From positions 1-64,000 of the forward strand of contig CANFRV010000015.1 of the NCBI GenBank assembly GCA_947449575.1: a stretch of 64,000 nt of DNA, given 5' to 3'. Positions 1-64,000 of this stretch are shown in pieces (position 1 is the first letter of the stretch; each line of letters begins with the position of its first letter). The notes beneath the pieces are model-generated. The model was not told the DNA's origin and did no database searches. It saw only the letters and a list, made by a program, of their open reading frames with translations. Origin of the DNA: Flavobacteriales bacterium. Its GTDB lineage: Bacteria > Bacteroidota > Bacteroidia > Flavobacteriales_D > Crocinitomicaceae. Both the position numbers and the translations under genes were made by a program.

Positions 1-1
1 C

Positions 2-142
2 AATAAAAACGAGTTTGAAAATTATCTTTTATCAAACACAAAACTTGAAACAGCAAGTAGTTCACGACACGGATTTGGAGAAATTTACGAAGAAAATGGA
101 CAACAATATTTTAAACTAAACCTACAAATTCGCTTTAAATAA
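2..142 (+). CDS. C-terminal end of a protein, possibly an outer-membrane beta-barrel (partial)
   Basis: An open frame runs from the window edge to TAA at 140-142 and encodes 46 residues. The end alternates polar and hydrophobic residues and finishes YFKLNLQIRFK, the kind of last strand seen in outer-membrane barrels such as TonB-dependent receptors. That assignment is an inference from a very short tail; the start and most of the protein lie outside the window. An attC-like hairpin begins about 25 bases downstream. Confidence 0.4.
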   Translation, partial: NKNEFENYLLSNTKLETASSSRHGFGEIYEENGQQYFKLNLQIRFK

Positions 143-166
143 AAAGGTGGACAAAAAAGGGCGATC

Positions 167-244
167 GCCTAACAGTTGTTTGGCAATATGGCGGAAACGT
201 ACATAACGCTTACCGCCACATCGCCAAGCACCAAAACGTTATAC
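167..244. repeat. attC-like imperfect hairpin (possible integron recombination site)
   Basis: GCCTAAC at 167-173 fits the attC R-box consensus RYYYAAC, and GTTATAC at 238-244 resembles GTTRRRY with one deviation. Between them, arms 180-194 and 213-227 pair at 13 of 15 positions around an 18-base loop. The total length of 78 bases is within the known attC range. The DUF1810 gene starts 31 bases after the second box, as a cassette gene would. No integrase and no second site were seen, so a lone attC relic, or simply a hairpin in a mobile intergenic region, is possible. Confidence 0.4.
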
Positions 245-275
245 CAATCCTTAAAAAAATCATTATTTATAAATC

Positions 276-734
276 ATGACAGACAAGTTTAAATTAAATA
301 GGTTTGTAGCATCACAAGAAAAAATCTATGAAACTGCTTTAAATGAAATTAAAAGGGGAAATAAAACAAGTCATTGGATGTGGTACATATTTCCTCAATA
401 TAAGGGGTTAGCACATAGTTTAACATCGCAAAAATATGCAATTACTTGTATTGAGGAGGCTTCCATGTATTTCAATCATCCAATTCTTGGTCAAAGGCTT
501 ATCGAAATTACTACTGCATTTTTCATATTAGAAGGTAAAACTGCATATGAGGTACTTGGAGAATCTGATTATCTTAAAATGAAATCTTGTATGACATTAT
601 TTGATTTAGTCCAAGACGATATTGATATTTTCTCAAAAGTTCTTGAAAAATATTATGGAGGTAATCAATGCATTAAAACTCGATCTCAGATATTAAATCA
701 ATTGAATAACACTAATGAAATACAGTATTCCTAA
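276..734 (+). CDS. DUF1810 family protein
   Basis: This 152-residue protein has the family layout: an N-terminal helix (RFVASQEKIYETALNEI), the signature WMWYIFPQ at residues 34-41, a YLKMKSCMTLFDLV segment in the second half, and about the family length of 140-150. Biochemical function of the family is not established to my knowledge. The gene stands alone: an attC-like hairpin lies just upstream and the ATPase gene with its palindromes downstream, which suggests acquisition as an accessory gene. The ATG at 276 is the first in frame. Family call fairly sure, function unknown. Confidence 0.8.
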   Translation: MTDKFKLNRFVASQEKIYETALNEIKRGNKTSHWMWYIFPQYKGLAHSLTSQKYAITCIEEASMYFNHPILGQRLIEITTAFFILEGKTAYEVLGESDYLKMKSCMTLFDLVQDDIDIFSKVLEKYYGGNQCIKTRSQILNQLNNTNEIQYS

Positions 735-826
735 TTCTTCTAACTTAAAGCACCCTACTGTGCTGGAATTGTAATTTTGTACTATATCGCAAATAAAAAC
801 ACTTAAAAAACAATAACTTACCCTTG

Positions 827-867
827 AAATCATTAAAACTTGCAAAAATTTCAAGTTTTAATGATTT
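827..867. repeat. Perfect 16-bp palindrome upstream of the DUF4143 ATPase
   Basis: AAATCATTAAAACTTG (827-842) is repeated in perfect inversion at 852-867 around a 9-base AT-rich loop. It ends 17 bases before the ATPase start codon. A TACCTTTG (873-880) matching the Bacteroidota -7 element follows at once, so the palindrome covers the region where the -33 element would lie. A near-identical copy sits after the ATPase gene at 2138-2178. An operator or a mobile-element end are both possible. Confidence 0.8.
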
Positions 868-884
868 AGTAATACCTTTGTAGT

Positions 885-2117
885 ATGAGAAATTACACAT
901 CCCGTACTAATTACATTAATAAGTTACTGGCTTACAAAGACAAAGATCTTATCAAAGTAGTAAGTGGTCTGAGAAGAAGTGGTAAAAGTACTTTGTTTGA
1001 ACTCTATCGAAATGAATTAATTCACTTAGAAATTGATGCTTCACAAATTGTATTTTTAAATTTTGAAGATTTTGAACTTCGTAACTATTTGAATGATTTA
1101 GATGCTTTGTACGAATTCATTACAAGTCAATTAGATTTATCAAAACCTTGTTATGTTTTTTTAGATGAAATTCAAAATGTAGCAGAATTTGAACGATTAG
1201 TCGATGGATTATTTGTTAAACCGACTATCGATGTATATATAACAGGTTCAAATGCATTTTTATTATCGAGTGAATTAGCTACATTACTCAGTGGTCGTTA
1301 TATCGAAATTTCCATTTTACCATTTTCATTTAAAGAATATTTAAGTGCACGCAAAATTGAATCGAACAACAAATACCTAAATTTTGAGGCACTATTTTTT
1401 GACTATGTGAATGAAACTTCTCTACCAAAAGGTGTAGATTTACGCGATGGCGGTTTTGAAATGATATACGAATATTTGGAGGCAATTTACACTACCATTA
1501 TAGAAAAAGATATTTCTCAACGTCATAAAATCAACGATAAACGCGCATTTGGAAATATTACAAAATTTATAAGTTCTCATATTGGAAGTCCAGTTTCTCC
1601 AACGAATATCGCAAAATCACTTATTCAAGACGGAAAAAAATTACATAATACAACTGTAGAAAGATATATCGAATATTTAGTAGGAAGTTTTATTTTTTAT
1701 AAGGTGCATCGTTTTGATTTGAAAGGCAAAAAACAATTAGCAACGCAAGAAAAATACTACCTTGTAGACGTTGGACTGTTAAATATTTTAGTAGGTAAAG
1801 ACAGAACCACAGACAGGGGGCATATCTTAGAAAATATCGTATACTTAGAACTACTTCGTAGAGGAAATAAAATTTGGACTGGTACCACACGAAATAGTGA
1901 AGTTGACTTTGTTTGTAAAACTTCGGCAGGAGAAATTGAGTATTATCAAGTGGCTTGGCAGATTTCCGATGAAAGTACACTCGAACGAGAATATAATGCT
2001 TTAGAAAAAATTAATGACAATTATCCTAAATACCTTCTAACAACTGATTCATTCACACAAAACAGAAGCGGAATAAAACACCTAAACGTATACAACTGGC
2101 TTCTTGAAAACATTTAA
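885..2117 (+). CDS. AAA ATPase with DUF4143-type C-terminal domain
   Basis: The 410-residue protein has a Walker A motif GLRRSGKST at residues 28-36 and a Walker B FLDEIQ with D94-E95, as in AAA_14 ATPases. The C-terminal third carries SEVDFV followed by YYQVAW, the position of the PD-(D/E)xK-like core of DUF4143, where the usual catalytic lysine is not evident. Members are common as solitary genes in bacteria and archaea; a physiological role is not settled. Near-identical palindromes flank it. If the TACCTTTG at 873-880 is its -7 element, the mRNA would have almost no leader before the ATG at 885. Confidence 0.85.
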   Translation: MRNYTSRTNYINKLLAYKDKDLIKVVSGLRRSGKSTLFELYRNELIHLEIDASQIVFLNFEDFELRNYLNDLDALYEFITSQLDLSKPCYVFLDEIQNVAEFERLVDGLFVKPTIDVYITGSNAFLLSSELATLLSGRYIEISILPFSFKEYLSARKIESNNKYLNFEALFFDYVNETSLPKGVDLRDGGFEMIYEYLEAIYTTIIEKDISQRHKINDKRAFGNITKFISSHIGSPVSPTNIAKSLIQDGKKLHNTTVERYIEYLVGSFIFYKVHRFDLKGKKQLATQEKYYLVDVGLLNILVGKDRTTDRGHILENIVYLELLRRGNKIWTGTTRNSEVDFVCKTSAGEIEYYQVAWQISDESTLEREYNALEKINDNYPKYLLTTDSFTQNRSGIKHLNVYNWLLENI

Positions 2118-2137
2118 AAATCAACAAATTAAAACAC

Positions 2138-2178
2138 AAATCATTAAAACTTGTAAAAATTACACGTTTTAATGATTT
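2138..2178. repeat. Second palindrome copy, downstream of the DUF4143 ATPase
   Basis: AAATCATTAAAACTTG (2138-2153) is identical to the left arm of the copy at 827-842. Its partner, 2163-2178, differs from a perfect complement by one base. The loop is again 9 bases. This copy lies 21 bases after the ATPase stop codon and 22 bases before the DUF1826 start codon, so it could act on either gene or mark the end of an inserted unit. Confidence 0.8.
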
Positions 2179-2200
2179 AACAATAAACCATTTATTTCTA

Positions 2201-2896
2201 ATGACAAAAACCTTTCCTAATTCGTCAAACCTACTTCACGTCAACAACTTCCAAGAATTGATATCTACCCCATTTCAAGGAACTACCAATGCTATTAGTT
2301 GGTCGCGGGACTTGGAGGGCGATTTTGAGGAAATTGTTAATGCGGTTGCCTTTGAAGGAACCATGCTAGAAATAGATGAAGAGGACCTTTTAGCACTCGA
2401 ATTAAGTGAAGCAGGTAAAGTTGCAAGAGATACTATACTTTCAGATTTTAAGTTACTTTCAGAGCTCGGAGCCTCCCCTGTTTTGAATATTATATCCAAT
2501 TACGAAGCAGACGAACATCCTTTTTTTCCGACGGATGTGTATTCCTTTCATGTAGATCGTTCACCGATTGCGACGGATACTTTTTTATGTACGTATTACG
2601 GGGATGCGAGCGAACTCATTTCAAATCAAGATGCGATTCAGAAGATTCAGGTTCCTGATATTCGAAAAAAAATAGTACAAGCATATTCTGGAGAGGCTAA
2701 AGATTTTGAAGCGTATGTAAGCGAACATTTCTTTGACTTACATTATCAAGCAGTGGAAGATGCAAGTGTAATTCAAGCTGGCATTGGACATTTGTGGCGC
2801 TTAGCGGTGGACTATCCTGGAAGCAATGTTTTACCATGCATACATCGTGCACCCATAGAAAAAAAAGGAAGTAAGCGCCTAATGCTGATTTGTTGA
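2201..2896 (+). CDS. DUF1826 domain-containing protein
   Basis: The 231-residue protein contains the stretches I associate with DUF1826: FHVDRSPIATDTFLCTYYG in the middle, GHLWRLAVDYPG near the end and LPCIHRAP just before the C-terminus. In proteobacteria DUF1826 genes often neighbour COG0523 zinc-linked GTPases; no such partner lies here. Histidines and cysteines in those motifs could bind metal, which is inference. There is no signal peptide, so it is probably cytoplasmic. It stands alone behind the second palindrome and is convergent with the polysaccharide genes. Confidence 0.7.
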   Translation: MTKTFPNSSNLLHVNNFQELISTPFQGTTNAISWSRDLEGDFEEIVNAVAFEGTMLEIDEEDLLALELSEAGKVARDTILSDFKLLSELGASPVLNIISNYEADEHPFFPTDVYSFHVDRSPIATDTFLCTYYGDASELISNQDAIQKIQVPDIRKKIVQAYSGEAKDFEAYVSEHFFDLHYQAVEDASVIQAGIGHLWRLAVDYPGSNVLPCIHRAPIEKKGSKRLMLIC

Positions 2897-2923
2897 AATT
2901 AGCTGTATTCTTTATTCAACAAA
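2889..2923. terminator. Weak hairpin between DUF1826 and the polysaccharide locus
   Basis: TTTGTTGAA (2889-2897) pairs with TTCAACAAA (2915-2923) across a 17-base loop, overlapping the DUF1826 stop codon. It lies between two convergent genes. The stem is AT-rich and the T-tract is poor, so terminator function is uncertain. Confidence 0.3.
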
Positions 2924-2936
2924 AGTCTTGCAAGAA

Positions 2937-4085
2937 TTATACAGACTTAATTAATCGTTCGATTTCTGCTTGCAAAATTTTCATGTTTTCATCTGCATTA
3001 AGCGTTAAAGCTAGTTGATTGGATTTTTCTTTCATACAATCTATTTCCTCATTTGAAAGCTTGTTTAATTTTTCAGCCAAAAGTTCAGGTGAAAAATCAT
3101 TGCTAACTACTCCATTTTTTTCCTGTTGAATGATTTTAGCCATTTCAGGAGACGGTCCAATTGCAATAGCTAAACGCGATTGTATAAATTCAAAAAATTT
3201 ATTTGGTAATGCATTTGCATTATTGAAATTAGTAGGTTCTAATATATATAAACCGATATCGAATTTTGAAGAAAACAAAACAATTTCATCGGTTGGTACA
3301 GAAGGAATAAAGAATACATTTTTTCGATTAAATGCAAGTTTTTTCAATTTTTCATAATACGATTTATTATTGTCAACTAACATTAAATAGAGTTCGAAAC
3401 GATCGTCAACATAATCCATCATTTTAATCATATTCTCTATTTTCCGAGTCGGTAAAGCTAAACCATGATGAATCAACTTTATTTTTTTTTCAGTAGATAT
3501 TGGTTCTATCTTGTAATAATTACTCGCGTTGGTTATAACAAGTGCATTCAATCCAAATACTTTGTGATATTCTTTAGAGATACCATCACAAACAGTTAAC
3601 ATAAGATCTGAAATAGGTGCGTATTTTCGAATTAAATATGTTTTATATCTTTTAAAAACAATTCTCCAGATAAGACTGTCGTTATGTTCCAAAGGAGAGT
3701 ATTCATGTGCGTCAAATATAATTTTAGTAGATTCGCTAGCAATCGATTTTGCTAACGGAACACTATCGATATCATTTGCTATAATTAATTTTATATCGTT
3801 AAAACTTGATTTTTTCAGTTTGTTTTTTGCAATCTTTAATTGATCTTGTTTCCAATATGCAAATTCATACAGACCAATGGTTGTAAGTAACATAGTAAAA
3901 ATTAGATGGAGTTTATTCAATCGATAGGAAATATCAATAAAATCAACATGCTCAATTTCTGGATTAGCCCAACCAATAGCTAATACCTGATAAGATTTAC
4001 TCAAATGTTTGATTTGTCGTTTAACTCTTGGGTCATTTTTTAAATTTGAAAATGAAATAATCGCTATTTTAGGTAATCCAGTCAT
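2937..4085 (-). CDS. Glycosyltransferase (GT-B fold, GT4-like)
   Basis: The 382-residue protein starts with IISFSNLKNDPRVKRQIKHL, the nucleotide-fold entry with the NDPR motif common in GT4-like enzymes acting on surface sugars. A mid-protein IIFDAHEYSPLE segment and a C-terminal NKFFEFIQSRLAIAIGPS match the usual acceptor- and donor-binding regions. It would transfer a sugar from a nucleotide donor in the cytoplasm. It is the last gene of a minus-strand group (asparagine synthase, methyltransferase, this gene) with gaps of 3 and 12 bases, so co-transcription is likely. The sugar and linkage cannot be predicted. Confidence 0.75.
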   Translation of the reverse strand: MTGLPKIAIISFSNLKNDPRVKRQIKHLSKSYQVLAIGWANPEIEHVDFIDISYRLNKLHLIFTMLLTTIGLYEFAYWKQDQLKIAKNKLKKSSFNDIKLIIANDIDSVPLAKSIASESTKIIFDAHEYSPLEHNDSLIWRIVFKRYKTYLIRKYAPISDLMLTVCDGISKEYHKVFGLNALVITNASNYYKIEPISTEKKIKLIHHGLALPTRKIENMIKMMDYVDDRFELYLMLVDNNKSYYEKLKKLAFNRKNVFFIPSVPTDEIVLFSSKFDIGLYILEPTNFNNANALPNKFFEFIQSRLAIAIGPSPEMAKIIQQEKNGVVSNDFSPELLAEKLNKLSNEEIDCMKEKSNQLALTLNADENMKILQAEIERLIKSV

Positions 4086-4097
4086 TATTGAGTTTTA

Positions 4098-4865
4098 CTA
4101 GTTTTTACGTTCTAATAATACCACTAAATGAAATGGTATTTTTTTTGTTATTATTGCATTTAAGCAATCTAATCCAAAAGCAATCGGATTAAATTTATAA
4201 GGATACGCAAATTTGGTTTCGCATTTTGGACAAAAGGTGTCACGTTGACCTTTAGCTGCCATATAATACGGAATCCAGGCAGATGCAGGTGTGAGTTTTT
4301 GCTTTAATTTAGAGATAGTCTCGTTATAAACACGAACATTTATCCCAAATGTTTTATGTGTAATTAATTTATATTCAGGAAATAATTGCTCAAAACTTTT
4401 TAGACTAAATTTTCGCATGTGATAACATCTGTGATAAATTAAGTTACATGAGGGGCATTGAACCATACCTTTATTCAAACTTTCATCAAATGGTACAGAT
4501 AATAACAAATATTTCTTTGAAATTCTTTTGAGTTCAACTAATGTATTAGTAAATGTTTGATCATCTAAATGTTCAAGTAACTCACTACTCAATACTAAAT
4601 CATAACTATCATTTTCAACACTAACTTGATCACAGCTTGCTTGAAGTTTGTTACATTTTACATTTTCCAAAGCTGCAAAACTTCGATCCACACCAAGAAC
4701 ATCGTATTTTTCACTCAATCGATTAGTGATCAAACCATTACCGCAACCTATATCAATAATTGAATGCACATTTTCAGGTATTAATGAAGCAATGATATCA
4801 TAATTTACAGAAGCGTCTTTGAAATTTGACCAATCGTATTCTTCGTAATATTTTTGATTATCCAT
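4098..4865 (-). CDS. Class I SAM-dependent methyltransferase with Cys pairs
   Basis: A Rossmann methyltransferase core begins IIDIGCGNGLITNRL (SAM-binding motif I, residues about 35-50), followed by LVLSSELLEHL in the motif IV region. Two Cys pairs, CPSCNLIYHRC and CPKCETKF, could bind zinc or be structural. The protein is 255 residues and soluble. Between a glycosyltransferase and asparagine synthase in one operon, it probably modifies a polysaccharide precursor or an amide-substituted sugar, but the substrate is unknown. Confidence 0.75.
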   Translation of the reverse strand: MDNQKYYEEYDWSNFKDASVNYDIIASLIPENVHSIIDIGCGNGLITNRLSEKYDVLGVDRSFAALENVKCNKLQASCDQVSVENDSYDLVLSSELLEHLDDQTFTNTLVELKRISKKYLLLSVPFDESLNKGMVQCPSCNLIYHRCYHMRKFSLKSFEQLFPEYKLITHKTFGINVRVYNETISKLKQKLTPASAWIPYYMAAKGQRDTFCPKCETKFAYPYKFNPIAFGLDCLNAIITKKIPFHLVVLLERKN

Positions 4866-4868
4866 AAT

Positions 4869-6710
4869 TTAATTAAAATTTTTTATCCAATAATTAAGAC
4901 TTGCAATTCTCCAAATAAATGAAGCATTTGCGTTATTTCCTTTAAGGAAAGTATCAATTTCTTTTTGTGTTTTTTCTTTATCTAAAAAATCTAGATGTTT
5001 ATAGTCTATCTCTAAAAGATGTTTTAGGGAATTTCGTAACCAAACAACTTCCCCAGGAGTTACGAATCCTTTTTTATCTTTTCGATATCGAATTGCTTGA
5101 GGGAGTAAGTCTTTCATAGATTCTCTCAAAACCCATTTTGATTCACTATTTTTAATTTTCACATTGTTTGGCATTTGAAAACCAAGCTCAACTAATCTAT
5201 GATCTAAAAATGGCACCCGACTTTCAATAGATGCAGCCATAGAATTTCGATCTTCATAATGTAATAGACTAGGTAAACTTGAATATTTCATTAATACTTC
5301 GTGGAATGAGTTAAATCGATTATCAAATTGTAATTTCCCGAAATCTAAAGAAGAAGAAGCTAACCCTTTTTTTAATATTTGAGGGAAATAATTATTCTGT
5401 TCGAATGTATATAGTTTTGTTTCATTCATCCAGGTTGATAACAAACTTTTCGCAACGATTGGAATCATTCTTCCAATTGAAAGTTGTTGATCTTTTTTGT
5501 GTTGAATTAACGATTTAGATAAATTAAATAATTGACCATTTCGTAACATATCAGCGTAAAGTCTATAATATGCATGGTTATATCCACCTAAATAATCATC
5601 TGCACCCTGGCCACTCAATACAACTTTCACGCCATCTTTTGCAATACGTTGCATGATAAAATATTGTGAAATTGGTGAAGATCCTAACATTGGGAAGTCG
5701 CAATGGTACATAACATCATGCAATACTGCTTCAACTTCTCCTTCAGATGGAGAATAAAAGTGTGTTGTAAATTGGGAAGGATATTTCTTCTTAATTTCCT
5801 CTATAAAAGGACGTTCATCTACTGCATTTTCACCAGTATAATAGATAGAATACGTGTTTAAATTTGATGATTTTTTGTTTTTTAAAATATCACAAACAAT
5901 GGATGAACTATCTATACCCCCACTAAGAGTTGCAGCTATAGGAACATCACTTCTCAAATGAAGGTCCATAGAATTATTAAATAATTCTTTAAACTGAGAC
6001 ACATATTCATCGTTACTTAATGGTTCAGATTCAATGTTTTGAATTTTCCAATATGTTTGAATCGTCAAGTTGCCATTAACGAGAGTGAAATTACTACCAG
6101 GAGGTAAAGCTTGTATTTCAGAAAAAACTGTTTCTTCACCAAAGGTAATCCAACCCATTTTCAAAGCGCGATTAACTTGGTTAAAATTTAAATCATTACA
6201 AAAAATAGGAGATTTTCGTAAGGCTTTTATTTCGGATGAGAAATAAAATTTATTTTGTTTTTGAATGTAATAAAAGGGTTTTATTCCAAAACGATCTCTA
6301 GAACCAAATAATTCATGTTTATTTGAATCCCAAATTACAAATGCCCACATCCCCAAAAATCTTGAAACACAATCCTTTCCCCAAAACATATAAGCATAAA
6401 GGATTACTTCTGTATCTGAATCTGTTTGAAATACAAAACCTTGTTCGATAAGTTCTTTTCTGATTTCTATATAATTATAGATTTCTCCATTAAAGGATAT
6501 GCTGTAATTGTCGCGAATCATTGGTTGATTACTAATCGACTTCAAATCGATAATACTTAAACGATTGTGTCCAAGTAATGTAGCTTTATCCCTGTAATAA
6601 TTTTGAAAATCTGGACCACGATGATGAGATGCATGTAACATGGAAAGAATTACATTATTCCCTTGAATTTCAGATAAAGAATGATCAATGAACCCATGAA
6701 TCGCACACAT
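4869..6710 (-). CDS. asnB: Asparagine synthase (glutamine-hydrolysing), polysaccharide-locus type
   Basis: The N-terminus MCAIHGFID exposes Cys2, the glutaminase nucleophile, after removal of Met1; HNRLSIIDL and FNGEIYN are typical of the Ntn amidotransferase domain. SGGIDSS at residues 263-269 is the ATP-pyrophosphatase loop of the synthetase domain. The length of 613 matches the family. It uses glutamine and ATP to amidate a carboxylate, normally aspartate. In surface polysaccharide clusters such AsnB-like enzymes may amidate uronic acids or other groups, and this neighbourhood favours that. It is the first gene of the minus-strand group. Confidence 0.85.
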   Translation of the reverse strand: MCAIHGFIDHSLSEIQGNNVILSMLHASHHRGPDFQNYYRDKATLLGHNRLSIIDLKSISNQPMIRDNYSISFNGEIYNYIEIRKELIEQGFVFQTDSDTEVILYAYMFWGKDCVSRFLGMWAFVIWDSNKHELFGSRDRFGIKPFYYIQKQNKFYFSSEIKALRKSPIFCNDLNFNQVNRALKMGWITFGEETVFSEIQALPPGSNFTLVNGNLTIQTYWKIQNIESEPLSNDEYVSQFKELFNNSMDLHLRSDVPIAATLSGGIDSSSIVCDILKNKKSSNLNTYSIYYTGENAVDERPFIEEIKKKYPSQFTTHFYSPSEGEVEAVLHDVMYHCDFPMLGSSPISQYFIMQRIAKDGVKVVLSGQGADDYLGGYNHAYYRLYADMLRNGQLFNLSKSLIQHKKDQQLSIGRMIPIVAKSLLSTWMNETKLYTFEQNNYFPQILKKGLASSSLDFGKLQFDNRFNSFHEVLMKYSSLPSLLHYEDRNSMAASIESRVPFLDHRLVELGFQMPNNVKIKNSESKWVLRESMKDLLPQAIRYRKDKKGFVTPGEVVWLRNSLKHLLEIDYKHLDFLDKEKTQKEIDTFLKGNNANASFIWRIASLNYWIKNFN

Positions 6711-6816
6711 GTTTTTTTAAGTAAAAATATTGAATTCTTTTAATATAGCCTTATTTTTTTTGTATACTTCCAAAAAGATAAGTATTTAACTAACTTTGAA
6801 AATCAATTTTTAATTA

Positions 6817-8313
6817 ATGGGAATAATTCAAAAAGACGCTTTGAGAACAATGATCTTATCCTATTTGGGATTGATTTTAGGTTATTTAAACCGCGGTGTT
6901 TTTTTTATATTATTTCTAACTTCAGCTCAAGTTGGTTTAATTAATTTAGTTATTTCTGTGGGTCTACTTTTTGCCCAATGTGCTAATTTAGGTACAGTCT
7001 ATGCTGTCTGGAAATTCTTTCCGTTTTTCAGAAATAAAGAGAAAAAGAATCATGGATTTTTGTTGTTAACATCAATCATTGTTAGTATTGGAATAGTTCT
7101 TTTTGTTATTATATCTATCTTATTTAAGGATGCTATTCATATGCATTACCAGGAGAAATCTAAAGCATTTGTTGAATACTACTATTGGATTATTCCAATT
7201 GGGATTGGAAACGTTTTCTTTTTATTATTTGATAATTATTTAAGAGGGATGTATAAAAATATAATCGGAGTTTTTGCAAATGAGATTTTATCGAGATTTA
7301 TTATTTTTATTTTGTTGCTTTTATACGGTTACAAGTTAATTTCTTTTGACGTTTTTTTAATTTCTCATTTTTTAGTGTATTTCGTTCCTGCTATCATTTT
7401 ATTAGTCTACTTATTAAAAAAACAAGAAATTAGTTTTTCATTAAGTACGATTCAAATCCCTAAAAGGTTTAAAAAAATCATAATTTCTTTCAGTTTATAT
7501 AATTATTTTAATTCGTTAGGTGCATTGGTTGTTGTCACCCTAGATTCATTAATGATTGCTTCCTATATTGGTCTAACTGAAACAGGGATTTACACACAAA
7601 TAATATTTCTAACAAGTGCTTTAATGATTCCGTATCGTTCCATTGTCCGTGTTAGTTCACCTTTAGTATCTGAATATTGGAAAAATAAAGATATGTTTAA
7701 AATGAGTGAGTTATATCAAAAAGTAAGTTCTGTATCTCTTTTTATTGCTTTATTTTTGTTCTTATTAATTTGGTTAAATATCGATGCATTATTTAGTTTT
7801 TTACCGAAAGAATATTTTGTAGGTAAATGGGTGTTTTTATTTTTAATGATTGGAAAAATGTTAGATATGTTCTTTGGAATTAATGGGACAATTTTCATTA
7901 CATCCAAAAAATATAAATTTGATATTATTTTCACTTTATTACTTATTGTTATCGTTTATTTATTAAACCTAATTTTAATTCCGAAATACGGGATTATTGG
8001 TACAGCAATTTCTACCTCTATTTCCTATGTTTTTTATAATATTGGTCGATTATTATTTGTTTATTTCGTGTATAAAATTCATCCATTTACACTAAAACAG
8101 GTCTATTTAATTCTTGTTTTCACTGCAACATTAATTGGCTATTATTTTATTTTCCCTCTATTTTTAAATCCTATTTTAAGTATTATTATTCAAACATTAT
8201 ACATTTTATTAACTTTTTGTTCTGTCTTGTATTTATTTAATTTAGAGCCTAATTCAAAAGAATACATAAAGGGAGGGATTAAATTTCTAAAGTATAAAAT
8301 TGGTGTAAAATAG
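6817..8313 (+). CDS. Polysaccharide flippase (Wzx/MATE-like)
   Basis: The 498-residue protein is almost wholly hydrophobic, with roughly 12-14 membrane segments separated by short basic loops, the pattern of Wzx/RfbX-type exporters in the MOP superfamily. It opens with an N-terminal helix GLILGYLNRGVFFILFL. It should move a lipid-linked oligosaccharide across the inner membrane. It leads a plus-strand group divergent from asnB and precedes the FkbM gene by 6 bases. A second flippase-like protein follows two genes on, so this locus has two. Confidence 0.8.
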   Translation: MGIIQKDALRTMILSYLGLILGYLNRGVFFILFLTSAQVGLINLVISVGLLFAQCANLGTVYAVWKFFPFFRNKEKKNHGFLLLTSIIVSIGIVLFVIISILFKDAIHMHYQEKSKAFVEYYYWIIPIGIGNVFFLLFDNYLRGMYKNIIGVFANEILSRFIIFILLLLYGYKLISFDVFLISHFLVYFVPAIILLVYLLKKQEISFSLSTIQIPKRFKKIIISFSLYNYFNSLGALVVVTLDSLMIASYIGLTETGIYTQIIFLTSALMIPYRSIVRVSSPLVSEYWKNKDMFKMSELYQKVSSVSLFIALFLFLLIWLNIDALFSFLPKEYFVGKWVFLFLMIGKMLDMFFGINGTIFITSKKYKFDIIFTLLLIVIVYLLNLILIPKYGIIGTAISTSISYVFYNIGRLLFVYFVYKIHPFTLKQVYLILVFTATLIGYYFIFPLFLNPILSIIIQTLYILLTFCSVLYLFNLEPNSKEYIKGGIKFLKYKIGVK

Positions 8314-8319
8314 TAAGTT

Positions 8320-9138
8320 ATGTTATTGATCAAAAAACCAATTAAATTTTTAATTTCCACTTTATTTCCTGCTATAACAAGAAGACAAATTTATGCTAAG
8401 TATAAATTATTATTTCTTGATAAAAATATAGATCAAGAGTTTGAAGTACTACCGTATTTAGTTAATAAGCAATCTGTCGTTTTAGATATAGGTGCAAATG
8501 AGGGAGAGTATTGTTATTTTTTTCAGCAAATAATTCAAGCTAAAAAAATTATTGCTTTTGAACCAATACCGCAACTTTTTAAGCGATTAAAGTTGTTATT
8601 TCCTAGTATAGCGGTTTATCCGTATGCAGTTAGTAATCAATCTGCAAAATCTAATCTCTACATTCCTTTTATAGCTTCAAAAAAATATGAAACACGTGCT
8701 AAATTGGATCTACTTCCAGAAAATGGTGAAACGCGTGTCGATAAAATCCAAGTTGAAACAATTTCTTTAGACGCGCTTTTCGAAGAAAATATTGATAGAA
8801 TAGATTTTATCAAAATCGATATCGAAGGGCATGAATTAAGAGCGATTCGTGGATCTGAAAAATTAATAAGTAGAGATCATCCAATCTTAATGATTGAAAT
8901 TGAATTTAGGCATCATCCTCATGACTTTTATTCAGTTATAGAAGAAATTTGCACATTGGGATATACGTGTACATTTTACGATAAATCACTAAAGTCGATG
9001 GTTGATATCGCGCAATTTTCGCTAGAAAAACATCAGAATTTATCCCTTAAAGAAAATTATTACATTCATAATTTTCTATTTTTCCCTTTGGATTTCTCGA
9101 TTGAATTACTCAATAATTCATTAAAATCTACTTTATAA
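8320..9138 (+). CDS. FkbM family methyltransferase
   Basis: The 272-residue protein has the SAM-binding motif VVLDIGANEGEYCYFF, then IIAFEPIPQLF, and the FkbM hallmark DFIKIDIEGHELRAIRG. FkbM-type enzymes O-methylate sugars or lipids and are common in exopolysaccharide loci. It sits between the two flippases with gaps of 6 and 4 bases and is likely co-transcribed with them. The substrate is probably a hydroxyl on the repeat unit made by this cluster; that is inference. Confidence 0.85.
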   Translation: MLLIKKPIKFLISTLFPAITRRQIYAKYKLLFLDKNIDQEFEVLPYLVNKQSVVLDIGANEGEYCYFFQQIIQAKKIIAFEPIPQLFKRLKLLFPSIAVYPYAVSNQSAKSNLYIPFIASKKYETRAKLDLLPENGETRVDKIQVETISLDALFEENIDRIDFIKIDIEGHELRAIRGSEKLISRDHPILMIEIEFRHHPHDFYSVIEEICTLGYTCTFYDKSLKSMVDIAQFSLEKHQNLSLKENYYIHNFLFFPLDFSIELLNNSLKSTL

Positions 9139-9142
9139 TACC

Positions 9143-10411
9143 ATGCGAAAAATAAGTAGTTTAATTCAATCTCCCTCTTTTAAAAGTCTTGTTATTCAAT
9201 TAATTGGATTCGCTTTGTCTTTTTTATTGAGTATTGTTTTAACGAATGTATTTGACGCTAAAATTTATGGGGAATATGTATTGGTGTATTCTACGATAGA
9301 TATGTTTGCAATATTCTCTTTGATGGGTTATAATCAATTATTTTCGATAGAAATTCCCAAGCTTAAAACAGATAAAGAACGTTTTGTAATTTTTAAAATA
9401 GCTAACCGTAGAAGTTTAATTAATTCCATTATTATCGCTATTGGTGTTTTACTCTTTGGAATTTTTTATCCATTTCAAGAAAGAAATATTGCTTATTTGA
9501 TGATTTCTTCCGCTTTTGTCTTACCATTTATTGGGTTAACGCTTGTAAACACTAACTTTTTATACAGTTTAAAAGAAACGATATTCCCACAATTAAATGA
9601 TAAAATTGTAAGAATTGTACTTTTTATTGCGTGTATTTTTCTGTTTGCGCAATTTTCAACTTCCATTTTAGTGGTTGTTTTTGCATTTATAATTTCGAGT
9701 TGCATTACCTATGGTATCTCTTATTATTTAAGAAAAAGAAGGATTTCATTTACAAAAAATGAAATTTCCAATCCTCCAAATAAGTTTAATAAAACGATTT
9801 ATTTATTACTGATAATCAATTCAATAAATCTACTTTTTTCAAAGACAGATGCTATTCAAATGGCATATTATTTAGGTGCTGATTTTGCTGGTGTAAACAA
9901 TGTATATATGAAAATGTCGCATATTTTACACTTGGTAATGAGTAGTTCATTACTGATTTTTAGTCCTAAAATATCCAAAATAATTGCACAAGAACGATTC
10001 GATTTGGTTCGAAAAGAATTAAAAAAAGTATTTCGTTTCGCATTACCATTAAGTGTTGTTTTATTAATTATCGTATTGACTTTAAGTCCTATTTTCTTGG
10101 GTTTCTATAAATCAAATATTTATCAAACACATAGTTATAGTATAACCCTATATTGTGTGTCAGCTATGCTTGGTATACTTACTGGTCCAGCTGCAATGAT
10201 TTTAATGTTGTCTAACAAATTAAATGCGTTAATTATTGGTTATGGATTAGAATTAATTTTAAACTTGTTCTTAAATGCACTTCTGATCCCCAGTTATTCA
10301 ATTGAAGGAGCGGCTTATGCAACCATTATTAGTGAACTAGCTGTAAATTTATATTTTGCCTATATTTGCTTTAAAGCGTATCGATTGAACACCTTGTTTT
10401 TCGGAAAATAA
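9143..10411 (+). CDS. Second polysaccharide exporter/flippase (MOP superfamily)
   Basis: This 422-residue protein has about 12 predicted membrane segments. It begins with IQLIGFALSFLLSIVLTNVF followed by YGEYVLVYSTIDMFAIFS, the usual N-terminal pattern of oligosaccharide flippases. It is shorter than the first flippase at 6817 and not obviously a close copy. It may export a different glycolipid or have replaced the other in function. The gene starts 4 bases after the FkbM gene ends. Confidence 0.8.
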   Translation: MRKISSLIQSPSFKSLVIQLIGFALSFLLSIVLTNVFDAKIYGEYVLVYSTIDMFAIFSLMGYNQLFSIEIPKLKTDKERFVIFKIANRRSLINSIIIAIGVLLFGIFYPFQERNIAYLMISSAFVLPFIGLTLVNTNFLYSLKETIFPQLNDKIVRIVLFIACIFLFAQFSTSILVVVFAFIISSCITYGISYYLRKRRISFTKNEISNPPNKFNKTIYLLLIINSINLLFSKTDAIQMAYYLGADFAGVNNVYMKMSHILHLVMSSSLLIFSPKISKIIAQERFDLVRKELKKVFRFALPLSVVLLIIVLTLSPIFLGFYKSNIYQTHSYSITLYCVSAMLGILTGPAAMILMLSNKLNALIIGYGLELILNLFLNALLIPSYSIEGAAYATIISELAVNLYFAYICFKAYRLNTLFFGK

Positions 10412-10418
10412 TAAAAAG

Positions 10419-11552
10419 ATGAAAATTGCAGTAATAGAAGTGGAATGTCATGCAGAAGTATTGCGTTCTACTATCCTACTATTCTCTAAAATACCTAATT
10501 ATCAATTAACCATTTTCACAACTCTTGATATTCTTACAGAAGCAGGATTTTCGGCGGAATCTAGTGCTAGTCTAAATGTTATTTTAAAAAAATCAAACGA
10601 AACGGATAGTACTTTTTTTCAGCGAAATATAGAACTAATAAACAAGCATAATTACCTCTTGATAAACACCTTACAGCGAAAGTTTTATATATACAACAAC
10701 TTAAAAATCAATATACCAATTGCATTACGCGTGCATAATTCACACTTTTTTTGGTCAGGGACATTTCAAAATAAAAAATATAGTTTATCCAAGTATAAAT
10801 TACTCATCAAAGAAATTTATAAGTTTGAATTTTTACAACGTAAAAAATTTCTTCAGAAAATGGATTATTTCTTTTTCCCTTCTGAAAATACTTTAGAGTT
10901 TGCGATTAAGCGCTATACAATGCTTACATCAAAAGCTTATTTATTTCCTTTAAATTATCAAGATTCAATTCCATCCGTTTCTAAAGGAATTGAAAAGACA
11001 CTAATTATTCCTGGAAAAGTAGATCCATTACGCAAAGACTTAGATTTTCTTCATACGTTTATCAAACTACTTGCTGAGAAACCGCTCGATTTTGTAATTA
11101 CTATAGTGTTTTTAGGTGTTACTGAGGGAGAAAAAGCAAAGCGCTTTATAGATAAAATAATGCACTATTCCTCAAAAAGCTTAAAAATAGTACATTTTAC
11201 AAGTATTATTCCTCAAGATACGTATAACAACCATATGCAGAAATGTGATATTGTTTGGTGTCCAATTTACACATCTACTATTTTTCAACTTTCCAAAGAA
11301 ATTTATGGTAAAACAAAGGTTTCTGGGGGGGTAAATGACGCAATCAACTTCGGTAAATGGTGTTTTGTTCCATCAAGTTATTCGGTGGATGTTTCTTTAG
11401 ATAAACAGATATTGACCTATGATTCGGTAGTAGATTTGTATGTTAAAGTAAAAAATAAACTTACTGATTGTTCTGAAACACCTCTGCAAGCAAAAGATTC
11501 GGCATATCGTTTAGAAAATCAACGAACATTTATTCAAACCGTTTTTAAATGA
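10419..11552 (+). CDS. Probable glycosyltransferase (GT-B-like)
   Basis: The 377-residue protein starts KIAVIEVECHAEVLRSTILLF like a GT-B N-terminal domain. It contains IPIALRVHNSHFFW, a linker with FFFPSENTLEFA, and a second Rossmann-like half starting KTLIIPGKVDPLRKDLDFL, which resembles the donor-binding half of GT4 enzymes. The classic E-x7-E is not clear, so the family is uncertain. It overlaps the next gene by 4 bases (ATGA), showing translational coupling within the polysaccharide operon. Confidence 0.6.
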   Translation: MKIAVIEVECHAEVLRSTILLFSKIPNYQLTIFTTLDILTEAGFSAESSASLNVILKKSNETDSTFFQRNIELINKHNYLLINTLQRKFYIYNNLKINIPIALRVHNSHFFWSGTFQNKKYSLSKYKLLIKEIYKFEFLQRKKFLQKMDYFFFPSENTLEFAIKRYTMLTSKAYLFPLNYQDSIPSVSKGIEKTLIIPGKVDPLRKDLDFLHTFIKLLAEKPLDFVITIVFLGVTEGEKAKRFIDKIMHYSSKSLKIVHFTSIIPQDTYNNHMQKCDIVWCPIYTSTIFQLSKEIYGKTKVSGGVNDAINFGKWCFVPSSYSVDVSLDKQILTYDSVVDLYVKVKNKLTDCSETPLQAKDSAYRLENQRTFIQTVFK

Positions 11553-12487
11553 GTAAATCGTTAAATATCGTACTTCTTTCTAATAATCAAATTGATAAAA
11601 ATCGATGGGATCAAACCATGGAGTCTTCCCAAAATGGAATTGTTTATGGATATTCTTGGTATTTAGATGCAGTATTTCCGACGTGGTCTGCTTTAGTCTC
11701 GGATGATTACTCCTATATATTCCCGATAACTTCAAAGCGAAAATTTGGATTATCTTATTGGTATTCTCCGATTTACACCATGCAACTTGGAGTTTTTTCA
11801 TCGAATGAATTATCGAATGAAGTACTTAATCTTTTTTACACATTACTACCAAATTCTATTATTTCTTTTGATTTTAGTGTGAATGCTAAAATTCAGCAGA
11901 TCCCAGATGGTTTCACTTCTACCATTAAGACTTGTCAATATATTGATTTAGCATCTTCCTATGCTGAATTAAAAAAAGACTATTCTACCAATTTAATCCG
12001 GAATTTAAAAAAAGCAAAAAAAGCAAATTTGCGCATTCAAGAATCAAACGATATAGCATCCGTAGTTTCTATGTTTCGTGTTTATCGAGGGAATTCTCTA
12101 GAGAACGTAAAAGAAAATGATTATAAAATATTAGATACCTTAATTCAACAAGCTTTAGCGCTTAAAAAAGGTAAAATTTTCCAGGTTTATCTTGAAGAAG
12201 AATTGTTAGCTTCCTGTTTTTTTTCATATGCAAACAACCGAATTATCTACCATAAAGGAGGGGTAAATCCAAAAGCTAAAAAACTTGGGGCGATGCATTT
12301 TTTAATTGATTATTTATTATTTGAAAACGCAGAATCCAACTTAATTATCGATTTTGGAGGTTCTTCCATACCAGCTGTAAAACAATTTAATACCAATTTT
12401 GGGAAATCCGAATATACGTATTTACAACTTAAAAAAGGAAATCGTTGGATTACTCTAGGACGAAAAATAAAAAATAAATTATTTTAA
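11549..12487 (+). CDS. FemAB/GNAT-like acyl- or aminoacyltransferase
   Basis: The 312-residue protein resembles the GNAT/FemAB group found in polysaccharide loci: YGYSWYLDAVFPTWSALV near residue 35, a conserved middle SYAELKKDYSTNLIRNLKKA, and IYHKGGVNPKAKKLGAMHFL in the acyl-donor region near the C-terminus. Such proteins may acylate an amino sugar or join an amino acid to a precursor. It is the last gene of the plus-strand polysaccharide group, overlaps the preceding gene, and its 3' end overlaps the convergent bshB1 by 9 bases. Confidence 0.6.
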   Translation: MSKSLNIVLLSNNQIDKNRWDQTMESSQNGIVYGYSWYLDAVFPTWSALVSDDYSYIFPITSKRKFGLSYWYSPIYTMQLGVFSSNELSNEVLNLFYTLLPNSIISFDFSVNAKIQQIPDGFTSTIKTCQYIDLASSYAELKKDYSTNLIRNLKKAKKANLRIQESNDIASVVSMFRVYRGNSLENVKENDYKILDTLIQQALALKKGKIFQVYLEEELLASCFFSYANNRIIYHKGGVNPKAKKLGAMHFLIDYLLFENAESNLIIDFGGSSIPAVKQFNTNFGKSEYTYLQLKKGNRWITLGRKIKNKLF

Positions 12488-13201
12488 CGTAAAAATATCA
12501 GTTACACCAATTGTACGCTCAACTGTAAATCCTTCCGCATACCTCACTCCTATTGCACGACCCATTTCAGCCATTCTACCTGAAAGAAAATCTAAAAAAT
12601 CTTGTCCTGAAATTGGTGTTGTAGGTCCCTCTTGATCTGGATTGAAAAATTGCGTTTTATAGGCTAATATAGACTGCATCTTTTGCTCATAGAAATCGGT
12701 AACATCTACTACAAAATCTGGTTTTATATAGCGATCTTGAATATAATGATACACAGCTTTTGGTCGATATGCTTCTTGAGGTATACCATTATAGGAGGTT
12801 TCTATTTTTGTTAATCCTGCTAAGAAACATGCCTCTGAAACAAGTTTACTTCCTTTTGCGTGGTCTGGATGACGATCTTCTGTAGCATTTGCAAAGACGA
12901 TTTCAGGTTGTAACAATCGAATTTGTTCTACAATTTTCAATAAATTTTCTTTTGTGTTTTCCAAAAAACCATCTTCCATTTTTAAGTTATGACGATAAAT
13001 TATCCCCATAATCTCTGCTGCATCACTAGCCTCTTGATAACGAGTTTCAATAGTTCCTCGAGAACCTAATTCACCTTGCGTTAAATCTACAATTGCAACT
13101 GTTTTACCCAGTGCAATATGTTTTAAAATGGTTCCTGATGCAGATAACTCTACATCATCAGGATGCGCGCCAAAAGCAAGTATGTCGAGTTTAAATTGCA
13201 T
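12479..13201 (-). CDS. bshB1: Bacillithiol biosynthesis deacetylase BshB1
   Basis: The 240-residue PIG-L/LmbE-fold protein has the zinc motif AHPDDVE at residues 12-18, then DLTQGELGSRGT and ATEDRHPDHAKGS, which supplies further metal and catalytic residues. BshB1 removes acetyl from GlcNAc-malate in the cytoplasm, the second step of bacillithiol synthesis. The ATG shares its A with the TAA of the upstream HEPN toxin gene, so the two are probably translated together. bshA and bshC are not in the window. Confidence 0.9.
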   Translation of the reverse strand: MQFKLDILAFGAHPDDVELSASGTILKHIALGKTVAIVDLTQGELGSRGTIETRYQEASDAAEIMGIIYRHNLKMEDGFLENTKENLLKIVEQIRLLQPEIVFANATEDRHPDHAKGSKLVSEACFLAGLTKIETSYNGIPQEAYRPKAVYHYIQDRYIKPDFVVDVTDFYEQKMQSILAYKTQFFNPDQEGPTTPISGQDFLDFLSGRMAEMGRAIGVRYAEGFTVERTIGVTDIFTLK

Positions 13202-13560
13202 TAAATCACAGTATTATTCTCATTAATTAATTTTTCAATTTCAATCTTGAGCTTTGGTAAATGATTGATTAAAATAGACCAAATATTCTCATCAGAAATA
13301 CTATCATAAGCATGTATTACTTGATTCCTTAAACCAATGATAGATTTGGTATTCGTAATTTTATTTTCAAATAATGGATCTTGCTTTAATATTCTGTTGA
13401 TTGCTTCCCCTATAATTTCTAACTCTCTCTCAGTTGCTCTTTTAAGAATTAGATTGTTTTTATATTCAAAGAAATCTTTAGTATATAAAGTGAAAAATGA
13501 ATCAATTTCGTTAATAGCTATTTTTACATCAAATAGCCATTTTAATATTTTCTCATCCAT
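13201..13560 (-). CDS. hepT: HepT-like HEPN toxin (DUF86)
   Basis: The 119-residue all-helical protein carries the HEPN ribonuclease motif R-x4-H-x-Y as R78, H83 and Y85 (RNQVIHAY). Known HepT proteins cleave RNA and are silenced when the partner MntA AMPylates the tyrosine of this motif. The upstream mntA gene overlaps it by 8 bases, the standard arrangement. The 3' end shares one base with the bshB1 start. All active-site residues are present, so it is probably functional. Confidence 0.85.
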   Translation of the reverse strand: MDEKILKWLFDVKIAINEIDSFFTLYTKDFFEYKNNLILKRATERELEIIGEAINRILKQDPLFENKITNTKSIIGLRNQVIHAYDSISDENIWSILINHLPKLKIEIEKLINENNTVI

Positions 13561-13852
13561 AAATCAATTCTTTATTTTTATTAATAGAATTTATCAATAT
13601 TGGATTTTTAAGGGTTTGTTCTTCTAACAAATCAATTTCTCGATTAAACAACTCCTTTAATTTTTCTTTTAAGAGCAAATAGTTATCAAAATATAAAGAG
13701 AGATCGAATGGTTTAAATTTTACAAGCAAATCTATGTCACTCGTAGAAGAGAATTTATCTGTCAAAGCTGAACCGAATAGAAATAATTTATCTACATGGT
13801 ATGTATCACACAATGTAAATAAAGCTTCTTTATGCATATCTATTGAGAACAT
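13553..13852 (-). CDS. mntA: MntA-like minimal nucleotidyltransferase antitoxin
   Basis: The 99-residue protein has the polymerase-beta nucleotidyltransferase motif GS-x10-DxD: G27-S28, D39 and D41. The size is typical of MNT antitoxins, which AMPylate the partner HEPN toxin. It is the first gene of the pair and overlaps hepT by 8 bases. A CAAATGTA at 13857-13864 reads TACATTTG on this strand, a possible -7 element only a few bases before the ATG. Confidence 0.85.
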   Translation of the reverse strand: MFSIDMHKEALFTLCDTYHVDKLFLFGSALTDKFSSTSDIDLLVKFKPFDLSLYFDNYLLLKEKLKELFNREIDLLEEQTLKNPILINSINKNKELIYG

Positions 13853-13889
13853 ACTACAAATGTAAAAGCAATAATCAATATTGAAAAAT

Positions 13890-16800
13890 TTATTTTTCTA
13901 ATAATCCTTTAGCATAATCTCTATTTCTCCACCATGATATAGTTGAGAAAACTGCAAAACAAGCAACTGTATAAAATATCCAATTAGGAACTTCTGCTAA
14001 TCCTTCGCCTTGTGCATAGGAATGTAATCCAACTAAATAGAAGTTCACACCAAAGAAAGTGAAGATAATTGCTCCGTAACTCCAAAAACTAACTAAGTTG
14101 AACGTGAATTTACTTGCTAAACCTGGAATGTAACGTAAGTGTAATAGGATAGCATAAACTAACACGGAAACCAAAGCCCATGTCTCTTTTGGATCCCAAC
14201 CCCAGTATCTACCCCAAGATTCATTTGCCCAAATACCTCCTAAGAATGTTCCGATGGTCAACATAAACAAACCAATTGTAATCGTTAATTCTGATATCGC
14301 AGTTATTTCATTAATTTGTTTGGTAATACGTTTACCGTTTACAGAAGTTCTAAATATATACATGATTTGATTTAGGAAACCTAAAATTGCACCTAAACCA
14401 AGGAAACCATAACTTCCAGTAATTATAGCTACGTGTATCATTAGCCAATAGGATTTTAACACGGGTTGTAATGGAGTAATTTCTGGATCCATCAAATTTA
14501 ATTCAGTAACAAACAAAATGAAGAAGGATAAAATGGCGGTACCTGCTAATACAGCCGCATTTTTACGGGAGAAAATAAAACCAGCTATCATCGCAACCCA
14601 AGAAATAAATACAACGGCTTCATACCCATTACTCCATGGTGCATGGCCTGAAATATACCAACGCATTCCAATACCTACTCCATGATAGATAAAAATGATA
14701 CCAATCAATAGAATAAAAGGCATTGAAATTTTCTTGAATTTTTTGTCTGTATTTTCAGTTTGATTAATAAATACGCGTACAAAATAGATTATCAATAAAA
14801 TCAATCCCAAAACAAAATAACTATACATCGTATTTTTGAAGATATTCATTTTGTTATAGCTAATCTCCATATTGACCATCGTTTCGGATGGTACAATCTT
14901 CTTAGATGTTGCTCGTTGGAATTTTTTAAGTGCATTCAGATTGTCTAATGCTAAACCGTAGGAATTTGTTTCTTTTGATTTTGCAACAGACATTAAATAG
15001 CGCATAGCAAGTTTAGATGACGTAGTGTCTTTTTGCATTAAACTCATGTCTAACGGAACATACCAAGCATTATTCGGGTCATTTTTTAATGGTATGATTT
15101 TCATATAGGTCCACTGAAAAATGGAACCAACTACTTGAAAACGCTCTACTAATTTGATTATTTTTTTATCAAACTCTGAACGTTTAGATTCCATTTTTTG
15201 ATGTGCTTCATTGTATTTATTAATCCATTGGAAGTTACCTTGGTTATCGATTAATTCTTCGTAGCTCACAAATTTCTTTAATCTTAATGGCTCTCTTAAC
15301 ACAGTAGGAACGGAAATTACTGCTTCTTTAATCCAATGTGGTGGATACATGTGCATACTAAACACTGTTTGAACAGCATTCTTCTCATTAAACGTGTTTT
15401 TTCCATAAATCTTACGTAATAAATTATCACATAAAGTATGTATCGGAACAATTCTCCCATCGTAATCTTGTACTAACAAACTAGATAAAGCTTCACTATG
15501 TTCTTCCGACATGATATGGAATACATCTTTTGGAGCTTCTTTCGTATGGTTATGCCCTTCATGTTCGTCCTGCGCAGTTACATTAAACGAAAACAAACTA
15601 GTAAATAAAATTACAAGTATCCCAATGTTTCTAGCTTTTGACTTATTGATAATTCCTAACAATTCTTTAAATCTACCAACCGGTGCAAAAAATGACATCA
15701 CCATTCCAACCATTAATAATAAATACCCTAAATACGTTATGTTCGTACCCCAAAAATCATTGTTTACACTTAATTTAGTTCCTTTTTCATCTGCATCATA
15801 ACTCGATTGAAAAAAACGATATCCATCGTAATCCATTACGTGATTCATAAAAATAGTGTGATCTTTTGTATATTTATTTGCTGTATCAATCACAGTAACA
15901 TCACTTTCGAAAGATGAAGCAACATCGGATCCAGGATATCTTGCTAAACGAAAATCTTTACATCCAATTTCGAATGGTAAATAGATTTTTGTGGATCCAT
16001 ATTCCATTTCATAGGTTAAACCTTCAAAATTAAACACCGTATGTTCTGGAATCTGCCCTATCCCTCCTATCAATTCGACTAATTTAGATTTAGCACCATC
16101 CGTTATTTTGATGGTTAGTATATCTACACCAACATTTTTCTTCCCAGAAGACATTTTAACCATCTTTGCATGCGGAATTTCTCTTTTGAAAACAAATTGT
16201 TGTCCTCCAACAATATATAAGGTCGTTGGTAAAAAAGGAAGCAAGGTGTCATTTGGGATTTTAGTAAATGCTTCTTCTGGAGGATTCTGACCAGATTGAC
16301 GGTACTTCATCATACTTGCCATCGGTAAATATTGAATCGGAAGTTTTGATTTTACCATCAATTTTCCATTGACTTTCGTTATATCAATACCAGGCATTGC
16401 GTTTTTCTTCTCGTAGGATAATGCATTTTCACCGACCATTACAAAGCCATTTGGAGCAATGTAATTAGATTTCATGCCATCGGTAACTACTTCTAGAACG
16501 CCTGACTTTATTGTATCATGAATTAAAAGTGAGTCAACTTGTTTTTTCTTGAAATCTACATACTCTATGGTTACTGGTGTTTTGTGGTTTGGAAAATCGA
16601 CATCAATTTCAAAATCATTCGTAGTTTCTTCCGATAAAAAAGTTTTTTGATTTACTTCATATTGTTTCACACGATCATTGATTCTAAACCAAAGATGTGG
16701 ATCGGATGCATAAATAAAATTACTTGTTTCACCTTCACGAATTGCCATTAAGCCTTCAAATCCAAAAAAGCGTGTTACACCTGCACCTATCAGAATAATG

Positions 16801-17057
16801 ATGAAGGATAGGTGGAATGTCAACATCGCTATTTTCTCCCGTTGAACCATTTTATAACGAAAAATATTTGCTATCAAGTTGAACATTAAATACACTAATA
16901 ACACCTCAAACCAACGTGCATTGTATACCAATATTTTCGCTGTTTGAATATCGAATTTAGATTCGAGGATAGTTGCCCAACCTATCGCAACTAAAAACAC
17001 AAGCATTGCAAGTGCCATCAATCGCATGGAAAACAAATTTGTTATAATTTTTTTCAT
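13890..17057 (-). CDS. ccsBA: Fused cytochrome c maturation protein CcsB-CcsA (System II)
   Basis: The 1055-residue protein fuses a ResB/CcsB domain (N-terminal membrane helices, a long periplasmic region, a fourth helix near residue 450) to a ResC/CcsA domain (about residues 750-1055). The haem-handling WWD motif is WGRYWGWDPKETWALVS at 948-964. A middle periplasmic stretch begins with His-rich DEHEGHNHTKE. It moves haem across the membrane and attaches it to apocytochrome c. The fusion is usual in Bacteroidota and epsilonproteobacteria. It is the last gene of the carB-DUF4834-yfhO-ccsBA run. Confidence 0.92.
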   Translation of the reverse strand: MKKIITNLFSMRLMALAMLVFLVAIGWATILESKFDIQTAKILVYNARWFEVLLVYLMFNLIANIFRYKMVQREKIAMLTFHLSFIIILIGAGVTRFFGFEGLMAIREGETSNFIYASDPHLWFRINDRVKQYEVNQKTFLSEETTNDFEIDVDFPNHKTPVTIEYVDFKKKQVDSLLIHDTIKSGVLEVVTDGMKSNYIAPNGFVMVGENALSYEKKNAMPGIDITKVNGKLMVKSKLPIQYLPMASMMKYRQSGQNPPEEAFTKIPNDTLLPFLPTTLYIVGGQQFVFKREIPHAKMVKMSSGKKNVGVDILTIKITDGAKSKLVELIGGIGQIPEHTVFNFEGLTYEMEYGSTKIYLPFEIGCKDFRLARYPGSDVASSFESDVTVIDTANKYTKDHTIFMNHVMDYDGYRFFQSSYDADEKGTKLSVNNDFWGTNITYLGYLLLMVGMVMSFFAPVGRFKELLGIINKSKARNIGILVILFTSLFSFNVTAQDEHEGHNHTKEAPKDVFHIMSEEHSEALSSLLVQDYDGRIVPIHTLCDNLLRKIYGKNTFNEKNAVQTVFSMHMYPPHWIKEAVISVPTVLREPLRLKKFVSYEELIDNQGNFQWINKYNEAHQKMESKRSEFDKKIIKLVERFQVVGSIFQWTYMKIIPLKNDPNNAWYVPLDMSLMQKDTTSSKLAMRYLMSVAKSKETNSYGLALDNLNALKKFQRATSKKIVPSETMVNMEISYNKMNIFKNTMYSYFVLGLILLIIYFVRVFINQTENTDKKFKKISMPFILLIGIIFIYHGVGIGMRWYISGHAPWSNGYEAVVFISWVAMIAGFIFSRKNAAVLAGTAILSFFILFVTELNLMDPEITPLQPVLKSYWLMIHVAIITGSYGFLGLGAILGFLNQIMYIFRTSVNGKRITKQINEITAISELTITIGLFMLTIGTFLGGIWANESWGRYWGWDPKETWALVSVLVYAILLHLRYIPGLASKFTFNLVSFWSYGAIIFTFFGVNFYLVGLHSYAQGEGLAEVPNWIFYTVACFAVFSTISWWRNRDYAKGLLEK

Positions 17058-17103
17058 GGTATGTATACTTAATTTGTCGTTATAGAGTAAGTTTCTTATA
17101 GAT

Positions 17104-20067
17104 TTATGCTAGCTCTTTTTTCTTCTTTCGGTCTATATAAATTATGGAAATCAAAGCAAGAATAACGATAATAGAAGAAGTTGCTGCTAAAGTACCTGCT
17201 GTATGATATGCAGGCAAGTCAAATGTGAATTCAATTGTATGCTTCCCTTTAGGTAGTTTTAAACCACGAAGGAAATAATCCACTTTTGCTATTGCTACCT
17301 CTTTTCCATCAATTGTTGCTTTCCAACCATCTGCATAATATACTTCAGAGAATATTGCTAATTGCTCCGTACTAGCGTTTGATATATAAGTGATTTTATT
17401 TGGCGCATAACTTTTCATTGAAATTGTACCTTCTCCTGAGAATAATTGTTTGTTTACTTTATTAAACTCGGATTCTAATATTACTGCTTCATCTCTTGGA
17501 TTAAATTCTTCTATATTTTTAATTTTCACAAGTTTTAAGAATGACTTAGCGGTATCTAATTCCAATGTTTGAACCGGTACTAAATTCGTTTTTCCATTAA
17601 TATCCATAACGAACATTGCTTCCATACCTTCAACAATTCCAGAAGACATTGGAACGGCTATTGTATCACCTTTTAATACATATTGTAATTTATCAGATGT
17701 ATATACTTTAGCACTTTTTTGAATTTTTCCGTTTACAATAAGTGAACCTAGCGATTGATTTTCAAGTTGATAAATAGAACCTAAAGCTCGGATTTCATCA
17801 TTTGGTGTCTTAAATTTGGTTACTTTTTTCACGAACCAAGCATTTCCTAAAGCATTTGGATTCGGTTGTGCTTCTGTACCATTTTGAATGAAATATTTCA
17901 CATTCATCATATCGTAAATTTTATAATTGGAATTTGCAATATGAAAATCAAATACATTTTGAATAGCACGTAATTTTGCACCATGGTATCCACCAAGTGC
18001 TTTATGGAAATAAGAAGATGTTGCACTATTAAATCCTCCAGATAAATCAAATACTCGGTAGTTTGTATTACGATTAAGTGTTGCAAATTTGTATGCATCT
18101 ATTAAATTACGTTCTGCAGGACCTGTTATTTCTAAGTCAAACGCTTTTTGTTTTGCTTCACTTTCTGCTTTTGAAATTTTCGATTTTAAGGCAGGTTGTG
18201 CTAGTAATTCATTTTCCAATATTTTATAATCCGCAGATGTAGCTGCTGTTGCAAACATGGAATTTCCTTTCTCTACCCAATATTTATAACCATTACCCTG
18301 TTCTTGGTTCCCTAAATAATTATTTGCAACAGGTATTAAATCTAGCCCCACTAAAACTACTAATCCTAAAATAACATACGCTGTTTTTAGTTCGGTGTAA
18401 AATAGAATTGCTAATAATGAAATTGTTAAAAACAAGAATATCAAGGAACGATTCATACTACTATCGAAAATAGATGCTCTAACTGTTTTCATAGCATCAT
18501 AACTTTTTTGATATGGAATCACCTGTTGGTTAACAAATTGTTCTACTTGTTGCGGATTATTGATGTCTAATTGATATTGTGTCATTAGATCAGTAGGATT
18601 CATGCCCGATAATTGTTGTCGAATGCTTGACGCTACATTATCTAATTGTGCTTTATCTCCCGCAGACTGGTAATCATCTCCAAGACCTATTGCTTTCACT
18701 AAAAATAAAAACACAAATGCAATTCCTGAAGTAATTAAAAATAGTTTCTTTTTTGTTTTTAACGTTTCACGTTCTTTGACTAATAGATCTAAAAACAACA
18801 CCCCTAAAATTGGAACACATAATTCAACTATTACTAATATGATTGTTACGGCTCTGAATTTGTTGTAACCTGGGATATGATCCAAAAAGAAATCTGTTAA
18901 ACCCATAAAGTTTTTACCCCAAGATAACATCAATGTTAATAAAGTAACAGCTAATAATGCCCATTTAACTGGGTTTTTCAAAAAGACTAGACCTAACAAC
19001 GCTAAAAAACACACGATAATACCTAGGTATACTGGTCCTGAAGTCATTGGTTGATCTCCCCAATACACAGGTAAATTCAAAACCCCTTTAGCTTCTTCTG
19101 GTGATAGCTCCATATTTTCAACTTCTTCAGCGAATGGACTTTCTCCTAAAGCGACAGTTCCACCTCCTTTTACATACGGAGAAATTAATGTGAAGGATTC
19201 GCCTACACCGTAACTCCATTGTGTAATGTAATCTTTATCTAAACCAGACGTAGAGTTTTCTGCATTAGATACTCCGTTTGGTGTAATTGTTACATCATTA
19301 CCTCCACGAATGGTATGTTTTGCATAATCATTTGTCAGGTAGATATTTCCAAAATTGGTTAAGAATGCTAGAAAATAAGCAATAATTAATCCTCCTGAAG
19401 CAAATAAAAATTTCTTGTATGATTTTTTAATGATTGCATCTGCCAGAAATACTACACCAATACAAAGCAATAGTATCCCTAGATAATAAGTAACTTGTAA
19501 ATGGTTCATGGATAATTCTAAAATCATGAAAATAGCAGATAACACTAATCCCCAACGTAAATTCCGTTGATAAGCCATAATGAAAGCTCCAACAACAGGA
19601 GCCATAAAAGCGACTGCTAATGCTTTTGTATTATGTCCAGCTTGGATTATTATCATATCATAACTCGAAAAACCAAAAGCAATTGCGCCCAATAATCCTA
19701 CCCATGGATTAATCCGAACACACATAGCAAATATGTAAAAACCGAGCATATAAAGTAATACAATACCTGCTGGTAAAGGGAATAATTTAGCATAAGCATT
19801 TACTACTTCCTTTATATAATTTCCTTGATATAACAAAGATATTTGAACACTTGGCATACCTCCAAACATCGAATTAGTCCACAGCGTTTCTTCTCCAGTT
19901 TGCTGTCTGAAATCTTCTATTTCATGGGAAGCCCCACTAAATTGTTCAATATCATGTTGCTTTAAACCATATCCCTCGAATTGAAGTTTGAAGTAAATCA
20001 GAGTTACTACAATCATTATTCCGATTGCTGTAAAATGTTTCCAATTGGCTTTAAAAAAAGTGTTCAT
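17104..20067 (-). CDS. YfhO family membrane protein
   Basis: At 987 residues with about 12-14 membrane segments in the first 560 residues, then a large outside domain (about 570-940) and a last helix before the basic end DRKKKKELA, this matches YfhO. Hallmarks are FSGASHEIEDFRQQTGEETLW, NSMFGGMPSVQ and the C-terminal YYADGWKATIDGKEV. Bacillus YfhO is linked to glycosylation of lipoteichoic acid, and the fold resembles GT-C glycosyltransferases; in Bacteroidota the substrate is unknown. It lies between DUF4834 and ccsBA with short gaps. Confidence 0.85.
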   Translation of the reverse strand: MNTFFKANWKHFTAIGIMIVVTLIYFKLQFEGYGLKQHDIEQFSGASHEIEDFRQQTGEETLWTNSMFGGMPSVQISLLYQGNYIKEVVNAYAKLFPLPAGIVLLYMLGFYIFAMCVRINPWVGLLGAIAFGFSSYDMIIIQAGHNTKALAVAFMAPVVGAFIMAYQRNLRWGLVLSAIFMILELSMNHLQVTYYLGILLLCIGVVFLADAIIKKSYKKFLFASGGLIIAYFLAFLTNFGNIYLTNDYAKHTIRGGNDVTITPNGVSNAENSTSGLDKDYITQWSYGVGESFTLISPYVKGGGTVALGESPFAEEVENMELSPEEAKGVLNLPVYWGDQPMTSGPVYLGIIVCFLALLGLVFLKNPVKWALLAVTLLTLMLSWGKNFMGLTDFFLDHIPGYNKFRAVTIILVIVELCVPILGVLFLDLLVKERETLKTKKKLFLITSGIAFVFLFLVKAIGLGDDYQSAGDKAQLDNVASSIRQQLSGMNPTDLMTQYQLDINNPQQVEQFVNQQVIPYQKSYDAMKTVRASIFDSSMNRSLIFLFLTISLLAILFYTELKTAYVILGLVVLVGLDLIPVANNYLGNQEQGNGYKYWVEKGNSMFATAATSADYKILENELLAQPALKSKISKAESEAKQKAFDLEITGPAERNLIDAYKFATLNRNTNYRVFDLSGGFNSATSSYFHKALGGYHGAKLRAIQNVFDFHIANSNYKIYDMMNVKYFIQNGTEAQPNPNALGNAWFVKKVTKFKTPNDEIRALGSIYQLENQSLGSLIVNGKIQKSAKVYTSDKLQYVLKGDTIAVPMSSGIVEGMEAMFVMDINGKTNLVPVQTLELDTAKSFLKLVKIKNIEEFNPRDEAVILESEFNKVNKQLFSGEGTISMKSYAPNKITYISNASTEQLAIFSEVYYADGWKATIDGKEVAIAKVDYFLRGLKLPKGKHTIEFTFDLPAYHTAGTLAATSSIIVILALISIIYIDRKKKKELA

Positions 20068-20125
20068 ATATTTTATTTTAAAATAGAAAAATCCACAGCC
20101 TTTAACTATGGATTTTCTGTAATTA

Positions 20126-20380
20126 TTAATTTATTTCTTCGTAATCTACATCGTTTACATTGCCCGGTGTAGCATTTCTTAAAATAGAAATCTTTCCTTT
20201 ATTTCGTTCAAAATATGCTTTTTGCTTCTGAATTTCATCTTGTTCTTCTCTAAACCTACTTTGTTCGGCAATATTTCGTTTTGCAATCATTAATTGTCCT
20301 AAATATTTTAGTACAACCATAGCTCCTAGAAGCATCAGAATCGTTTTTAATACTCCTGAGATACTTGCAGTAACGACCAT
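20126..20380 (-). CDS. DUF4834 family small membrane protein
   Basis: The 84-residue protein has one hydrophobic helix (GVLKTILMLLGAMVVLKYLGQLM) followed by a charged, Gln/Arg-rich helix and an acidic end NVNDVDYEEIN. This matches the DUF4834 pattern known from Bacteroidota, where the function is unknown. The start codon is separated from the carB stop by a single base, so coupled translation is likely. Confidence 0.7.
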   Translation of the reverse strand: MVVTASISGVLKTILMLLGAMVVLKYLGQLMIAKRNIAEQSRFREEQDEIQKQKAYFERNKGKISILRNATPGNVNDVDYEEIN

Positions 20381-20381
20381 T

Positions 20382-23198
20382 TTATCTAGATAAGTGCATG
20401 TTACGTTCTGAATAAATCTTTGTAAAGAAAGGATCTTTCAAATCTTTGATAAATCGAATACCTTCACCGGTAGATTTCATTTCTGGTCCTAATTCCTTTT
20501 TCACATCTGGAAATTTTTCATATGAGAATACAGGAATTTTAATTGCATATCCTTCACGTTTAGGATTGAAATTAAAATCTTTCACTTTGGAATGTCCTAG
20601 CATAACTTTAGTTGCATAGTTTACATAAGGTTCGTCGTATGCTTTTGCAATAAAAGGTACCGTTCTAGATGCTCTTGGATTTGCTTCGATGACATAAACT
20701 TTATCATCTTTAATTGCAAATTGAATGTTAATTAATCCTTTTGTTTTCAATGCTAATGCCACCTTTTTAGTAATATCTTCTATTTGAAGCATTACGAAAT
20801 CCCCTAAATTATAAGGTGGTAGTAACGCATATGAATCCCCAGAGTGAATACCAGCAGGTTCAATATGTTGCATGATTCCTATTATATACACATCTTCCCC
20901 ATCACAAATAGCATCTGCTTCTGCCTCGATAGCTCCTCCAATAAAGTGATCTAATAAAATTTGGTTGCTTCCCATCTCACCGATGATATCCACAACGTGA
21001 TGCTCTAATTCTTCTTTATTGATGACAATTTTCATTTTTTGTCCACCTAATACATACGAAGGACGAACTAATAATGGAAATCCTAATTCATCCGATAAAA
21101 CCAATGCTTGTTCTGCATCCTGAACAATCCCATATTTAGGGAATAGAATGTTATTTTCTTCTAATAATTTAGAAAAACGTCCTCTATCCTCTGCTAAATC
21201 GAGTGCTTCATAACTAGTACCAAGTATTTTGATCCCGAATCGGTTTAATTTTTCCGCTAATTTTAATGCAGTTTGCCCACCTAATTGAACGATTACTCCT
21301 TCTGGTTTTTCGTGTTGAATAATATCATAAATATGTTCCCAGAAAACAGGCTCGAAATATAATTTATCTGCAGTATCAAAATCGGTAGAAACAGTTTCAG
21401 GATTACAATTAATCATAATTGTCTCATAACCACATTCTTTTGCAGCTAGTACACCATGCACACAACTATAATCAAATTCAATTCCTTGTCCGATACGATT
21501 TGGTCCTGAACCTAATACAACCACTTTTTTCTTGTCTGATACAATACTTTCGTTCTCGTATTCAAACGTTGAATAGTAATATGGTGTTTTTGCTTCAAAT
21601 TCTGCTGCACATGTATCTACTAATTTAAATACACGTTTGATACCCATTTCCGTACGTTTTGTGTGTACTTCTGATTCTAAACAACGCAGTAAATGTGCAA
21701 TTTGTCTATCTGCATATCCTTTTTGTTTTGCAGTAAACATCAAATCTTGCGGTATATTTTCTAAATGGAATTTCTCCATTTTACGCTCTAACTTAATTAA
21801 ATCTTCAATTTGTTTTAAGAACCAAACATCGATTTTAGTTTTCTCGTGAATTGTTTTAAAAGGAATTCCCAATTTAATTGCATCGTAAACATGGAATAAA
21901 CGATTCCAAGAAGCAAATTCCAATGAATGCAAAATTTGTTCCTGATTTGTTAATTCTTTTCCATCTGCACCTAATCCATTTCGGTCAATTTCTAAAGATT
22001 GACATGCTTTTTGTAAAGCCTCTTGAAAAGAACGACCAATTCCCATAACTTCTCCAACAGACTTCATTTGAAGTCCAAGTTTTCGGTCAGTTCCAGGGAA
22101 TTTGTTAAAGTTCCAACGTGGTATTTTTACAATTACATAGTCTAACGTAGGTTCAAACAACGCAGAGGTACTTTTTGTAATTTGATTTTTTAATTCATCT
22201 AAATTATATCCAATCGCTAATTTCGCAGCGATTTTCGCAATAGGATATCCCGTTGCTTTGGAAGCTAATGCAGAGGAACGAGAAACACGAGGATTAATTT
22301 CAATGGCAATAATATCTTCCTTTTCGTCTGGAGAAATCGCAAATTGCACGTTACATCCACCAGCAAAATTACCAATAGAACGCATCATATGAATCGCCAT
22401 ATCTCGCATACGCTGAAAAGTTGTATCCGACAGTGTCATTGCTGGTGCAACCGTAATGGAGTCACCCGTATGAATTCCAAGTGGATCAAAATTTTCTATA
22501 GAACAAATAATAACAACATTATCATTATTATCTCTTAACAATTCTAATTCATATTCTTTCCAACCTAAAAGTGCCTTATCAATCATCACCTCATGAATTG
22601 GCGATAATTGCAAACCTCTTTCTAGTAAACTATCAAATTCCTTTGGATCATGGACCACAGATGCTCCTGCACCACCTAACGTATAAGAAGCACGGATACA
22701 CAATGGAAAACCAAATTCTTGTGCAATTTCTTTTCCTTCTAAAAAAGATTTAGCAGTTTTTTGAGGTGCCATACCAACACCTATTTTTCCCATTAACTCT
22801 CTAAATTCTTCGCGATTTTCCGTGATATCAATTGCAGCAATATCAACACCTATCATTTTAACTCCGTATTCCCCCCAAATACCCATCTCTTCACATTTCA
22901 TCGCAAGATTTAATCCTGTTTGTCCACCCATAGTTGGTAAAACAGCATCAATTTTGTGCGATTGCAAAATTTTAACGATGTATTCTGGTTCTAGCGGCCA
23001 CAAATACACGTTATCCGCAACTAATTTATCCGTCATGATTGTTGCCGGATTAGAATTGATTAATGTTACTTCGATTCCTTCTTCTCTTAAGGAACGTGCA
23101 GCCTGTGAGCCGGAATAATCAAATTCGCAAGCTTGCCCGATGACAATAGGTCCGCTTCCGATAATTAATACTGATTTAATGGATTCGTTTTTTGGCAT
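20382..23198 (-). CDS. carB: Carbamoyl-phosphate synthase large subunit, lacking the allosteric domain
   Basis: The 938-residue protein has both ATP-grasp halves: an N-terminal SVLIIGSGPIVIGQACEFDY and its counterpart VVVLGSGPNRIGQGIEFDY near residue 560. It makes carbamoyl phosphate from bicarbonate, ATP and ammonia supplied by CarA, for pyrimidines and arginine. E. coli CarB has about 1073 residues; this one stops after the second carboxyphosphate/carbamate half (IYSERNMHLSR) and lacks the C-terminal MGS-like regulatory domain that binds UMP and ornithine. That shorter form is common in Bacteroidota. A promoter lies at 23253-23282. carA is not in the window. Confidence 0.93.
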   Translation of the reverse strand: MPKNESIKSVLIIGSGPIVIGQACEFDYSGSQAARSLREEGIEVTLINSNPATIMTDKLVADNVYLWPLEPEYIVKILQSHKIDAVLPTMGGQTGLNLAMKCEEMGIWGEYGVKMIGVDIAAIDITENREEFRELMGKIGVGMAPQKTAKSFLEGKEIAQEFGFPLCIRASYTLGGAGASVVHDPKEFDSLLERGLQLSPIHEVMIDKALLGWKEYELELLRDNNDNVVIICSIENFDPLGIHTGDSITVAPAMTLSDTTFQRMRDMAIHMMRSIGNFAGGCNVQFAISPDEKEDIIAIEINPRVSRSSALASKATGYPIAKIAAKLAIGYNLDELKNQITKSTSALFEPTLDYVIVKIPRWNFNKFPGTDRKLGLQMKSVGEVMGIGRSFQEALQKACQSLEIDRNGLGADGKELTNQEQILHSLEFASWNRLFHVYDAIKLGIPFKTIHEKTKIDVWFLKQIEDLIKLERKMEKFHLENIPQDLMFTAKQKGYADRQIAHLLRCLESEVHTKRTEMGIKRVFKLVDTCAAEFEAKTPYYYSTFEYENESIVSDKKKVVVLGSGPNRIGQGIEFDYSCVHGVLAAKECGYETIMINCNPETVSTDFDTADKLYFEPVFWEHIYDIIQHEKPEGVIVQLGGQTALKLAEKLNRFGIKILGTSYEALDLAEDRGRFSKLLEENNILFPKYGIVQDAEQALVLSDELGFPLLVRPSYVLGGQKMKIVINKEELEHHVVDIIGEMGSNQILLDHFIGGAIEAEADAICDGEDVYIIGIMQHIEPAGIHSGDSYALLPPYNLGDFVMLQIEDITKKVALALKTKGLINIQFAIKDDKVYVIEANPRASRTVPFIAKAYDEPYVNYATKVMLGHSKVKDFNFNPKREGYAIKIPVFSYEKFPDVKKELGPEMKSTGEGIRFIKDLKDPFFTKIYSERNMHLSR

Positions 23199-23252
23199 AA
23201 AATGCGCTTATTTAGATTTCAATTTTACAAATAGTTCACTACAAATTGAGCG

Positions 23253-23282
23253 CAAATTTAATTAAAAATTATTGGTGAACAA
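23253..23282 (-). promoter_or_regulatory. carB promoter (Bacteroidota sigma type)
   Basis: On the minus strand TTG (23280-23282) and TAAATTTG (23253-23260) are separated by 19 bases, fitting the Bacteroidota -33/-7 consensus TTG-N17-23-TAnnTTTG. The carB ATG follows about 54 bases downstream. Confidence 0.6.
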
Positions 23283-23325
23283 TTGAAACAACTAAAAATA
23301 AATTAACTATTTATCAACGAAAAAA

Positions 23326-24285
23326 TCAATTTGTGAATAGCGTAATATTATTTTTCTTTTCTATTTCCTTACACACTTGAATTCCACCTGTATGTACAAA
23401 TAATACTTGTTTATTATCGTACTGTTTCGATTCTAATTCATGCAACATACCGTAAAACGCTTTTGCAGTATATATTGGATCTAAAGGGATTTTATAATAC
23501 GTATACATTTCTTGAATAAAAGCGAGTAATTCAGGAGTGTATTTCCCATATCCTCCAAAATGATAATCAGGATGAACTATCACATCTTCAAGTAGCTCTT
23601 TTGCTAAATCTTCTTGAAATAAAAACCATTTTAATTTATTGAGCATTTCTTCGTAAGCATCAAATCCTTTCAAGACTGGAATTACATGTAATTTGCTTTT
23701 GGCAGGTTTACCTAGTAAAAGCCCACAACTAGTTGTTGTTGTACCTTGCGCTACAAAAACTTCATCCACAGGTTTATTTATTTCTTTCCAAATCTCCTGA
23801 CAACCAACCATTCCAAGATAATTCCCTCCTCCTTCTGGTACAAAATAAAAATTTGTATGTTCTGACTTTAATTCATCGACATATTGCTTATCATTTCGAA
23901 GCGCATATTCCCCCCTTGAAATGAAAATTAGTTGCATTCCAAGTTCAGCGCATCGCTCGAGTGTATTATTTGAATTTTCAGTTAATTCTTCTCCACGAAC
24001 AAAACCAATACTTTTAATCTTTGCGCGATATGCAGCAGATGCAGTTGCAAGCAAATGATTCGAATACGCGCCTCCAAATGTAAAAACACCTGTATAGTTA
24101 CCTTGTTGAACTTGCAGTAAATTATATTTTAATTTTCGCCATTTGTTCCCCGAAACTTCTTCGTGAATTAAATCATCTCGTTTAATATAAAGTTTAATTC
24201 CTCTAGCGGTAAATCTAGGAATGTTTATTTCCTGAAGAATGGATAACGATGTGTCAAATAAAGGATGGTTTGTTTCCGTATTCAT
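23326..24285 (-). CDS. PLP-dependent D-cysteine desulfhydrase / ACC deaminase family protein
   Basis: This 319-residue fold-type II PLP enzyme has the Schiff-base lysine in SGNKWRKL (K48), the phosphate/substrate loop FGGAYSNHLLATA, and a C-terminal VLFVHTGGIQ that closes the cofactor site. The family includes D-cysteine desulfhydrase and 1-aminocyclopropane-1-carboxylate deaminase; sequence alone does not separate them, but desulfhydrase is the commoner activity. The gene is monocistronic and divergent from gcvT. CAAATATA at 24290-24297 could be a -7 element, which would leave almost no leader. Confidence 0.8.
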   Translation of the reverse strand: MNTETNHPLFDTSLSILQEINIPRFTARGIKLYIKRDDLIHEEVSGNKWRKLKYNLLQVQQGNYTGVFTFGGAYSNHLLATASAAYRAKIKSIGFVRGEELTENSNNTLERCAELGMQLIFISRGEYALRNDKQYVDELKSEHTNFYFVPEGGGNYLGMVGCQEIWKEINKPVDEVFVAQGTTTTSCGLLLGKPAKSKLHVIPVLKGFDAYEEMLNKLKWFLFQEDLAKELLEDVIVHPDYHFGGYGKYTPELLAFIQEMYTYYKIPLDPIYTAKAFYGMLHELESKQYDNKQVLFVHTGGIQVCKEIEKKNNITLFTN

Positions 24286-24321
24286 GGTTCAAATATATTA
24301 CAATATCACTGCTTGATTGTG

Positions 24322-24349
24322 TTTGTCATCAAAATAAATTCTACTTTTG
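24322..24349 (+). promoter_or_regulatory. Likely gcvT promoter
   Basis: TTTG (24322-24325) and TACTTTTG (24342-24349), 16 bases apart, approximate the Bacteroidota -33/-7 pair; an alternative TTG at 24317-24319 gives a 22-base spacing. The gcvT ATG is 18 bases beyond the -7 element, which also argues against the in-frame TTG at 24347 as the start. Confidence 0.45.
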
Positions 24350-24367
24350 CCAAAAGAAAATTATCAA

Positions 24368-25450
24368 ATGAAAAATACAGCTTTAACAGAAAAACACATT
24401 GCGCTAGGAGCGAAAATGGTGCCTTTTGCAGGATACAACATGCCTGTTCAATACGAAGGAGTTAATTTGGAGCACGAAACTGTGCGTAATGGCGTTGGAG
24501 TTTTTGACGTTTCTCACATGGGAGAGTTTTTATTGACAGGTCCTAAAGCTTTAGATTTAATTCAAAAAGTAACCTCCAACGATGCATCTACATTAGTAGT
24601 TGGAAAAGCACAATACAGTTGTCTTCCAAATGGAAAAGGTGGAATAGTTGATGATTTGATTGTTTATAAAATGAAAGAAGATCAATATTTATTAGTTGTA
24701 AACGCTTCTAACATTGATAAAGATTGGGAGTGGATTTCTTCGCACAATGATTTAGGAGTGGAGATGAAAAATATCTCGGATGAGTATTCCTTATTAGCAA
24801 TTCAGGGACCAAAAGCAGCGGAAGCAATGCAATCTTTAACTTCGGTGGATTTAAAAGCTATTCCTTACTATAATTTCGTAGTAGGTGATTTCGCTGGTGT
24901 TGAACATGTAATTATTTCGGCAACTGGCTATACTGGTTCCGGAGGATTTGAAATTTACGTCAAAAATGATGCGGTGAATGCATTATGGGATAAGATATTT
25001 GAAGCAGGTGCTCCTTTTGGAATCAAACCTATCGGATTAGCTGCTCGTGATACTTTACGTTTAGAAATGGGATTCTGTTTATACGGAAATGACATCAACG
25101 ATTCAACATCTCCTTTAGAAGCAGGATTAGGGTGGATTACAAAATTCACCAAAGAATTTACAGATGCTGAATTTTTGAAAAAACAAAAAGAAGAAGGTGT
25201 TTCACGTAAGTTAGTTGCTTTTGAAATGATTGACCGTGGTATTCCTCGTCATGACTACCCTATCGTTGATGCAGATGGAAAAGAAATTGGTATTGTTACT
25301 TCTGGAACTATGTCTCCTTCTATGAAAATTGGTATCGGATTAGGTTATGTAACGTTAGAAAATTCCAAGTTAGATTCTGAAATATTTGTTTCTATTCGAG
25401 ATAAAGGAATTAAAGCAAAAGTGGTTAAACTCCCTTTCTACAAAAATTAA
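24368..25450 (+). CDS. gcvT: Aminomethyltransferase, glycine cleavage T-protein
   Basis: The 360-residue protein has the GcvT signatures [13 protein letters not shown] near the N-terminus, [42 protein letters not shown] (folate site) and the C-terminal [19 protein letters not shown]. It transfers the methylene of lipoyl-bound aminomethyl to tetrahydrofolate and releases ammonia. I chose the ATG at 24368 over the upstream in-frame TTG at 24347, which lies inside a promoter-like TACTTTTG. The gene is monocistronic and ends at a strong hairpin. Confidence 0.95.
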
Positions 25451-25467
25451 GAACACTCTATAATTTT

Positions 25468-25493
25468 AAAACCGCATTGAAAGATGCGGTTTT
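25468..25493. terminator. Terminator between gcvT and the CoA-transferase gene
   Basis: AAAACCGCAT (25468-25477) and ATGCGGTTTT (25484-25493) form a perfect 10-bp stem with a 6-base loop, followed by more T on the plus strand. It ends exactly where the convergent CoA-transferase stop codon begins, so it may serve both genes. Confidence 0.8.
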
Positions 25494-26552
25494 TTAATTT
25501 ATATCAAATGCAATGCTTGTAACGCGTTTTGTTACTACCCCTTCAATTTCTTCCTCGCGTATAAGGTTTTGTGCAGCTTGATCTTTGAAAACTTCTTGTA
25601 AATTTTTAATGTGACCGCAAGGAATATGATTGATTAATGACCATTCTAATAACGCTGTTATAGTTAGTTTTTCAACTCCTGGTTGCAGAAGTTTTGCAAG
25701 TGCTTCACGATTAATAACACGCATTTGATTTGTTGAAAATCTAGTATCTTTAATGTATTCCAATAGATCTAATTTATGGAGTAATTTTACAAATTGGTTA
25801 TCACTTCCAATTGCAAATGTAATCTTCTCCCCTTCTTTTGTTGTGAAAATTTCACCATAAGGAGCTATAGAAGGATGTAAACTCCCTATTCTTTCAGGAA
25901 TTTTATTTGTCATTAAGTAATTTGCAGCTTGATTAACCAAACTACAAACAGCTGTTTTATATAAAGAAACATGGACGTCTTTTCCAACCCCAGTTTTTTC
26001 ACGTTCTAATAATGCAATTAATAAACCTTCTTTTAATTGATGCGCAGATAAAACATCAATGAGCGCTACAGGCATCTTAATTGGATCTGTTGTACTTAAA
26101 CCATTCATTGACATAAATCCACTTTCTGCCTGCAAAATCAAGTCGTAAGCCACCCTATCTGAATCCGAACCAAACCCACTAACTCGACCATGAATTAAGC
26201 GTGGATTGAAGGCGCGTAATTGCTTGGATTCAATACCAAACTTTGAATAATCACTCGATTTAAAATTGGATATCAATATATCTGCCTCTGTAATTAAATC
26301 GAAAAAAGTTGCTGTATCTTTTGCATTTAATAAATCGAGTGAAATATATTTCTTCTTGTAATTAACACTTGAGAAATAGGTAGATATATTACTTTCTGAA
26401 TTCTCACCAACACCTTTCCAAGAGCGGGTTACATCTTTATGGATTGGGTGTTCTATTTTCAGAACATCAGCGCCAAGTTCTGCAAAAAACATACCTACAG
26501 AAGGACCTGCAAGCACTGTTGAAATGTCAATGATTTTTAGATTTGAAAGCAT
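25494..26552 (-). CDS. Class III CoA-transferase (CaiB/BaiF family)
   Basis: The 352-residue protein starts LKIIDISTVLAGPSVGMFFAELGADVLKIE, the CoA-binding entry of family III CoA-transferases, and continues with YDLILQAESGFMSMNG. The catalytic Asp is expected in the LISNFKSSDYSKFGI to ALIDVLSAHQ region. The enzyme would move CoA between carboxylic acids; substrates are unknown. It is slightly shorter than the usual 380-400 residues. The RlpA-like gene lies directly upstream, its stop overlapping this start by one base. Confidence 0.85.
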   Translation of the reverse strand: MLSNLKIIDISTVLAGPSVGMFFAELGADVLKIEHPIHKDVTRSWKGVGENSESNISTYFSSVNYKKKYISLDLLNAKDTATFFDLITEADILISNFKSSDYSKFGIESKQLRAFNPRLIHGRVSGFGSDSDRVAYDLILQAESGFMSMNGLSTTDPIKMPVALIDVLSAHQLKEGLLIALLEREKTGVGKDVHVSLYKTAVCSLVNQAANYLMTNKIPERIGSLHPSIAPYGEIFTTKEGEKITFAIGSDNQFVKLLHKLDLLEYIKDTRFSTNQMRVINREALAKLLQPGVEKLTITALLEWSLINHIPCGHIKNLQEVFKDQAAQNLIREEEIEGVVTKRVTSIAFDIN

Positions 26553-26932
26553 TACTGAACTCGTTCTACTAAAACTGCCACAGTTCCTTTACGAATGAAA
26601 TTTAACTCTTTAGCTGCTTTTTTGGATAAATCGATTAAACGTTTAGATGTTTTCGGTAATCGATCATTAATCTTAACATACACTATTGAATCATTATCCA
26701 AATTTTGTACGCGAACAATTGAACCAAAAGCTAAAGTTTGATGAGCTGCCGTATACTTATTTTGACTAAAAATTTCTCCAGAAGATGTTTGTCTTCCATG
26801 AAATTTATTCGCATAAAATGATGCGTGTCCTGATTCTAAATAACAATCTTTTTCAGGCAAAAATGCGTACAATGCAACAATCGCAAAGATTGAAAACGTA
26901 ATTGTCCATAATTTTATCCACCTTGATTTCAT
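26552..26932 (-). CDS. RlpA-like double-psi beta-barrel protein
   Basis: The 126-residue protein has an N-terminal membrane anchor or signal (KLWTITFSIFAIVALYAFL) and then one double-psi barrel: GHASFYANKFHGRQTSSGE, FGSIVRVQNLDN and VKINDRLPKTSKRLIDLS. This is the RlpA family; some members are lytic transglycosylases for denuded peptidoglycan. It lacks the C-terminal SPOR domain of E. coli RlpA. It acts outside the inner membrane. It shares one base with the downstream CoA-transferase gene, although the functions look unrelated. Confidence 0.85.
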   Translation of the reverse strand: MKSRWIKLWTITFSIFAIVALYAFLPEKDCYLESGHASFYANKFHGRQTSSGEIFSQNKYTAAHQTLAFGSIVRVQNLDNDSIVYVKINDRLPKTSKRLIDLSKKAAKELNFIRKGTVAVLVERVQ

Positions 26933-27152
26933 TTTATTCGTTTTTTAATCAAACGGCGAATTTAGGAGCTAGCTATATAAAAAGATTTCTAAAACCAATT
27001 GTTCTTATGAACATGAAAAATAAAGAAATTAACAGGTTGTTAACAAGTTGTTAATTTTTAAGTTTAAAACATTGTTTATCAATATTTTAAAAGATTTTTA
27101 GATTTTTAACAAACTTAACTCTAACGATGATTTACAACTAAATCTTAATATG

Positions 27153-27160
27153 TATATTTG
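27153..27160 (+). promoter_or_regulatory. Likely -7 element for the M16 peptidase operon
   Basis: TATATTTG matches TAnnTTTG and is followed, 43 bases on, by the first M16 peptidase ATG. No clear TTG stands at the ideal distance upstream. The 270-base gap between the RlpA-like gene and this operon is otherwise AT-rich, with GTTGTTAA direct repeats near 27036-27055. Confidence 0.4.
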
Positions 27161-27202
27161 GACTCGCGGAAAAAAATCCGAAAAAATATTATTTACACAC
27201 CT

Positions 27203-28675
27203 ATGAAAAAACACATTGTTGCCTTGACAGCACTACTTTCTGTTGGTAGTCTGTGGTCTCAACAGAAAAAAATCGAATACGTAGAGTATGATTTAGCGAA
27301 TGGATTACATGTAATACTTCATGAAGAACATACAGTTCCAATTGCTGCTGTTTCTATTATGTATCATGTTGGTTCAAAAAATGAAAAGGCAGATCGTACA
27401 GGTTTCGCACACTTCTTTGAACATTTATTGTTTGAAGGCTCTACAAATATCAAACGTGGTGAATACGCCCAAATTGTTGAAAAAAACGGTGGAACATTAA
27501 ACGCCAACACTTCTCAAGATCGTACTTACTATTTTGAAATTATGCCTTCTAATCAAGTTGAGTTAGGTTTATGGTTAGAAAGTGAGCGTTTACTGCACGC
27601 GCGTGTGGATAAAACAGGAATTGAAACGCAACGTCAAGTAGTGAAGGAAGAAAAAAGACAAAGTGTAGATAACCAGCCTTACGCATCTTTTTTAGCAAAC
27701 ATGAGTAGTCGTGTCTTTAAAAAACATCCATATAATTGGGTTCCAATTGGTGCAATGGAGCATTTAGATGCTGCACAAGAAGAAGATTATGTAAACTTCT
27801 ACCGTACATTTTATGTTCCTGCAAATGCAGTATTATCTATTGCAGGGGATATAAACATCGAAGAAACAAAAAAAATGATCGATAAATATTTCGGTTCTAT
27901 TCCTAAAGGACAAGGAATAAATATGTACCGCGATTTTGAAAATGTATCCGACGATGTATTTAAAGCAAGATACGGTGTTTCTAAAAATTTATTTACTGCA
28001 AACAACTTCTTGAAACCAACGGATGCAAGTGCATTAAAAGCAATCCAAAAACAATTGGCAATTACTACCTCTATTCCTAGACCATCTATTGTTGAAGAAC
28101 CAATTAAAGGACAAGAAGTAGATACAATTTATGATAATATTCAATTGCCAGGTGTATTTATGGGGTACCGTTTCCCTGAACAAAATCATATCGATTATCC
28201 AGCAATTGAAGTATTAAACACCATTTTATCCGAAGGTGCAAGTTCTAGAATGAATAAATCACTTGTAGAAAAGAAACAATTGGCGGTTGAAGCTTTTTCT
28301 TTTGGTATGGATTCAGAAGATCCAGGATTAGGTGTTGTAGCAACTATCGCAGCAGATAAAGTGGATTTAAAAACACTTCAAGATGCTATGGACGAAGAAA
28401 TTACGCGTATCCAAAATGAATTAGTTAGCAAAGACGAACTGCAAAAAGTGATTAATCAATATGAAAACAATATTGTGAGCTCTAATAGTAGTGTTGCTGG
28501 AATTGCTGAAAATTTAGCAGATAATTACATGTACCGCAAGAATACAGCTTTAATCAATAAGCAATTAACAAGTTATTTAACGATTACACCTGCAGATATC
28601 CAACGTGTTGCGAAAAAATATTTAACAAAAGATTCACGTGTTATCTTAATTTATTTACCAAAATCATCCAATTAA
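27203..28675 (+). CDS. M16 zinc metallopeptidase (active subunit)
   Basis: The 490-residue precursor has a signal peptide MKKHIVALTALLSVGSLWSQ and the inverted zinc motif HFFEH at 70-74 (H70, E73, H74); the third ligand glutamate is expected near VVKEEKRQSVD about 75 residues on. It resembles the catalytic member of two-gene M16B systems, which degrade peptides in the periplasm. I chose the ATG at 27203 because it gives the signal peptide; 15 extra residues upstream are in frame but unlikely. The partner gene follows after 7 bases. Confidence 0.9.
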   Translation: MKKHIVALTALLSVGSLWSQQKKIEYVEYDLANGLHVILHEEHTVPIAAVSIMYHVGSKNEKADRTGFAHFFEHLLFEGSTNIKRGEYAQIVEKNGGTLNANTSQDRTYYFEIMPSNQVELGLWLESERLLHARVDKTGIETQRQVVKEEKRQSVDNQPYASFLANMSSRVFKKHPYNWVPIGAMEHLDAAQEEDYVNFYRTFYVPANAVLSIAGDINIEETKKMIDKYFGSIPKGQGINMYRDFENVSDDVFKARYGVSKNLFTANNFLKPTDASALKAIQKQLAITTSIPRPSIVEEPIKGQEVDTIYDNIQLPGVFMGYRFPEQNHIDYPAIEVLNTILSEGASSRMNKSLVEKKQLAVEAFSFGMDSEDPGLGVVATIAADKVDLKTLQDAMDEEITRIQNELVSKDELQKVINQYENNIVSSNSSVAGIAENLADNYMYRKNTALINKQLTSYLTITPADIQRVAKKYLTKDSRVILIYLPKSSN

Positions 28676-28682
28676 TTGCACT

Positions 28683-30755
28683 ATGAAAAAGTTATTATTT
28701 CTATGTATAGCAACCTGTACTAACCTTATTCTTTATGGTCAGTTAGACCGTTCTGTTAGACCTACAGGTAGTACTGCACCAACCATAAACATTAAAGAAT
28801 CTGAAGTTTTTACTTTACCAAATGGTATTACTATCATTTTATCTGAAAATCATAAATTACCAAGAGTATCTTTTAATTTTGTTTTAGGTTCAAATCCTAT
28901 TATTGAAGGTTCTAAAACTGGATTAAGTAGTTTGGCTGGAGAATTATTGATGTCAGGTACTGAAAAAAGATCGAAAGATCAATTAGACCAAGAGATAGAT
29001 TATATTGGTGCAACACTTCGCTCCTCTTCCCAAAATGTATTTCTTCAATGTTTAACGAAGCATGCTGAAAAAGGATTAGACTTAATGTCGGATATTTTAT
29101 TACGTCCAACTTTCCCTGAAGAAGAATTCGATCGTTTGAAAAAAATGAAAGAATCTAACATCTTATCTTCCAAATCAAACCCTGGAGCTATGGCTTCTAA
29201 TGCTGAATCTAGAGCTAATTTTCCTTCAGGACATCCATATGGCGAGGTAGAAACGGAAAGTACCTTAAGAGATATCACTATATCTGACGTAAAAAATTAT
29301 TACAGAGGCTTATTTACTCCAAAAGGAAGTTATTTAGTAATTGTAGGTGATGTTACGAAAGAGCAAGCGAAACGTTGGGCAGAACATTATTTCGGTACTT
29401 GGGAAGGACATGACAAAATCACATCAAAATATAATGATCCTTATTTTCATGCAGGAAATCGCGTATTGTTTGTCGCAAAACCGGGAGCTCCTCAATCCGT
29501 AATTACGGTTTCTTTCCCTATGAAAATTAGTTCTGGTGATAAAAACCAATTGATTTTAAATACACTAAATGGAATTTTTGGTGGTGGTGGTTTTGGTGCA
29601 CGTTTATCACAAAATTTACGTGAAAAAAGAGCCTATACCTATGGTTGTTATTCGAGAGCGAATGTTACCGAAGATGGAAGTTATTATTCAATCTCTGGAA
29701 ACTTTAGAAATGATGTTACCGATAGTGCAGTTGCACAAATTCTTTTTGAATTAGACCGTATACAAAAATCGGAAGTTACCGATGAAGAATTAACAGGTAT
29801 AAAAGCATTATTAGCTGGTAATTTCGCTAGATCACTAGAGAAACCAATGACAATTGCTCAATTTGCACTGAATATCATCAAATTTAACTTACCGAAAGAT
29901 TACTATCAAACGTATTTAAAAAGATTAGATGGTATTACGAAAGCGGAAATTTTGGATGCTGCCAAACAATATTTAACAGCATCCGGGTGTAATATTATCG
30001 TAGTTGGAAATCCAGCGATCTTGGATAAATTGAAAAGATTTGATTCCGATGGAACTATCGAAAAATTGGATGCTTTAGGTCAAGAAATTAAAGAAACTAA
30101 AAAGGCAAGTATTTCTAAAGAAGTATTGATTGAAAAATATTTAACAAGCGTAACCAATACAACTTCCCTGAAAAAAGCGCATAAAACAATTGCAAAAATC
30201 AAAACACTTAAACGTGAAACGGAATTAACAGCTCCACAAATACCAATGCCGATAATAAAATTGGATTATTTATCCCAAAATGATAAAGAAACAATGTTAT
30301 TGAGCATGGCTGGAAATACTATTCAAAAAAGCGTCTATAATGGTGATAAAGGATACGATGAAGATCAACGTGGTAAAACACCAATGACCAAAGAATCGTT
30401 AGATGCAAAGAAAAAAGTAGCTGGGATTTTTCCGGAGTTATATTTTACTAAACACAACATTAATTACGAATTATTAGGAATTGAAGTTGTTAACGGTAAA
30501 GATGCCTATGTTCTTAAATATTCAGATGGGATTAAAGAAACCTATGATTATTTTGATGTTGCTACGTTCTATAAAATTAGATCTATCTCCACGGAAGAAG
30601 GGAATTCACAAACTTTTAATTATGGAGATTTTAAACAAGTGAATGGAATCTTTCAACCATACACAATCTCTATTGAAATGCAAGGATTGACCTTGAACGG
30701 AATAGTTAAAAATATAGAAATAAATGGCAAAATAGATTCTTCTATTTTCGAATAA
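28683..30755 (+). CDS. M16 family protein without the zinc motif (partner subunit)
   Basis: The 690-residue precursor has a signal peptide (KKLLFLCIATCTNLILYGQ) and two M16 domains, but the position of HxxEH reads SSLAGELLMSG, so zinc cannot be bound there. It keeps the substrate-clamp R/Y pair region (LREKRAYTYGCYSRA) typical of non-catalytic M16 partners. The last 150 residues, from about YLSQNDKETMLLSMAG, form an extra domain. It probably forms a heterodimer with the catalytic subunit encoded 7 bases upstream. Confidence 0.88.
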   Translation: MKKLLFLCIATCTNLILYGQLDRSVRPTGSTAPTINIKESEVFTLPNGITIILSENHKLPRVSFNFVLGSNPIIEGSKTGLSSLAGELLMSGTEKRSKDQLDQEIDYIGATLRSSSQNVFLQCLTKHAEKGLDLMSDILLRPTFPEEEFDRLKKMKESNILSSKSNPGAMASNAESRANFPSGHPYGEVETESTLRDITISDVKNYYRGLFTPKGSYLVIVGDVTKEQAKRWAEHYFGTWEGHDKITSKYNDPYFHAGNRVLFVAKPGAPQSVITVSFPMKISSGDKNQLILNTLNGIFGGGGFGARLSQNLREKRAYTYGCYSRANVTEDGSYYSISGNFRNDVTDSAVAQILFELDRIQKSEVTDEELTGIKALLAGNFARSLEKPMTIAQFALNIIKFNLPKDYYQTYLKRLDGITKAEILDAAKQYLTASGCNIIVVGNPAILDKLKRFDSDGTIEKLDALGQEIKETKKASISKEVLIEKYLTSVTNTTSLKKAHKTIAKIKTLKRETELTAPQIPMPIIKLDYLSQNDKETMLLSMAGNTIQKSVYNGDKGYDEDQRGKTPMTKESLDAKKKVAGIFPELYFTKHNINYELLGIEVVNGKDAYVLKYSDGIKETYDYFDVATFYKIRSISTEEGNSQTFNYGDFKQVNGIFQPYTISIEMQGLTLNGIVKNIEINGKIDSSIFE

Positions 30756-30765
30756 AACATACAAA

Positions 30766-33700
30766 ATGATAACAAGTATTTTAAAAAAGATTTTTGGAGA
30801 TAAAGCCAATAAAGAACAAAAAGAATATCAACCAATTATAGATAAAGCGAATGCTTTCTTTGCGGAATTTGAATCCTTAACGGATAACGAATTACGTGGA
30901 AAAACACGTGGTTTTCAAAAATTAATTCAAGAACAAACAAAAGAACTTGAAGATCAAATTGAAGATATTCGTTTAAAAGCGAACGATCCAGAAACTTCGG
31001 TAGATGATAAAGAACCTTTATTTGAAAAAATGGATGTGCTTTCTAAAGAAGTCAATCAAAAAATTGAAGATGTTTTATTAGAAATTTTACCAGAAGCATT
31101 CGCGGTGGTAAAAGAAACGTCTAGACGTTGGGCAATGAATGGTCAATTAGAAGTTACCGCACAAGATTTTGATCGTGCATTAGCAAATCAAAAAGACGGT
31201 ATCACGATTGATGGTGATAAAGCAATTTGGCATAACGCATGGACAGCTGCTGGAGCGGCAGTAAGTTGGTCAATGGTACACTACGATGTTCAATTAATGG
31301 GTGGTGCAGTTCTTCACAAAGGGAATATCGCCGAAATGCAAACAGGGGAAGGTAAAACGTTAGTTGCTACATTACCCGTGTATCTAAACGCACTTTCTGG
31401 AAAAGGAGTTCACTTGGTAACGGTGAATGATTACCTAGCAAAACGTGACTCGGAATGGATGGGGCCTTTATACCAATTCCATGGTTTAAAAGTAGATTGT
31501 ATTGATAAGCATAGACCAAACTCTCCAGAAAGAAGAAATGCCTATTTAGCAGACATAACGTTTGGTACAAATAATGAATTTGGTTTCGATTACTTAAGAG
31601 ATAATATGGCAAGTAATCGCGAAGATTTAGTGCAACGCGAACATCATTTTGCGATTGTCGACGAGGTCGATTCTGTATTAATTGATGATGCTAGAACGCC
31701 ATTAATTATTTCTGGTCCTACACCAAAAGGAGATGAACATGAATTTCATGAGTTAAAACCACGTGTAGTCAAATTAGTAGATGCCCAAAGAGCATATGTG
31801 AATCAAGTTTTAGTAGAGGCTAAAAAATTATTAGCGGTTATTAATGCACCTGGTGACGATAAAAAAGATGTGAAAACAGCTTTAGAAGATGGAGGAATCG
31901 CTCTTTTGCGCGCATACAGAGGTTTACCAAAAAACAAACCATTAATTAAATTCTTATCCGAATCTGGTATTAAGGCGCACTTACAAAAAGTGGAAAACAC
32001 CTATATGGCAGAACAAGGAAAGCACATGAAAAAAATTGATGCTGAATTGTTTTTTGTGATTGATGAGAAAAATAATACGATCGAACTTACAGAAAAAGGA
32101 ATTAATTTAATTTCAGATGGAGAAAATTCTGATTTCTATGTGATTCCAGATATTGGTGGTGAAATTGCTAAACTTCAAAAAGAAAATATTTCTTTGGAAG
32201 ATACACAATTACGTAAAGATTTATTAATCCGTGATTTTAGTGTAAAATCAGAACGTATTCATTCGGTGAATCAACTTTTGAAGGCCTATACCCTATTTGA
32301 AAAAGAAGTAGAGTATGTTATCATGGATGGTAAAGTTAAAATCGTGGATGAGCAGACAGGTCGTATCATGGAAGGTCGTCGTTATTCCGATGGACTTCAC
32401 CAAGCGATCGAAGCAAAAGAAAACGTTACAATTGAAGCTGCAACACAAACGTATGCTACCATTACTTTACAAAATTACTTCCGTATGTACCATAAGTTAG
32501 CTGGTATGACAGGTACAGCAGAAACGGAAGCAAAAGAATTTTGGGATATCTATAAATTAGATGTGGTTGTAATACCTCCTCACAGAGCAATTTCTCGTAA
32601 AGATTTAAATGATTTAGTATTTCGCTCTGCACGTGAGAAATTTTCTGCTGTAATCGATGAAACTGAACGATTAGTAAAAGAAGGTCGCCCAGTATTGGTA
32701 GGGACAACGACGGTGGAGATTTCTGAATTTTTGAGTCGTTCTTTTAAAATGCGTGGTATTCCACACCAAGTATTAAATGCAAAACAACACCAAAAAGAAG
32801 CGGAAATTGTAGCAGAAGCTGGTAAAGCTGGCGCTGTGACAATTGCAACGAATATGGCTGGTCGTGGTACAGATATTAAATTAGGTGAAGGCGTAAAAGA
32901 AGCGGGAGGTTTAGCGATTATTGGTACAGAACGTCATGATTCTCGTCGAGTAGATAGGCAGTTACGTGGTCGTGCAGGTCGTCAGGGTGATCCAGGATCT
33001 TCACAATTCTTTGTCTCTCTAGAAGATGATTTGATGCGTAAATTCGGTTCAGAACGTATTGCAAAAATCATGGACCGTATGGGCTTGAAAGAAGGAGAAG
33101 TAATTACCCATGGTATGGTATCAAAATCCATCGAACGTGCACAGAAAAAAGTAGAAGAGAACAACTTTGGAATGCGTAAACGTTTACTTGAATATGACGA
33201 TGTGATGAGCGCACAACGTAAAGCAATTTACAAAAAACGTCACAATGCTCTTTTTGGGGATCGATTAAGTTTGGATATTGCAAATATGTTGTACGATGTT
33301 GCAGATTCTATTGTATACAACTTTCCGCATGCTACACAATATGAAGAATTTACATTTGAGTTATACCGCGTATTAGGAATAGAATCACCTGTTGATGAAG
33401 CGGAATTTTCTACATTAAACAAAAATGTGATTTCAGATAAGGTATACAATGCAGTAATGGTTCATTACAAGCATAAAAATGACCGAATTATTCAAAAAGC
33501 TTACGGTCAGGTAAAAAGTGTTTACGAGAACCATAATAATACTTTTGAAAACATTCTTTTCCCATTATCTGACGGTGTGAAAGAAATGCAGATGGTTGTT
33601 AGTTTGAAAGAAGCATATGAAACTAATGGTCAAGCTTTAATAACTGCTTTTGAACGTAATGTTACTTTAGCACTTATTGATGATGAATGGAAAGAACATT

Positions 33701-34074
33701 TACGTGAAATGGATGAATTGCGTACATCTGTACAACAAGCTGTATATGAGCAAAAAGATCCTTTAATCGTTTATAAATTAGAGTCCTTCGAGTTATTTAA
33801 ATCCATGTTAGGTCGCTTAAATCTTCAAACGGTGGAATCACTTGTAAAAATGGATATTGCATATGAACAAGAATCAATTCAAAGTACCAACCGTGCTGCA
33901 GCGATACAAAATCACTACGAAAAAGCGCAGTTAGGATCTGGAATTGAAGATGCAGAAATTTTAGAAGAAGAAGTTGTCAAAAAACAACCGATTGTTGTGG
34001 AACCAAAGATTGGAAGAAATGATACATGTCCATGTGGTAGTGGGAAGAAGTATAAACAATGCCACGGGAAATAA
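30766..34074 (+). CDS. secA: Preprotein translocase ATPase SecA
   Basis: The 1102-residue protein carries Walker A GEGKT at 194-198 (AEMQTGEGKTLVA), VNDYLAKRDSEWMGPLY, the DEVDSVLIDDARTPLIISG DEAD-type motif, TNMAGRGTDIKLG and the C-terminal zinc-binding CPCGSGKKYKQC. It drives proteins through SecYEG at the inner membrane. It exceeds E. coli SecA (901) through insertions after about residue 60 and around residues 340-430, as is usual in Bacteroidota. It starts 10 bases after the M16 partner gene, so read-through is possible, and it ends at a strong hairpin. Confidence 0.97.
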   Translation: MITSILKKIFGDKANKEQKEYQPIIDKANAFFAEFESLTDNELRGKTRGFQKLIQEQTKELEDQIEDIRLKANDPETSVDDKEPLFEKMDVLSKEVNQKIEDVLLEILPEAFAVVKETSRRWAMNGQLEVTAQDFDRALANQKDGITIDGDKAIWHNAWTAAGAAVSWSMVHYDVQLMGGAVLHKGNIAEMQTGEGKTLVATLPVYLNALSGKGVHLVTVNDYLAKRDSEWMGPLYQFHGLKVDCIDKHRPNSPERRNAYLADITFGTNNEFGFDYLRDNMASNREDLVQREHHFAIVDEVDSVLIDDARTPLIISGPTPKGDEHEFHELKPRVVKLVDAQRAYVNQVLVEAKKLLAVINAPGDDKKDVKTALEDGGIALLRAYRGLPKNKPLIKFLSESGIKAHLQKVENTYMAEQGKHMKKIDAELFFVIDEKNNTIELTEKGINLISDGENSDFYVIPDIGGEIAKLQKENISLEDTQLRKDLLIRDFSVKSERIHSVNQLLKAYTLFEKEVEYVIMDGKVKIVDEQTGRIMEGRRYSDGLHQAIEAKENVTIEAATQTYATITLQNYFRMYHKLAGMTGTAETEAKEFWDIYKLDVVVIPPHRAISRKDLNDLVFRSAREKFSAVIDETERLVKEGRPVLVGTTTVEISEFLSRSFKMRGIPHQVLNAKQHQKEAEIVAEAGKAGAVTIATNMAGRGTDIKLGEGVKEAGGLAIIGTERHDSRRVDRQLRGRAGRQGDPGSSQFFVSLEDDLMRKFGSERIAKIMDRMGLKEGEVITHGMVSKSIERAQKKVEENNFGMRKRLLEYDDVMSAQRKAIYKKRHNALFGDRLSLDIANMLYDVADSIVYNFPHATQYEEFTFELYRVLGIESPVDEAEFSTLNKNVISDKVYNAVMVHYKHKNDRIIQKAYGQVKSVYENHNNTFENILFPLSDGVKEMQMVVSLKEAYETNGQALITAFERNVTLALIDDEWKEHLREMDELRTSVQQAVYEQKDPLIVYKLESFELFKSMLGRLNLQTVESLVKMDIAYEQESIQSTNRAAAIQNHYEKAQLGSGIEDAEILEEEVVKKQPIVVEPKIGRNDTCPCGSGKKYKQCHGK

Positions 34075-34091
34075 ATAAATATACTTTTCAT

Positions 34092-34132
34092 AAATAGTAA
34101 TGGCTGTCTCACAAGGACAGCCATTACTATTT
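34092..34132. terminator. Bidirectional terminator between secA and the sigma factor gene
   Basis: A perfect 17-bp stem (34092-34108 with 34116-34132) around a 7-base loop lies between convergent secA and the sigma gene. The arms begin AAATAGTAATGG and end CCATTACTATTT, so both strands have a T-rich exit. Confidence 0.8.
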
Positions 34133-34145
34133 GTAACTATAATTT

Positions 34146-34739
34146 TTATATTTCAATAAGTACATTTTTCTCCTCCATTAATTTACGTAAATTTTGGATC
34201 GCATAACGCATTCTTCCGAGTGCAGTATTAATACTTATTTCTTTTTCTTCTGCAATATCTTTAAATGACATTCCTTGAAAAATACGCATTTCAATTAATT
34301 CACGTTGCGCTGCAGGAAGCAATTCGATACCATTTACTAGTTCTGTATAGAGCTCTGTTTGCATAACTTGTTCAATCCATGGTGTAGAATCACATTCCAT
34401 GTGTGTAAATACATTAAACGTATCTGAACTAGAAGAAGATTCAGAGATCATTTTACGCGCATTATTTTTACGGAAATAATCGATGATTAAGTTATTCGCA
34501 ATTCGAAGTGCCCAAGGAAGAAATTTACCTTCCTCATTGTACTTTCCTGTTTTTAATGTGTTGATTATTTTAATAAATGTATCCTGAAATAAATCTTCCG
34601 CAAGCTCTGTTGATTTAACTTTCGAAATAATAGTTTTAAAAATAATACGTTTGTATTTTTTTAAAAGGATTTCTAATGATTTTTGATCGCCTGAAATGTA
34701 TTGATTCACCAAAAGGGAATCGTCTAACGTACTAAACAT
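34146..34739 (-). CDS. RNA polymerase sigma factor, ECF-like (sigma-70 regions 2 and 4)
   Basis: The 197-residue protein has region 2 (LAEDLFQDTFIKIINTL, then FLPWALRIANNLIIDYFRK) and region 4 (ELIEMRIFQGMSFKDIAEE, then TALGRMRYAIQNLRK). It lacks regions 1.2 and 3 as ECF sigmas do. No anti-sigma gene adjoins it, unlike most ECF sigmas, so its control is unclear. It is monocistronic and divergent from the acyltransferase operon. It should direct polymerase to a small regulon. Confidence 0.9.
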   Translation of the reverse strand: MFSTLDDSLLVNQYISGDQKSLEILLKKYKRIIFKTIISKVKSTELAEDLFQDTFIKIINTLKTGKYNEEGKFLPWALRIANNLIIDYFRKNNARKMISESSSSSDTFNVFTHMECDSTPWIEQVMQTELYTELVNGIELLPAAQRELIEMRIFQGMSFKDIAEEKEISINTALGRMRYAIQNLRKLMEEKNVLIEI

Positions 34740-34944
34740 AGCTCTATAATTTATGACCGAAGTCGATTTATACTAAATAGAGTAATGTTGTTCCAATAGG
34801 CGTTTATTATTAATTGTTTGTTTTGCTAATATAGAAAAGTATTTTCGATAAACAAATAAAAAATCAAAAAAATGTTAATTTTTGTAACGAATTAATTAGA
34901 TTTTCATTTATTATCAAATATTTTCAGTTTCCATTTTTATCCCT

Positions 34945-34952
34945 TATTTTTG
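34945..34952 (+). promoter_or_regulatory. Likely -7 element for the acyltransferase operon
   Basis: TATTTTTG matches TAnnTTTG and ends 15 bases before the ATG at 34968. It covers the in-frame TTG at 34950, which supports starting translation at the ATG instead. Confidence 0.4.
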
Positions 34953-34967
34953 TCATTAGTACATATT

Positions 34968-35786
34968 ATGGAAGAAAATAAATTTATTGATATTCGAAAA
35001 ATTATTGGGGATAAAAACCCTCGATTATTAAAGTTACTACCAAACTTTATCATTCGATATATACAGCGCATTCTCCATGAAAAGGATGTTAATGAGGTAA
35101 TTATTAATAATAAAGACAACCATAACCAGGATTTTTGCCAAGCTGTGATAGATCGCTTTAATATTCAGTTAGAGGTTCAAGGGATTGAGAATGTTCCTGT
35201 AACAGGTGGCGTTACCCTTGCTATGAATCATCCACTTGGTGGTATGGATGCAATGGCTTTAGTTACAGCACTAAAAAACCAACGCACGGATTTAAAATTT
35301 ATCGTGAACGATATCCTTTTACATTTAGAAAGTATGCAAGGAATGTTTGTTGGGGTAAATAAACACGGTAGAAATTCCAATTCTAATTTATTAAAAATCG
35401 ATGAAATTTTTTCTACCGGAAGTGCGGTATGTATATTTCCTGCAGGATTAGTAAGTCGAAAAATAAATGGAAAAGTGGAAGATTTAGAATGGAAAAAAAC
35501 CTTTGTTTCTTTATCAATCAAACATAATCAACCTATCGTTCCTGTATACATAGATGGTAAACTTTCTAATTTCTTTTACCGTTTAGCGAAATTCAGAAAG
35601 GCAGTAGGTATAAAAGCGAACATTGAAATGTTTTTTCTTGTAGACGAATTGTTTAAGCAAGAAAACGCTAAAATGAAATTGACTTTTGGCAAACCTATTT
35701 ACCCAGAGACGCTTACAAAATCAAAGTCAACAAAAGATTGGGCAAGAGAAATACGTCACCAAGTATATTCATATTCAGAAAAATAA
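34968..35786 (+). CDS. glsA: PlsC-like lysophospholipid acyltransferase, probable GlsA
   Basis: The 272-residue protein has the acyltransferase block I NHPLGGMDAMA (HxxxxD-like, His and Asp in place), FVGVNKHGRNSNS and FPAGLVSRK (block III). With the adjacent N-acyltransferase it mirrors the Bacteroides glsB/glsA pair that makes glycine lipids, in which this type of enzyme adds the second, ester-linked fatty acid. The substrate cannot be proved from sequence; ornithine or other aminolipids are alternatives. The ATG at 34968 is preferred to the TTG at 34950. The stop is 3 bases before the partner gene. Confidence 0.75.
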   Translation: MEENKFIDIRKIIGDKNPRLLKLLPNFIIRYIQRILHEKDVNEVIINNKDNHNQDFCQAVIDRFNIQLEVQGIENVPVTGGVTLAMNHPLGGMDAMALVTALKNQRTDLKFIVNDILLHLESMQGMFVGVNKHGRNSNSNLLKIDEIFSTGSAVCIFPAGLVSRKINGKVEDLEWKKTFVSLSIKHNQPIVPVYIDGKLSNFFYRLAKFRKAVGIKANIEMFFLVDELFKQENAKMKLTFGKPIYPETLTKSKSTKDWAREIRHQVYSYSEK

Positions 35787-35789
35787 ATT

Positions 35790-36704
35790 ATGCAACAAGC
35801 TATTATTGCACCAATTTCGAAAGAAATTATTAAACAAGAATTAAATCAAGATCGTTTTATTCGTACTACGCGTAAAGGTGGAAATGAAATTTATTCTGTC
35901 AACATCCATAATGCACCAAATACATTACAAGAAATAGGACGTCTACGCGAAGTCACATTTCGTGAATCCGGTGGTGGTACTGGTTTACCTTTAGATTTGG
36001 ATGAATTTGATACAGGGGAGGTTTGTTACGAGCAGTTAATTGTTTGGTCACCAGAAGATGAGGAAATCGTTGGTGGCTACCGATATATTCTTTGTAAAAA
36101 TGCAATTCAAGCAGATGGTATCCATTTATCTACTAGTCATTATTTTGAATTTTCAGAAGCTTTTGTAAAAAATTATTTACCATTAACAATTGAATTAGGT
36201 AGATCTTGGGTTCAACCTAATTTCCAACCAACCGTTAATCCACGAAAGGGCTTATTTGCGTTAGATAATATTTGGGATGGTCTAGGAGCGATTATCCTTA
36301 CGAACCCTACAATGAAATACTTCTTTGGTAAAGTTACCATGTATCCAAGTTATGATCGCGAATCACGCGATTTCTTATTACATTTCATGCATCACTATTT
36401 TCCGGATCAAGAACAATTAATGCAACCATTCCATCCATTAATAAAAACGTATGATCAAGAATTTGTGGAGGAGCAACTTAAAAGTCTATCCTTTAAAGAT
36501 GGTTTCAAAGTTTTAAATTCGTATGTACGGGCCAGAAATGAAAACGTACCACCTTTAGTGAATATTTACATGCACCTCTCACCAACAATGAAAACATTTG
36601 GTACTGCTGTTAATCACGAGTTCGGAGATGTTGAAGAAACAGGGATTTTAGTAACTATTCCAGATATTTATGAAGAGAAAAAGGAAAGACATATTACTTT
36701 TTAA
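35790..36704 (+). CDS. glsB: GNAT-type N-acyltransferase of aminolipid synthesis, probable GlsB
   Basis: The 304-residue protein belongs to the hemolysin/OlsB-like acyltransferase group: IGRLREVTFRESGGGTG followed by DEFDTGEVCYEQLIVWSPE, then LPLTIELGRSWVQP. These enzymes transfer a 3-hydroxyacyl group to the amino group of an amino acid. In Bacteroides GlsB this is glycine. Three bases separate it from the O-acyltransferase gene, and OlsF proteins fuse the same two activities. A strong terminator follows at 36726-36758. Confidence 0.75.
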   Translation: MQQAIIAPISKEIIKQELNQDRFIRTTRKGGNEIYSVNIHNAPNTLQEIGRLREVTFRESGGGTGLPLDLDEFDTGEVCYEQLIVWSPEDEEIVGGYRYILCKNAIQADGIHLSTSHYFEFSEAFVKNYLPLTIELGRSWVQPNFQPTVNPRKGLFALDNIWDGLGAIILTNPTMKYFFGKVTMYPSYDRESRDFLLHFMHHYFPDQEQLMQPFHPLIKTYDQEFVEEQLKSLSFKDGFKVLNSYVRARNENVPPLVNIYMHLSPTMKTFGTAVNHEFGDVEETGILVTIPDIYEEKKERHITF

Positions 36705-36725
36705 TTCATTATAAATCAAAAAACT

Positions 36726-36758
36726 AAAAAGTCGCTCTAAACAATAGAGCGACTTTTT
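36726..36758 (+). terminator. Terminator of the acyltransferase operon
   Basis: AAAAAGTCGCTCTA (36726-36739) pairs perfectly with TAGAGCGACTTTTT (36745-36758) over a 5-base loop, with a run of T on the plus strand. It lies 21 bases after the glsB stop. Confidence 0.85.
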
Positions 36759-36786
36759 TATTTACTTTACAATCAAATTACAGCAT

Positions 36787-36816
36787 AAAAAAAGGTTGTT
36801 CAATAGAACAACCTTT
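36787..36816 (-). terminator. Terminator of rpmH
   Basis: AAAGGTTGTTC (36791-36801) pairs with GAACAACCTTT (36806-36816) over a 4-base loop. On the minus strand the stem is followed by a T-run, complementary to the A-run at 36787-36793, so it fits rpmH, whose stop lies 19 bases away. Confidence 0.8.
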
Positions 36817-36835
36817 AATATTTTAATTAAATGAA

Positions 36836-36994
36836 TTAACGTTTGTGGCTAGATTCACTTGATACAGTCAATTTTTTTCTTCCTTTACGACGACGTGCAG
36901 CTAAAACTTTACGACCGTTTTTTGTAGCCATACGCTCACGGAAACCGTGTTTGTTTTTTCTTTTTCTTACGGAAGGTTGGAACGTTCTTTTCAT
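36836..36994 (-). CDS. rpmH: 50S ribosomal protein L34
   Basis: The 52-residue protein begins [20 protein letters not shown] and continues [20 protein letters not shown], the invariant L34 sequence; the end [11 protein letters not shown] is a short variable tail. L34 is a late-binding protein of the large ribosomal subunit. The usual partner rnpA is not adjacent. Its own promoter (37040-37069) and terminator (36787-36816) show a single-gene transcript. Confidence 0.97.
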
Positions 36995-37039
36995 GATATA
37001 TATTCTTTAAATCTTATTTCTACTTGTGTTTTGAGTGTG

Positions 37040-37069
37040 CAAATTTAATAAAATATTTTGTTTTACAAA
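37040..37069 (-). promoter_or_regulatory. rpmH promoter (Bacteroidota consensus)
   Basis: On the minus strand TTTG (37066-37069) and TAAATTTG (37040-37047) are 18 bases apart, an excellent match to the Bacteroidota -33/-7 consensus. The rpmH ATG lies about 45 bases downstream. Confidence 0.7.
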
Positions 37070-37129
37070 CTATTTAATGAAAAAAATAAAAAAGAAATCA
37101 ACTTCGATGAATTCTTAAATGCAATGCAC

Positions 37130-37137
37130 TAAATTTG
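37130..37137 (+). promoter_or_regulatory. Possible -7 element for the ABC transporter gene
   Basis: TAAATTTG matches the -7 consensus and lies 19 bases before the ATG at 37157. No good TTG stands upstream at the right spacing. Confidence 0.35.
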
Positions 37138-37156
37138 TATCTACAAAAATACAACA

Positions 37157-38983
37157 ATGCTACGACCAAAAAAAGAGAAAACTGAAAAAATCAAACTCAC
37201 TAAAGAATCCATTGCGAAAGCTAAAAATATCTTTCAATATTTAAAACCATATCAATCTACCTTTATACTTGGATGGGTGTTTTTGGTATTCTCCTCCTCT
37301 ATTGGATTAGTTTTTCCATTTTTAATGGGACAATTACTTGGAGGAATTAATCAAGCACCAGAAGTTACAACTACCCCTTCTAAAGTAATTAGTCTAATTG
37401 ATTTCGGTAACGTGAATGTTGTCGCATTTGCATTATTTGTAACATTTGGATTACAGGCTATCTTTTCTTATTTCCGAGTGATTTTATTTACAAACGTAAC
37501 TGAAAACACATTGAGAGATCTTCGCTATGATGCTTTTTCGCGATTGATATACATGCCAATGGATTTTTTTAATCAAAACAAGGTTGGTGAACTTACCTCA
37601 CGTATCGCATCGGATATAACACAAATTCAAGAAACACTTCGTACTACCATCGCTGAATTTTTTAGACAAGCAGTAATAGTAATTGGTAGTATTATTTTCT
37701 TAGCATTTTTATCTTGGAAACTTGCTTTGATAATGCTTGCTACCGTTCCTGTCATGGCATTAATCGCTGTGTTTTTTGGTAGGTTTATCCGTAAATTATC
37801 CAAAAAAGCGCAAGACGAAGCAGCTGAATCCAATGTAATACTTGAAGAGAATCTAACAGGGATTTCAAACGTTAAGTCCTTTACTAATGAAGCGTTAGCT
37901 TTATTAAAATATAAAATTAGTATCGATGAAATACGTAAATTAAATGTAAAAGCTGGTGTTTGGAGAGGATTGTTTATTTCATTTATTATATTTTGTTTAT
38001 TTGGAGCAATTGTATTCATTATTTGGAGAGGATTATTGATGACCCAAGGACCAAATCCTGATTTATCGAGTAAAAACTTTATTTCTTTTATTTTCTATAC
38101 GATTATGATGGGTGCATCCATTGGTTCTTTACCGGAATTATGGGCAAGTCTTCAGAAATCAGTTGGTGCGACAGAAAGCTTGATGAAAATTATCGAGACT
38201 AAAAACGAAAAAGAATTGTTAACGGGTAACCTAAGACCTATAATTTCAGGTGCCGTTTCGTTTGAAAATGTTAATTTTTCTTATCCGCAACGTCCAGATG
38301 TAACTGTTTTAAAATCCATCACATTGGAAAGTAAAGCAAATCAAACCATTGCTTTAGTTGGATCTTCTGGTGCTGGGAAATCAACAATCGCCTCACTCCT
38401 ACTTCGCTATTTTGAAATTAATGCAGGAAAATTAACTTTTGATGGAATTCCATGTAACGAAATAGAAACTGAATATTTACGATCTAAAATCGCTTTAGTA
38501 CCTCAAGAAGTCATCTTGTTTGCGGGAACAATCGAAGAAAATATTGCTTTTGGAAAACCAGAAGCAACGAAAGAAGAAATTTTGACTGCTTCGAAACAAG
38601 CAAATGCATACGAATTTATAAAAGCTTTCCCAGAAGGAATGAAGACACAGGTAGGAGATCGTGGAATTCAATTATCCGGTGGTCAAAAACAACGAATCGC
38701 AATTGCAAGAGCTTTACTGAAAAATCCAACTATTTTAATATTAGATGAAGCAACTTCTGCGTTAGATTCTGAATCCGAAAAATTAGTGCAAGAGGCACTA
38801 GATAAATTAATGGAGGGCAGAACATCATTCGTTATTGCGCACCGACTTTCTACTATACGTAAAGCAGATAAAATTTATGTTCTTGAAAACGGTAAAGTAG
38901 CGGAGGAAGGTACGCATGAAGAGTTAAATGGTTTATCGGAAGGTATTTATGCGAATCTAGTAAACATTCAAATGCAAGCGTAA
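37157..38983 (+). CDS. ABC exporter, fused permease and ATPase (MsbA-like)
   Basis: The 608-residue half-transporter has six membrane helices in residues about 35-330 and an ATPase domain with Walker A GSSGAGKST, Q-loop VPQEVILFAGTIEENIAFG, signature LSGGQKQRIAIARALL, Walker B ILILDEATSALDSE and switch His in FVIAHRLS. It should work as a homodimer exporting lipid, peptide or drug across the inner membrane; the substrate is not predictable. Its stop is 4 bases before the ispH start, so the two may be co-transcribed. Confidence 0.9.
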   Translation: MLRPKKEKTEKIKLTKESIAKAKNIFQYLKPYQSTFILGWVFLVFSSSIGLVFPFLMGQLLGGINQAPEVTTTPSKVISLIDFGNVNVVAFALFVTFGLQAIFSYFRVILFTNVTENTLRDLRYDAFSRLIYMPMDFFNQNKVGELTSRIASDITQIQETLRTTIAEFFRQAVIVIGSIIFLAFLSWKLALIMLATVPVMALIAVFFGRFIRKLSKKAQDEAAESNVILEENLTGISNVKSFTNEALALLKYKISIDEIRKLNVKAGVWRGLFISFIIFCLFGAIVFIIWRGLLMTQGPNPDLSSKNFISFIFYTIMMGASIGSLPELWASLQKSVGATESLMKIIETKNEKELLTGNLRPIISGAVSFENVNFSYPQRPDVTVLKSITLESKANQTIALVGSSGAGKSTIASLLLRYFEINAGKLTFDGIPCNEIETEYLRSKIALVPQEVILFAGTIEENIAFGKPEATKEEILTASKQANAYEFIKAFPEGMKTQVGDRGIQLSGGQKQRIAIARALLKNPTILILDEATSALDSESEKLVQEALDKLMEGRTSFVIAHRLSTIRKADKIYVLENGKVAEEGTHEELNGLSEGIYANLVNIQMQA

Positions 38984-38987
38984 CATC

Positions 38988-40202
38988 ATGAAAAAATTTG
39001 AAATTCCTGCTTTTTATCGCTCCCCAATTATCAGTAAAGTCAAGGCTTTACGAAAAACACAAGATCCTAGGAAAAAAGACTTCACTCCTACTATTTTACA
39101 ATTTGGAAAAATAGAATTTTTAATTGCACGTCATTTCGGATTTTGCTATGGTGTAGAAAACGCAATCGAAATCGCTTATAAAGCGGTACATAACAATCCT
39201 GGTAAACGAATATTCCTTTTAAGCCAAATGATTCATAATCCCGGTGTAAACGAAGATTTACAGAGTTATGGGATTCAATTTATTCAAGATACACAAGGTA
39301 AGCAACTCATTGCTTGGGATGTACTTAAATCGGATGATGTTGTGATTATTCCTGCATTCGGTACAACGATTGAGATTGAACAGCGTTTAACCGAAATTGG
39401 TGTCGATGTAAAGGCATATAATACCACTTGTCCATTTGTTGAGAAAGTTTGGAATCGCTCTGAAACACTTGGTCAAAACAACCATACAATCATTATTCAT
39501 GGTAAATATGACCATGAAGAAACACGAGCTACTTTTTCACACAGCAATTTGAATGCTCCTACTCTTGTTATCAAAAATCTGGAAGAAGCGAAGAAAGTGA
39601 GTGATTTCATACAAGGATTAATGCTTGAAACTGAATTTTTAGCTTTTTTCAATGGAAAATATTCCAAAGGATTTAATCCGACAATCGACTTGCAAAAAAT
39701 TGGTGTGGTAAATCAAACGACCATGCTAGCTAGCGAAACACAAGAAATCACGGAATTTTTGCGTCAAACAATGATAACAAAGTACGGTGAATCCACTATA
39801 AAAAATCATATTGCCGATACACGAGATACTCTTTGTTACGCAACAAATGATAATCAATCTGCTACATTGGGATTGCTTGAAGAAGAAGCGGATTTAGCAA
39901 TTGTTGTAGGTGGATATAATAGTTCAAACACCACACATTTAGTAGAATTATTAGAAAAAAAATTTAAGACGTTTTTTATTCTTTCTGAAAAGAGTATCTC
40001 TACCAAAAATCAAATTACGTCATTTAACATTCATTCTAAACAAGAAGAACAATTAACAGCCTTTTTACCTGAAAAAGAAAAGATTCGTATAATATTAACT
40101 TCAGGCGCTTCTTGTCCAGATGCAGTTGTAGATGCAGTAATTGTGCGAATACTTGAATTAAATGGAATTTCTCCCGATTTTGATGCTATTACTCTAAAAT
40201 AG
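38988..40202 (+). CDS. ispH: 4-hydroxy-3-methylbut-2-enyl diphosphate reductase, long plant/cyanobacterial-type
   Basis: The 404-residue protein has the three iron-sulfur cysteines in FGFCYGVENAI (C53), NTTCPFVEKVW (C148) and SGASCPDAVV (C376). It makes IPP and DMAPP in the last step of the MEP pathway. It is some 90 residues longer than E. coli IspH; IHGKYDHEETRATFS, YSKGFNPTIDLQKIGVVNQ and VVGGYNSSNTTHL match the long form known from plants and cyanobacteria. Its 3' end overlaps the convergent dipeptidase gene by 14 bases. Confidence 0.92.
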   Translation: MKKFEIPAFYRSPIISKVKALRKTQDPRKKDFTPTILQFGKIEFLIARHFGFCYGVENAIEIAYKAVHNNPGKRIFLLSQMIHNPGVNEDLQSYGIQFIQDTQGKQLIAWDVLKSDDVVIIPAFGTTIEIEQRLTEIGVDVKAYNTTCPFVEKVWNRSETLGQNNHTIIIHGKYDHEETRATFSHSNLNAPTLVIKNLEEAKKVSDFIQGLMLETEFLAFFNGKYSKGFNPTIDLQKIGVVNQTTMLASETQEITEFLRQTMITKYGESTIKNHIADTRDTLCYATNDNQSATLGLLEEEADLAIVVGGYNSSNTTHLVELLEKKFKTFFILSEKSISTKNQITSFNIHSKQEEQLTAFLPEKEKIRIILTSGASCPDAVVDAVIVRILELNGISPDFDAITLK

Positions 40203-40881
40203 CGAATTGAACTTTTGCTTGTTTTCTTGTCACTCCATTAAAATGCCACCATTCCGTTGGTATATTTATAAATCCTTGTGAAGTCATTACTTTTCGTAGT
40301 AGTTTTCTGTTTTCAACTTGTTTTTTGGTTAACAAGCCTTTTTTCAAATAGTAAACTTCTTTGCTGGGATAAGCAATAAGTCGAATGTCATCATAACCAG
40401 CGCCCATATCCAAAACGTTCCCATATTTATCACAAATAGTCAAATCTACTGCTGCTGCGTAATTATGCACGCTTCCATTAGCGGGATTAGAAACAAATTT
40501 AGTACGTTCTTTCACTGGAATTGAATCAAGTGCATCCCACATCGCTTGTTGAATTGAACGTGGTCGTGCAGCATCATAAACCAATAAGCGATAATTTGGA
40601 TGCAATTTCTTTAAGTATGTATTACATTTTACGAATCTTTGCGCGATAACTTTTTGTAAATAAGCCTTATCAATATCGAAATACAAGCGTTTTTTCATGA
40701 AATTATCGCTAGTCGCATATTTTAAATCTACCCGAATTGATGAATCTAAAGTTTGAATATCTACTAGCTTTTCAAATCCTTTCCTTAGCTTTTTTGGATT
40801 TTGAGACTGATTAAGTTTAAAAGAAGTTAATACCAATAGTATGCAAAACACTAAATAAACTCGCTTATTTTTAATTATCAT
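40189..40881 (-). CDS. M15 D-alanyl-D-alanine dipeptidase (VanX/DdpX-like)
   Basis: The 230-residue protein has an N-terminal signal or anchor (VYLVFCILLVLTSFKL) and the M15D zinc motifs SVHNYAAAVDL (H and D ligands) and EWWHF (catalytic Glu and His ligand). LVYDAARPRSIQQAMW is also typical. Family members hydrolyse D-Ala-D-Ala in the periplasm for wall recycling; there is no van operon here, so resistance is not implied. It converges on ispH with overlapping ends. Confidence 0.88.
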   Translation of the reverse strand: MIIKNKRVYLVFCILLVLTSFKLNQSQNPKKLRKGFEKLVDIQTLDSSIRVDLKYATSDNFMKKRLYFDIDKAYLQKVIAQRFVKCNTYLKKLHPNYRLLVYDAARPRSIQQAMWDALDSIPVKERTKFVSNPANGSVHNYAAAVDLTICDKYGNVLDMGAGYDDIRLIAYPSKEVYYLKKGLLTKKQVENRKLLRKVMTSQGFINIPTEWWHFNGVTRKQAKVQFAILE

Positions 40882-40941
40882 AGCAGCAAAAAATTAAACT
40901 TCTAATTACAAAACTAATGAATGATTTATTGAAGTTTTCAT

Positions 40942-40949
40942 TAAATTTG
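40942..40949 (+). promoter_or_regulatory. Possible -7 element for the aminotransferase gene
   Basis: TAAATTTG matches the Bacteroidota -7 consensus and is 18 bases before the ATG at 40968. No clear -33 element was found. Confidence 0.35.
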
Positions 40950-40967
40950 CAACTTTAAAATACGATT

Positions 40968-42164
40968 ATGCCAAAGATAGCACAGAAAGCGATTGATATG
41001 CCTGCTTCACCAATTCGTAAATTGGTTCCTTATGCAGATGCAGCAAAGAAAAAAGGGAAGGTTGTTTACCATTTAAATATTGGTCAACCAGATATCGAAA
41101 CTCCTGAAGTTGCATTGAATGCAATTAAGAATTTTGATCAAAAAGTGATTGAATATACACACTCTGCTGGTTTAGAATCTTACAGAAATGGATTATCCGC
41201 ATTTTACCAACGTACAGGCTTACCTGTAAATCCGGAAGATATCATCATCACAACTGGTGGTTCAGAAGCTTTAATTTTCGGCTTTATGACTACTTGTAAC
41301 CCAGGAGATGAAGTAATCATTCCTGAGCCATTTTACGCGAATTACAATGGTTTTGCTGTCACAGCTGGGTTAACAGTTGTTCCAGTTGCTTCTTCGATAG
41401 AGTCTGGTTTTGCATTACCTCCAGTGGAAGAGTTTGAGAAAAAAATCACTTCAAAAACAAGAGCAATTTTGATTTGTAATCCAGGAAATCCAACAGGATA
41501 TTTATATACAAAAGAAGAATTAGAAAAATTACGTGACATCGTTAAGAAACATGATTTATTCTTGTTTGCAGATGAAGTTTACCGAGAGTTTTGTTACGAT
41601 GGAGCAGTTCCTTTTTCTACGATGAATCTGGAAGGAATTGAGAACAATGTAATTATGATTGATTCTGTTTCTAAACGTTACTCTATGTGTGGAGCAAGAA
41701 TTGGTGCATTGATTTCTAAAAATCACGAAGTGATTTCTGCTGCATTAAAATTTGGACAAGCGCGTTTATCTCCTCCAACCATCGATCAAATTGCAGCGGA
41801 AGCAGCATTAAATACACCACAATCGTATTTTGATAATGTAGTAGAAGAATATGTTACACGTAGAAATATCATGGTGGATGGCTTAAATAGCATCCCTGGT
41901 GTATTTTGTCCGAAACCGAGTGGAGCATTTTATTGTGTCGCTAAATTCCCTGTGGATGATGCAGAGAAGTTCTGTCAATGGTTATTAGAAGATTTCGAAT
42001 ACGAAGGAGCTACTGTTATGATGGCGCCAGCAAATGGCTTCTATTCTACGAAAGGTTCAGGAACACAAGAAGCGCGTATTGCCTATGTATTGAATCAAGA
42101 TTCTTTACACAAAGCGGTAAAAGTGTTGGAAGAAGCTTTAAAAGTTTATCCAGGTAGGGTGTAA
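40968..42164 (+). CDS. Class I/II PLP aminotransferase (aspartate aminotransferase family)
   Basis: The 398-residue enzyme shows YHLNIGQPDIETPEVAL, ITTGGSEALIFGF, CNPGNPTGYLYTKEEL, FADEVYREF (cofactor Asp and Tyr) and DSVSKRYSMCGARIG with the PLP lysine near residue 234; the C-terminal RIAYVLN supplies the carboxylate-binding Arg. Substrate specificity is uncertain. It stands alone with a 20-bp-stem terminator behind it. Confidence 0.9.
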   Translation: MPKIAQKAIDMPASPIRKLVPYADAAKKKGKVVYHLNIGQPDIETPEVALNAIKNFDQKVIEYTHSAGLESYRNGLSAFYQRTGLPVNPEDIIITTGGSEALIFGFMTTCNPGDEVIIPEPFYANYNGFAVTAGLTVVPVASSIESGFALPPVEEFEKKITSKTRAILICNPGNPTGYLYTKEELEKLRDIVKKHDLFLFADEVYREFCYDGAVPFSTMNLEGIENNVIMIDSVSKRYSMCGARIGALISKNHEVISAALKFGQARLSPPTIDQIAAEAALNTPQSYFDNVVEEYVTRRNIMVDGLNSIPGVFCPKPSGAFYCVAKFPVDDAEKFCQWLLEDFEYEGATVMMAPANGFYSTKGSGTQEARIAYVLNQDSLHKAVKVLEEALKVYPGRV

Positions 42165-42177
42165 ATTTGTTTTGAAT

Positions 42178-42223
42178 TTATAATAAGAAAGGCAATCTGT
42201 TTAGATTGCCTTTCTTATTATAA
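42178..42223. terminator. Bidirectional terminator between the aminotransferase and mpl
   Basis: A perfect 20-bp stem (42178-42197 with 42204-42223) around a 6-base loop lies between convergent genes; its core is AAAGGCAATC/GATTGCCTTT and both outer ends are AT-rich. Confidence 0.85.
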
Positions 42224-42235
42224 TACTATTTTAAA

Positions 42236-43591
42236 TTAGGACAACAACTCCTCCCCTAGTTTATCATAATCAATTCCATCAAAAGTTCCAGAACTCATCA
42301 TTAATAATACTTTGTTTTTCCATTGTTTAGCATGAATAAAAGAAAGTACATCTTCTGTTTTGTTGAATACATGCACATTTCCACCAAAGGCTACTTTTAC
42401 TTGATCAATGGAAATCGGTTCTAATTTTTTATGGTGTACTACTTCTGGACTAAAATAAACCACTGCTTCATCCGCTTGGTTCATTGTATTATGATAATGT
42501 GGTAAAAATTCCTTTTTTAATGAAGAGAAAGTATGGAGTTCCATACATGCAATTACTTCGCGATCATTGTATTGTTCTTTAACCGCTTTAGTAGTTGCCA
42601 TTAATTTCGAAGGAGAATGTGCAAAATCTTTGAACATCACAAAGTCTGGTGACTCTACTACTTTTTGCAAACGTTTTCCAGCTCCAGTAAAAGTTGACAT
42701 AGCTGTTAAGAAATCATGGTTTGAAATCTCCATTTGTTGTGCTAAAAACATTGCACCCATCATATTTTGAAGGTTATGTGCTCCGAAAATTTTCAATGCG
42801 TATTCTTTATCTTCAAATGTTACAATAGTTCCGGTATTGGTAACTCTATAATTTGGCGTTTTATATGCAATAGTATTTAGTTTGTTTGTGAAAGATATTC
42901 CTAAATGATTGACTTCAGAATCATCTTCGTTATAAATCAATGTTCCATTTTCCTCGATACAGTCACAAAAAATCTTGAATTGTTCCACATAATTTTCAAA
43001 AGTTGGAAACACATTAATATGGTCCCAAGCAATTCCGCTTATAATAGCAACATGTGGTTTGTATAAATGAAATTTAGGTCTACGGTCAATAGGGGAACTT
43101 AAATATTCATCTCCTTCCAAAATCATATACGGAGCTGAATCTGTTAACTTTACCATACAATCATATCCTTCTAGTTGAGCGCCTACCATGTAGTCAGCCA
43201 CTACTCCTTTTTGTTTTACCACATGTAAAAGCATGGAAGTAATCGTCGTTTTACCATGACTACCACCAATAACAATACGTTTTTTGTTTTTACTTTGTTC
43301 GTATAAATATTCAGGATAAGAATAAATTGGTAAGTTTAATTCTTTTGCTTTTAGAAGTTCAGGATTATCTATTCGTGCATGCATTCCAAGAATTACAGCA
43401 TCTAGTTCGGTTGTAATATTATTTTGATTCCAACCTATATTTTCTGGATAAATCCCTTGATTTTTTAGACGACTTGCAGATGGTTCAAAAATTTCATCAT
43501 CTGACCCTGTTACTCGATATCCTTTTCGGCTTAAAGCAATTGCTAAATTATGCATTGCACTTCCGCCAATTGCAATGAAATGAACTCTCAT
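42236..43591 (-). CDS. mpl: Mur ligase family: UDP-MurNAc:tripeptide ligase
   Basis: The 451-residue Mur ligase has an N-terminal nucleotide fold HFIAIGGSAMHNLAIAL, the ATP loop GGSHGKTT at 109-116, EGDEYLSSPIDRRPKF and IAWDHINVFPTF. The DRRPKF-type motif after the EGDEY and the compact C-terminus fit Mpl rather than MurC. Mpl attaches recycled L-Ala-gamma-D-Glu-mDAP to UDP-MurNAc in the cytoplasm. MurC is the alternative. It lies 16 bases after the TPR/coil gene and is probably co-transcribed with it. Confidence 0.85.
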   Translation of the reverse strand: MRVHFIAIGGSAMHNLAIALSRKGYRVTGSDDEIFEPSASRLKNQGIYPENIGWNQNNITTELDAVILGMHARIDNPELLKAKELNLPIYSYPEYLYEQSKNKKRIVIGGSHGKTTITSMLLHVVKQKGVVADYMVGAQLEGYDCMVKLTDSAPYMILEGDEYLSSPIDRRPKFHLYKPHVAIISGIAWDHINVFPTFENYVEQFKIFCDCIEENGTLIYNEDDSEVNHLGISFTNKLNTIAYKTPNYRVTNTGTIVTFEDKEYALKIFGAHNLQNMMGAMFLAQQMEISNHDFLTAMSTFTGAGKRLQKVVESPDFVMFKDFAHSPSKLMATTKAVKEQYNDREVIACMELHTFSSLKKEFLPHYHNTMNQADEAVVYFSPEVVHHKKLEPISIDQVKVAFGGNVHVFNKTEDVLSFIHAKQWKNKVLLMMSSGTFDGIDYDKLGEELLS

Positions 43592-43607
43592 ATCTATACT
43601 GGAATTA

Positions 43608-45650
43608 TTAATTTTTCTTCAATTTGGCATCTTGTGTTTCGCGTTGCCATACTGTTTCTGTAGAAGCTGCACCGTTTTTAGAATAGGTGATAAAATCTTT
43701 CGTTTGAGTTCGGGTGTATATTTGTCCATATCCGTTTTTCACTACAATTCTGCGAGTCACAACCGCTAATAAACTTCCTTTATCATCGTTTTTATTGAAT
43801 TGCTCTTGCGTAACCCCTTCCGGGTAAAGTGAACCGATAGAATTTGCTGCTTTATCGTCAAATACCACCCCTCTTTTCTCGATATTTTCAATAATACCTT
43901 TTGTTTCTAATGTTTTAACTGTTCTTTTTTCGTTATCTAAATCTTTAGAATTTTCTATACGAATGTTTAAGTTATTAATAGATTCTTGAGAATCTGAAGG
44001 TTTAGTAATTCCTTGAGAAGCATAACGATTTGTCTCAGTTTCTAAATTTGTTAATCGAGCCAAAGAAGCATTCAAATCTTTGGTATCAATATCTTTTGCA
44101 TCAACAACTTGATTTTCTTGCTTCTGAACAAGTATGTCTAATTCTTTTCCATTGGGGTTAACTACTTTACTCAATGAGTCTTCGAAATTAAATTTCACGT
44201 TTTCAAGTTTAGTGATTGCTAATTCATGTTCTTGTCTTTTCGAAGTTTGGTTACTTTCAATATTGTCAATTTCTGTTTGAACCACTGAAACAGAAGCTTT
44301 AACTTTGTTTGCAACTTGCAAACTATTTGAATCTTTATGGTTTGAAAAATCAGTCTCGTACTTGTAATACCTTTCATTAAGACTATCGTTCAATTGGTTT
44401 CTTCTTTTTTCGGGTGAAATCAAAATAGAATCTTCAAAAACTTCCATTTGTTTATTTTGCAACTGTATTTTTTCATTATTGGCACCATTTGTTTTATTTT
44501 GTTCTAGGGTGCGACTTTCCTCTTTTTCCGAAAAATCAAGATGTGACTCAACAGTTTCAGTAGAATTTTTAATGTTTTTTTTCGTTAATGAATTTTCAAA
44601 TTCTTCAATATTCTGGTTTGTTTCATTTACCAATTCTAATACTTCCTCTTTCACAACCACATTATCACTTAACCTTTTCTCGTCACGTGAGACAGCGTTG
44701 GAAATGGACTGTTCAGTATTTGCTTGATTGTTTTTCACTTTATCGGATTCCTTAATTGCACTTTGTTCGTTTTGAACAACACGATTAAAAAAAAGCGTAT
44801 CGTTATTGGATCCTACTTCCTTATTTTTAAGCGTAATACTATCGTTAATTTTAGCTTTATTTACGAGTGTACGATCCACAAAACCTAGTAAATCGCGTTG
44901 GTAAGTTTGTTGAAAATTAGTTACAGAAGTCACCGAATTATCTTCGTGTTGTAATTTTATGTTCACCGTATCATTTGCATGCGTATCCTCTTGATTTAAG
45001 CTATCGATTCTTTTTTTAACTTCGGATAAACTTACGCCAGAAGCTTCCATTTCTTTTAATCGATTCGATGCAAGTTCGTTTTCATTTTTAGATAACTGAT
45101 CCGATTGATGAATCACATCTGTATTACGTTGATTTTTGCGATCGATATCCGCAGCTTTTAATGCTTTTTGCGCTTCTTCGATAGACATTTCTGAAGTTTT
45201 ACCTAAATCTGGTAGTGGTTCTGCTTTAGTTATCGTTTTAGGATTTAGTAAATCTTCAATTTGCTTTAGCATTTTGGGTGGATAGGTATCCGAGGTTTTA
45301 ATTTTTGTAGCACGCGTAAAAAGTTCTTTAGCGCCTTGATAATCGCCTGATTTAAACTTTTCATCCGCCTTACTGACTAATTTATTATATTCTTTATCCG
45401 CTTCGAAACCTGATTTTTTCTGCTCGTTAGCGTCACAAATTTGTATCTGTTTTTTTATACTTTCGTCTGCAGGATTAAGCATTGCTGCAGATTCATAGGC
45501 CTTTTTTGCTTCTAGAAATTTCCCTTGTGCAAAAAGCATATCTCCATCCTTTACTTTTTTAGTAACTTCTAGTTTTTTCTGTTCATCTAATTGAGATAGA
45601 CTGTAGCCAGAAAATAAAAGAATAAAAGCAAAAAAAATAATATTTTTCAT
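43608..45650 (-). CDS. Exported protein with N-terminal TPR-like repeats and long charged helical region
   Basis: I do not recognise this 680-residue protein. It has a signal peptide (IIFFAFILLFSGYSLSQ), two TPR-like units (DMLFAQGKFLEAKKAYESA near residue 38, and KFKSGDYQGAKELFTRATK near 97), then about 450 residues rich in Glu, Asn, Lys and Ser of coil character. A distinct end follows (VVTRRIVVKNGYGQIYTRTQ near residue 630, then TVWQRETQDAKLKKN). It probably sits in the periplasm or envelope as a scaffold. It shares a transcript with mpl, but no function follows from that. Confidence 0.6.
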   Translation of the reverse strand: MKNIIFFAFILLFSGYSLSQLDEQKKLEVTKKVKDGDMLFAQGKFLEAKKAYESAAMLNPADESIKKQIQICDANEQKKSGFEADKEYNKLVSKADEKFKSGDYQGAKELFTRATKIKTSDTYPPKMLKQIEDLLNPKTITKAEPLPDLGKTSEMSIEEAQKALKAADIDRKNQRNTDVIHQSDQLSKNENELASNRLKEMEASGVSLSEVKKRIDSLNQEDTHANDTVNIKLQHEDNSVTSVTNFQQTYQRDLLGFVDRTLVNKAKINDSITLKNKEVGSNNDTLFFNRVVQNEQSAIKESDKVKNNQANTEQSISNAVSRDEKRLSDNVVVKEEVLELVNETNQNIEEFENSLTKKNIKNSTETVESHLDFSEKEESRTLEQNKTNGANNEKIQLQNKQMEVFEDSILISPEKRRNQLNDSLNERYYKYETDFSNHKDSNSLQVANKVKASVSVVQTEIDNIESNQTSKRQEHELAITKLENVKFNFEDSLSKVVNPNGKELDILVQKQENQVVDAKDIDTKDLNASLARLTNLETETNRYASQGITKPSDSQESINNLNIRIENSKDLDNEKRTVKTLETKGIIENIEKRGVVFDDKAANSIGSLYPEGVTQEQFNKNDDKGSLLAVVTRRIVVKNGYGQIYTRTQTKDFITYSKNGAASTETVWQRETQDAKLKKN

Positions 45651-45797
45651 AAACTAAAAAAGTTACACTAGATGATATTAAACAAATATCGAAAAAATCG
45701 TGCAACATATTAAAATTAACCTAAAATTTATTCGATTTTTGGTTAAATTAGAACATTAAATTAGATTTCTAGTACTAATATTTTGAACAATTTAAAA

Positions 45798-48700
45798 ATG
45801 AAAGTTCCTATAAAACTATTTCTGATCACTATTGCGCTTATTTTTATAAATAATCATTCTTCTTTTTCTCAAGTTAAAAATTTCAAACATGATTTCTTAC
45901 TTGAAAATATGCAAGATGACAGTCAATTAGCCATTTCTCTTACAAAATCAAAAGAGGTAATCGAATATCTTAATAGAAATAGCTTAACCATCAAAAAAAC
46001 CACTTCTAATTGGGTTTTCTTAACAATCAATGGAAAAGATTTAAAACAATTATTAGCTTCTCCCATTGCGAAATTTATTTATACTGAAATTAGTGAACCT
46101 ACTTTGTTAAATGATACTTCACGTTTTCACCATCAGGTTAATGAAGTTCAGAATGGTTTAAATAAACTACAAGAAAAATTTAATGGGAATGGTATTATAT
46201 TAGGCTTTGTGGATAGTGGATTAGATTTTAACCATCCAGATTTTAAAGATTCTACTGGAAAGACTAGGGTATATTCCTATTGGGATCAAACGATAAAAAC
46301 CGCTACTTCAAGATCTCCTAAACCTTATAATTATGGGGAAGATTGGACTGCGACCGAAATTGACAATGGTCAGTGCACGGCAGTGGACAATCTTGGACAT
46401 GGAACACATGTAGTAGGAATCGCTGCAGGTAACGGATTAGCAAATGGAAAACACAAAGGAATGGCACCTGAAGCTACAATAGTTATGGTGAAAACAAATA
46501 ATACTGCGAAAAACTGGACTTTAACTGTGGCCGATGCTTGTGATTATATTTTTAAAACTGCGGATCTACTGAATAAACCATGCGTAATTAATATTAGTTA
46601 TGGTGTTGCAATGGGCTCGCACGATGGAAATGATCCAGCATCTGAATTTATTGAATCCCTATTGGATGAAAAACCGGGTAGAATTTTAGTCGCTGCAGCT
46701 GGTAATAATGGGAATTCAGGAAAGTATCATGTGCATGGAGATGTTACATCCGACACGTCTTTTTTTTGGGTGAAAAGCACTGCAAAAGGAATTGTAGCAA
46801 ACAATTCTATTTTATTAGAAATGTGGGCCGATTCATTAAAATTTAAAGATGTTCAATTTGCTACTGGTGCTAATTTAGCAGCGGGTAATTATTCTTTGCG
46901 TGGAAAGACAAAATTTAGAACCTTTCTAGACGCTTTAAATGCTGCACCCAATTCTTTGCGTGATACTATTTTTAATGAAAATGGTATTAAACTCGCATAT
47001 ATAGATTATTATGCTGAAATAATGAATCATGAATATCACCTACAAACAGCGTATACGAGTATCGATTCTACCAATTATCTTTTTCAGTTTATGACAACAG
47101 GATCGGGTAGCTTTGATGTTTGGGGTGGAAGCGCGAATAAGGTAGGGACGAAAAATTTCAATGATTTTGAAACAATTAATATTCCAAACGTTTCTGTCTA
47201 CCCTCCTATCGCTCATTATATGATGGCAGACACTTTACAGACAATTTTCTCTTCCTATATTTCATCCGAAAAAGTTATGACTGTTGGTAATGTTTCGAAC
47301 AAAGCGTCCTATACAACGAAAGATCAAATACTACATTTATCGGATTACAAACCAGGTGAAATTCATATTTCATCTTCGAAGGGTCCAAACAGAAAAGGAA
47401 TTACCAAACCGGATATTGTTGCTTCTGGAACAAAGATTTTCTCTGCAAATCCTTCCGTGTTTTTAAATAATCCTATCAACAATACTACATTGGATGAAGG
47501 TGGATATCACGCTTTAAATTCCGGTACTTCGATGGCATCTCCGCTCGTTGCAGGTATAGCTGCTTTATATCTAGAAAAATGTTCCAAATCAAATTACCAA
47601 GACTTCAAAAATGATGTGACATTATCTGCTAAAACGAATTTAGTGCAAGGGAAAATTCCTAATAATGCCTATGGCAATGGAGAGATCAATGCATTAACTC
47701 TCTTATTATCTACAAACCCTATAATTAGTATTTTAGGGGATACTGTTCTTCCATGTTCGGATTCAACAATTTTGACCATTTCTTCCAACAAAGGACTTAA
47801 TTCAATTACTTGGGAAGATTTTGATACGAAAACATTAAAAACCTTCAAATTACCAGGTAAGTATCCATTTAAAATTTCAGATACAAAAAATTGTAGTTTT
47901 AGGGATACAATCACCATTTTTCCTAGGATTCCTTTTAATCCATCGATTTCATTTTTAGATAGTTCTAAATTTTCTTGCGTAAAAAAGAATGTACAAGTAA
48001 TTGCACAAGGAGGGAAAACCTATCAATGGTCAGGGGGATTAAACCAACAAAATGACACTGTTACTTTTCAATTTCCAGGTAAATATCACTTAACTATTAC
48101 GGATTCTTATGGATGTGTGAAAAGAGATAGTATCGATATCTTGACGGATACTATTTCGCCTATAATTACCTTTCAGAAAACCGATGGCTTTACAATTAAC
48201 TGTAATCAAAAATCAGTGCAATTAAAAGTAAATGGAGCAAATAAGTATAGCTGGGGAGGACAAGCATTATTAAACAAATCAGATTCTGCAACTTATTTAA
48301 AAGAAGGGATTTATAGTGTTGTTGGAGAAGGGGTCAACGGCTGTACTTCTACAAAATCATTTGAGGTTTTCAAAGATACAACACTACCAATTATCAGTAA
48401 AACATTTTCTGTACCAGCTTTAATTACGTGTAAAAACAAGACTGTTTCAATAACGTTATCTGGAGCAACTAAATATCAATGGTATGGTGGTAGTTCGGTA
48501 ACTAACTTTTTAAATTCTTTCATAAAACCTGGAGTTTATCATTTTAATGCAAATAATTCCAATGGTTGTATTGTTAAAGATAGTGTTGAGATACTGTCGG
48601 ACACAGTTCCAAATAAATCGTTTTTATTAATAAAAGGTTTAAACAAGCTAAACTGCATCAATAAAAGAGTGAGTATACAGGCAAGCGGAGGGAATATATA

Positions 48701-49505
48701 CACTTGGAGTGGAGGAACTTCCATACTCACAGATACAAATTCATTTATTATTGGTGGAAATTATACCGTTTTAATTGAAGATTCCAAAGGATGTATATCA
48801 CAAAAAAACATCTATATAGAAGAAGATTACAAGTCGCCTACTATTTCCATCAATTATCTTACTAGTCCATTTATAACCTGTGATAACGAACCGGTTAAAG
48901 TAAAAACAGTTGGTGCTGTTAGTTATACATGGAATGGCGGTAAATATTTAAATAAAGATTCTAACACATTTAGTGTTGCCGGGAATTATAGCGTTATAGC
49001 TGTAGGTCAAAACGGATGTATTACAAAGGATGCTATTACCATAGAACAATATTTTTACCCGACAACACCCACTATCACGCAAGTGGACAGTTTGTTAATC
49101 GCATCAACCTCTCCAAATTACCAATGGTATTCGGAAGGTAATTTACTAAAGAATGAAACGAAACAAACCATAGTATTTCAAGTTGGAAAAACATATTTTG
49201 TGAGTATAGAGTCGAATGGTTGTATTGCATCCAGTAAATTCTATACACCGCAAGTTTCTTCTTTACAAAATCATGCAATATTACCGATACTTGTTTTTCC
49301 AAATCCAACGAGTACCGGGATATTTAGTTTAGATGGTTTAGAATCGAATGATCAGCTATATCTTTCTGATTTATTGGGTAATAAAATTGATATCCATAAA
49401 ATTAGCATAGGTGAATTTCAACTTGAAAATGTTGCAAATGGAGTTTATCTGCTAACAATTGAGCGGAATTCTGACCGTATGTTAGTAAAAATCATTAAAA
49501 ATTAA
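45798..49505 (+). CDS. Secreted S8 subtilisin-like protease with Ig-like repeats and T9SS sorting domain
   Basis: The 1235-residue protein has a signal peptide (KLFLITIALIFINNHSSFSQ) and the S8 triad D139 (FVDSGLD), H201 (GHGTHVVG) and S578 (GTSMASP). After the catalytic domain come about six tandem units of 80-90 residues, each with a paired cysteine, a YxWsGG-like strand and a GxYxvxvxdsxGC end. The last 75 residues, from VFPNPTSTGIFSLDGL to MLVKIIKN, are a type A T9SS signal. It should be secreted and surface-attached or released. I use the ATG at 45798; an in-frame TTG at 45783 would only lengthen the leader. Confidence 0.92.
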   Translation: MKVPIKLFLITIALIFINNHSSFSQVKNFKHDFLLENMQDDSQLAISLTKSKEVIEYLNRNSLTIKKTTSNWVFLTINGKDLKQLLASPIAKFIYTEISEPTLLNDTSRFHHQVNEVQNGLNKLQEKFNGNGIILGFVDSGLDFNHPDFKDSTGKTRVYSYWDQTIKTATSRSPKPYNYGEDWTATEIDNGQCTAVDNLGHGTHVVGIAAGNGLANGKHKGMAPEATIVMVKTNNTAKNWTLTVADACDYIFKTADLLNKPCVINISYGVAMGSHDGNDPASEFIESLLDEKPGRILVAAAGNNGNSGKYHVHGDVTSDTSFFWVKSTAKGIVANNSILLEMWADSLKFKDVQFATGANLAAGNYSLRGKTKFRTFLDALNAAPNSLRDTIFNENGIKLAYIDYYAEIMNHEYHLQTAYTSIDSTNYLFQFMTTGSGSFDVWGGSANKVGTKNFNDFETINIPNVSVYPPIAHYMMADTLQTIFSSYISSEKVMTVGNVSNKASYTTKDQILHLSDYKPGEIHISSSKGPNRKGITKPDIVASGTKIFSANPSVFLNNPINNTTLDEGGYHALNSGTSMASPLVAGIAALYLEKCSKSNYQDFKNDVTLSAKTNLVQGKIPNNAYGNGEINALTLLLSTNPIISILGDTVLPCSDSTILTISSNKGLNSITWEDFDTKTLKTFKLPGKYPFKISDTKNCSFRDTITIFPRIPFNPSISFLDSSKFSCVKKNVQVIAQGGKTYQWSGGLNQQNDTVTFQFPGKYHLTITDSYGCVKRDSIDILTDTISPIITFQKTDGFTINCNQKSVQLKVNGANKYSWGGQALLNKSDSATYLKEGIYSVVGEGVNGCTSTKSFEVFKDTTLPIISKTFSVPALITCKNKTVSITLSGATKYQWYGGSSVTNFLNSFIKPGVYHFNANNSNGCIVKDSVEILSDTVPNKSFLLIKGLNKLNCINKRVSIQASGGNIYTWSGGTSILTDTNSFIIGGNYTVLIEDSKGCISQKNIYIEEDYKSPTISINYLTSPFITCDNEPVKVKTVGAVSYTWNGGKYLNKDSNTFSVAGNYSVIAVGQNGCITKDAITIEQYFYPTTPTITQVDSLLIASTSPNYQWYSEGNLLKNETKQTIVFQVGKTYFVSIESNGCIASSKFYTPQVSSLQNHAILPILVFPNPTSTGIFSLDGLESNDQLYLSDLLGNKIDIHKISIGEFQLENVANGVYLLTIERNSDRMLVKIIKN

Positions 49506-49526
49506 TTTCAGAATTCAATAAATACT

Positions 49527-49534
49527 TATTTTTG
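49527..49534 (+). promoter_or_regulatory. Possible -7 element for the DUF5606 gene
   Basis: TATTTTTG matches TAnnTTTG, 22 bases before the ATG at 49557. The -33 element is not clear. Confidence 0.35.
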
Positions 49535-49556
49535 AAAAAACTATAAAAAACATAAG

Positions 49557-50066
49557 ATGAATTTAACAGGTATAATCGCAATTTCAGGTAAACCAGGATT
49601 ATTTAAAGTTGTTGCTCAAGGTAAAAGTAATTTAATTGTTGAGTCATTGGAGGATGGAAAAAAGATTCCTGCATATTCAACGGATCGTATTTCTGGTTTA
49701 GAAGATATTAGTGTATATACGTATGATGAGGATGCAGTTTTATCGAATGTTTTAGAAGCTATATACAAAAAAGAAAATGGTGGTTTAGCGCCTTCCCACA
49801 AAGAAGATAAAAACACATTAGTAAGTTATTTATTGGAAATTTTACCAAATTATGACCAAGAGCGTGTGTATTTTTCCGATGTAAAAAAAATATTTCATTG
49901 GTATAATTTATTACATAAATCAGGAAATTTAATTATCGATGAACCAGTAATTGAAGAACCTACAAAAAAAGTAGCATCTAAAAAAGTAGAAGCAACTGAA
50001 TCAACGGACGAAGCTCCTAAAAAAACTAGAGCGCCAAGAAAAAAAGCAGAAAAAACAGTTGAGTAA
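49557..50066 (+). CDS. DUF5606 family protein
   Basis: The 169-residue protein begins LTGIIAISGKPGLFKVVAQG and continues IVESLEDGKKIPAYSTDRIS, the SH3-like opening of DUF5606 proteins, which are nearly confined to Bacteroidota. A helical half (VSYLLEILPNYDQERVYFSD) and a Lys/Ala/Thr-rich disordered tail (from about residue 140) follow. It is cytoplasmic; the function is unknown. The basic tail might bind nucleic acid, which is inference. Confidence 0.75.
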   Translation: MNLTGIIAISGKPGLFKVVAQGKSNLIVESLEDGKKIPAYSTDRISGLEDISVYTYDEDAVLSNVLEAIYKKENGGLAPSHKEDKNTLVSYLLEILPNYDQERVYFSDVKKIFHWYNLLHKSGNLIIDEPVIEEPTKKVASKKVEATESTDEAPKKTRAPRKKAEKTVE

Positions 50067-50104
50067 ATCGATCACTAAAGAGTAACTGAACGTTACGTAC
50101 ATGT

Positions 50105-52126
50105 ATGCGATTCGAACATCCAAATTTTTTATTTGCATTAATTTTATTAGCGGTACCAATTCTAATACATTTATTTAGTTTTCGTCGCTACAAAACTTTC
50201 TATTTTTCCAGCATCTATTTTTTAAAGAATATAGAGGAAGAGACAAAAAATGTTCGGAAATTAAAGCATTTATTCGTTTTAATTGCTCGATTACTAGCAT
50301 TTACTTCACTAATTATTGCTTTTGCACAACCTTACATACCAATCAAAGGTTCTGCAAAACATACGAATTCTGTATTAGCAATCTATATTGACAATTCGTT
50401 TTCGATGTCTAGTATCGGAGCAAGTGGCAGCTTACTGTCTGAATCTAAAGAACAGGCGAAAAAGATCATTGAAAATGCATCGGCCAATGTGCGTGTATTA
50501 TTAGTTACAAATGGATTAACTGGAATTGAACAACAATTATGCGCAAAATCGGAAGCTTTTAATCGTTTAGATAAAATACAAATTTCTCCTTTATCGCATC
50601 CATTATCGGAAGTCATTCAATGGATGGAAGAAAGTGTCAATGAAAACACCCCTAATTCTTATGCTAAGCAGTTTGTTGTACTGACTGACTTTCAAAAAAA
50701 TCAAAGCGATTTAAAAAATATTCACTTAGACAAATCGATTTATTTTTATCCAATACATCTTATTCCGGAACAAAAAAACAATGTATCGATTGATTCTGTT
50801 TGGTTTAACAATCCAAATTTCAAAACTAAAATTAACAATGAATTAAACATACAATTAACCAATCATGGCGATGAAATAGTTTCGAATTTAGAGTTACAAC
50901 TCGCAGTAAATGAAACTAAAAGAACGGTATTTGTTTCCATTCCGAAACATAGTAAAAAGGAGATTGTTTTAAACTATTCGGATTTAACCATTGGCGAAAA
51001 AATAGGACATGTTCATATTACAGATAAAAATGTACACTTTGATGATGATTTTTATTTTACATACCACGTTGCTTCAAATGCAAATATATTATTAATACAA
51101 GGCGAAGATGCGGATTTAAAAATAGCAAAAACCTATAAATTAGATAGTTATTATCAAGTTAGTGAATTAAGTAGTACTTCCTTCTTACCTGCTTCTACCC
51201 TTGACAAACAATTGATTGTATTAAATGGCGTAAATGTTCTAAACGATGGAATCAATGATGCTATTTATAAATTTACCCAAAGTGGTGGATCTGTTTTATT
51301 GTTTCCTGGCACAAAAATTCACATGCAATCGTGGAATAATTTATTGCAAAAATTAAATCTTCCACAAATTTCTGAAGTTTCTAGTACGAATTCAAGCTTA
51401 AGTTCTATCAGCTATTCGGATCCATTTTTTCAAGGAATTTTTGATAAAAACCCCAGGAAAATTAACCTTCCAATCCTTCAAAAAATATATCAGACAAGGG
51501 CGAGTGTCTCAAGTATCCCCTTGTTATCCCTCCAAAACAATCTACCTGTATTCGTAAAAAACAATAATAATTATTTATTTACAAGTGCATTAGATTCAAC
51601 GTTTAGTGCTTTTACTTCGAATGCTTTGTTTCCATCTTGTTTATTGCGAACTGCAGAATTAAGTCAACAAAAATCAGAACTTTATTTAACCATTGGAAGT
51701 AATAATCGTTTTCCATGGTATGGACCAGCTACTTCCGATAATTTATTTCATATTGAAGGGGAAGGAATTGATTTTATACCTGTTGTAGAAAAGATAGATC
51801 AATTAACGTATATTTCGCTTTTAAATCCATCTTTGAGTCAAGCATTACGCCAGGGAATTTATCAGTTAACGAATGCGGACTTATCCAAAGCATTACCGTT
51901 AAATTATTCCCGGTTGGAATCAAACATAGCAACATTTACAGAGGATGAAATTAAAAGCTATTTAAATACTGAAAAATACCCAAGATTATATTTTAAAAGT
52001 ATAGAGCTTGGCGATCAAAATTTGAACATCCAATTAGAAAAACCAGTAGAATATTGGAGGATTTTCTTACTTTTATCCCTGTTTTTCTTATTACTAGAAA
52101 TGGCGCTATTGAAATTTTTACGTTAA
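50105..52126 (+). CDS. BatA-like membrane protein with VWA domain
   Basis: The 673-residue protein starts with the BatA N-terminal double-helix domain ([25 protein letters not shown], then [24 protein letters not shown]). A VWA domain follows with the MIDAS-like [11 protein letters not shown] near residue 95. A long periplasmic region ends in a last helix [19 protein letters not shown]. Such proteins occur in aerotolerance-type operons and as stand-alone copies upstream of dihydroorotase genes in Bacteroidota. No MoxR ATPase is adjacent. It lies 10 bases before the dihydroorotase-like gene. Confidence 0.8.
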
Positions 52127-52136
52127 CTATAAATTT

Positions 52137-53396
52137 ATGAGATTCCTGATAAAACAAGCATACATTATCGATGAAAGTTCTACGTTTAATCAACACGTTA
52201 AAGATATTTATGTTGAGGATGGCGTAATTGTAGAAATCGCTGATTTAATTGAAAAGGAAGATATAGTTACCATTGAATTTAATGGATTAAAAGTTTCTCA
52301 AAGTTGGGCAGATGCAAAAGCACATTTTTGCGATCCTGGTGAAGAGCATAAAGAAACTATAGAAACTGGTTTACAAGCAGCTGCTGCAGGAGGGTTTGCG
52401 TATGTTGGCTTACTACCTTCAACACAGCCTGTGATAGATGGGAAAACGCAAATAGAATATGCTTTACGTAAGGCTGAACAACAGGTTGCAACATTAATTC
52501 CTTTTGGTACGATTACAGAAAAAATGTTGGGTGAAAATTTAGCGGAAATGTTCGACATGTCTCAATCAGGAACACGTTTCTTTACCGATGACACAAAACA
52601 TTTATCTACCGGAATTTTATATCGCGCGTTACTTTATTCTAAAACATTTGGAGGGAAAATAATCGCGTTTTCAAGAGACTATTCGTTAGCAAAGGGTGGA
52701 CAAGTAAATGAAGGTGAAGCATCTACTAAAACCGGTTTGAAGTCAGAAGCAAGTATAGCAGAAGTAATTGATTTAGAGCGCAATATTCGACTTCTTGAAT
52801 ATACAGAAGGAAATTTACATGTAACTGGTATTTCCTGCGAAGAATCTGTAGCTGTAATACGTGCTGCGAAAAGAAAAGGCTTAAATCTTACTGCGGACGT
52901 ACATATTGAACAATTATTGTTTAATGAAACTGCAGTGTTGAATTTTGATGTGCATTACAAACTTAAACCGGTCTTACGCAAAGAGTCAGATCGTTTATCT
53001 TTAATTGAAGCAGTAAAGGATGGGACGATTGATGTTGTCGTTTCCAATCATAGACCTTATGATTTAGAAGAAAAGGATGTAGAATTTGATCATGCTTCTT
53101 TTGGAAATATAACACTTCAGACCGCTTTTTGTTCTTTACTTTCTAAAAATGAATTTACAGTAGAAGAAATAATTGCTATTTTTTCGAAGCGTAATAGATC
53201 ATTTTTACAAATCAACCCTACTCCTATTGAAGTTGGTTCGATTGCAGATTTGACTTTTTTCTCTACCGAAGATTCAACGCTTTTTTCGAAAGAAGAAATA
53301 ATGTCCGCAACCTATAATACTCCTTTTTTAAATCAAACTTTAACTGGTAAAGTATTTGGTATTTTACACAATGGTCAATTAGTAATAAAAGACTAA
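52137..53396 (+). CDS. Dihydroorotase homologue without metal ligands (pseudo-enzyme)
   Basis: The 419-residue protein aligns well with class I dihydroorotase ([27 protein letters not shown]-like [12 protein letters not shown]). The metal site is gone: the HxH of the first strand is K61-A-H63, the substrate Arg is C65, and the ligand positions of HCED, CHIS and TDHAPH are F178, G231 and N304; only D151 and H63 remain. It cannot be an ordinary zinc dihydroorotase. By analogy with the inactive partner that stabilises aspartate transcarbamoylase in some bacteria, it may be structural. It precedes the methyltransferase gene by 1 base. Confidence 0.85.
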
Positions 53397-53397
53397 A

Positions 53398-53955
53398 ATG
53401 TTACCAAAGAAAACTTTTTTTCAACGTTTCTGGAGAGAAAAAAAAATGGTTGGGGCAATTAGTCCTAGTTCCTCTTTTCTAACGAATAAAATGTTAGAAA
53501 ACATAGATTTTAATTCTGCAAAAGTCTTTATAGAAATTGGTCCAGGCACAGGAGTATTTACCAAAAAAATGTTGTCGAGAATGAATCCCGAAAGTGTTTT
53601 TTTAGTTTTCGAATTAAACCAAGAGTTTCACCAAGAACTTCAAACAAAAATAGCAGATAAAAGAGTCGTTTTCATTAACGATAGTGCGGAAAAATTGGAA
53701 GATTATTTAGTCCAATTTAACATACCTAAAGTCGATGTAATTATTTCCTCACTTCCACTTTCTAATTTCTACCAACGATTTACCTTGAAGATACTTAGGA
53801 CTTTCAAGGATTGCTTAAATGAATCTGGAAAATTTATTCAATTTCAATATTCTCTCAAACAAAAAAAAGAATTGAATCATGTTTTTTCCAATGTAAATAT
53901 TTCATTTACACTTTTGAATATTCCACCTGCCTTCATATATACGTGTAATAAGTAA
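53398..53955 (+). CDS. PmtA-like SAM-dependent (phospholipid) methyltransferase
   Basis: The 185-residue protein has MVGAISPSSSFLTNKML, characteristic of the PmtA-type phospholipid N-methyltransferase group, followed by the SAM-binding FIEIGPGTGVFTKKML and a VDVIISSLPLSNF motif IV. PmtA methylates phosphatidylethanolamine; rRNA dimethyltransferases share the fold but lack the PSS motif. The substrate is unproven. It follows the dihydroorotase homologue by 1 base and is probably co-transcribed. Confidence 0.75.
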   Translation: MLPKKTFFQRFWREKKMVGAISPSSSFLTNKMLENIDFNSAKVFIEIGPGTGVFTKKMLSRMNPESVFLVFELNQEFHQELQTKIADKRVVFINDSAEKLEDYLVQFNIPKVDVIISSLPLSNFYQRFTLKILRTFKDCLNESGKFIQFQYSLKQKKELNHVFSNVNISFTLLNIPPAFIYTCNK

Positions 53956-53999
53956 TACGTTTATATTTCTTTTAATCGCTTTTCACTAACACTTCAAAA

Positions 54000-54031
54000 T
54001 TTGATTCTATCAAAAAAATAGTGTAGATTTG
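54000..54031 (+). promoter_or_regulatory. Promoter of the DUF3822-rsmD operon
   Basis: TTTG (54000-54003) and TAGATTTG (54024-54031), separated by 20 bases, match the Bacteroidota -33/-7 consensus. The DUF3822 ATG follows 35 bases later. Confidence 0.6.
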
Positions 54032-54066
54032 TTTATCACTTAAAGGTTATTGTATTCTAGATTTTT

Positions 54067-54828
54067 ATGGCAAATAAATTACAATTAGCATTTGAATTTT
54101 CTTCATTTTCATTCACCATTTCAGAAATTCGAAACAACGAAGTTTTGATTATAAATCACACAATTTTTTCTGGTAATACAGAACGTGAAATGAAGCAAGA
54201 TATTCAATTAGCATTATCTGTAATTCCGAGCACTGAAAATTACGAAGAATACACCTTGTCTTGGGTTTCTAAACAATGTACGATTGTTCCAACCCCGATA
54301 TTTAAAGCATCTTCTTCATCCGCAATTTATGCTACTTGTTTTTCAAAAGAGGCTATCACCAATGATTTAGATTACAATGTTATTTCTGAAGGAAATTGTG
54401 TGAATATTTTTGAAATTCCTTTATGGTTAAAATCCTTTTTTGTGATTCGATATCCTCGAATTATCATTCAACATTCCATGAGTCATCTTTTACGAAGCGT
54501 TTTAGAAAAGGGCAATGGAACTGAAATACATTTAAGCATTTATGCTAACTATTTTCATCTAGTTTTAGTGAAATCGAATGTTTTACTCTTGGCAAATACG
54601 TATGATTTCTCCAACGAAGATGATTTATTGTATTATACTACTTTTTGTATCCAACAAAATGAACTTTCCGTAGAAAAAGGCAAATTATTCCTTCATATTT
54701 CTGAAGAATCCAATAAAGAATTAGTGAATTTATTTTATTCCAAGTGGAATACCATTGCAAACTTCAAAAGTTACACCATTCAAACTATTCCTTACTCACT
54801 CCTAAAACAACAATTAACTTGCGTATAA
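54067..54828 (+). CDS. DUF3822 family protein
   Basis: The 253-residue protein starts KLQLAFEFSSFSFTISEIRN and shows an actin-like alternation of strands and helices, including HLSIYANYFHLVLVKSNVLL near residue 160. This is the pattern of DUF3822, found in Bacteroidota immediately upstream of rsmD as here; the function is unknown. Its end overlaps the start of rsmD by 10 bases, so translation is coupled. Confidence 0.7.
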   Translation: MANKLQLAFEFSSFSFTISEIRNNEVLIINHTIFSGNTEREMKQDIQLALSVIPSTENYEEYTLSWVSKQCTIVPTPIFKASSSSAIYATCFSKEAITNDLDYNVISEGNCVNIFEIPLWLKSFFVIRYPRIIIQHSMSHLLRSVLEKGNGTEIHLSIYANYFHLVLVKSNVLLLANTYDFSNEDDLLYYTTFCIQQNELSVEKGKLFLHISEESNKELVNLFYSKWNTIANFKSYTIQTIPYSLLKQQLTCV

Positions 54829-55391
54829 TCAGAGGTATTTTAAAATCAAGAAGATTTAGCACCCCGAAAAATTTTCCTTCCAGACCAACAACCGATTTTG
54901 CAAAAGAGGGTTTATTTAACATCCTAGAAAACACATTTTCCTTACAAAATTTAGATATTTTAGATTTATGTGCTGGAACGGGTAATATCACTTATGAATT
55001 TGCATCGCGTGAAGCAGGCAAAATATTAGCAGTGGATACAAATTACAATTGCTGTAAGTTTATCCAAAAAATGGTTTCTGAGAACAATTTAGAAAAAACA
55101 GTCTCTGTACTTAAATCGGATATTCGTGATTTTGTACGTAAAACAGAGCGAAAATTTGATTTGATATTTTTAGACCCGCCATACGAATCTACTTTTTACG
55201 AAGAAGTAATCCAAAATATTTACGAACGTTCTCTTTTACAGGAAGATGGATTATTAGTTGTGGAACACAGTAAACGAAAAGATTTGTCTCATCTTCCACA
55301 TTTTGAAAAAGTGAAGGATTATGGAGGAGTATGTTTTTCATTTTTCGGCCCTTCGAGTGCCTCAGGGACCGAAAATAGTGACGAGAGATGA
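54819..55391 (+). CDS. rsmD: 16S rRNA (guanine(966)-N(2))-methyltransferase RsmD
   Basis: The 190-residue protein begins RIIRGILKSRRFSTP, then RPTTDFAKEGLFNIL, SAM motif ILDLCAGTGNITYEF and the catalytic LDPPYES, all typical of RsmD. It methylates G966 of 16S rRNA. I take the TTG at 54819 as start because it places MRIIRG at the N-terminus as in homologues; upstream codons are only DUF3822 overlap. After CFSFF the normal end is extended by about 14 residues (GPSSASGTENSDER) encoded by a REP-like repeat. Confidence 0.88.
   Translation: MRIIRGILKSRRFSTPKNFPSRPTTDFAKEGLFNILENTFSLQNLDILDLCAGTGNITYEFASREAGKILAVDTNYNCCKFIQKMVSENNLEKTVSVLKSDIRDFVRKTERKFDLIFLDPPYESTFYEEVIQNIYERSLLQEDGLLVVEHSKRKDLSHLPHFEKVKDYGGVCFSFFGPSSASGTENSDER
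55348..55372. repeat. REP-like palindromic repeat within the rsmD 3' end
   Basis: GGCCCTTCGAGTGCCTCAGG continues to GACCG and folds on itself through GGCCC with GGGACC (one mismatch or bulge) and GAG with CTC. It is GC-rich in a GC-poor region and shares TCGAGnGCCTCAGnnACCG with the sequence at 61859-61877. Confidence 0.55.
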
Positions 55392-55424
55392 GTGATGAAG
55401 TGACGTTTTTAAAAACAATGATAT

Positions 55425-55685
55425 ATGACAAATAATGATGTGATGAAAAAACTACGTGTTGCCTTGCAATTACGTAATGATGAGATAATTGAAATCATGA
55501 AGTTGGTGGATTTTAAAGTGACCGAGAGTGAGTTGGGTGCGATTTTTAGAAAAGAAGACCATCCGAAATATAAAAATTGTGGGGATCAATTTCTACGTAA
55601 TTTTTTAAATGGGTTGATTATCCATAAAAGAGGTCCGATTGGTAAATATGATGGGGATAGAGAAAAGGAAAAGGAAAATGAATAA
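55425..55685 (+). CDS. DUF1456 family protein, single-repeat form
   Basis: The 86-residue protein has VMKKLRVALQLRNDEIIEIMKL followed by VTESELGAIFRKEDHPKYK and FLRNFLNGLIIHKRG, the DUF1456 (YehS) unit. E. coli YehS is about 150 residues with two such units; this protein has one, then an acidic tail. The function is unknown. It could be a natural short form or a shortened gene. It starts 33 bases after rsmD, behind the REP-like repeat. Confidence 0.8.
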   Translation: MTNNDVMKKLRVALQLRNDEIIEIMKLVDFKVTESELGAIFRKEDHPKYKNCGDQFLRNFLNGLIIHKRGPIGKYDGDREKEKENE

Positions 55686-55715
55686 CTTCTTGAATTTTCT
55701 AGTTAATTCTTTTTG

Positions 55716-56903
55716 ATGAAACTATTTAAACTCTATTTATTCCTTATAGTACTATTCGTTTTTTGGATATTAATTATATGGAATACAAAGGTATTACAAG
55801 CTACTTTCGTAGAAAGAGATACCTTTTTTTCAAATACATTTCATTGGTGGTCTACCACTAAAATTAGTGACCATTATTTTTTGGGAATAATAAATAAAGA
55901 TTACATACTTAATAATCAAGCCTATACTTCATATACTGTTCAAGCATTGTTGTTAAATTATGGCGTTTTATCTCTATTTAATTTAATAAGTGGTAAATCA
56001 TATGAAGTAACCCAGAATTTCCTGGTGTATCCCTTGCAATTTCTATTTTTATTAATGGTTGTAGCTACACGATATAACCAAATAAAACAATTACTTGCAA
56101 CAAAAAACATTTTACATTTAATATGGATTTTTTTGATTTTAGGCATTCTCCTTACCAATCCATTACCTTGGATTTCTTTTTTAAAGTATAGTACGGAAAA
56201 TTTCTATTTCTTACTTGTGTTAATTTTCTGCTTCATATCAGTAACAGCAAAGACACTTACCGAGCAAAAACGCGATTTGTTATTCTTAGTTTCCGGTGTT
56301 GTAATCGGTAGCTTTTTCATTGTTTTTCTAGTACCATGGATCTTTTTGTATATCTATTGTGAATCTCGTATCTATTTGAGAAAAAAAATGTTAGCTAATA
56401 TTTCCATTGTTTGTTTTTATGGGATAATAAGTTATTTATTTCCTTTCTTACTTCAAGAATTAATTGGTTTTAAAAATGTTTCTTCTGGATTTTTATTTCG
56501 ATCTGGCTTAGATGGATCTTCTATCTATTTAAAATCTACGTTTTCGCCAATTTTACATGCAGCTTCGGAACAACATTTTGGCAATATCTTATTACTTAGT
56601 TTCGGATTAATTAGTACAACTTACATTTTAAAATCGAATTGCAAATACACATTGGATAGATTAATAATGAGTTTAATACCTGGTATTTTCATTTTTGTAC
56701 TCATACCACAACATTGTACAATACACATGTATATGTTTGAATTTTTGATTATAACACCTTTAGTTTTTAATCTTATTTACCAACTATTATCCATAGAAAT
56801 ATCACAACTATCTCCAAAAAAATATGTATTCTTCGTGGGTTTATTTCTATTACTAATTATGGGGCAATTAGTTGAAATATCTAAATCTTTTCTGAATTGG
56901 TAG
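55716..56903 (+). CDS. Polytopic membrane protein of unknown function
   Basis: I do not recognise this 395-residue protein. It has about nine to eleven membrane segments, starting with LFLIVLFVFWILIIW. The first outside loop (ERDTFFSNTFHWWSTTKISD) and the overall pattern recall GT-C glycosyltransferases or related surface proteins, but no catalytic motif is certain. The ATG at 55716 is used; a TTG immediately before it is in frame. It follows the DUF1456 gene by 30 bases and converges with the SIMPL gene. Confidence 0.6.
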   Translation: MKLFKLYLFLIVLFVFWILIIWNTKVLQATFVERDTFFSNTFHWWSTTKISDHYFLGIINKDYILNNQAYTSYTVQALLLNYGVLSLFNLISGKSYEVTQNFLVYPLQFLFLLMVVATRYNQIKQLLATKNILHLIWIFLILGILLTNPLPWISFLKYSTENFYFLLVLIFCFISVTAKTLTEQKRDLLFLVSGVVIGSFFIVFLVPWIFLYIYCESRIYLRKKMLANISIVCFYGIISYLFPFLLQELIGFKNVSSGFLFRSGLDGSSIYLKSTFSPILHAASEQHFGNILLLSFGLISTTYILKSNCKYTLDRLIMSLIPGIFIFVLIPQHCTIHMYMFEFLIITPLVFNLIYQLLSIEISQLSPKKYVFFVGLFLLLIMGQLVEISKSFLNW

Positions 56904-56912
56904 TTTAGAATA

Positions 56913-57671
56913 CTATTCCAAAAAGAAAACAATCGTACTTACAACTCTACACTTTTGTAAAAATGGCTCTTCCGGTTTGGAACTACTTTCACTTCCTTCT
57001 TCCCCATAATAATACTCCCCAGCGATTGTAATTTGACCTTGTGAAGCAGTTTTTATTTTCCCTAGTTTAGCTTGCGAATCGTTTGCAAATTGTTCCCCTG
57101 CAACACGTGCATTTTTTGTACTCGCAGCAATCAATCTAGGTTTGATTGTATTTAATTCTGGAAAGTAATAATTTGTTGTTAAAGTAGCAGTTAAATCTCT
57201 ACTAACTAAATCCACGTTAATTTTAGCAGATTTATCTTCTGTACTTTTAACGTCCTTGGAAGTAACGATTAAATTTTGAGAAATGGTATAACGATCAATT
57301 TTTACTTGAACTTCTTGTCCGTTTTGCCATTCTGTCTCATAATATTTTTGTTTATCGGTAATATTGATGTTTTTTACTTCGATATCCTCTTTTTTATATC
57401 CTTGCGTTTTTAGATACTTTTCAATCGCTTTTTTCTTATCCTCTGTTAATTGAATCAGTTCTTTTAAATCATCTCCAGCATACGAAAAACTCACATTAAT
57501 AGTTGCTGCAGTTGCTGACATATCCATCTCTGCTAAGCCTTTCACAGTAACAACACGATCTTTGTCGCTAAACGTTTTAAGTCCTCTAAATATAAAAAAG
57601 CCAAGTAAGAATAGACCTAGCAATAACGAAGATCCAAGAATGATATGTTTTGATGGTGAATTGTTTTCCAT
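56913..57671 (-). CDS. SIMPL domain protein (DUF541)
   Basis: The 252-residue protein has an N-terminal helix (HIILGSSLLLGLFLLGFFIFRGL) that anchors or exports it, then the SIMPL domain: VVTVKGLAEMDMSATAATIN, YKKEDIEVKNINITDKQKYY and VAGEQFANDSQAKLGKIKTA. SIMPL proteins such as E. coli YggE are periplasmic and linked to oxidative stress, with unclear biochemistry. The gene is monocistronic. Confidence 0.85.
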   Translation of the reverse strand: MENNSPSKHIILGSSLLLGLFLLGFFIFRGLKTFSDKDRVVTVKGLAEMDMSATAATINVSFSYAGDDLKELIQLTEDKKKAIEKYLKTQGYKKEDIEVKNINITDKQKYYETEWQNGQEVQVKIDRYTISQNLIVTSKDVKSTEDKSAKINVDLVSRDLTATLTTNYYFPELNTIKPRLIAASTKNARVAGEQFANDSQAKLGKIKTASQGQITIAGEYYYGEEGSESSSKPEEPFLQKCRVVSTIVFFLE

Positions 57672-57774
57672 GAGGAGAGATTTTAAAATTATTTTTAAGT
57701 AATTAATTTACTAATAGATTATAAATGTAATAAATTGAAATTAGTTAGAGTTCAATAGTTTAAACTATCTTTAT

Positions 57775-58479
57775 TTAAAGTTTTTTCAAAATTTCATAAA
57801 CCTCCTTCATCCCCTCCACTGCTGTTTTTTGAATGTAATGTCCTTTGATTGCATGATCGGTATGTACATATACTTCAGCAGGATCTATGACAATTAACTT
57901 TGCATGTGCTGACAGGTAATGTGGGATACTATTTGCAGGATATACTTGCATCGAACTTCCGATTATCACACAAACATCACACTCTATCGCTAATTTCTTC
58001 GCTTCGTACATTTTGGTTTCGTCTAACATCTCACCAAACCAAACGATGTGTGGTCGAAGCTGACTCCCCTTTTCACATTTGTCACCCAGATGAATATCTC
58101 CATTACAATCGTAAATCATTGTAGAATCTATCGTTGAACGAGATTTCAATAATTCACCATGTAAATGAACTACTTTCTGCGCACCTGCTCGTTCATGTAG
58201 ATTATCTACATTTTGGGTTACTACGAATACATCAAAGTTGACTTGTAGTTTAGCAATCAACTCATGCGCTAAATTCGGCGATACTTCCAAACATTGTTTG
58301 CGACGTTGGTTGTAGAAATCCAAGACTAATTGTGGGTCGTTTTCCCAACCTTCAAAGGTGCACACATCTTCAATTCGGTAATTATTCCATAATCCATCTG
58401 GACTATTTCTAAAGGTTTGAACGCCGCTTTCAGCAGAGACACCCGCTCCTGTGAAGAATAGGATTTTTTGTTTTTTCAT
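57775..58479 (-). CDS. cobB: NAD-dependent protein deacylase (sirtuin, class III)
   Basis: The 234-residue sirtuin has the NAD loop GAGVSAESGVQTFR (residues 11-24), QNVDNLHERAG and catalytic H107 in HLHGEL. Y56-x-x-R59 (DFYNQRR) is the pair that reads succinyl or malonyl groups in CobB and SIRT5, so desuccinylase or demalonylase activity is likely besides deacetylation. The zinc module keeps two of the usual four cysteines (DCNGD and DKCEKG), so zinc may be absent. It is monocistronic, followed upstream by the first repeat array. Confidence 0.9.
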   Translation of the reverse strand: MKKQKILFFTGAGVSAESGVQTFRNSPDGLWNNYRIEDVCTFEGWENDPQLVLDFYNQRRKQCLEVSPNLAHELIAKLQVNFDVFVVTQNVDNLHERAGAQKVVHLHGELLKSRSTIDSTMIYDCNGDIHLGDKCEKGSQLRPHIVWFGEMLDETKMYEAKKLAIECDVCVIIGSSMQVYPANSIPHYLSAHAKLIVIDPAEVYVHTDHAIKGHYIQKTAVEGMKEVYEILKKL

Positions 58480-58570
58480 TGGTGAGGTTTTTTAGATATA
58501 CGAGAAGGAAGATGAAATATAACAATTGTTTAGTGAATCATATAAGTCATTTAAGATATTTTTGAAGGTT

Positions 58571-58800
58571 TGATGGGGAATTAACCATTAAGGCATTGAT
58601 AAGTTGAGATTGATAGTAGATAGTTAGGTTTGAAGATATATTAAGAATGGCTTTGCCATTTTGGGGAAACATATAAGGCATATAAGAAATTTTGTTGGGT
58701 TGGTTGGGGATTTTAACCATTGAGGCATTGAGAAGTTGAGGATTATAGTAGATTGTTAGGATTGAAGAAACGTTAAGAATGGCTTTGCCATTTAGGGAAG
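58571..58800. repeat. Noncoding repeat array 1: two ~132-bp units
   Basis: Two units are 132 bases apart, each with TTAACCATT-AGGCATTGA (58581; 58713), AAGTTGAG, and the 15-base palindrome AATGGCTTTGCCATT (58646-58660; 58778-58792). The segment between them, GGCATATAAGAAATTTTGTT and onward, recurs in array 2. It fills the 322-base gap between the sirtuin and nucleotidase genes. It holds no ORF of note. Confidence 0.85.
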
Positions 58801-58802
58801 TG

Positions 58803-59720
58803 CTATTTATTCAATGGGGAATCAGAATTGTAAGGAACTTTACCAGAAGGTACAACTTTAGATGCAGATTCTAAGTGGTGATCTTGGTCGTCGAAGAAGA
58901 TGTGGGCGCCAAACGCTGCAAGTACATTATCCTTGGATAAGCCGCCTAGAAAATAAGTTTCATTGACATATACTCCCCAATTTCGCAAGGTTTTAATTAC
59001 GCGTAAATGTGCGGGTGCACTGCGAGCAGTAACAATTGCTAATCGTAAAGGTGAATCCTCGATCCCGACTGGCAACTGATGTTGTAAACGGGAAAGTTTC
59101 TTTAATAAATTTGCAAACGGACCTTCGGTCAGCGGAACATCCACGTTTTCACTTTCGTGTTTTTGGAATGCATCTAAGCCTTCTCTCTTGTAGCGTTGTT
59201 CTGATTCATCAGAAAACAATACTGCATCCGCATCAAATGCAATTTTAACCTTTATATCGTCTAACTGCACATCTGTTGGTGGAGCATAAATTAAAGCTGC
59301 GGCACATTTCCCACTATCAATCACTTGTTGTACATCACTACTGTCTTTCGATAAAAAAAGATCGATTGAATAAGCATCTATATATGGAGATAAAGGTTCT
59401 CCTCCTGAAAATGCTAAACGGGTAATTGCTAAACCATGTGTTTGTAAGGAGTGTAATACTCTCACACCGGTTTCAGGACTATTTCTAGACATCACGACAA
59501 TTTCAACGACTTGTTTTTTCGCGAGTTGATTTAATTGCAATAAATTTTTAACTAAATGAAAAGCAGTTCCTGGTTCTAATGGTTCGTTTTCGTGTTTTAA
59601 TTGATAATTTCGAAATGCATCTACTCCTTCTTTTTCATAGATTTCATTTTCTTTTTCCAAATTAAAAAGGGAACGCGTGGATACTCCGATTACTAGGATT
59701 TGAGATAAGTCGACTGCCAT
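58803..59720 (-). CDS. Cytosolic 5'-nucleotidase (5_nucleotid, PF06189-like)
   Basis: The 305-residue protein is an internal duplication: VIGVSTRSLFNLEKENEIYE with GVDAFRNYQLKHENEPLEPG in the first half mirrors KIAFDADAVLFSDESEQRY with GLDAFQKHESENVDVPLTEG in the second. Only the second half has the DxD nucleophile motif (FDADAV), with FFDDQDHH as the acidic metal pair. It resembles the cytosolic 5'-nucleotidase IA group that hydrolyses nucleoside monophosphates. Repeat arrays lie on both sides, which isolates it from its neighbours. Confidence 0.85.
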   Translation of the reverse strand: MAVDLSQILVIGVSTRSLFNLEKENEIYEKEGVDAFRNYQLKHENEPLEPGTAFHLVKNLLQLNQLAKKQVVEIVVMSRNSPETGVRVLHSLQTHGLAITRLAFSGGEPLSPYIDAYSIDLFLSKDSSDVQQVIDSGKCAAALIYAPPTDVQLDDIKVKIAFDADAVLFSDESEQRYKREGLDAFQKHESENVDVPLTEGPFANLLKKLSRLQHQLPVGIEDSPLRLAIVTARSAPAHLRVIKTLRNWGVYVNETYFLGGLSKDNVLAAFGAHIFFDDQDHHLESASKVVPSGKVPYNSDSPLNK

Positions 59721-59828
59721 AATATTTATTACTTAATATAAATATAACTAAAAAAACAGGAATTCATTTTAAGTAAGCGATTAACCAAAATAAGGTAAGT
59801 AAGAAATTGGTAAGGGATTGGTTTGGGA

Positions 59829-60100
59829 TTTAACCATTAAGGCATATAAGAAATTTTGTTGGGTTGGTTGGGGAATTTAACCATTGAGGCATTAAGAAGT
59901 TGTGGTGGATAATGATTTGTGTTGTGGTTTGAAGATGCATTGAGAATGGCTTTGCCATTTTGGGGAACGATATAAGGCATATAAGAAATTGTCGAGTTTG
60001 TAGCGGGGAGTAACCATTAAGGCATTGAGAAGTTGAGGTGGAGAAAGATTTGCTAGGATTTAAGATATATTAAGAATGGCTTTGCCATTTAAGGTTAGAT
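59829..60100. repeat. Noncoding repeat array 2: two ~130-bp units plus a partial
   Basis: TTAACCATTGAGGCATT at 59877 and TAACCATTAAGGCATTGAGA at 60011 begin two units; the palindrome AATGGCTTTGCCATT ends each at 59945-59959 and 60075-60089 (130 bases apart). A partial unit from 59831 carries 35 bases also present at 58676-58710. The array fills most of the 455-base gap before the AAA+ gene. Both arrays read in the same orientation. Confidence 0.85.
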
Positions 60101-60175
60101 TTCAGTTTTTTTCTTTTTTTGTTATATCTCTCTCAGAATCTCGTATACTAATTTGAAATCATTAAATTCTCTTTT

Positions 60176-61846
60176 ATGAAAAAGCAACGTATCAACAAAG
60201 ACGCAATTTTTGCAGCAATTAATGCTATCTATCTTCAATCAGAAGGGAAAGTTCCAAATCCAGCTTTTTATGCAACAATGAAGAAAGAATTGTCTGTTTT
60301 GACTAAGTATACAAGACTTCCATGCGAAGAAGCATACATTTTTGCTATTATCTTCTACGTGAATCTTATGGGAGAAAGTTCAAATTTAAATGATTTGAGC
60401 AAATATTTTCAAACGAATACATTTTCGTTGCTAAGTATTATAGATTCCATACAATCTTTATGTGATAAAGGAATTGTGAAAAGTAAAAAACTACGTTCTA
60501 GGCATGACCATTTATTATTTAGTTACTCCTATGCTATTACTAAAAATATTAGTTATAACCTTTTAAAAGGTAAAGATTTCCCAGAGGTAGAAACAAAGAA
60601 TATTAGTGCTGAAATTGAATTAATTGAAGCATTTCATACGGTTGGAGTTCAGTGTATTGATGGTGAAATTCAAGTGATCGACCTAGAAGATTGTGTACAG
60701 GATTTACTTAAAACTTACTCTAATTTTGAAGCAGCTAAATTGGTGATCGATTTTAAATTATCAACGGAAGAAATTATCGTATTTTATTATATCATTTGGA
60801 ATACTTTATGTGGTCAAAATGGAATTGACATTGATAATTTACAAGGTGCTATATTTAAATCGCGCAGTCAGCAAGTGCTTTTTACCCAGTCGATGGTACA
60901 AGGAAATAATCCATTGGTAAAACACGAATTAATTGAATATGTAAGTACTGGTTTTATGAATAATTTTGAAGCTAGTCCATCGAGAAAATCAGCAGATAAG
61001 CTAGCGCAATTTGATGTAATAATTAAAATGCCTACTTCGCGCAGATCAACGGTGATTTTACCAGATTCGATAACAGAAAAGGAGTTGTTTTATAGTGAAA
61101 AAGAAAATCAACAATTGTCTGCCGTTAGCTCCATACTTCAAGAAGAAAATTACACTAAATTGGTGGATCGTATGACATCTAAAGGAATGCCTCAAGGGGT
61201 AAATATCTTATTGTTTGGCGCTCCAGGAACAGGGAAAACAGAAAGTGTATTACAGTTAGCCAAAAAATCTGGTCGTGAGATTATCAAAGTAGATATTAGT
61301 AATACAAAATCCATGTGGTTTGGTGAAAGTGAAAAAATTATCAAGCGTATTTTTAACGATTACCGAGAATACGCTAAAAAATCACACCTCTGCCCTATTT
61401 TGTTTTTCAATGAGGCAGATGCCGTTTTATCGAAACGTAGTAGTAATGGTTCAGGTAACACACAACAAACGGAAAATGCCATTCAAAATATCTTGTTGGA
61501 TGAATTAGAAAATTTTAGTGGGGTTTTTATGGCTACTACCAATCTAATGAACAACTTGGACAAAGCATTTGAACGTCGATTTTTATATAAAGTGGAGTTT
61601 TCAGTACCAACAGAAATACAACGCACACATATTTGGCAAAGTAAATTCTCTACACTAACGCAAGAGGATTGTAGTTATTTAGCAACTAATTATGAAATAT
61701 CAGGAGGACAAATTGATAATGTGTATCGTAAAGGTGAAATTAATTACATTCTAAATAACGAAGCAGCAAGCCTTGAATTGTTGGTTCGATTTTGTGAGGA
61801 AGAGGTAAATCATACGCAGAGTTATTCTCGGATTGGGTTTAGATGA
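60176..61846 (+). CDS. AAA+ ATPase with unknown N-terminal domain
   Basis: The 556-residue protein has a mostly helical N-terminal part of about 300 residues that I cannot assign, then one AAA+ module: Walker A GAPGTGKT (348-355), Walker B ILFFNEAD with Asn where the Mg-binding Asp is usual and E413 kept, sensor-1 ATTN, and the RR pair in AFERRFL as arginine finger. It may remodel or unfold partner proteins. The start at 60176 follows an AT-rich, C-poor leader. It converges with a Cys-rich/wHTH-like gene and a VWA gene that could be partners. Confidence 0.8.
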   Translation: MKKQRINKDAIFAAINAIYLQSEGKVPNPAFYATMKKELSVLTKYTRLPCEEAYIFAIIFYVNLMGESSNLNDLSKYFQTNTFSLLSIIDSIQSLCDKGIVKSKKLRSRHDHLLFSYSYAITKNISYNLLKGKDFPEVETKNISAEIELIEAFHTVGVQCIDGEIQVIDLEDCVQDLLKTYSNFEAAKLVIDFKLSTEEIIVFYYIIWNTLCGQNGIDIDNLQGAIFKSRSQQVLFTQSMVQGNNPLVKHELIEYVSTGFMNNFEASPSRKSADKLAQFDVIIKMPTSRRSTVILPDSITEKELFYSEKENQQLSAVSSILQEENYTKLVDRMTSKGMPQGVNILLFGAPGTGKTESVLQLAKKSGREIIKVDISNTKSMWFGESEKIIKRIFNDYREYAKKSHLCPILFFNEADAVLSKRSSNGSGNTQQTENAIQNILLDELENFSGVFMATTNLMNNLDKAFERRFLYKVEFSVPTEIQRTHIWQSKFSTLTQEDCSYLATNYEISGGQIDNVYRKGEINYILNNEAASLELLVRFCEEEVNHTQSYSRIGFR

Positions 61847-61855
61847 GTGACGGGG

Positions 61856-61880
61856 CATCGAGAGCCTCAGCCACCGTAAG
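61856..61880. repeat. Second REP-like element after the AAA+ gene
   Basis: GGCATCGAGAGCCTCAGCCA continues to CCGTAAG and shares TCGAGnGCCTCAGnnACCG with the rsmD-tail element at 55353-55371. Both lie by the sequence AGATGAGTGAyG: here it spans the AAA+ stop codon, in the rsmD case it follows the repeat. Confidence 0.45.
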
Positions 61881-61920
61881 GGAGAAGATTACTAGTATAA
61901 ATTAATGAGGTAGAGAGTGA

Positions 61921-62304
61921 TTATTTTGATTTAATATTACCTTCATTATTATACATATCAATTAATAAGATTAATTCAAGAATGTTTTGTTTACGCTTAT
62001 TTTGTATTGCTTTTAATTGATTATAGGAAGTACGTGATGATTCAAAAATAGAATCAGATTTAGTCATTTCTTTTATTTCTTGTAGATTATCTTCTTCAAA
62101 ATCTATCTTCAAAATCATTTTATTTAAATTATTTTTTCTAGTAGATTCAGATATTAAGTTAATCAGCAATTTGTCTTTGCTTTTTAAATAATCCATATAA
62201 AAATTATTGTCTACAGAGAACAAAAATTCATACAATTCTAATTGTGTTTTGAAACGTTTTTCGCCTTTACGCTTCAAGTATTTAATGATTACTGATTCAT
62301 CCAT
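61921..62304 (-). CDS. Small helical protein of unknown function
   Basis: I do not recognise this 127-residue, Lys/Glu/Asn-rich protein. It appears all-helical, with no signal peptide or membrane segment; YLKRKGEKRFKTQLELYEFL opens it and IQNKRKQNILELILLIDMYN ends it. It lies on the minus strand 113 bases downstream of the Cys-rich gene and converges with the AAA+ gene. It could be an adaptor in the same locus, which is inference from position only. Confidence 0.5.
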   Translation of the reverse strand: MDESVIIKYLKRKGEKRFKTQLELYEFLFSVDNNFYMDYLKSKDKLLINLISESTRKNNLNKMILKIDFEEDNLQEIKEMTKSDSIFESSRTSYNQLKAIQNKRKQNILELILLIDMYNNEGNIKSK

Positions 62305-62417
62305 TTTGTATATTTTTTTGTGAAATTTATTAAATCAATTATTTAACTTTTAAGTTTAAAATCTAAAACCAATTATTCTAACAACTCCCTTAAATTATTT
62401 TAAATCAAAGTATTACC

Positions 62418-63560
62418 TTACACAATTTCCACCCCTTCTCTATTCAATGGAATTCCATGAACTCCAGTTGGTAAGACCTGAATGTAATAATTTTCCGAAA
62501 GTTCGGTTCCTATTGCTTTCTTGAATTTACTTTTAATGCGTGATAATGTGGTGTGTAATTCTCCGTCCAAATAATTGACCAATAAACTGATCGTATTTTG
62601 CATTTCGTCTTTATTAAACCTTCCACTCACCTTTTGATAATAGGTAAACAATTCTTCGTTGTGGTCATGCAGCGAATTCAATGCAATTCCTTCCTTATGA
62701 TGTATGAATAAGAGGTATAAACTCAATTCTTTTGGGTTTAGTCGAACATCTAAGTTTCCAAAATCCGTCAAGAATATTTTTTTAGCGTCTAAATCGATTT
62801 TAATTCTGCTGTCTTTGTTAATGATGCCTATTCGTTTACGAAACATTAAATTGGCACGTATACCATCCATCACACTGAAAAGTTGGTTTAAATAATGTGG
62901 CGGAACATCTTTATTCTTCATGACTTGCATACAAGCATCACAAACATCTGCAGTTCGCATTTTAATCGTGATTTCTGTTTTGTTTTTACAAAAATCATTC
63001 ACACATCCAACCGTTTTTTTGTGAAATCTAGTGACAATTTCTTTCTGATTTTGACACATTAAACCACGTAAAACCCAAGTAGTGACTTCATAAGCTATAG
63101 GGTAACGAATATCTGTTCCATCTCCAAAAAACCATGGCCAATCATCCGTATGAATAAATCCTGTTCGCAAGGAAGGTCCTAAAAAAGCAAACCAATTTTT
63201 CTCATTATATTGATTCGTTAAGAGAAATACAAAATCATTTAAATCAACGTGTTGCTCATTCCGGTAGTATTCAACTTCATCGAACAGCTGTTTCCATGTG
63301 TAATATTTTTTCTTTAGAGGAAAAATTGGTCTTTCGTAGCGTTTCGTTGAATATTCGGACATTGAACACATTATATCTAATTGTTCTTGATGTTCAAACT
63401 TGGTTTTATTACGGAATATTTTTGAACCATATGGATTGTCCAATTCCACGGTACCACCGTCTACAAAATCGATGGTACCTGGATAAGCATTCAGTAAATT
63501 AAGTACATTTTCAAAATCTTCTAGTTGAAAATCGGCGGTACGAACTAAATATACTTTCAT
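62418..63560 (-). CDS. Unknown protein with Cys4/His cluster and winged-helix-like C-terminus
   Basis: This 380-residue protein is not assigned with certainty. Residues 1-130 form an alpha/beta part (MKVYLVRTADFQLEDF). Residues 150-212 contain PIAYEVTTWVLRGLM, H180 and four cysteines C186, C191, C207, C210 (GCVNDFC, then ADVCDAC), a likely zinc site; the layout recalls metzincin peptidases whose HExxH has decayed, but that is speculative. Residues 275-375 (LNPKELSLYLLFIHHKEG to LSRIKSKFKKAIG) resemble a response-regulator-type winged helix. The VWA gene lies directly upstream on the same strand. Confidence 0.55.
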   Translation of the reverse strand: MKVYLVRTADFQLEDFENVLNLLNAYPGTIDFVDGGTVELDNPYGSKIFRNKTKFEHQEQLDIMCSMSEYSTKRYERPIFPLKKKYYTWKQLFDEVEYYRNEQHVDLNDFVFLLTNQYNEKNWFAFLGPSLRTGFIHTDDWPWFFGDGTDIRYPIAYEVTTWVLRGLMCQNQKEIVTRFHKKTVGCVNDFCKNKTEITIKMRTADVCDACMQVMKNKDVPPHYLNQLFSVMDGIRANLMFRKRIGIINKDSRIKIDLDAKKIFLTDFGNLDVRLNPKELSLYLLFIHHKEGIALNSLHDHNEELFTYYQKVSGRFNKDEMQNTISLLVNYLDGELHTTLSRIKSKFKKAIGTELSENYYIQVLPTGVHGIPLNREGVEIV

Positions 63561-63602
63561 TGCAATTGGTTTTAATGAGTTAAATATAAGATTAATAAGT
63601 CA

Positions 63603-64000
63603 TTACTTTTTAGAGAAAAAGATTTTTTTAATGATCCCAGCTTCTTTACTACTCGAATAAGAACGTATATTATCATTGATATCAGCTGACATACACATAT
63701 AATCTGACTTATCAATATTAATGGTATTCTCCGATTTAATGTTCAACATTTGAGAAGTGTGTATAGCGTCAAAATCAGCTCCAATGAATGTAAACGTCCA
63801 TTTATTAGTACTTTCTAATGTAGCAATTTTTTGTGCTATATCGTGGTACGAAAAAAATCGAGAAGCATTTTCATGTCCATCCGTAATAATTACGAAAACG
63901 ACTGACATTTCATCGGATTCAATACGTTGATTATATTTCTCTTTTACCTCATGAATATTTTTTCCAATGGCATCTAGTAACGCAGTCATTCCTCTTGGAC
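63603..64000 (-). CDS. VWA-domain protein, N-terminus beyond the window (partial)
   Basis: The frame is open to the window edge: three codons (QRG) precede the internal Met at 63989, giving RGMTALLDAIGK, the MIDAS threonine loop of a VWA domain, so the first MIDAS motif (DxSxS) lies outside. FVIITDGHENASRFFS carries the third MIDAS aspartate and TFTFIGADFDA is the next strand. VWA proteins often pair with AAA+ ATPases to deliver or load substrates. It is upstream of, and co-directional with, the Cys-rich gene, gap 42 bases. Confidence 0.8.
   Translation of the reverse strand, partial: PRGMTALLDAIGKNIHEVKEKYNQRIESDEMSVVFVIITDGHENASRFFSYHDIAQKIATLESTNKWTFTFIGADFDAIHTSQMLNIKSENTINIDKSDYMCMSADINDNIRSYSSSKEAGIIKKIFFSKK

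Follow-up and report, generated by a model that had tools for sequence, protein, structure and literature searches.

The last two genes of the analysed DNA, a 64,000-nucleotide stretch that we term the window, clearly constitute a conserved, unannotated two-gene bacterial unit, encoding a small VWA protein and a 380-residue Cys-rich protein. The VWA gene is located on the reverse strand and occupies 63603–64000 of the window; as the earlier note had surmised, the window end cuts it, and in the region beyond 64000 the gene is seen whole, spanning contig positions 63603–64238 and encoding 211 residues. The 380-residue protein is encoded on the same strand by the open reading frame called at 62418–63560 and combines an N-terminal domain (residues 1–245; 62826–63560) bearing a Cys/His zinc-type site with a winged-helix-like C-terminal domain (residues ~250–380; 62421–62813). 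Two further open reading frames, one for a 127-residue protein (61921–62304, reverse strand) and one for a 556-residue AAA+ protein (60176–61846, forward strand), complete the four genes that the earlier note had grouped into a single system. All four are indeed present, and the grouping itself is not borne out. Our best reading, held at somewhat under even confidence, is that the VWA gene and the 380-residue gene form a two-gene operon for a VWA protein and a pseudo-archaemetzincin/winged-helix regulator.

Matches to the 380-residue gene are found in 67 of the 299 genomes of the order. Among 49 full-length relatives, 44 have a VWA gene within 600 bases on the same strand, one has it on the opposite strand and four have none in the surrounding stretch. 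Within the 44 paired loci, the VWA gene was placed upstream by script in 39 and downstream in one, while the open frames overlap in four, of which L005 alone was checked and has the VWA gene upstream. The two proteins diverge in parallel (r = 0.93 over 43 pairs, a value reached by none of 1000 permutations), a pattern that can mirror species phylogeny. By either gene, the L005 pair is the one nearest to the window pair (0.80 for VWA and 0.69 for the 380-residue protein, among the 43 pairs), and a second, diverged pair located elsewhere in the source genome is far off (0.51 and 0.38, respectively). Adjacency and parallel divergence strongly support the proposal that the VWA protein and its Cys-rich/winged-helix neighbour are linked. 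A large defence-like island lies ~2 kb from the window copy of the pair.

The 211-residue protein matches the Pfam VWA model over residues 10–175 (E = 3.3e-5; 24.6 bits, cut-off 23.8), and no effector domain follows this region. The DxSxS...T...D metal-site pattern of VWA domains is satisfied, with D13, S15, S17, T85 and D120 invariant in all 15 aligned sequences. VWA relatives are plentiful on viral contigs (at least 502 matches, 79 loci retained), and domains of the 380-residue protein are seen beside none of them in the stretches around the 79 loci. The gene upstream of VWA is DUF932-like (E = 0.0027, below the family cut-off). It was dropped as a component of the system, having no relative in the other loci compared and being separated from VWA by a terminator-like hairpin (two such hairpins found, 0.9 expected in shuffles).

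The N-terminal domain of the 380-residue protein carries the signature H-x4-GC-x4-C-x15-C-x2-C, which in the window protein comprises H180-x4-G-C186-x4-C191-x15-C207-x2-C210 (62931–63023, reverse strand) and is predicted to bind zinc. The spacing is identical in 49 of 49 relatives, establishing the Cys4/His site as real, and H180, G185, C186, D189 and C210 are invariant across 18 diverse relatives. The published archaemetzincin motif, HEXXHXXGXXHCX4CXMX17CXXC in the available part of PMC3427221, has a similar-looking CX4C...CX2C cluster, and the family His aligns with its third zinc His. The family differs in the absence of the catalytic HExxHxxGxxH of M54 and of the motif Met, and in the separation of the Cys pairs by 15 rather than 19 residues. 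Indeed, HExxH is found in 0 of the 49 relatives and 0 of the 18 diverse relatives, as against 13 of 13 M54 proteins in a comparison set chosen from 25 M54 loci.

Together with the motif, a sub-threshold Pfam match, profile comparisons and a low-confidence structural model weakly suggest that the N-terminal domain may be a protease-dead archaemetzincin. The Pfam match is that of a distant relative, L129, to Peptidase_M54 (6.7e-4; 20.1 bits, under the cut-off of 24.4); the 23 family members scanned match neither Pfam M54 (E 0.05) nor Trans_reg_C. Profile comparisons with M54 give p values of 0.016 (0.084 for a VWA profile as control) and 0.04 (none of 19 control profiles better than 0.14). The archaemetzincin hypothesis was set down ahead of the structure search, in which archaemetzincins rank 1, 2 and 5 of 870 chains aligned to the model of a 245-residue relative (Z = 5.4, 5.3 and 5.2) and the 3zvs alignment covers 146 of 158 residues. 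This model has a mean pLDDT of 57, the archaemetzincin Z values equal those of NMDA-receptor domains, and Foldseek returns no match for it at E < 0.001. AlphaFold2 modelling of the window protein, with the sequence of one relative added, reaches a pLDDT of 37, such that the secondary-structure order alone was used; in these low-confidence models the order of strands and helices is, by our reading, like that of archaemetzincins (M54, AmzA). No PDB sequence match better than E 0.3 was obtained with the whole protein, with each half or with a diverse N-terminal alignment.

Several of these observations would also fit a zinc-binding fold that is new and has no relation to archaemetzincins, with the motif likeness arising by convergence, an alternative that we consider doubtful. 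The M54 profile alignments span just 38–41 columns, and the branch containing the TIR and membrane relatives yields only p 0.15 when compared alone. In addition, C186 falls on the second M54 Cys, and since C191 faces a Ser and nothing aligns with the first M54 Cys, the CX4C elements are not matched position by position; a Z of 5.4, moreover, lies within the range of unrelated folds. A new fold would, however, sit poorly with the top rank of archaemetzincins in a test named beforehand and with the M54 match of L129, and we retain the dead archaemetzincin as the preferred, if tentative, assignment.

Distantly related N-terminal domains occur in other settings, where they are fused to TIR (L128; TIR_2, 4.4e-28) or to an Mrr-type nuclease (L129; 3.7e-11), or lie one gene from a SLATT-type membrane gene (L123), and relatives with a probable membrane helix, judged by eye, come from mobilizable plasmids and from two viral contigs. 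Such company, with the defence-like island near the window copy and a genome (G049) in which a 380-type gene lies amid a kinase, a MoxR-like ATPase and a DUF2201/VWA_CoxE protein, is what would be expected if the pair were a conflict system, its Cys/His domain sensing infection and a VWA/winged-helix complex triggering or controlling the response. The G049 neighbours do not recur at the other 380-type loci compared, and the contexts of the pair speak against this reading, being stable within lineages: a deacetylase-like family, identified by eye, lies within five genes at 14 of 41 loci, and another lineage has the pair beside thyA/folA, also read by eye. Neither protein of the pair contains a recognised toxic effector domain. 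A phage collection holds no relative of the 380-residue protein or of a 245-residue protein (E 0.001), and viral contigs no match to the 380-residue alignment. We regard an anti-phage role for the pair as rather unlikely.

The winged-helix-like character of the C-terminal domain receives moderate support: a CARF5 profile and a comparison with OmpR-type domains favour it, and no Pfam model matches over its cut-off. The CARF5 profile matches the C-terminus in 9 of 23 members (best 7.4e-9), and in the window protein residues 240–362 align with positions 211–330 of the 351 in the PADLOC CARF5--CARF profile. The match is confined to the C-terminal end of the profile and leaves the CARF domain unmatched. 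Assignment of the 380-residue protein as a CARF member was consequently rejected; the protein shares a C-terminal domain with CARF5-type proteins and differs from them in having no CARF match. Of 20 profiles compared by hhalign, OmpR-type DNA-binding domains, represented by seven from the same genome, match best (p 0.0011 over 38 columns; best of the 19 controls, 0.068). The domain is also found in Prevotella/Segatella plasmid proteins, in one of which, from Prevotella, it follows a DUF6804 region that appears membrane-like by eye, an odd position for a DNA-binding domain. This arrangement, and the want of a Pfam match, could indicate a protein–protein module and hence a pair that acts as chaperone or assembly factor rather than transcription regulator. 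Given the OmpR-type best match and the domain shared with CARF5-type proteins, we judge this unlikely.

Under the preferred reading of an operon for a VWA protein and a winged-helix regulator, the upstream gene would supply a small VWA protein whose metal-dependent binding site is intact, and the downstream gene a regulator with a zinc-type N-terminal domain of archaemetzincin fold minus HExxH and a winged-helix output. The dead protease cleft, together with the Cys/His site, would bind a ligand, possibly a peptide, a protein, or a redox or metal state. The VWA protein, through its metal site, would bind either the same ligand or the N-terminal domain itself, and the resulting complex would alter binding of the winged helix to its putative DNA targets. 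More broadly, and with considerable doubt, the H-x4-GC-(x2-D)...CxxC domain could be an undescribed dead archaemetzincin that serves as a general sensor or switch wired to several outputs. Under this view the outputs would be TIR, an Mrr nuclease, membrane helices in relatives from viral contigs and plasmids, and, within Bacteroidota, a winged helix whose dedicated partner is a VWA protein. The open-access literature searched yielded no account of an archaemetzincin joined to TIR or named a pseudoprotease, and the domain may still have been described elsewhere.

The AAA+ gene is no more than a loosely associated neighbour of the pair within the island. Its AAA domain comprises residues 344–476 (PF00004, 4.1e-24), and the ~300 residues preceding it, which the earlier note had called unknown, match no family over cut-off, the best, sub-threshold hit being residues 31–111 to a SarA-type model (17.2 of 62.6 bits). 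The best models are PF00004, IetA, CdvC and CDC48, and MoxR is absent among the matches at the E limits used. IetA profiles cover residues ~283–543 alone (87.1 bits against a cut-off of 510); by sequence, the ATPase is predicted to be IetA-like rather than MoxR-like. Where a genome has a strong AAA+ relative (E < 1e-80), the 380-residue gene is present in 11 of 16 cases, compared with 56 of 283 others, and within genus g2 in 9 of 11 compared with 13 of 33, relatedness being uncontrolled in both comparisons. AAA+ (E < 1e-30) and 380-type genes lie within 10 kb on one contig in 4 of the 21 genomes with both, where uniform placement predicts 0.16. One gene separates them in the window, two in G049 and more in G179 and G297; orientation is convergent in three of the four, and order and spacing vary. 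Both genes being in shared defence-like islands accounts for this co-location. The neighbourhood is thus conserved for the VWA/380-residue pair (44 of 49) and not for the AAA+ gene (just 4 of 21, with no fixed order), and the 127-residue gene has no relative at any locus searched. A four-gene machine is accordingly rejected as stated, with a loose AAA+ link remaining from the above-chance co-location. That the ATPase works with the pair, at least in some genomes, is what the co-occurrence and convergent proximity would favour, and it is made very improbable by its opposite strand in the window, the variable arrangement, the relative-less 127-residue gene, the separate contigs in 8 of the 11 genomes that have the 380-residue gene as well as a strong AAA+ relative, the other recurrent AAA+ neighbours (clusters c6 and c7, seven loci), the shared islands and an ATPase that is not of MoxR type.

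The earlier note had also pointed to MoxR/VWA or ternary systems. In VWA-MoxR ternary systems, as described in the available part of PMC7159879, the genes are strictly adjacent in the order VMAP-MoxR-vWA; metzincins appear in that part within the reference list alone. The pair resembles these systems in its VWA protein with an intact metal site and, in G049 only, in a MoxR-like ATPase close by. It differs in that the window has no MoxR ATPase, no fixed three-gene order, its AAA+ gene lying on the opposite strand, and no effector fused to VWA, and membership is rejected for the window on all three counts. General Pfam/NCBIfam scans of 23 members gave no match to VMAP, iSTAND, FtsH or a beta-propeller partner.

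A precedent for the proposed regulator is CarG, which works with CarD. CarG of Myxococcus xanthus is an inactive archaemetzincin acting in a transcriptional regulator, in which Gln replaces the Glu of HEXXH (PMC3427221, available part). Likeness to CarG as portrayed there lies in the retained Cys zinc site, the predicted loss of protease activity and a role in transcription control, proposed in the case of the 380-residue protein, whereas the latter differs in having no HExxH altogether, a fused winged helix and a VWA protein as partner. The guess from proximity is corrected to two paired genes, one loose neighbour and one unsupported gene. Should the preferred reading hold, the CarG precedent would broaden to include a catalytically dead protease turned regulatory sensor that acts with a VWA protein. 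A motif and a role open to testing would also be assigned to an uncharacterised domain that occurs with TIR, nuclease and probable membrane outputs; the proposed dead-protease signalling module would then run parallel to the CARF/SAVED sensors.

The four genes described in the earlier note are all present, with the AAA+ gene (60176-61846; 556 aa) encoded on the plus strand and the genes for a 127-residue protein (61921-62304), a 380-residue protein (62418-63560) and a VWA protein (63603-64238) on the minus strand. The VWA gene, which the note had seen cut by the window edge, is complete on the source contig (90,399 bases, from a genome of 3.5 Mb), where it reaches contig position 64238 and encodes 211 aa that match Pfam VWA at 3.3e-5 (24.6 bits, cut-off 23.8). 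A terminator-like hairpin lies between the VWA gene and the next gene upstream, which has a sub-threshold DUF932 match. Past the window, the same contig carries a defence-like island (L003:10633-19983 and L264:985-8258), encoding a NERD/UvrD-type helicase, an SspA/DndA-like cysteine desulfurase (2.5e-139), a RadD/PbeA-like helicase, an MzaB-like ATPase and a PLD-like protein, and then, as judged by eye, DUF262-like, PAPS-reductase/DndC-like, large ATPase and DUF4007-like proteins, which is possibly a phosphorothioation-type system. Farther along (L264:11359-12348) there is a retron-type reverse transcriptase, recognized by eye from its YADD motif.

The 380-residue protein was matched in 67 of 299 genomes of the order, where some matches are partial and one has nine stops. 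Pairing was assessed for 49 full-length relatives. Of these, 45 belong to the order and represent 44 of the 67 genomes, the window genome contributing two; the other four are from the phylum outside that order. In 44 of the 49, a VWA gene of this type is located on the same strand within 600 bases, being upstream in 39 (as assigned by script), an overlapping open frame in four, of which only locus L005 was checked (VWA 1511-2152, 380-type gene from 2190), and downstream in one (L120). At L086 the VWA gene is on the opposite strand, and at L082, L094, L121 and L122 none was found in the sequence stretch examined around the 380-type gene. Over 43 pairs, identity in the VWA protein tracks identity in its 380-type partner with r = 0.93, a value reached by none of 1000 permutations and uncorrected for shared ancestry. 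The window genome bears a second pair on another contig (L004:9816-11629). Compared with this second pair (identity 0.51 for VWA and 0.38 for the 380-residue protein), the L005 pair, from a MAG titled Chryseobacterium gleum, is far more similar to the window pair (0.80 and 0.69), suggesting that the VWA and 380-type genes move together. The residues of the VWA metal-dependent binding site (D13, S15, S17, T85 and D120) are invariant in all 15 aligned sequences. Relatives in this small VWA family abound on viral contigs, numbering at least 502 (L173-L251 among them), and the window protein matches PHROG 7371 at 4.6e-35. On three viral contigs (L210-L212), a SAM-synthetase-like gene lies near the VWA gene.

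The AAA+ protein, which bears its own N-terminus of ~300 aa (window:60176-61846), is IetA-like (PADLOC 1.5e-27) and also matches CdvC- and CDC48-type models; with these as its best models, it is not of the MoxR type that the note had brought into consideration. Strong relatives (E < 1e-80) occur in 16 of the 299 genomes, and the 380-type gene is commoner in these (11/16 versus 56/283), as it is inside the genus g2 (9/11 versus 13/33), counts that are uncorrected for relatedness. An AAA+ gene (E < 1e-30) and a 380-type gene lie on one contig within 10 kb in four of the 21 genomes holding both, compared with 0.16 expected under uniform placement (P 1.6e-5), and in each of the four (the window genome, G297, G179 and G049) the spacing and intervening genes are different. 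The 127-residue gene has no relative in any fetched locus, and neither it nor the AAA+ gene is in the listed neighbourhood of the second pair at L004. The co-occurrence and the co-location both favour a link between the AAA+ and 380-type genes. We read the co-location as shared variable islands rather than one four-gene machine, with a loose functional link between the AAA+ and 380-type genes being possible. In seven loci (L096, L098-L100 and L102-L104) the AAA+ gene has other recurrent neighbours, namely c6 (sigma-factor-like by eye) and c7 (a gene of ~190-206 aa), with which it possibly forms a separate, uncharacterised system.

The contig of G049 (L265:1-12082) encodes a kinase-like protein before an IetA-like AAA+, followed by GGACT, a 380-type protein, DUF2201/VWA_CoxE, a MoxR-like ATPase, a SAM-synthetase and then a VWA/380-type pair. 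Of its two 380-type genes, one belongs to this ordinary pair, and the other has no C-terminal-domain match and adjoins the DUF2201_N/VWA_CoxE protein and the MoxR-like ATPase. The kinase-like, DUF2201/VWA_CoxE and MoxR-like neighbours were not seen again at the remaining 380-type loci examined.

Scanned against Pfam and NCBIfam, members of the 380-residue family match no family at its cut-off. The N-terminal ~245 residues contain the motif H180-x4-G-C186-x4-C191-x15-C207-x2-C210, which is exact in all 49 relatives and confirms the Cys/His site reported in the note, a putative zinc-binding site. A search of the phylum with an N-terminal-half profile matched 12 of 296 genomes, the window genome among them, and a broader profile matched 14 of 395 in a partly circular search. 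Relatives of this domain include distant ~245-aa proteins with a probable membrane helix at the end (L124, L125 and L127), a fusion to TIR in another Bacteroidota genome (L128:982-2085; TIR_2 4.4e-28), a protein with an Mrr nuclease at its N-terminus (L129; 3.7e-11) and a 463-aa protein whose gene is separated by one gene from a DUF4231/SLATT_1 gene (L123). Profile-profile comparison of the branches gave E 1.4e-9; L129 by itself is a weak match (1.2e-4), yet has the HDETRGC motif in common. Proteins of this kind and size (~245 aa) are also encoded by mobilizable plasmids of Vibrio and Candidatus Tenderia. Two more, each with a probable membrane helix, come from viral contigs: L172:6001-6750 is possible cargo of a contig whose genes look filamentous-phage-like by eye, and L253:5001-5738 lies close to the end of one judged by eye to be tailed-phage-like, with tail- and lysis-like genes.

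The relationship of this domain to archaemetzincins (Peptidase M54) was proposed from the Cys spacing and recorded ahead of any structure search, the motif in the available text of PMC3427221 being HEXXHXXGXXHCX4CXMX17CXXC. In hhalign comparisons with 13 M54 proteins from the phylum, the domain gave p 0.016 with a first query and 0.04 with a second, for which 19 unrelated profiles were all at 0.14 or worse; one control for the first query gave 0.084 and the TIR/membrane branch alone 0.15. L129 matches Pfam M54 at 6.7e-4, below the cut-off. In the alignment, C186 falls on the second M54 Cys and C191 on a Ser, while nothing pairs with the first M54 Cys. A structure was modelled for the 245-aa relative L253 rather than for the window protein (4 sequences, pLDDT 57.4, pTM 0.52). 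Among 870 chains, the archaemetzincins 3zvs, 4axq and 2x7m rank 1, 2 and 5, with Z of 5.4 (146/158 residues), 5.3 and 5.2, values that NMDA-receptor chains tie (5.3 and 5.2) and that lie in the range (Z < 8) where the alignment tool warns of a merely common arrangement. With Foldseek alone, 4axq was 11th (E 2.0). HExxH is absent from all 49 full-length and 18 diverse relatives and present in all 13 M54 proteins, so that M54 membership fails on the catalytic motif. Our leading reading, from sequence and model, is that the domain would work like a dead archaemetzincin.

The C-terminal domain also forms the tail of a DUF6804 protein of a Prevotella plasmid and accounts for the greater part of a Segatella plasmid protein of 199 residues. 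The PADLOC CARF5--CARF profile matched nine of 23 members (best 7.4e-9), with residues 240-362 of the window protein aligning to positions 211-330 of 351. CARF-fused deaminases are placed in the CARF5 clade in the accessible portions of PMC12669630 and PMC12825302, and the common tail may therefore be an output or dimerisation module. Comparison with seven OmpR-type domains encoded in the window genome gave p 0.0011 over 38 columns, whereas 19 control profiles were all at 0.068 or worse.

We suggest that the VWA protein and the pseudo-protease domain would form a ligand-gated complex, which would control DNA binding by the winged-helix-like C-terminal domain. A conflict origin of the pair is considered alongside regulation. 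It is favoured by the G049 island and by those relatives of the N-terminal domain that are fused to TIR or a nuclease or lie on viral contigs. The pair occupies stable contexts within lineages, with one deacetylase-like cluster no more than five genes away in 14 of 41 loci, which speaks for regulation rather than a mobile defence gene. The order VMAP, MoxR, vWA, described for VMAP ternary systems in the available text of PMC7159879, is absent at the window locus. A regulatory pseudo-protease would resemble CarG of Myxococcus xanthus, which the available text of PMC3427221 describes as an inactive archaemetzincin in a transcriptional regulator.
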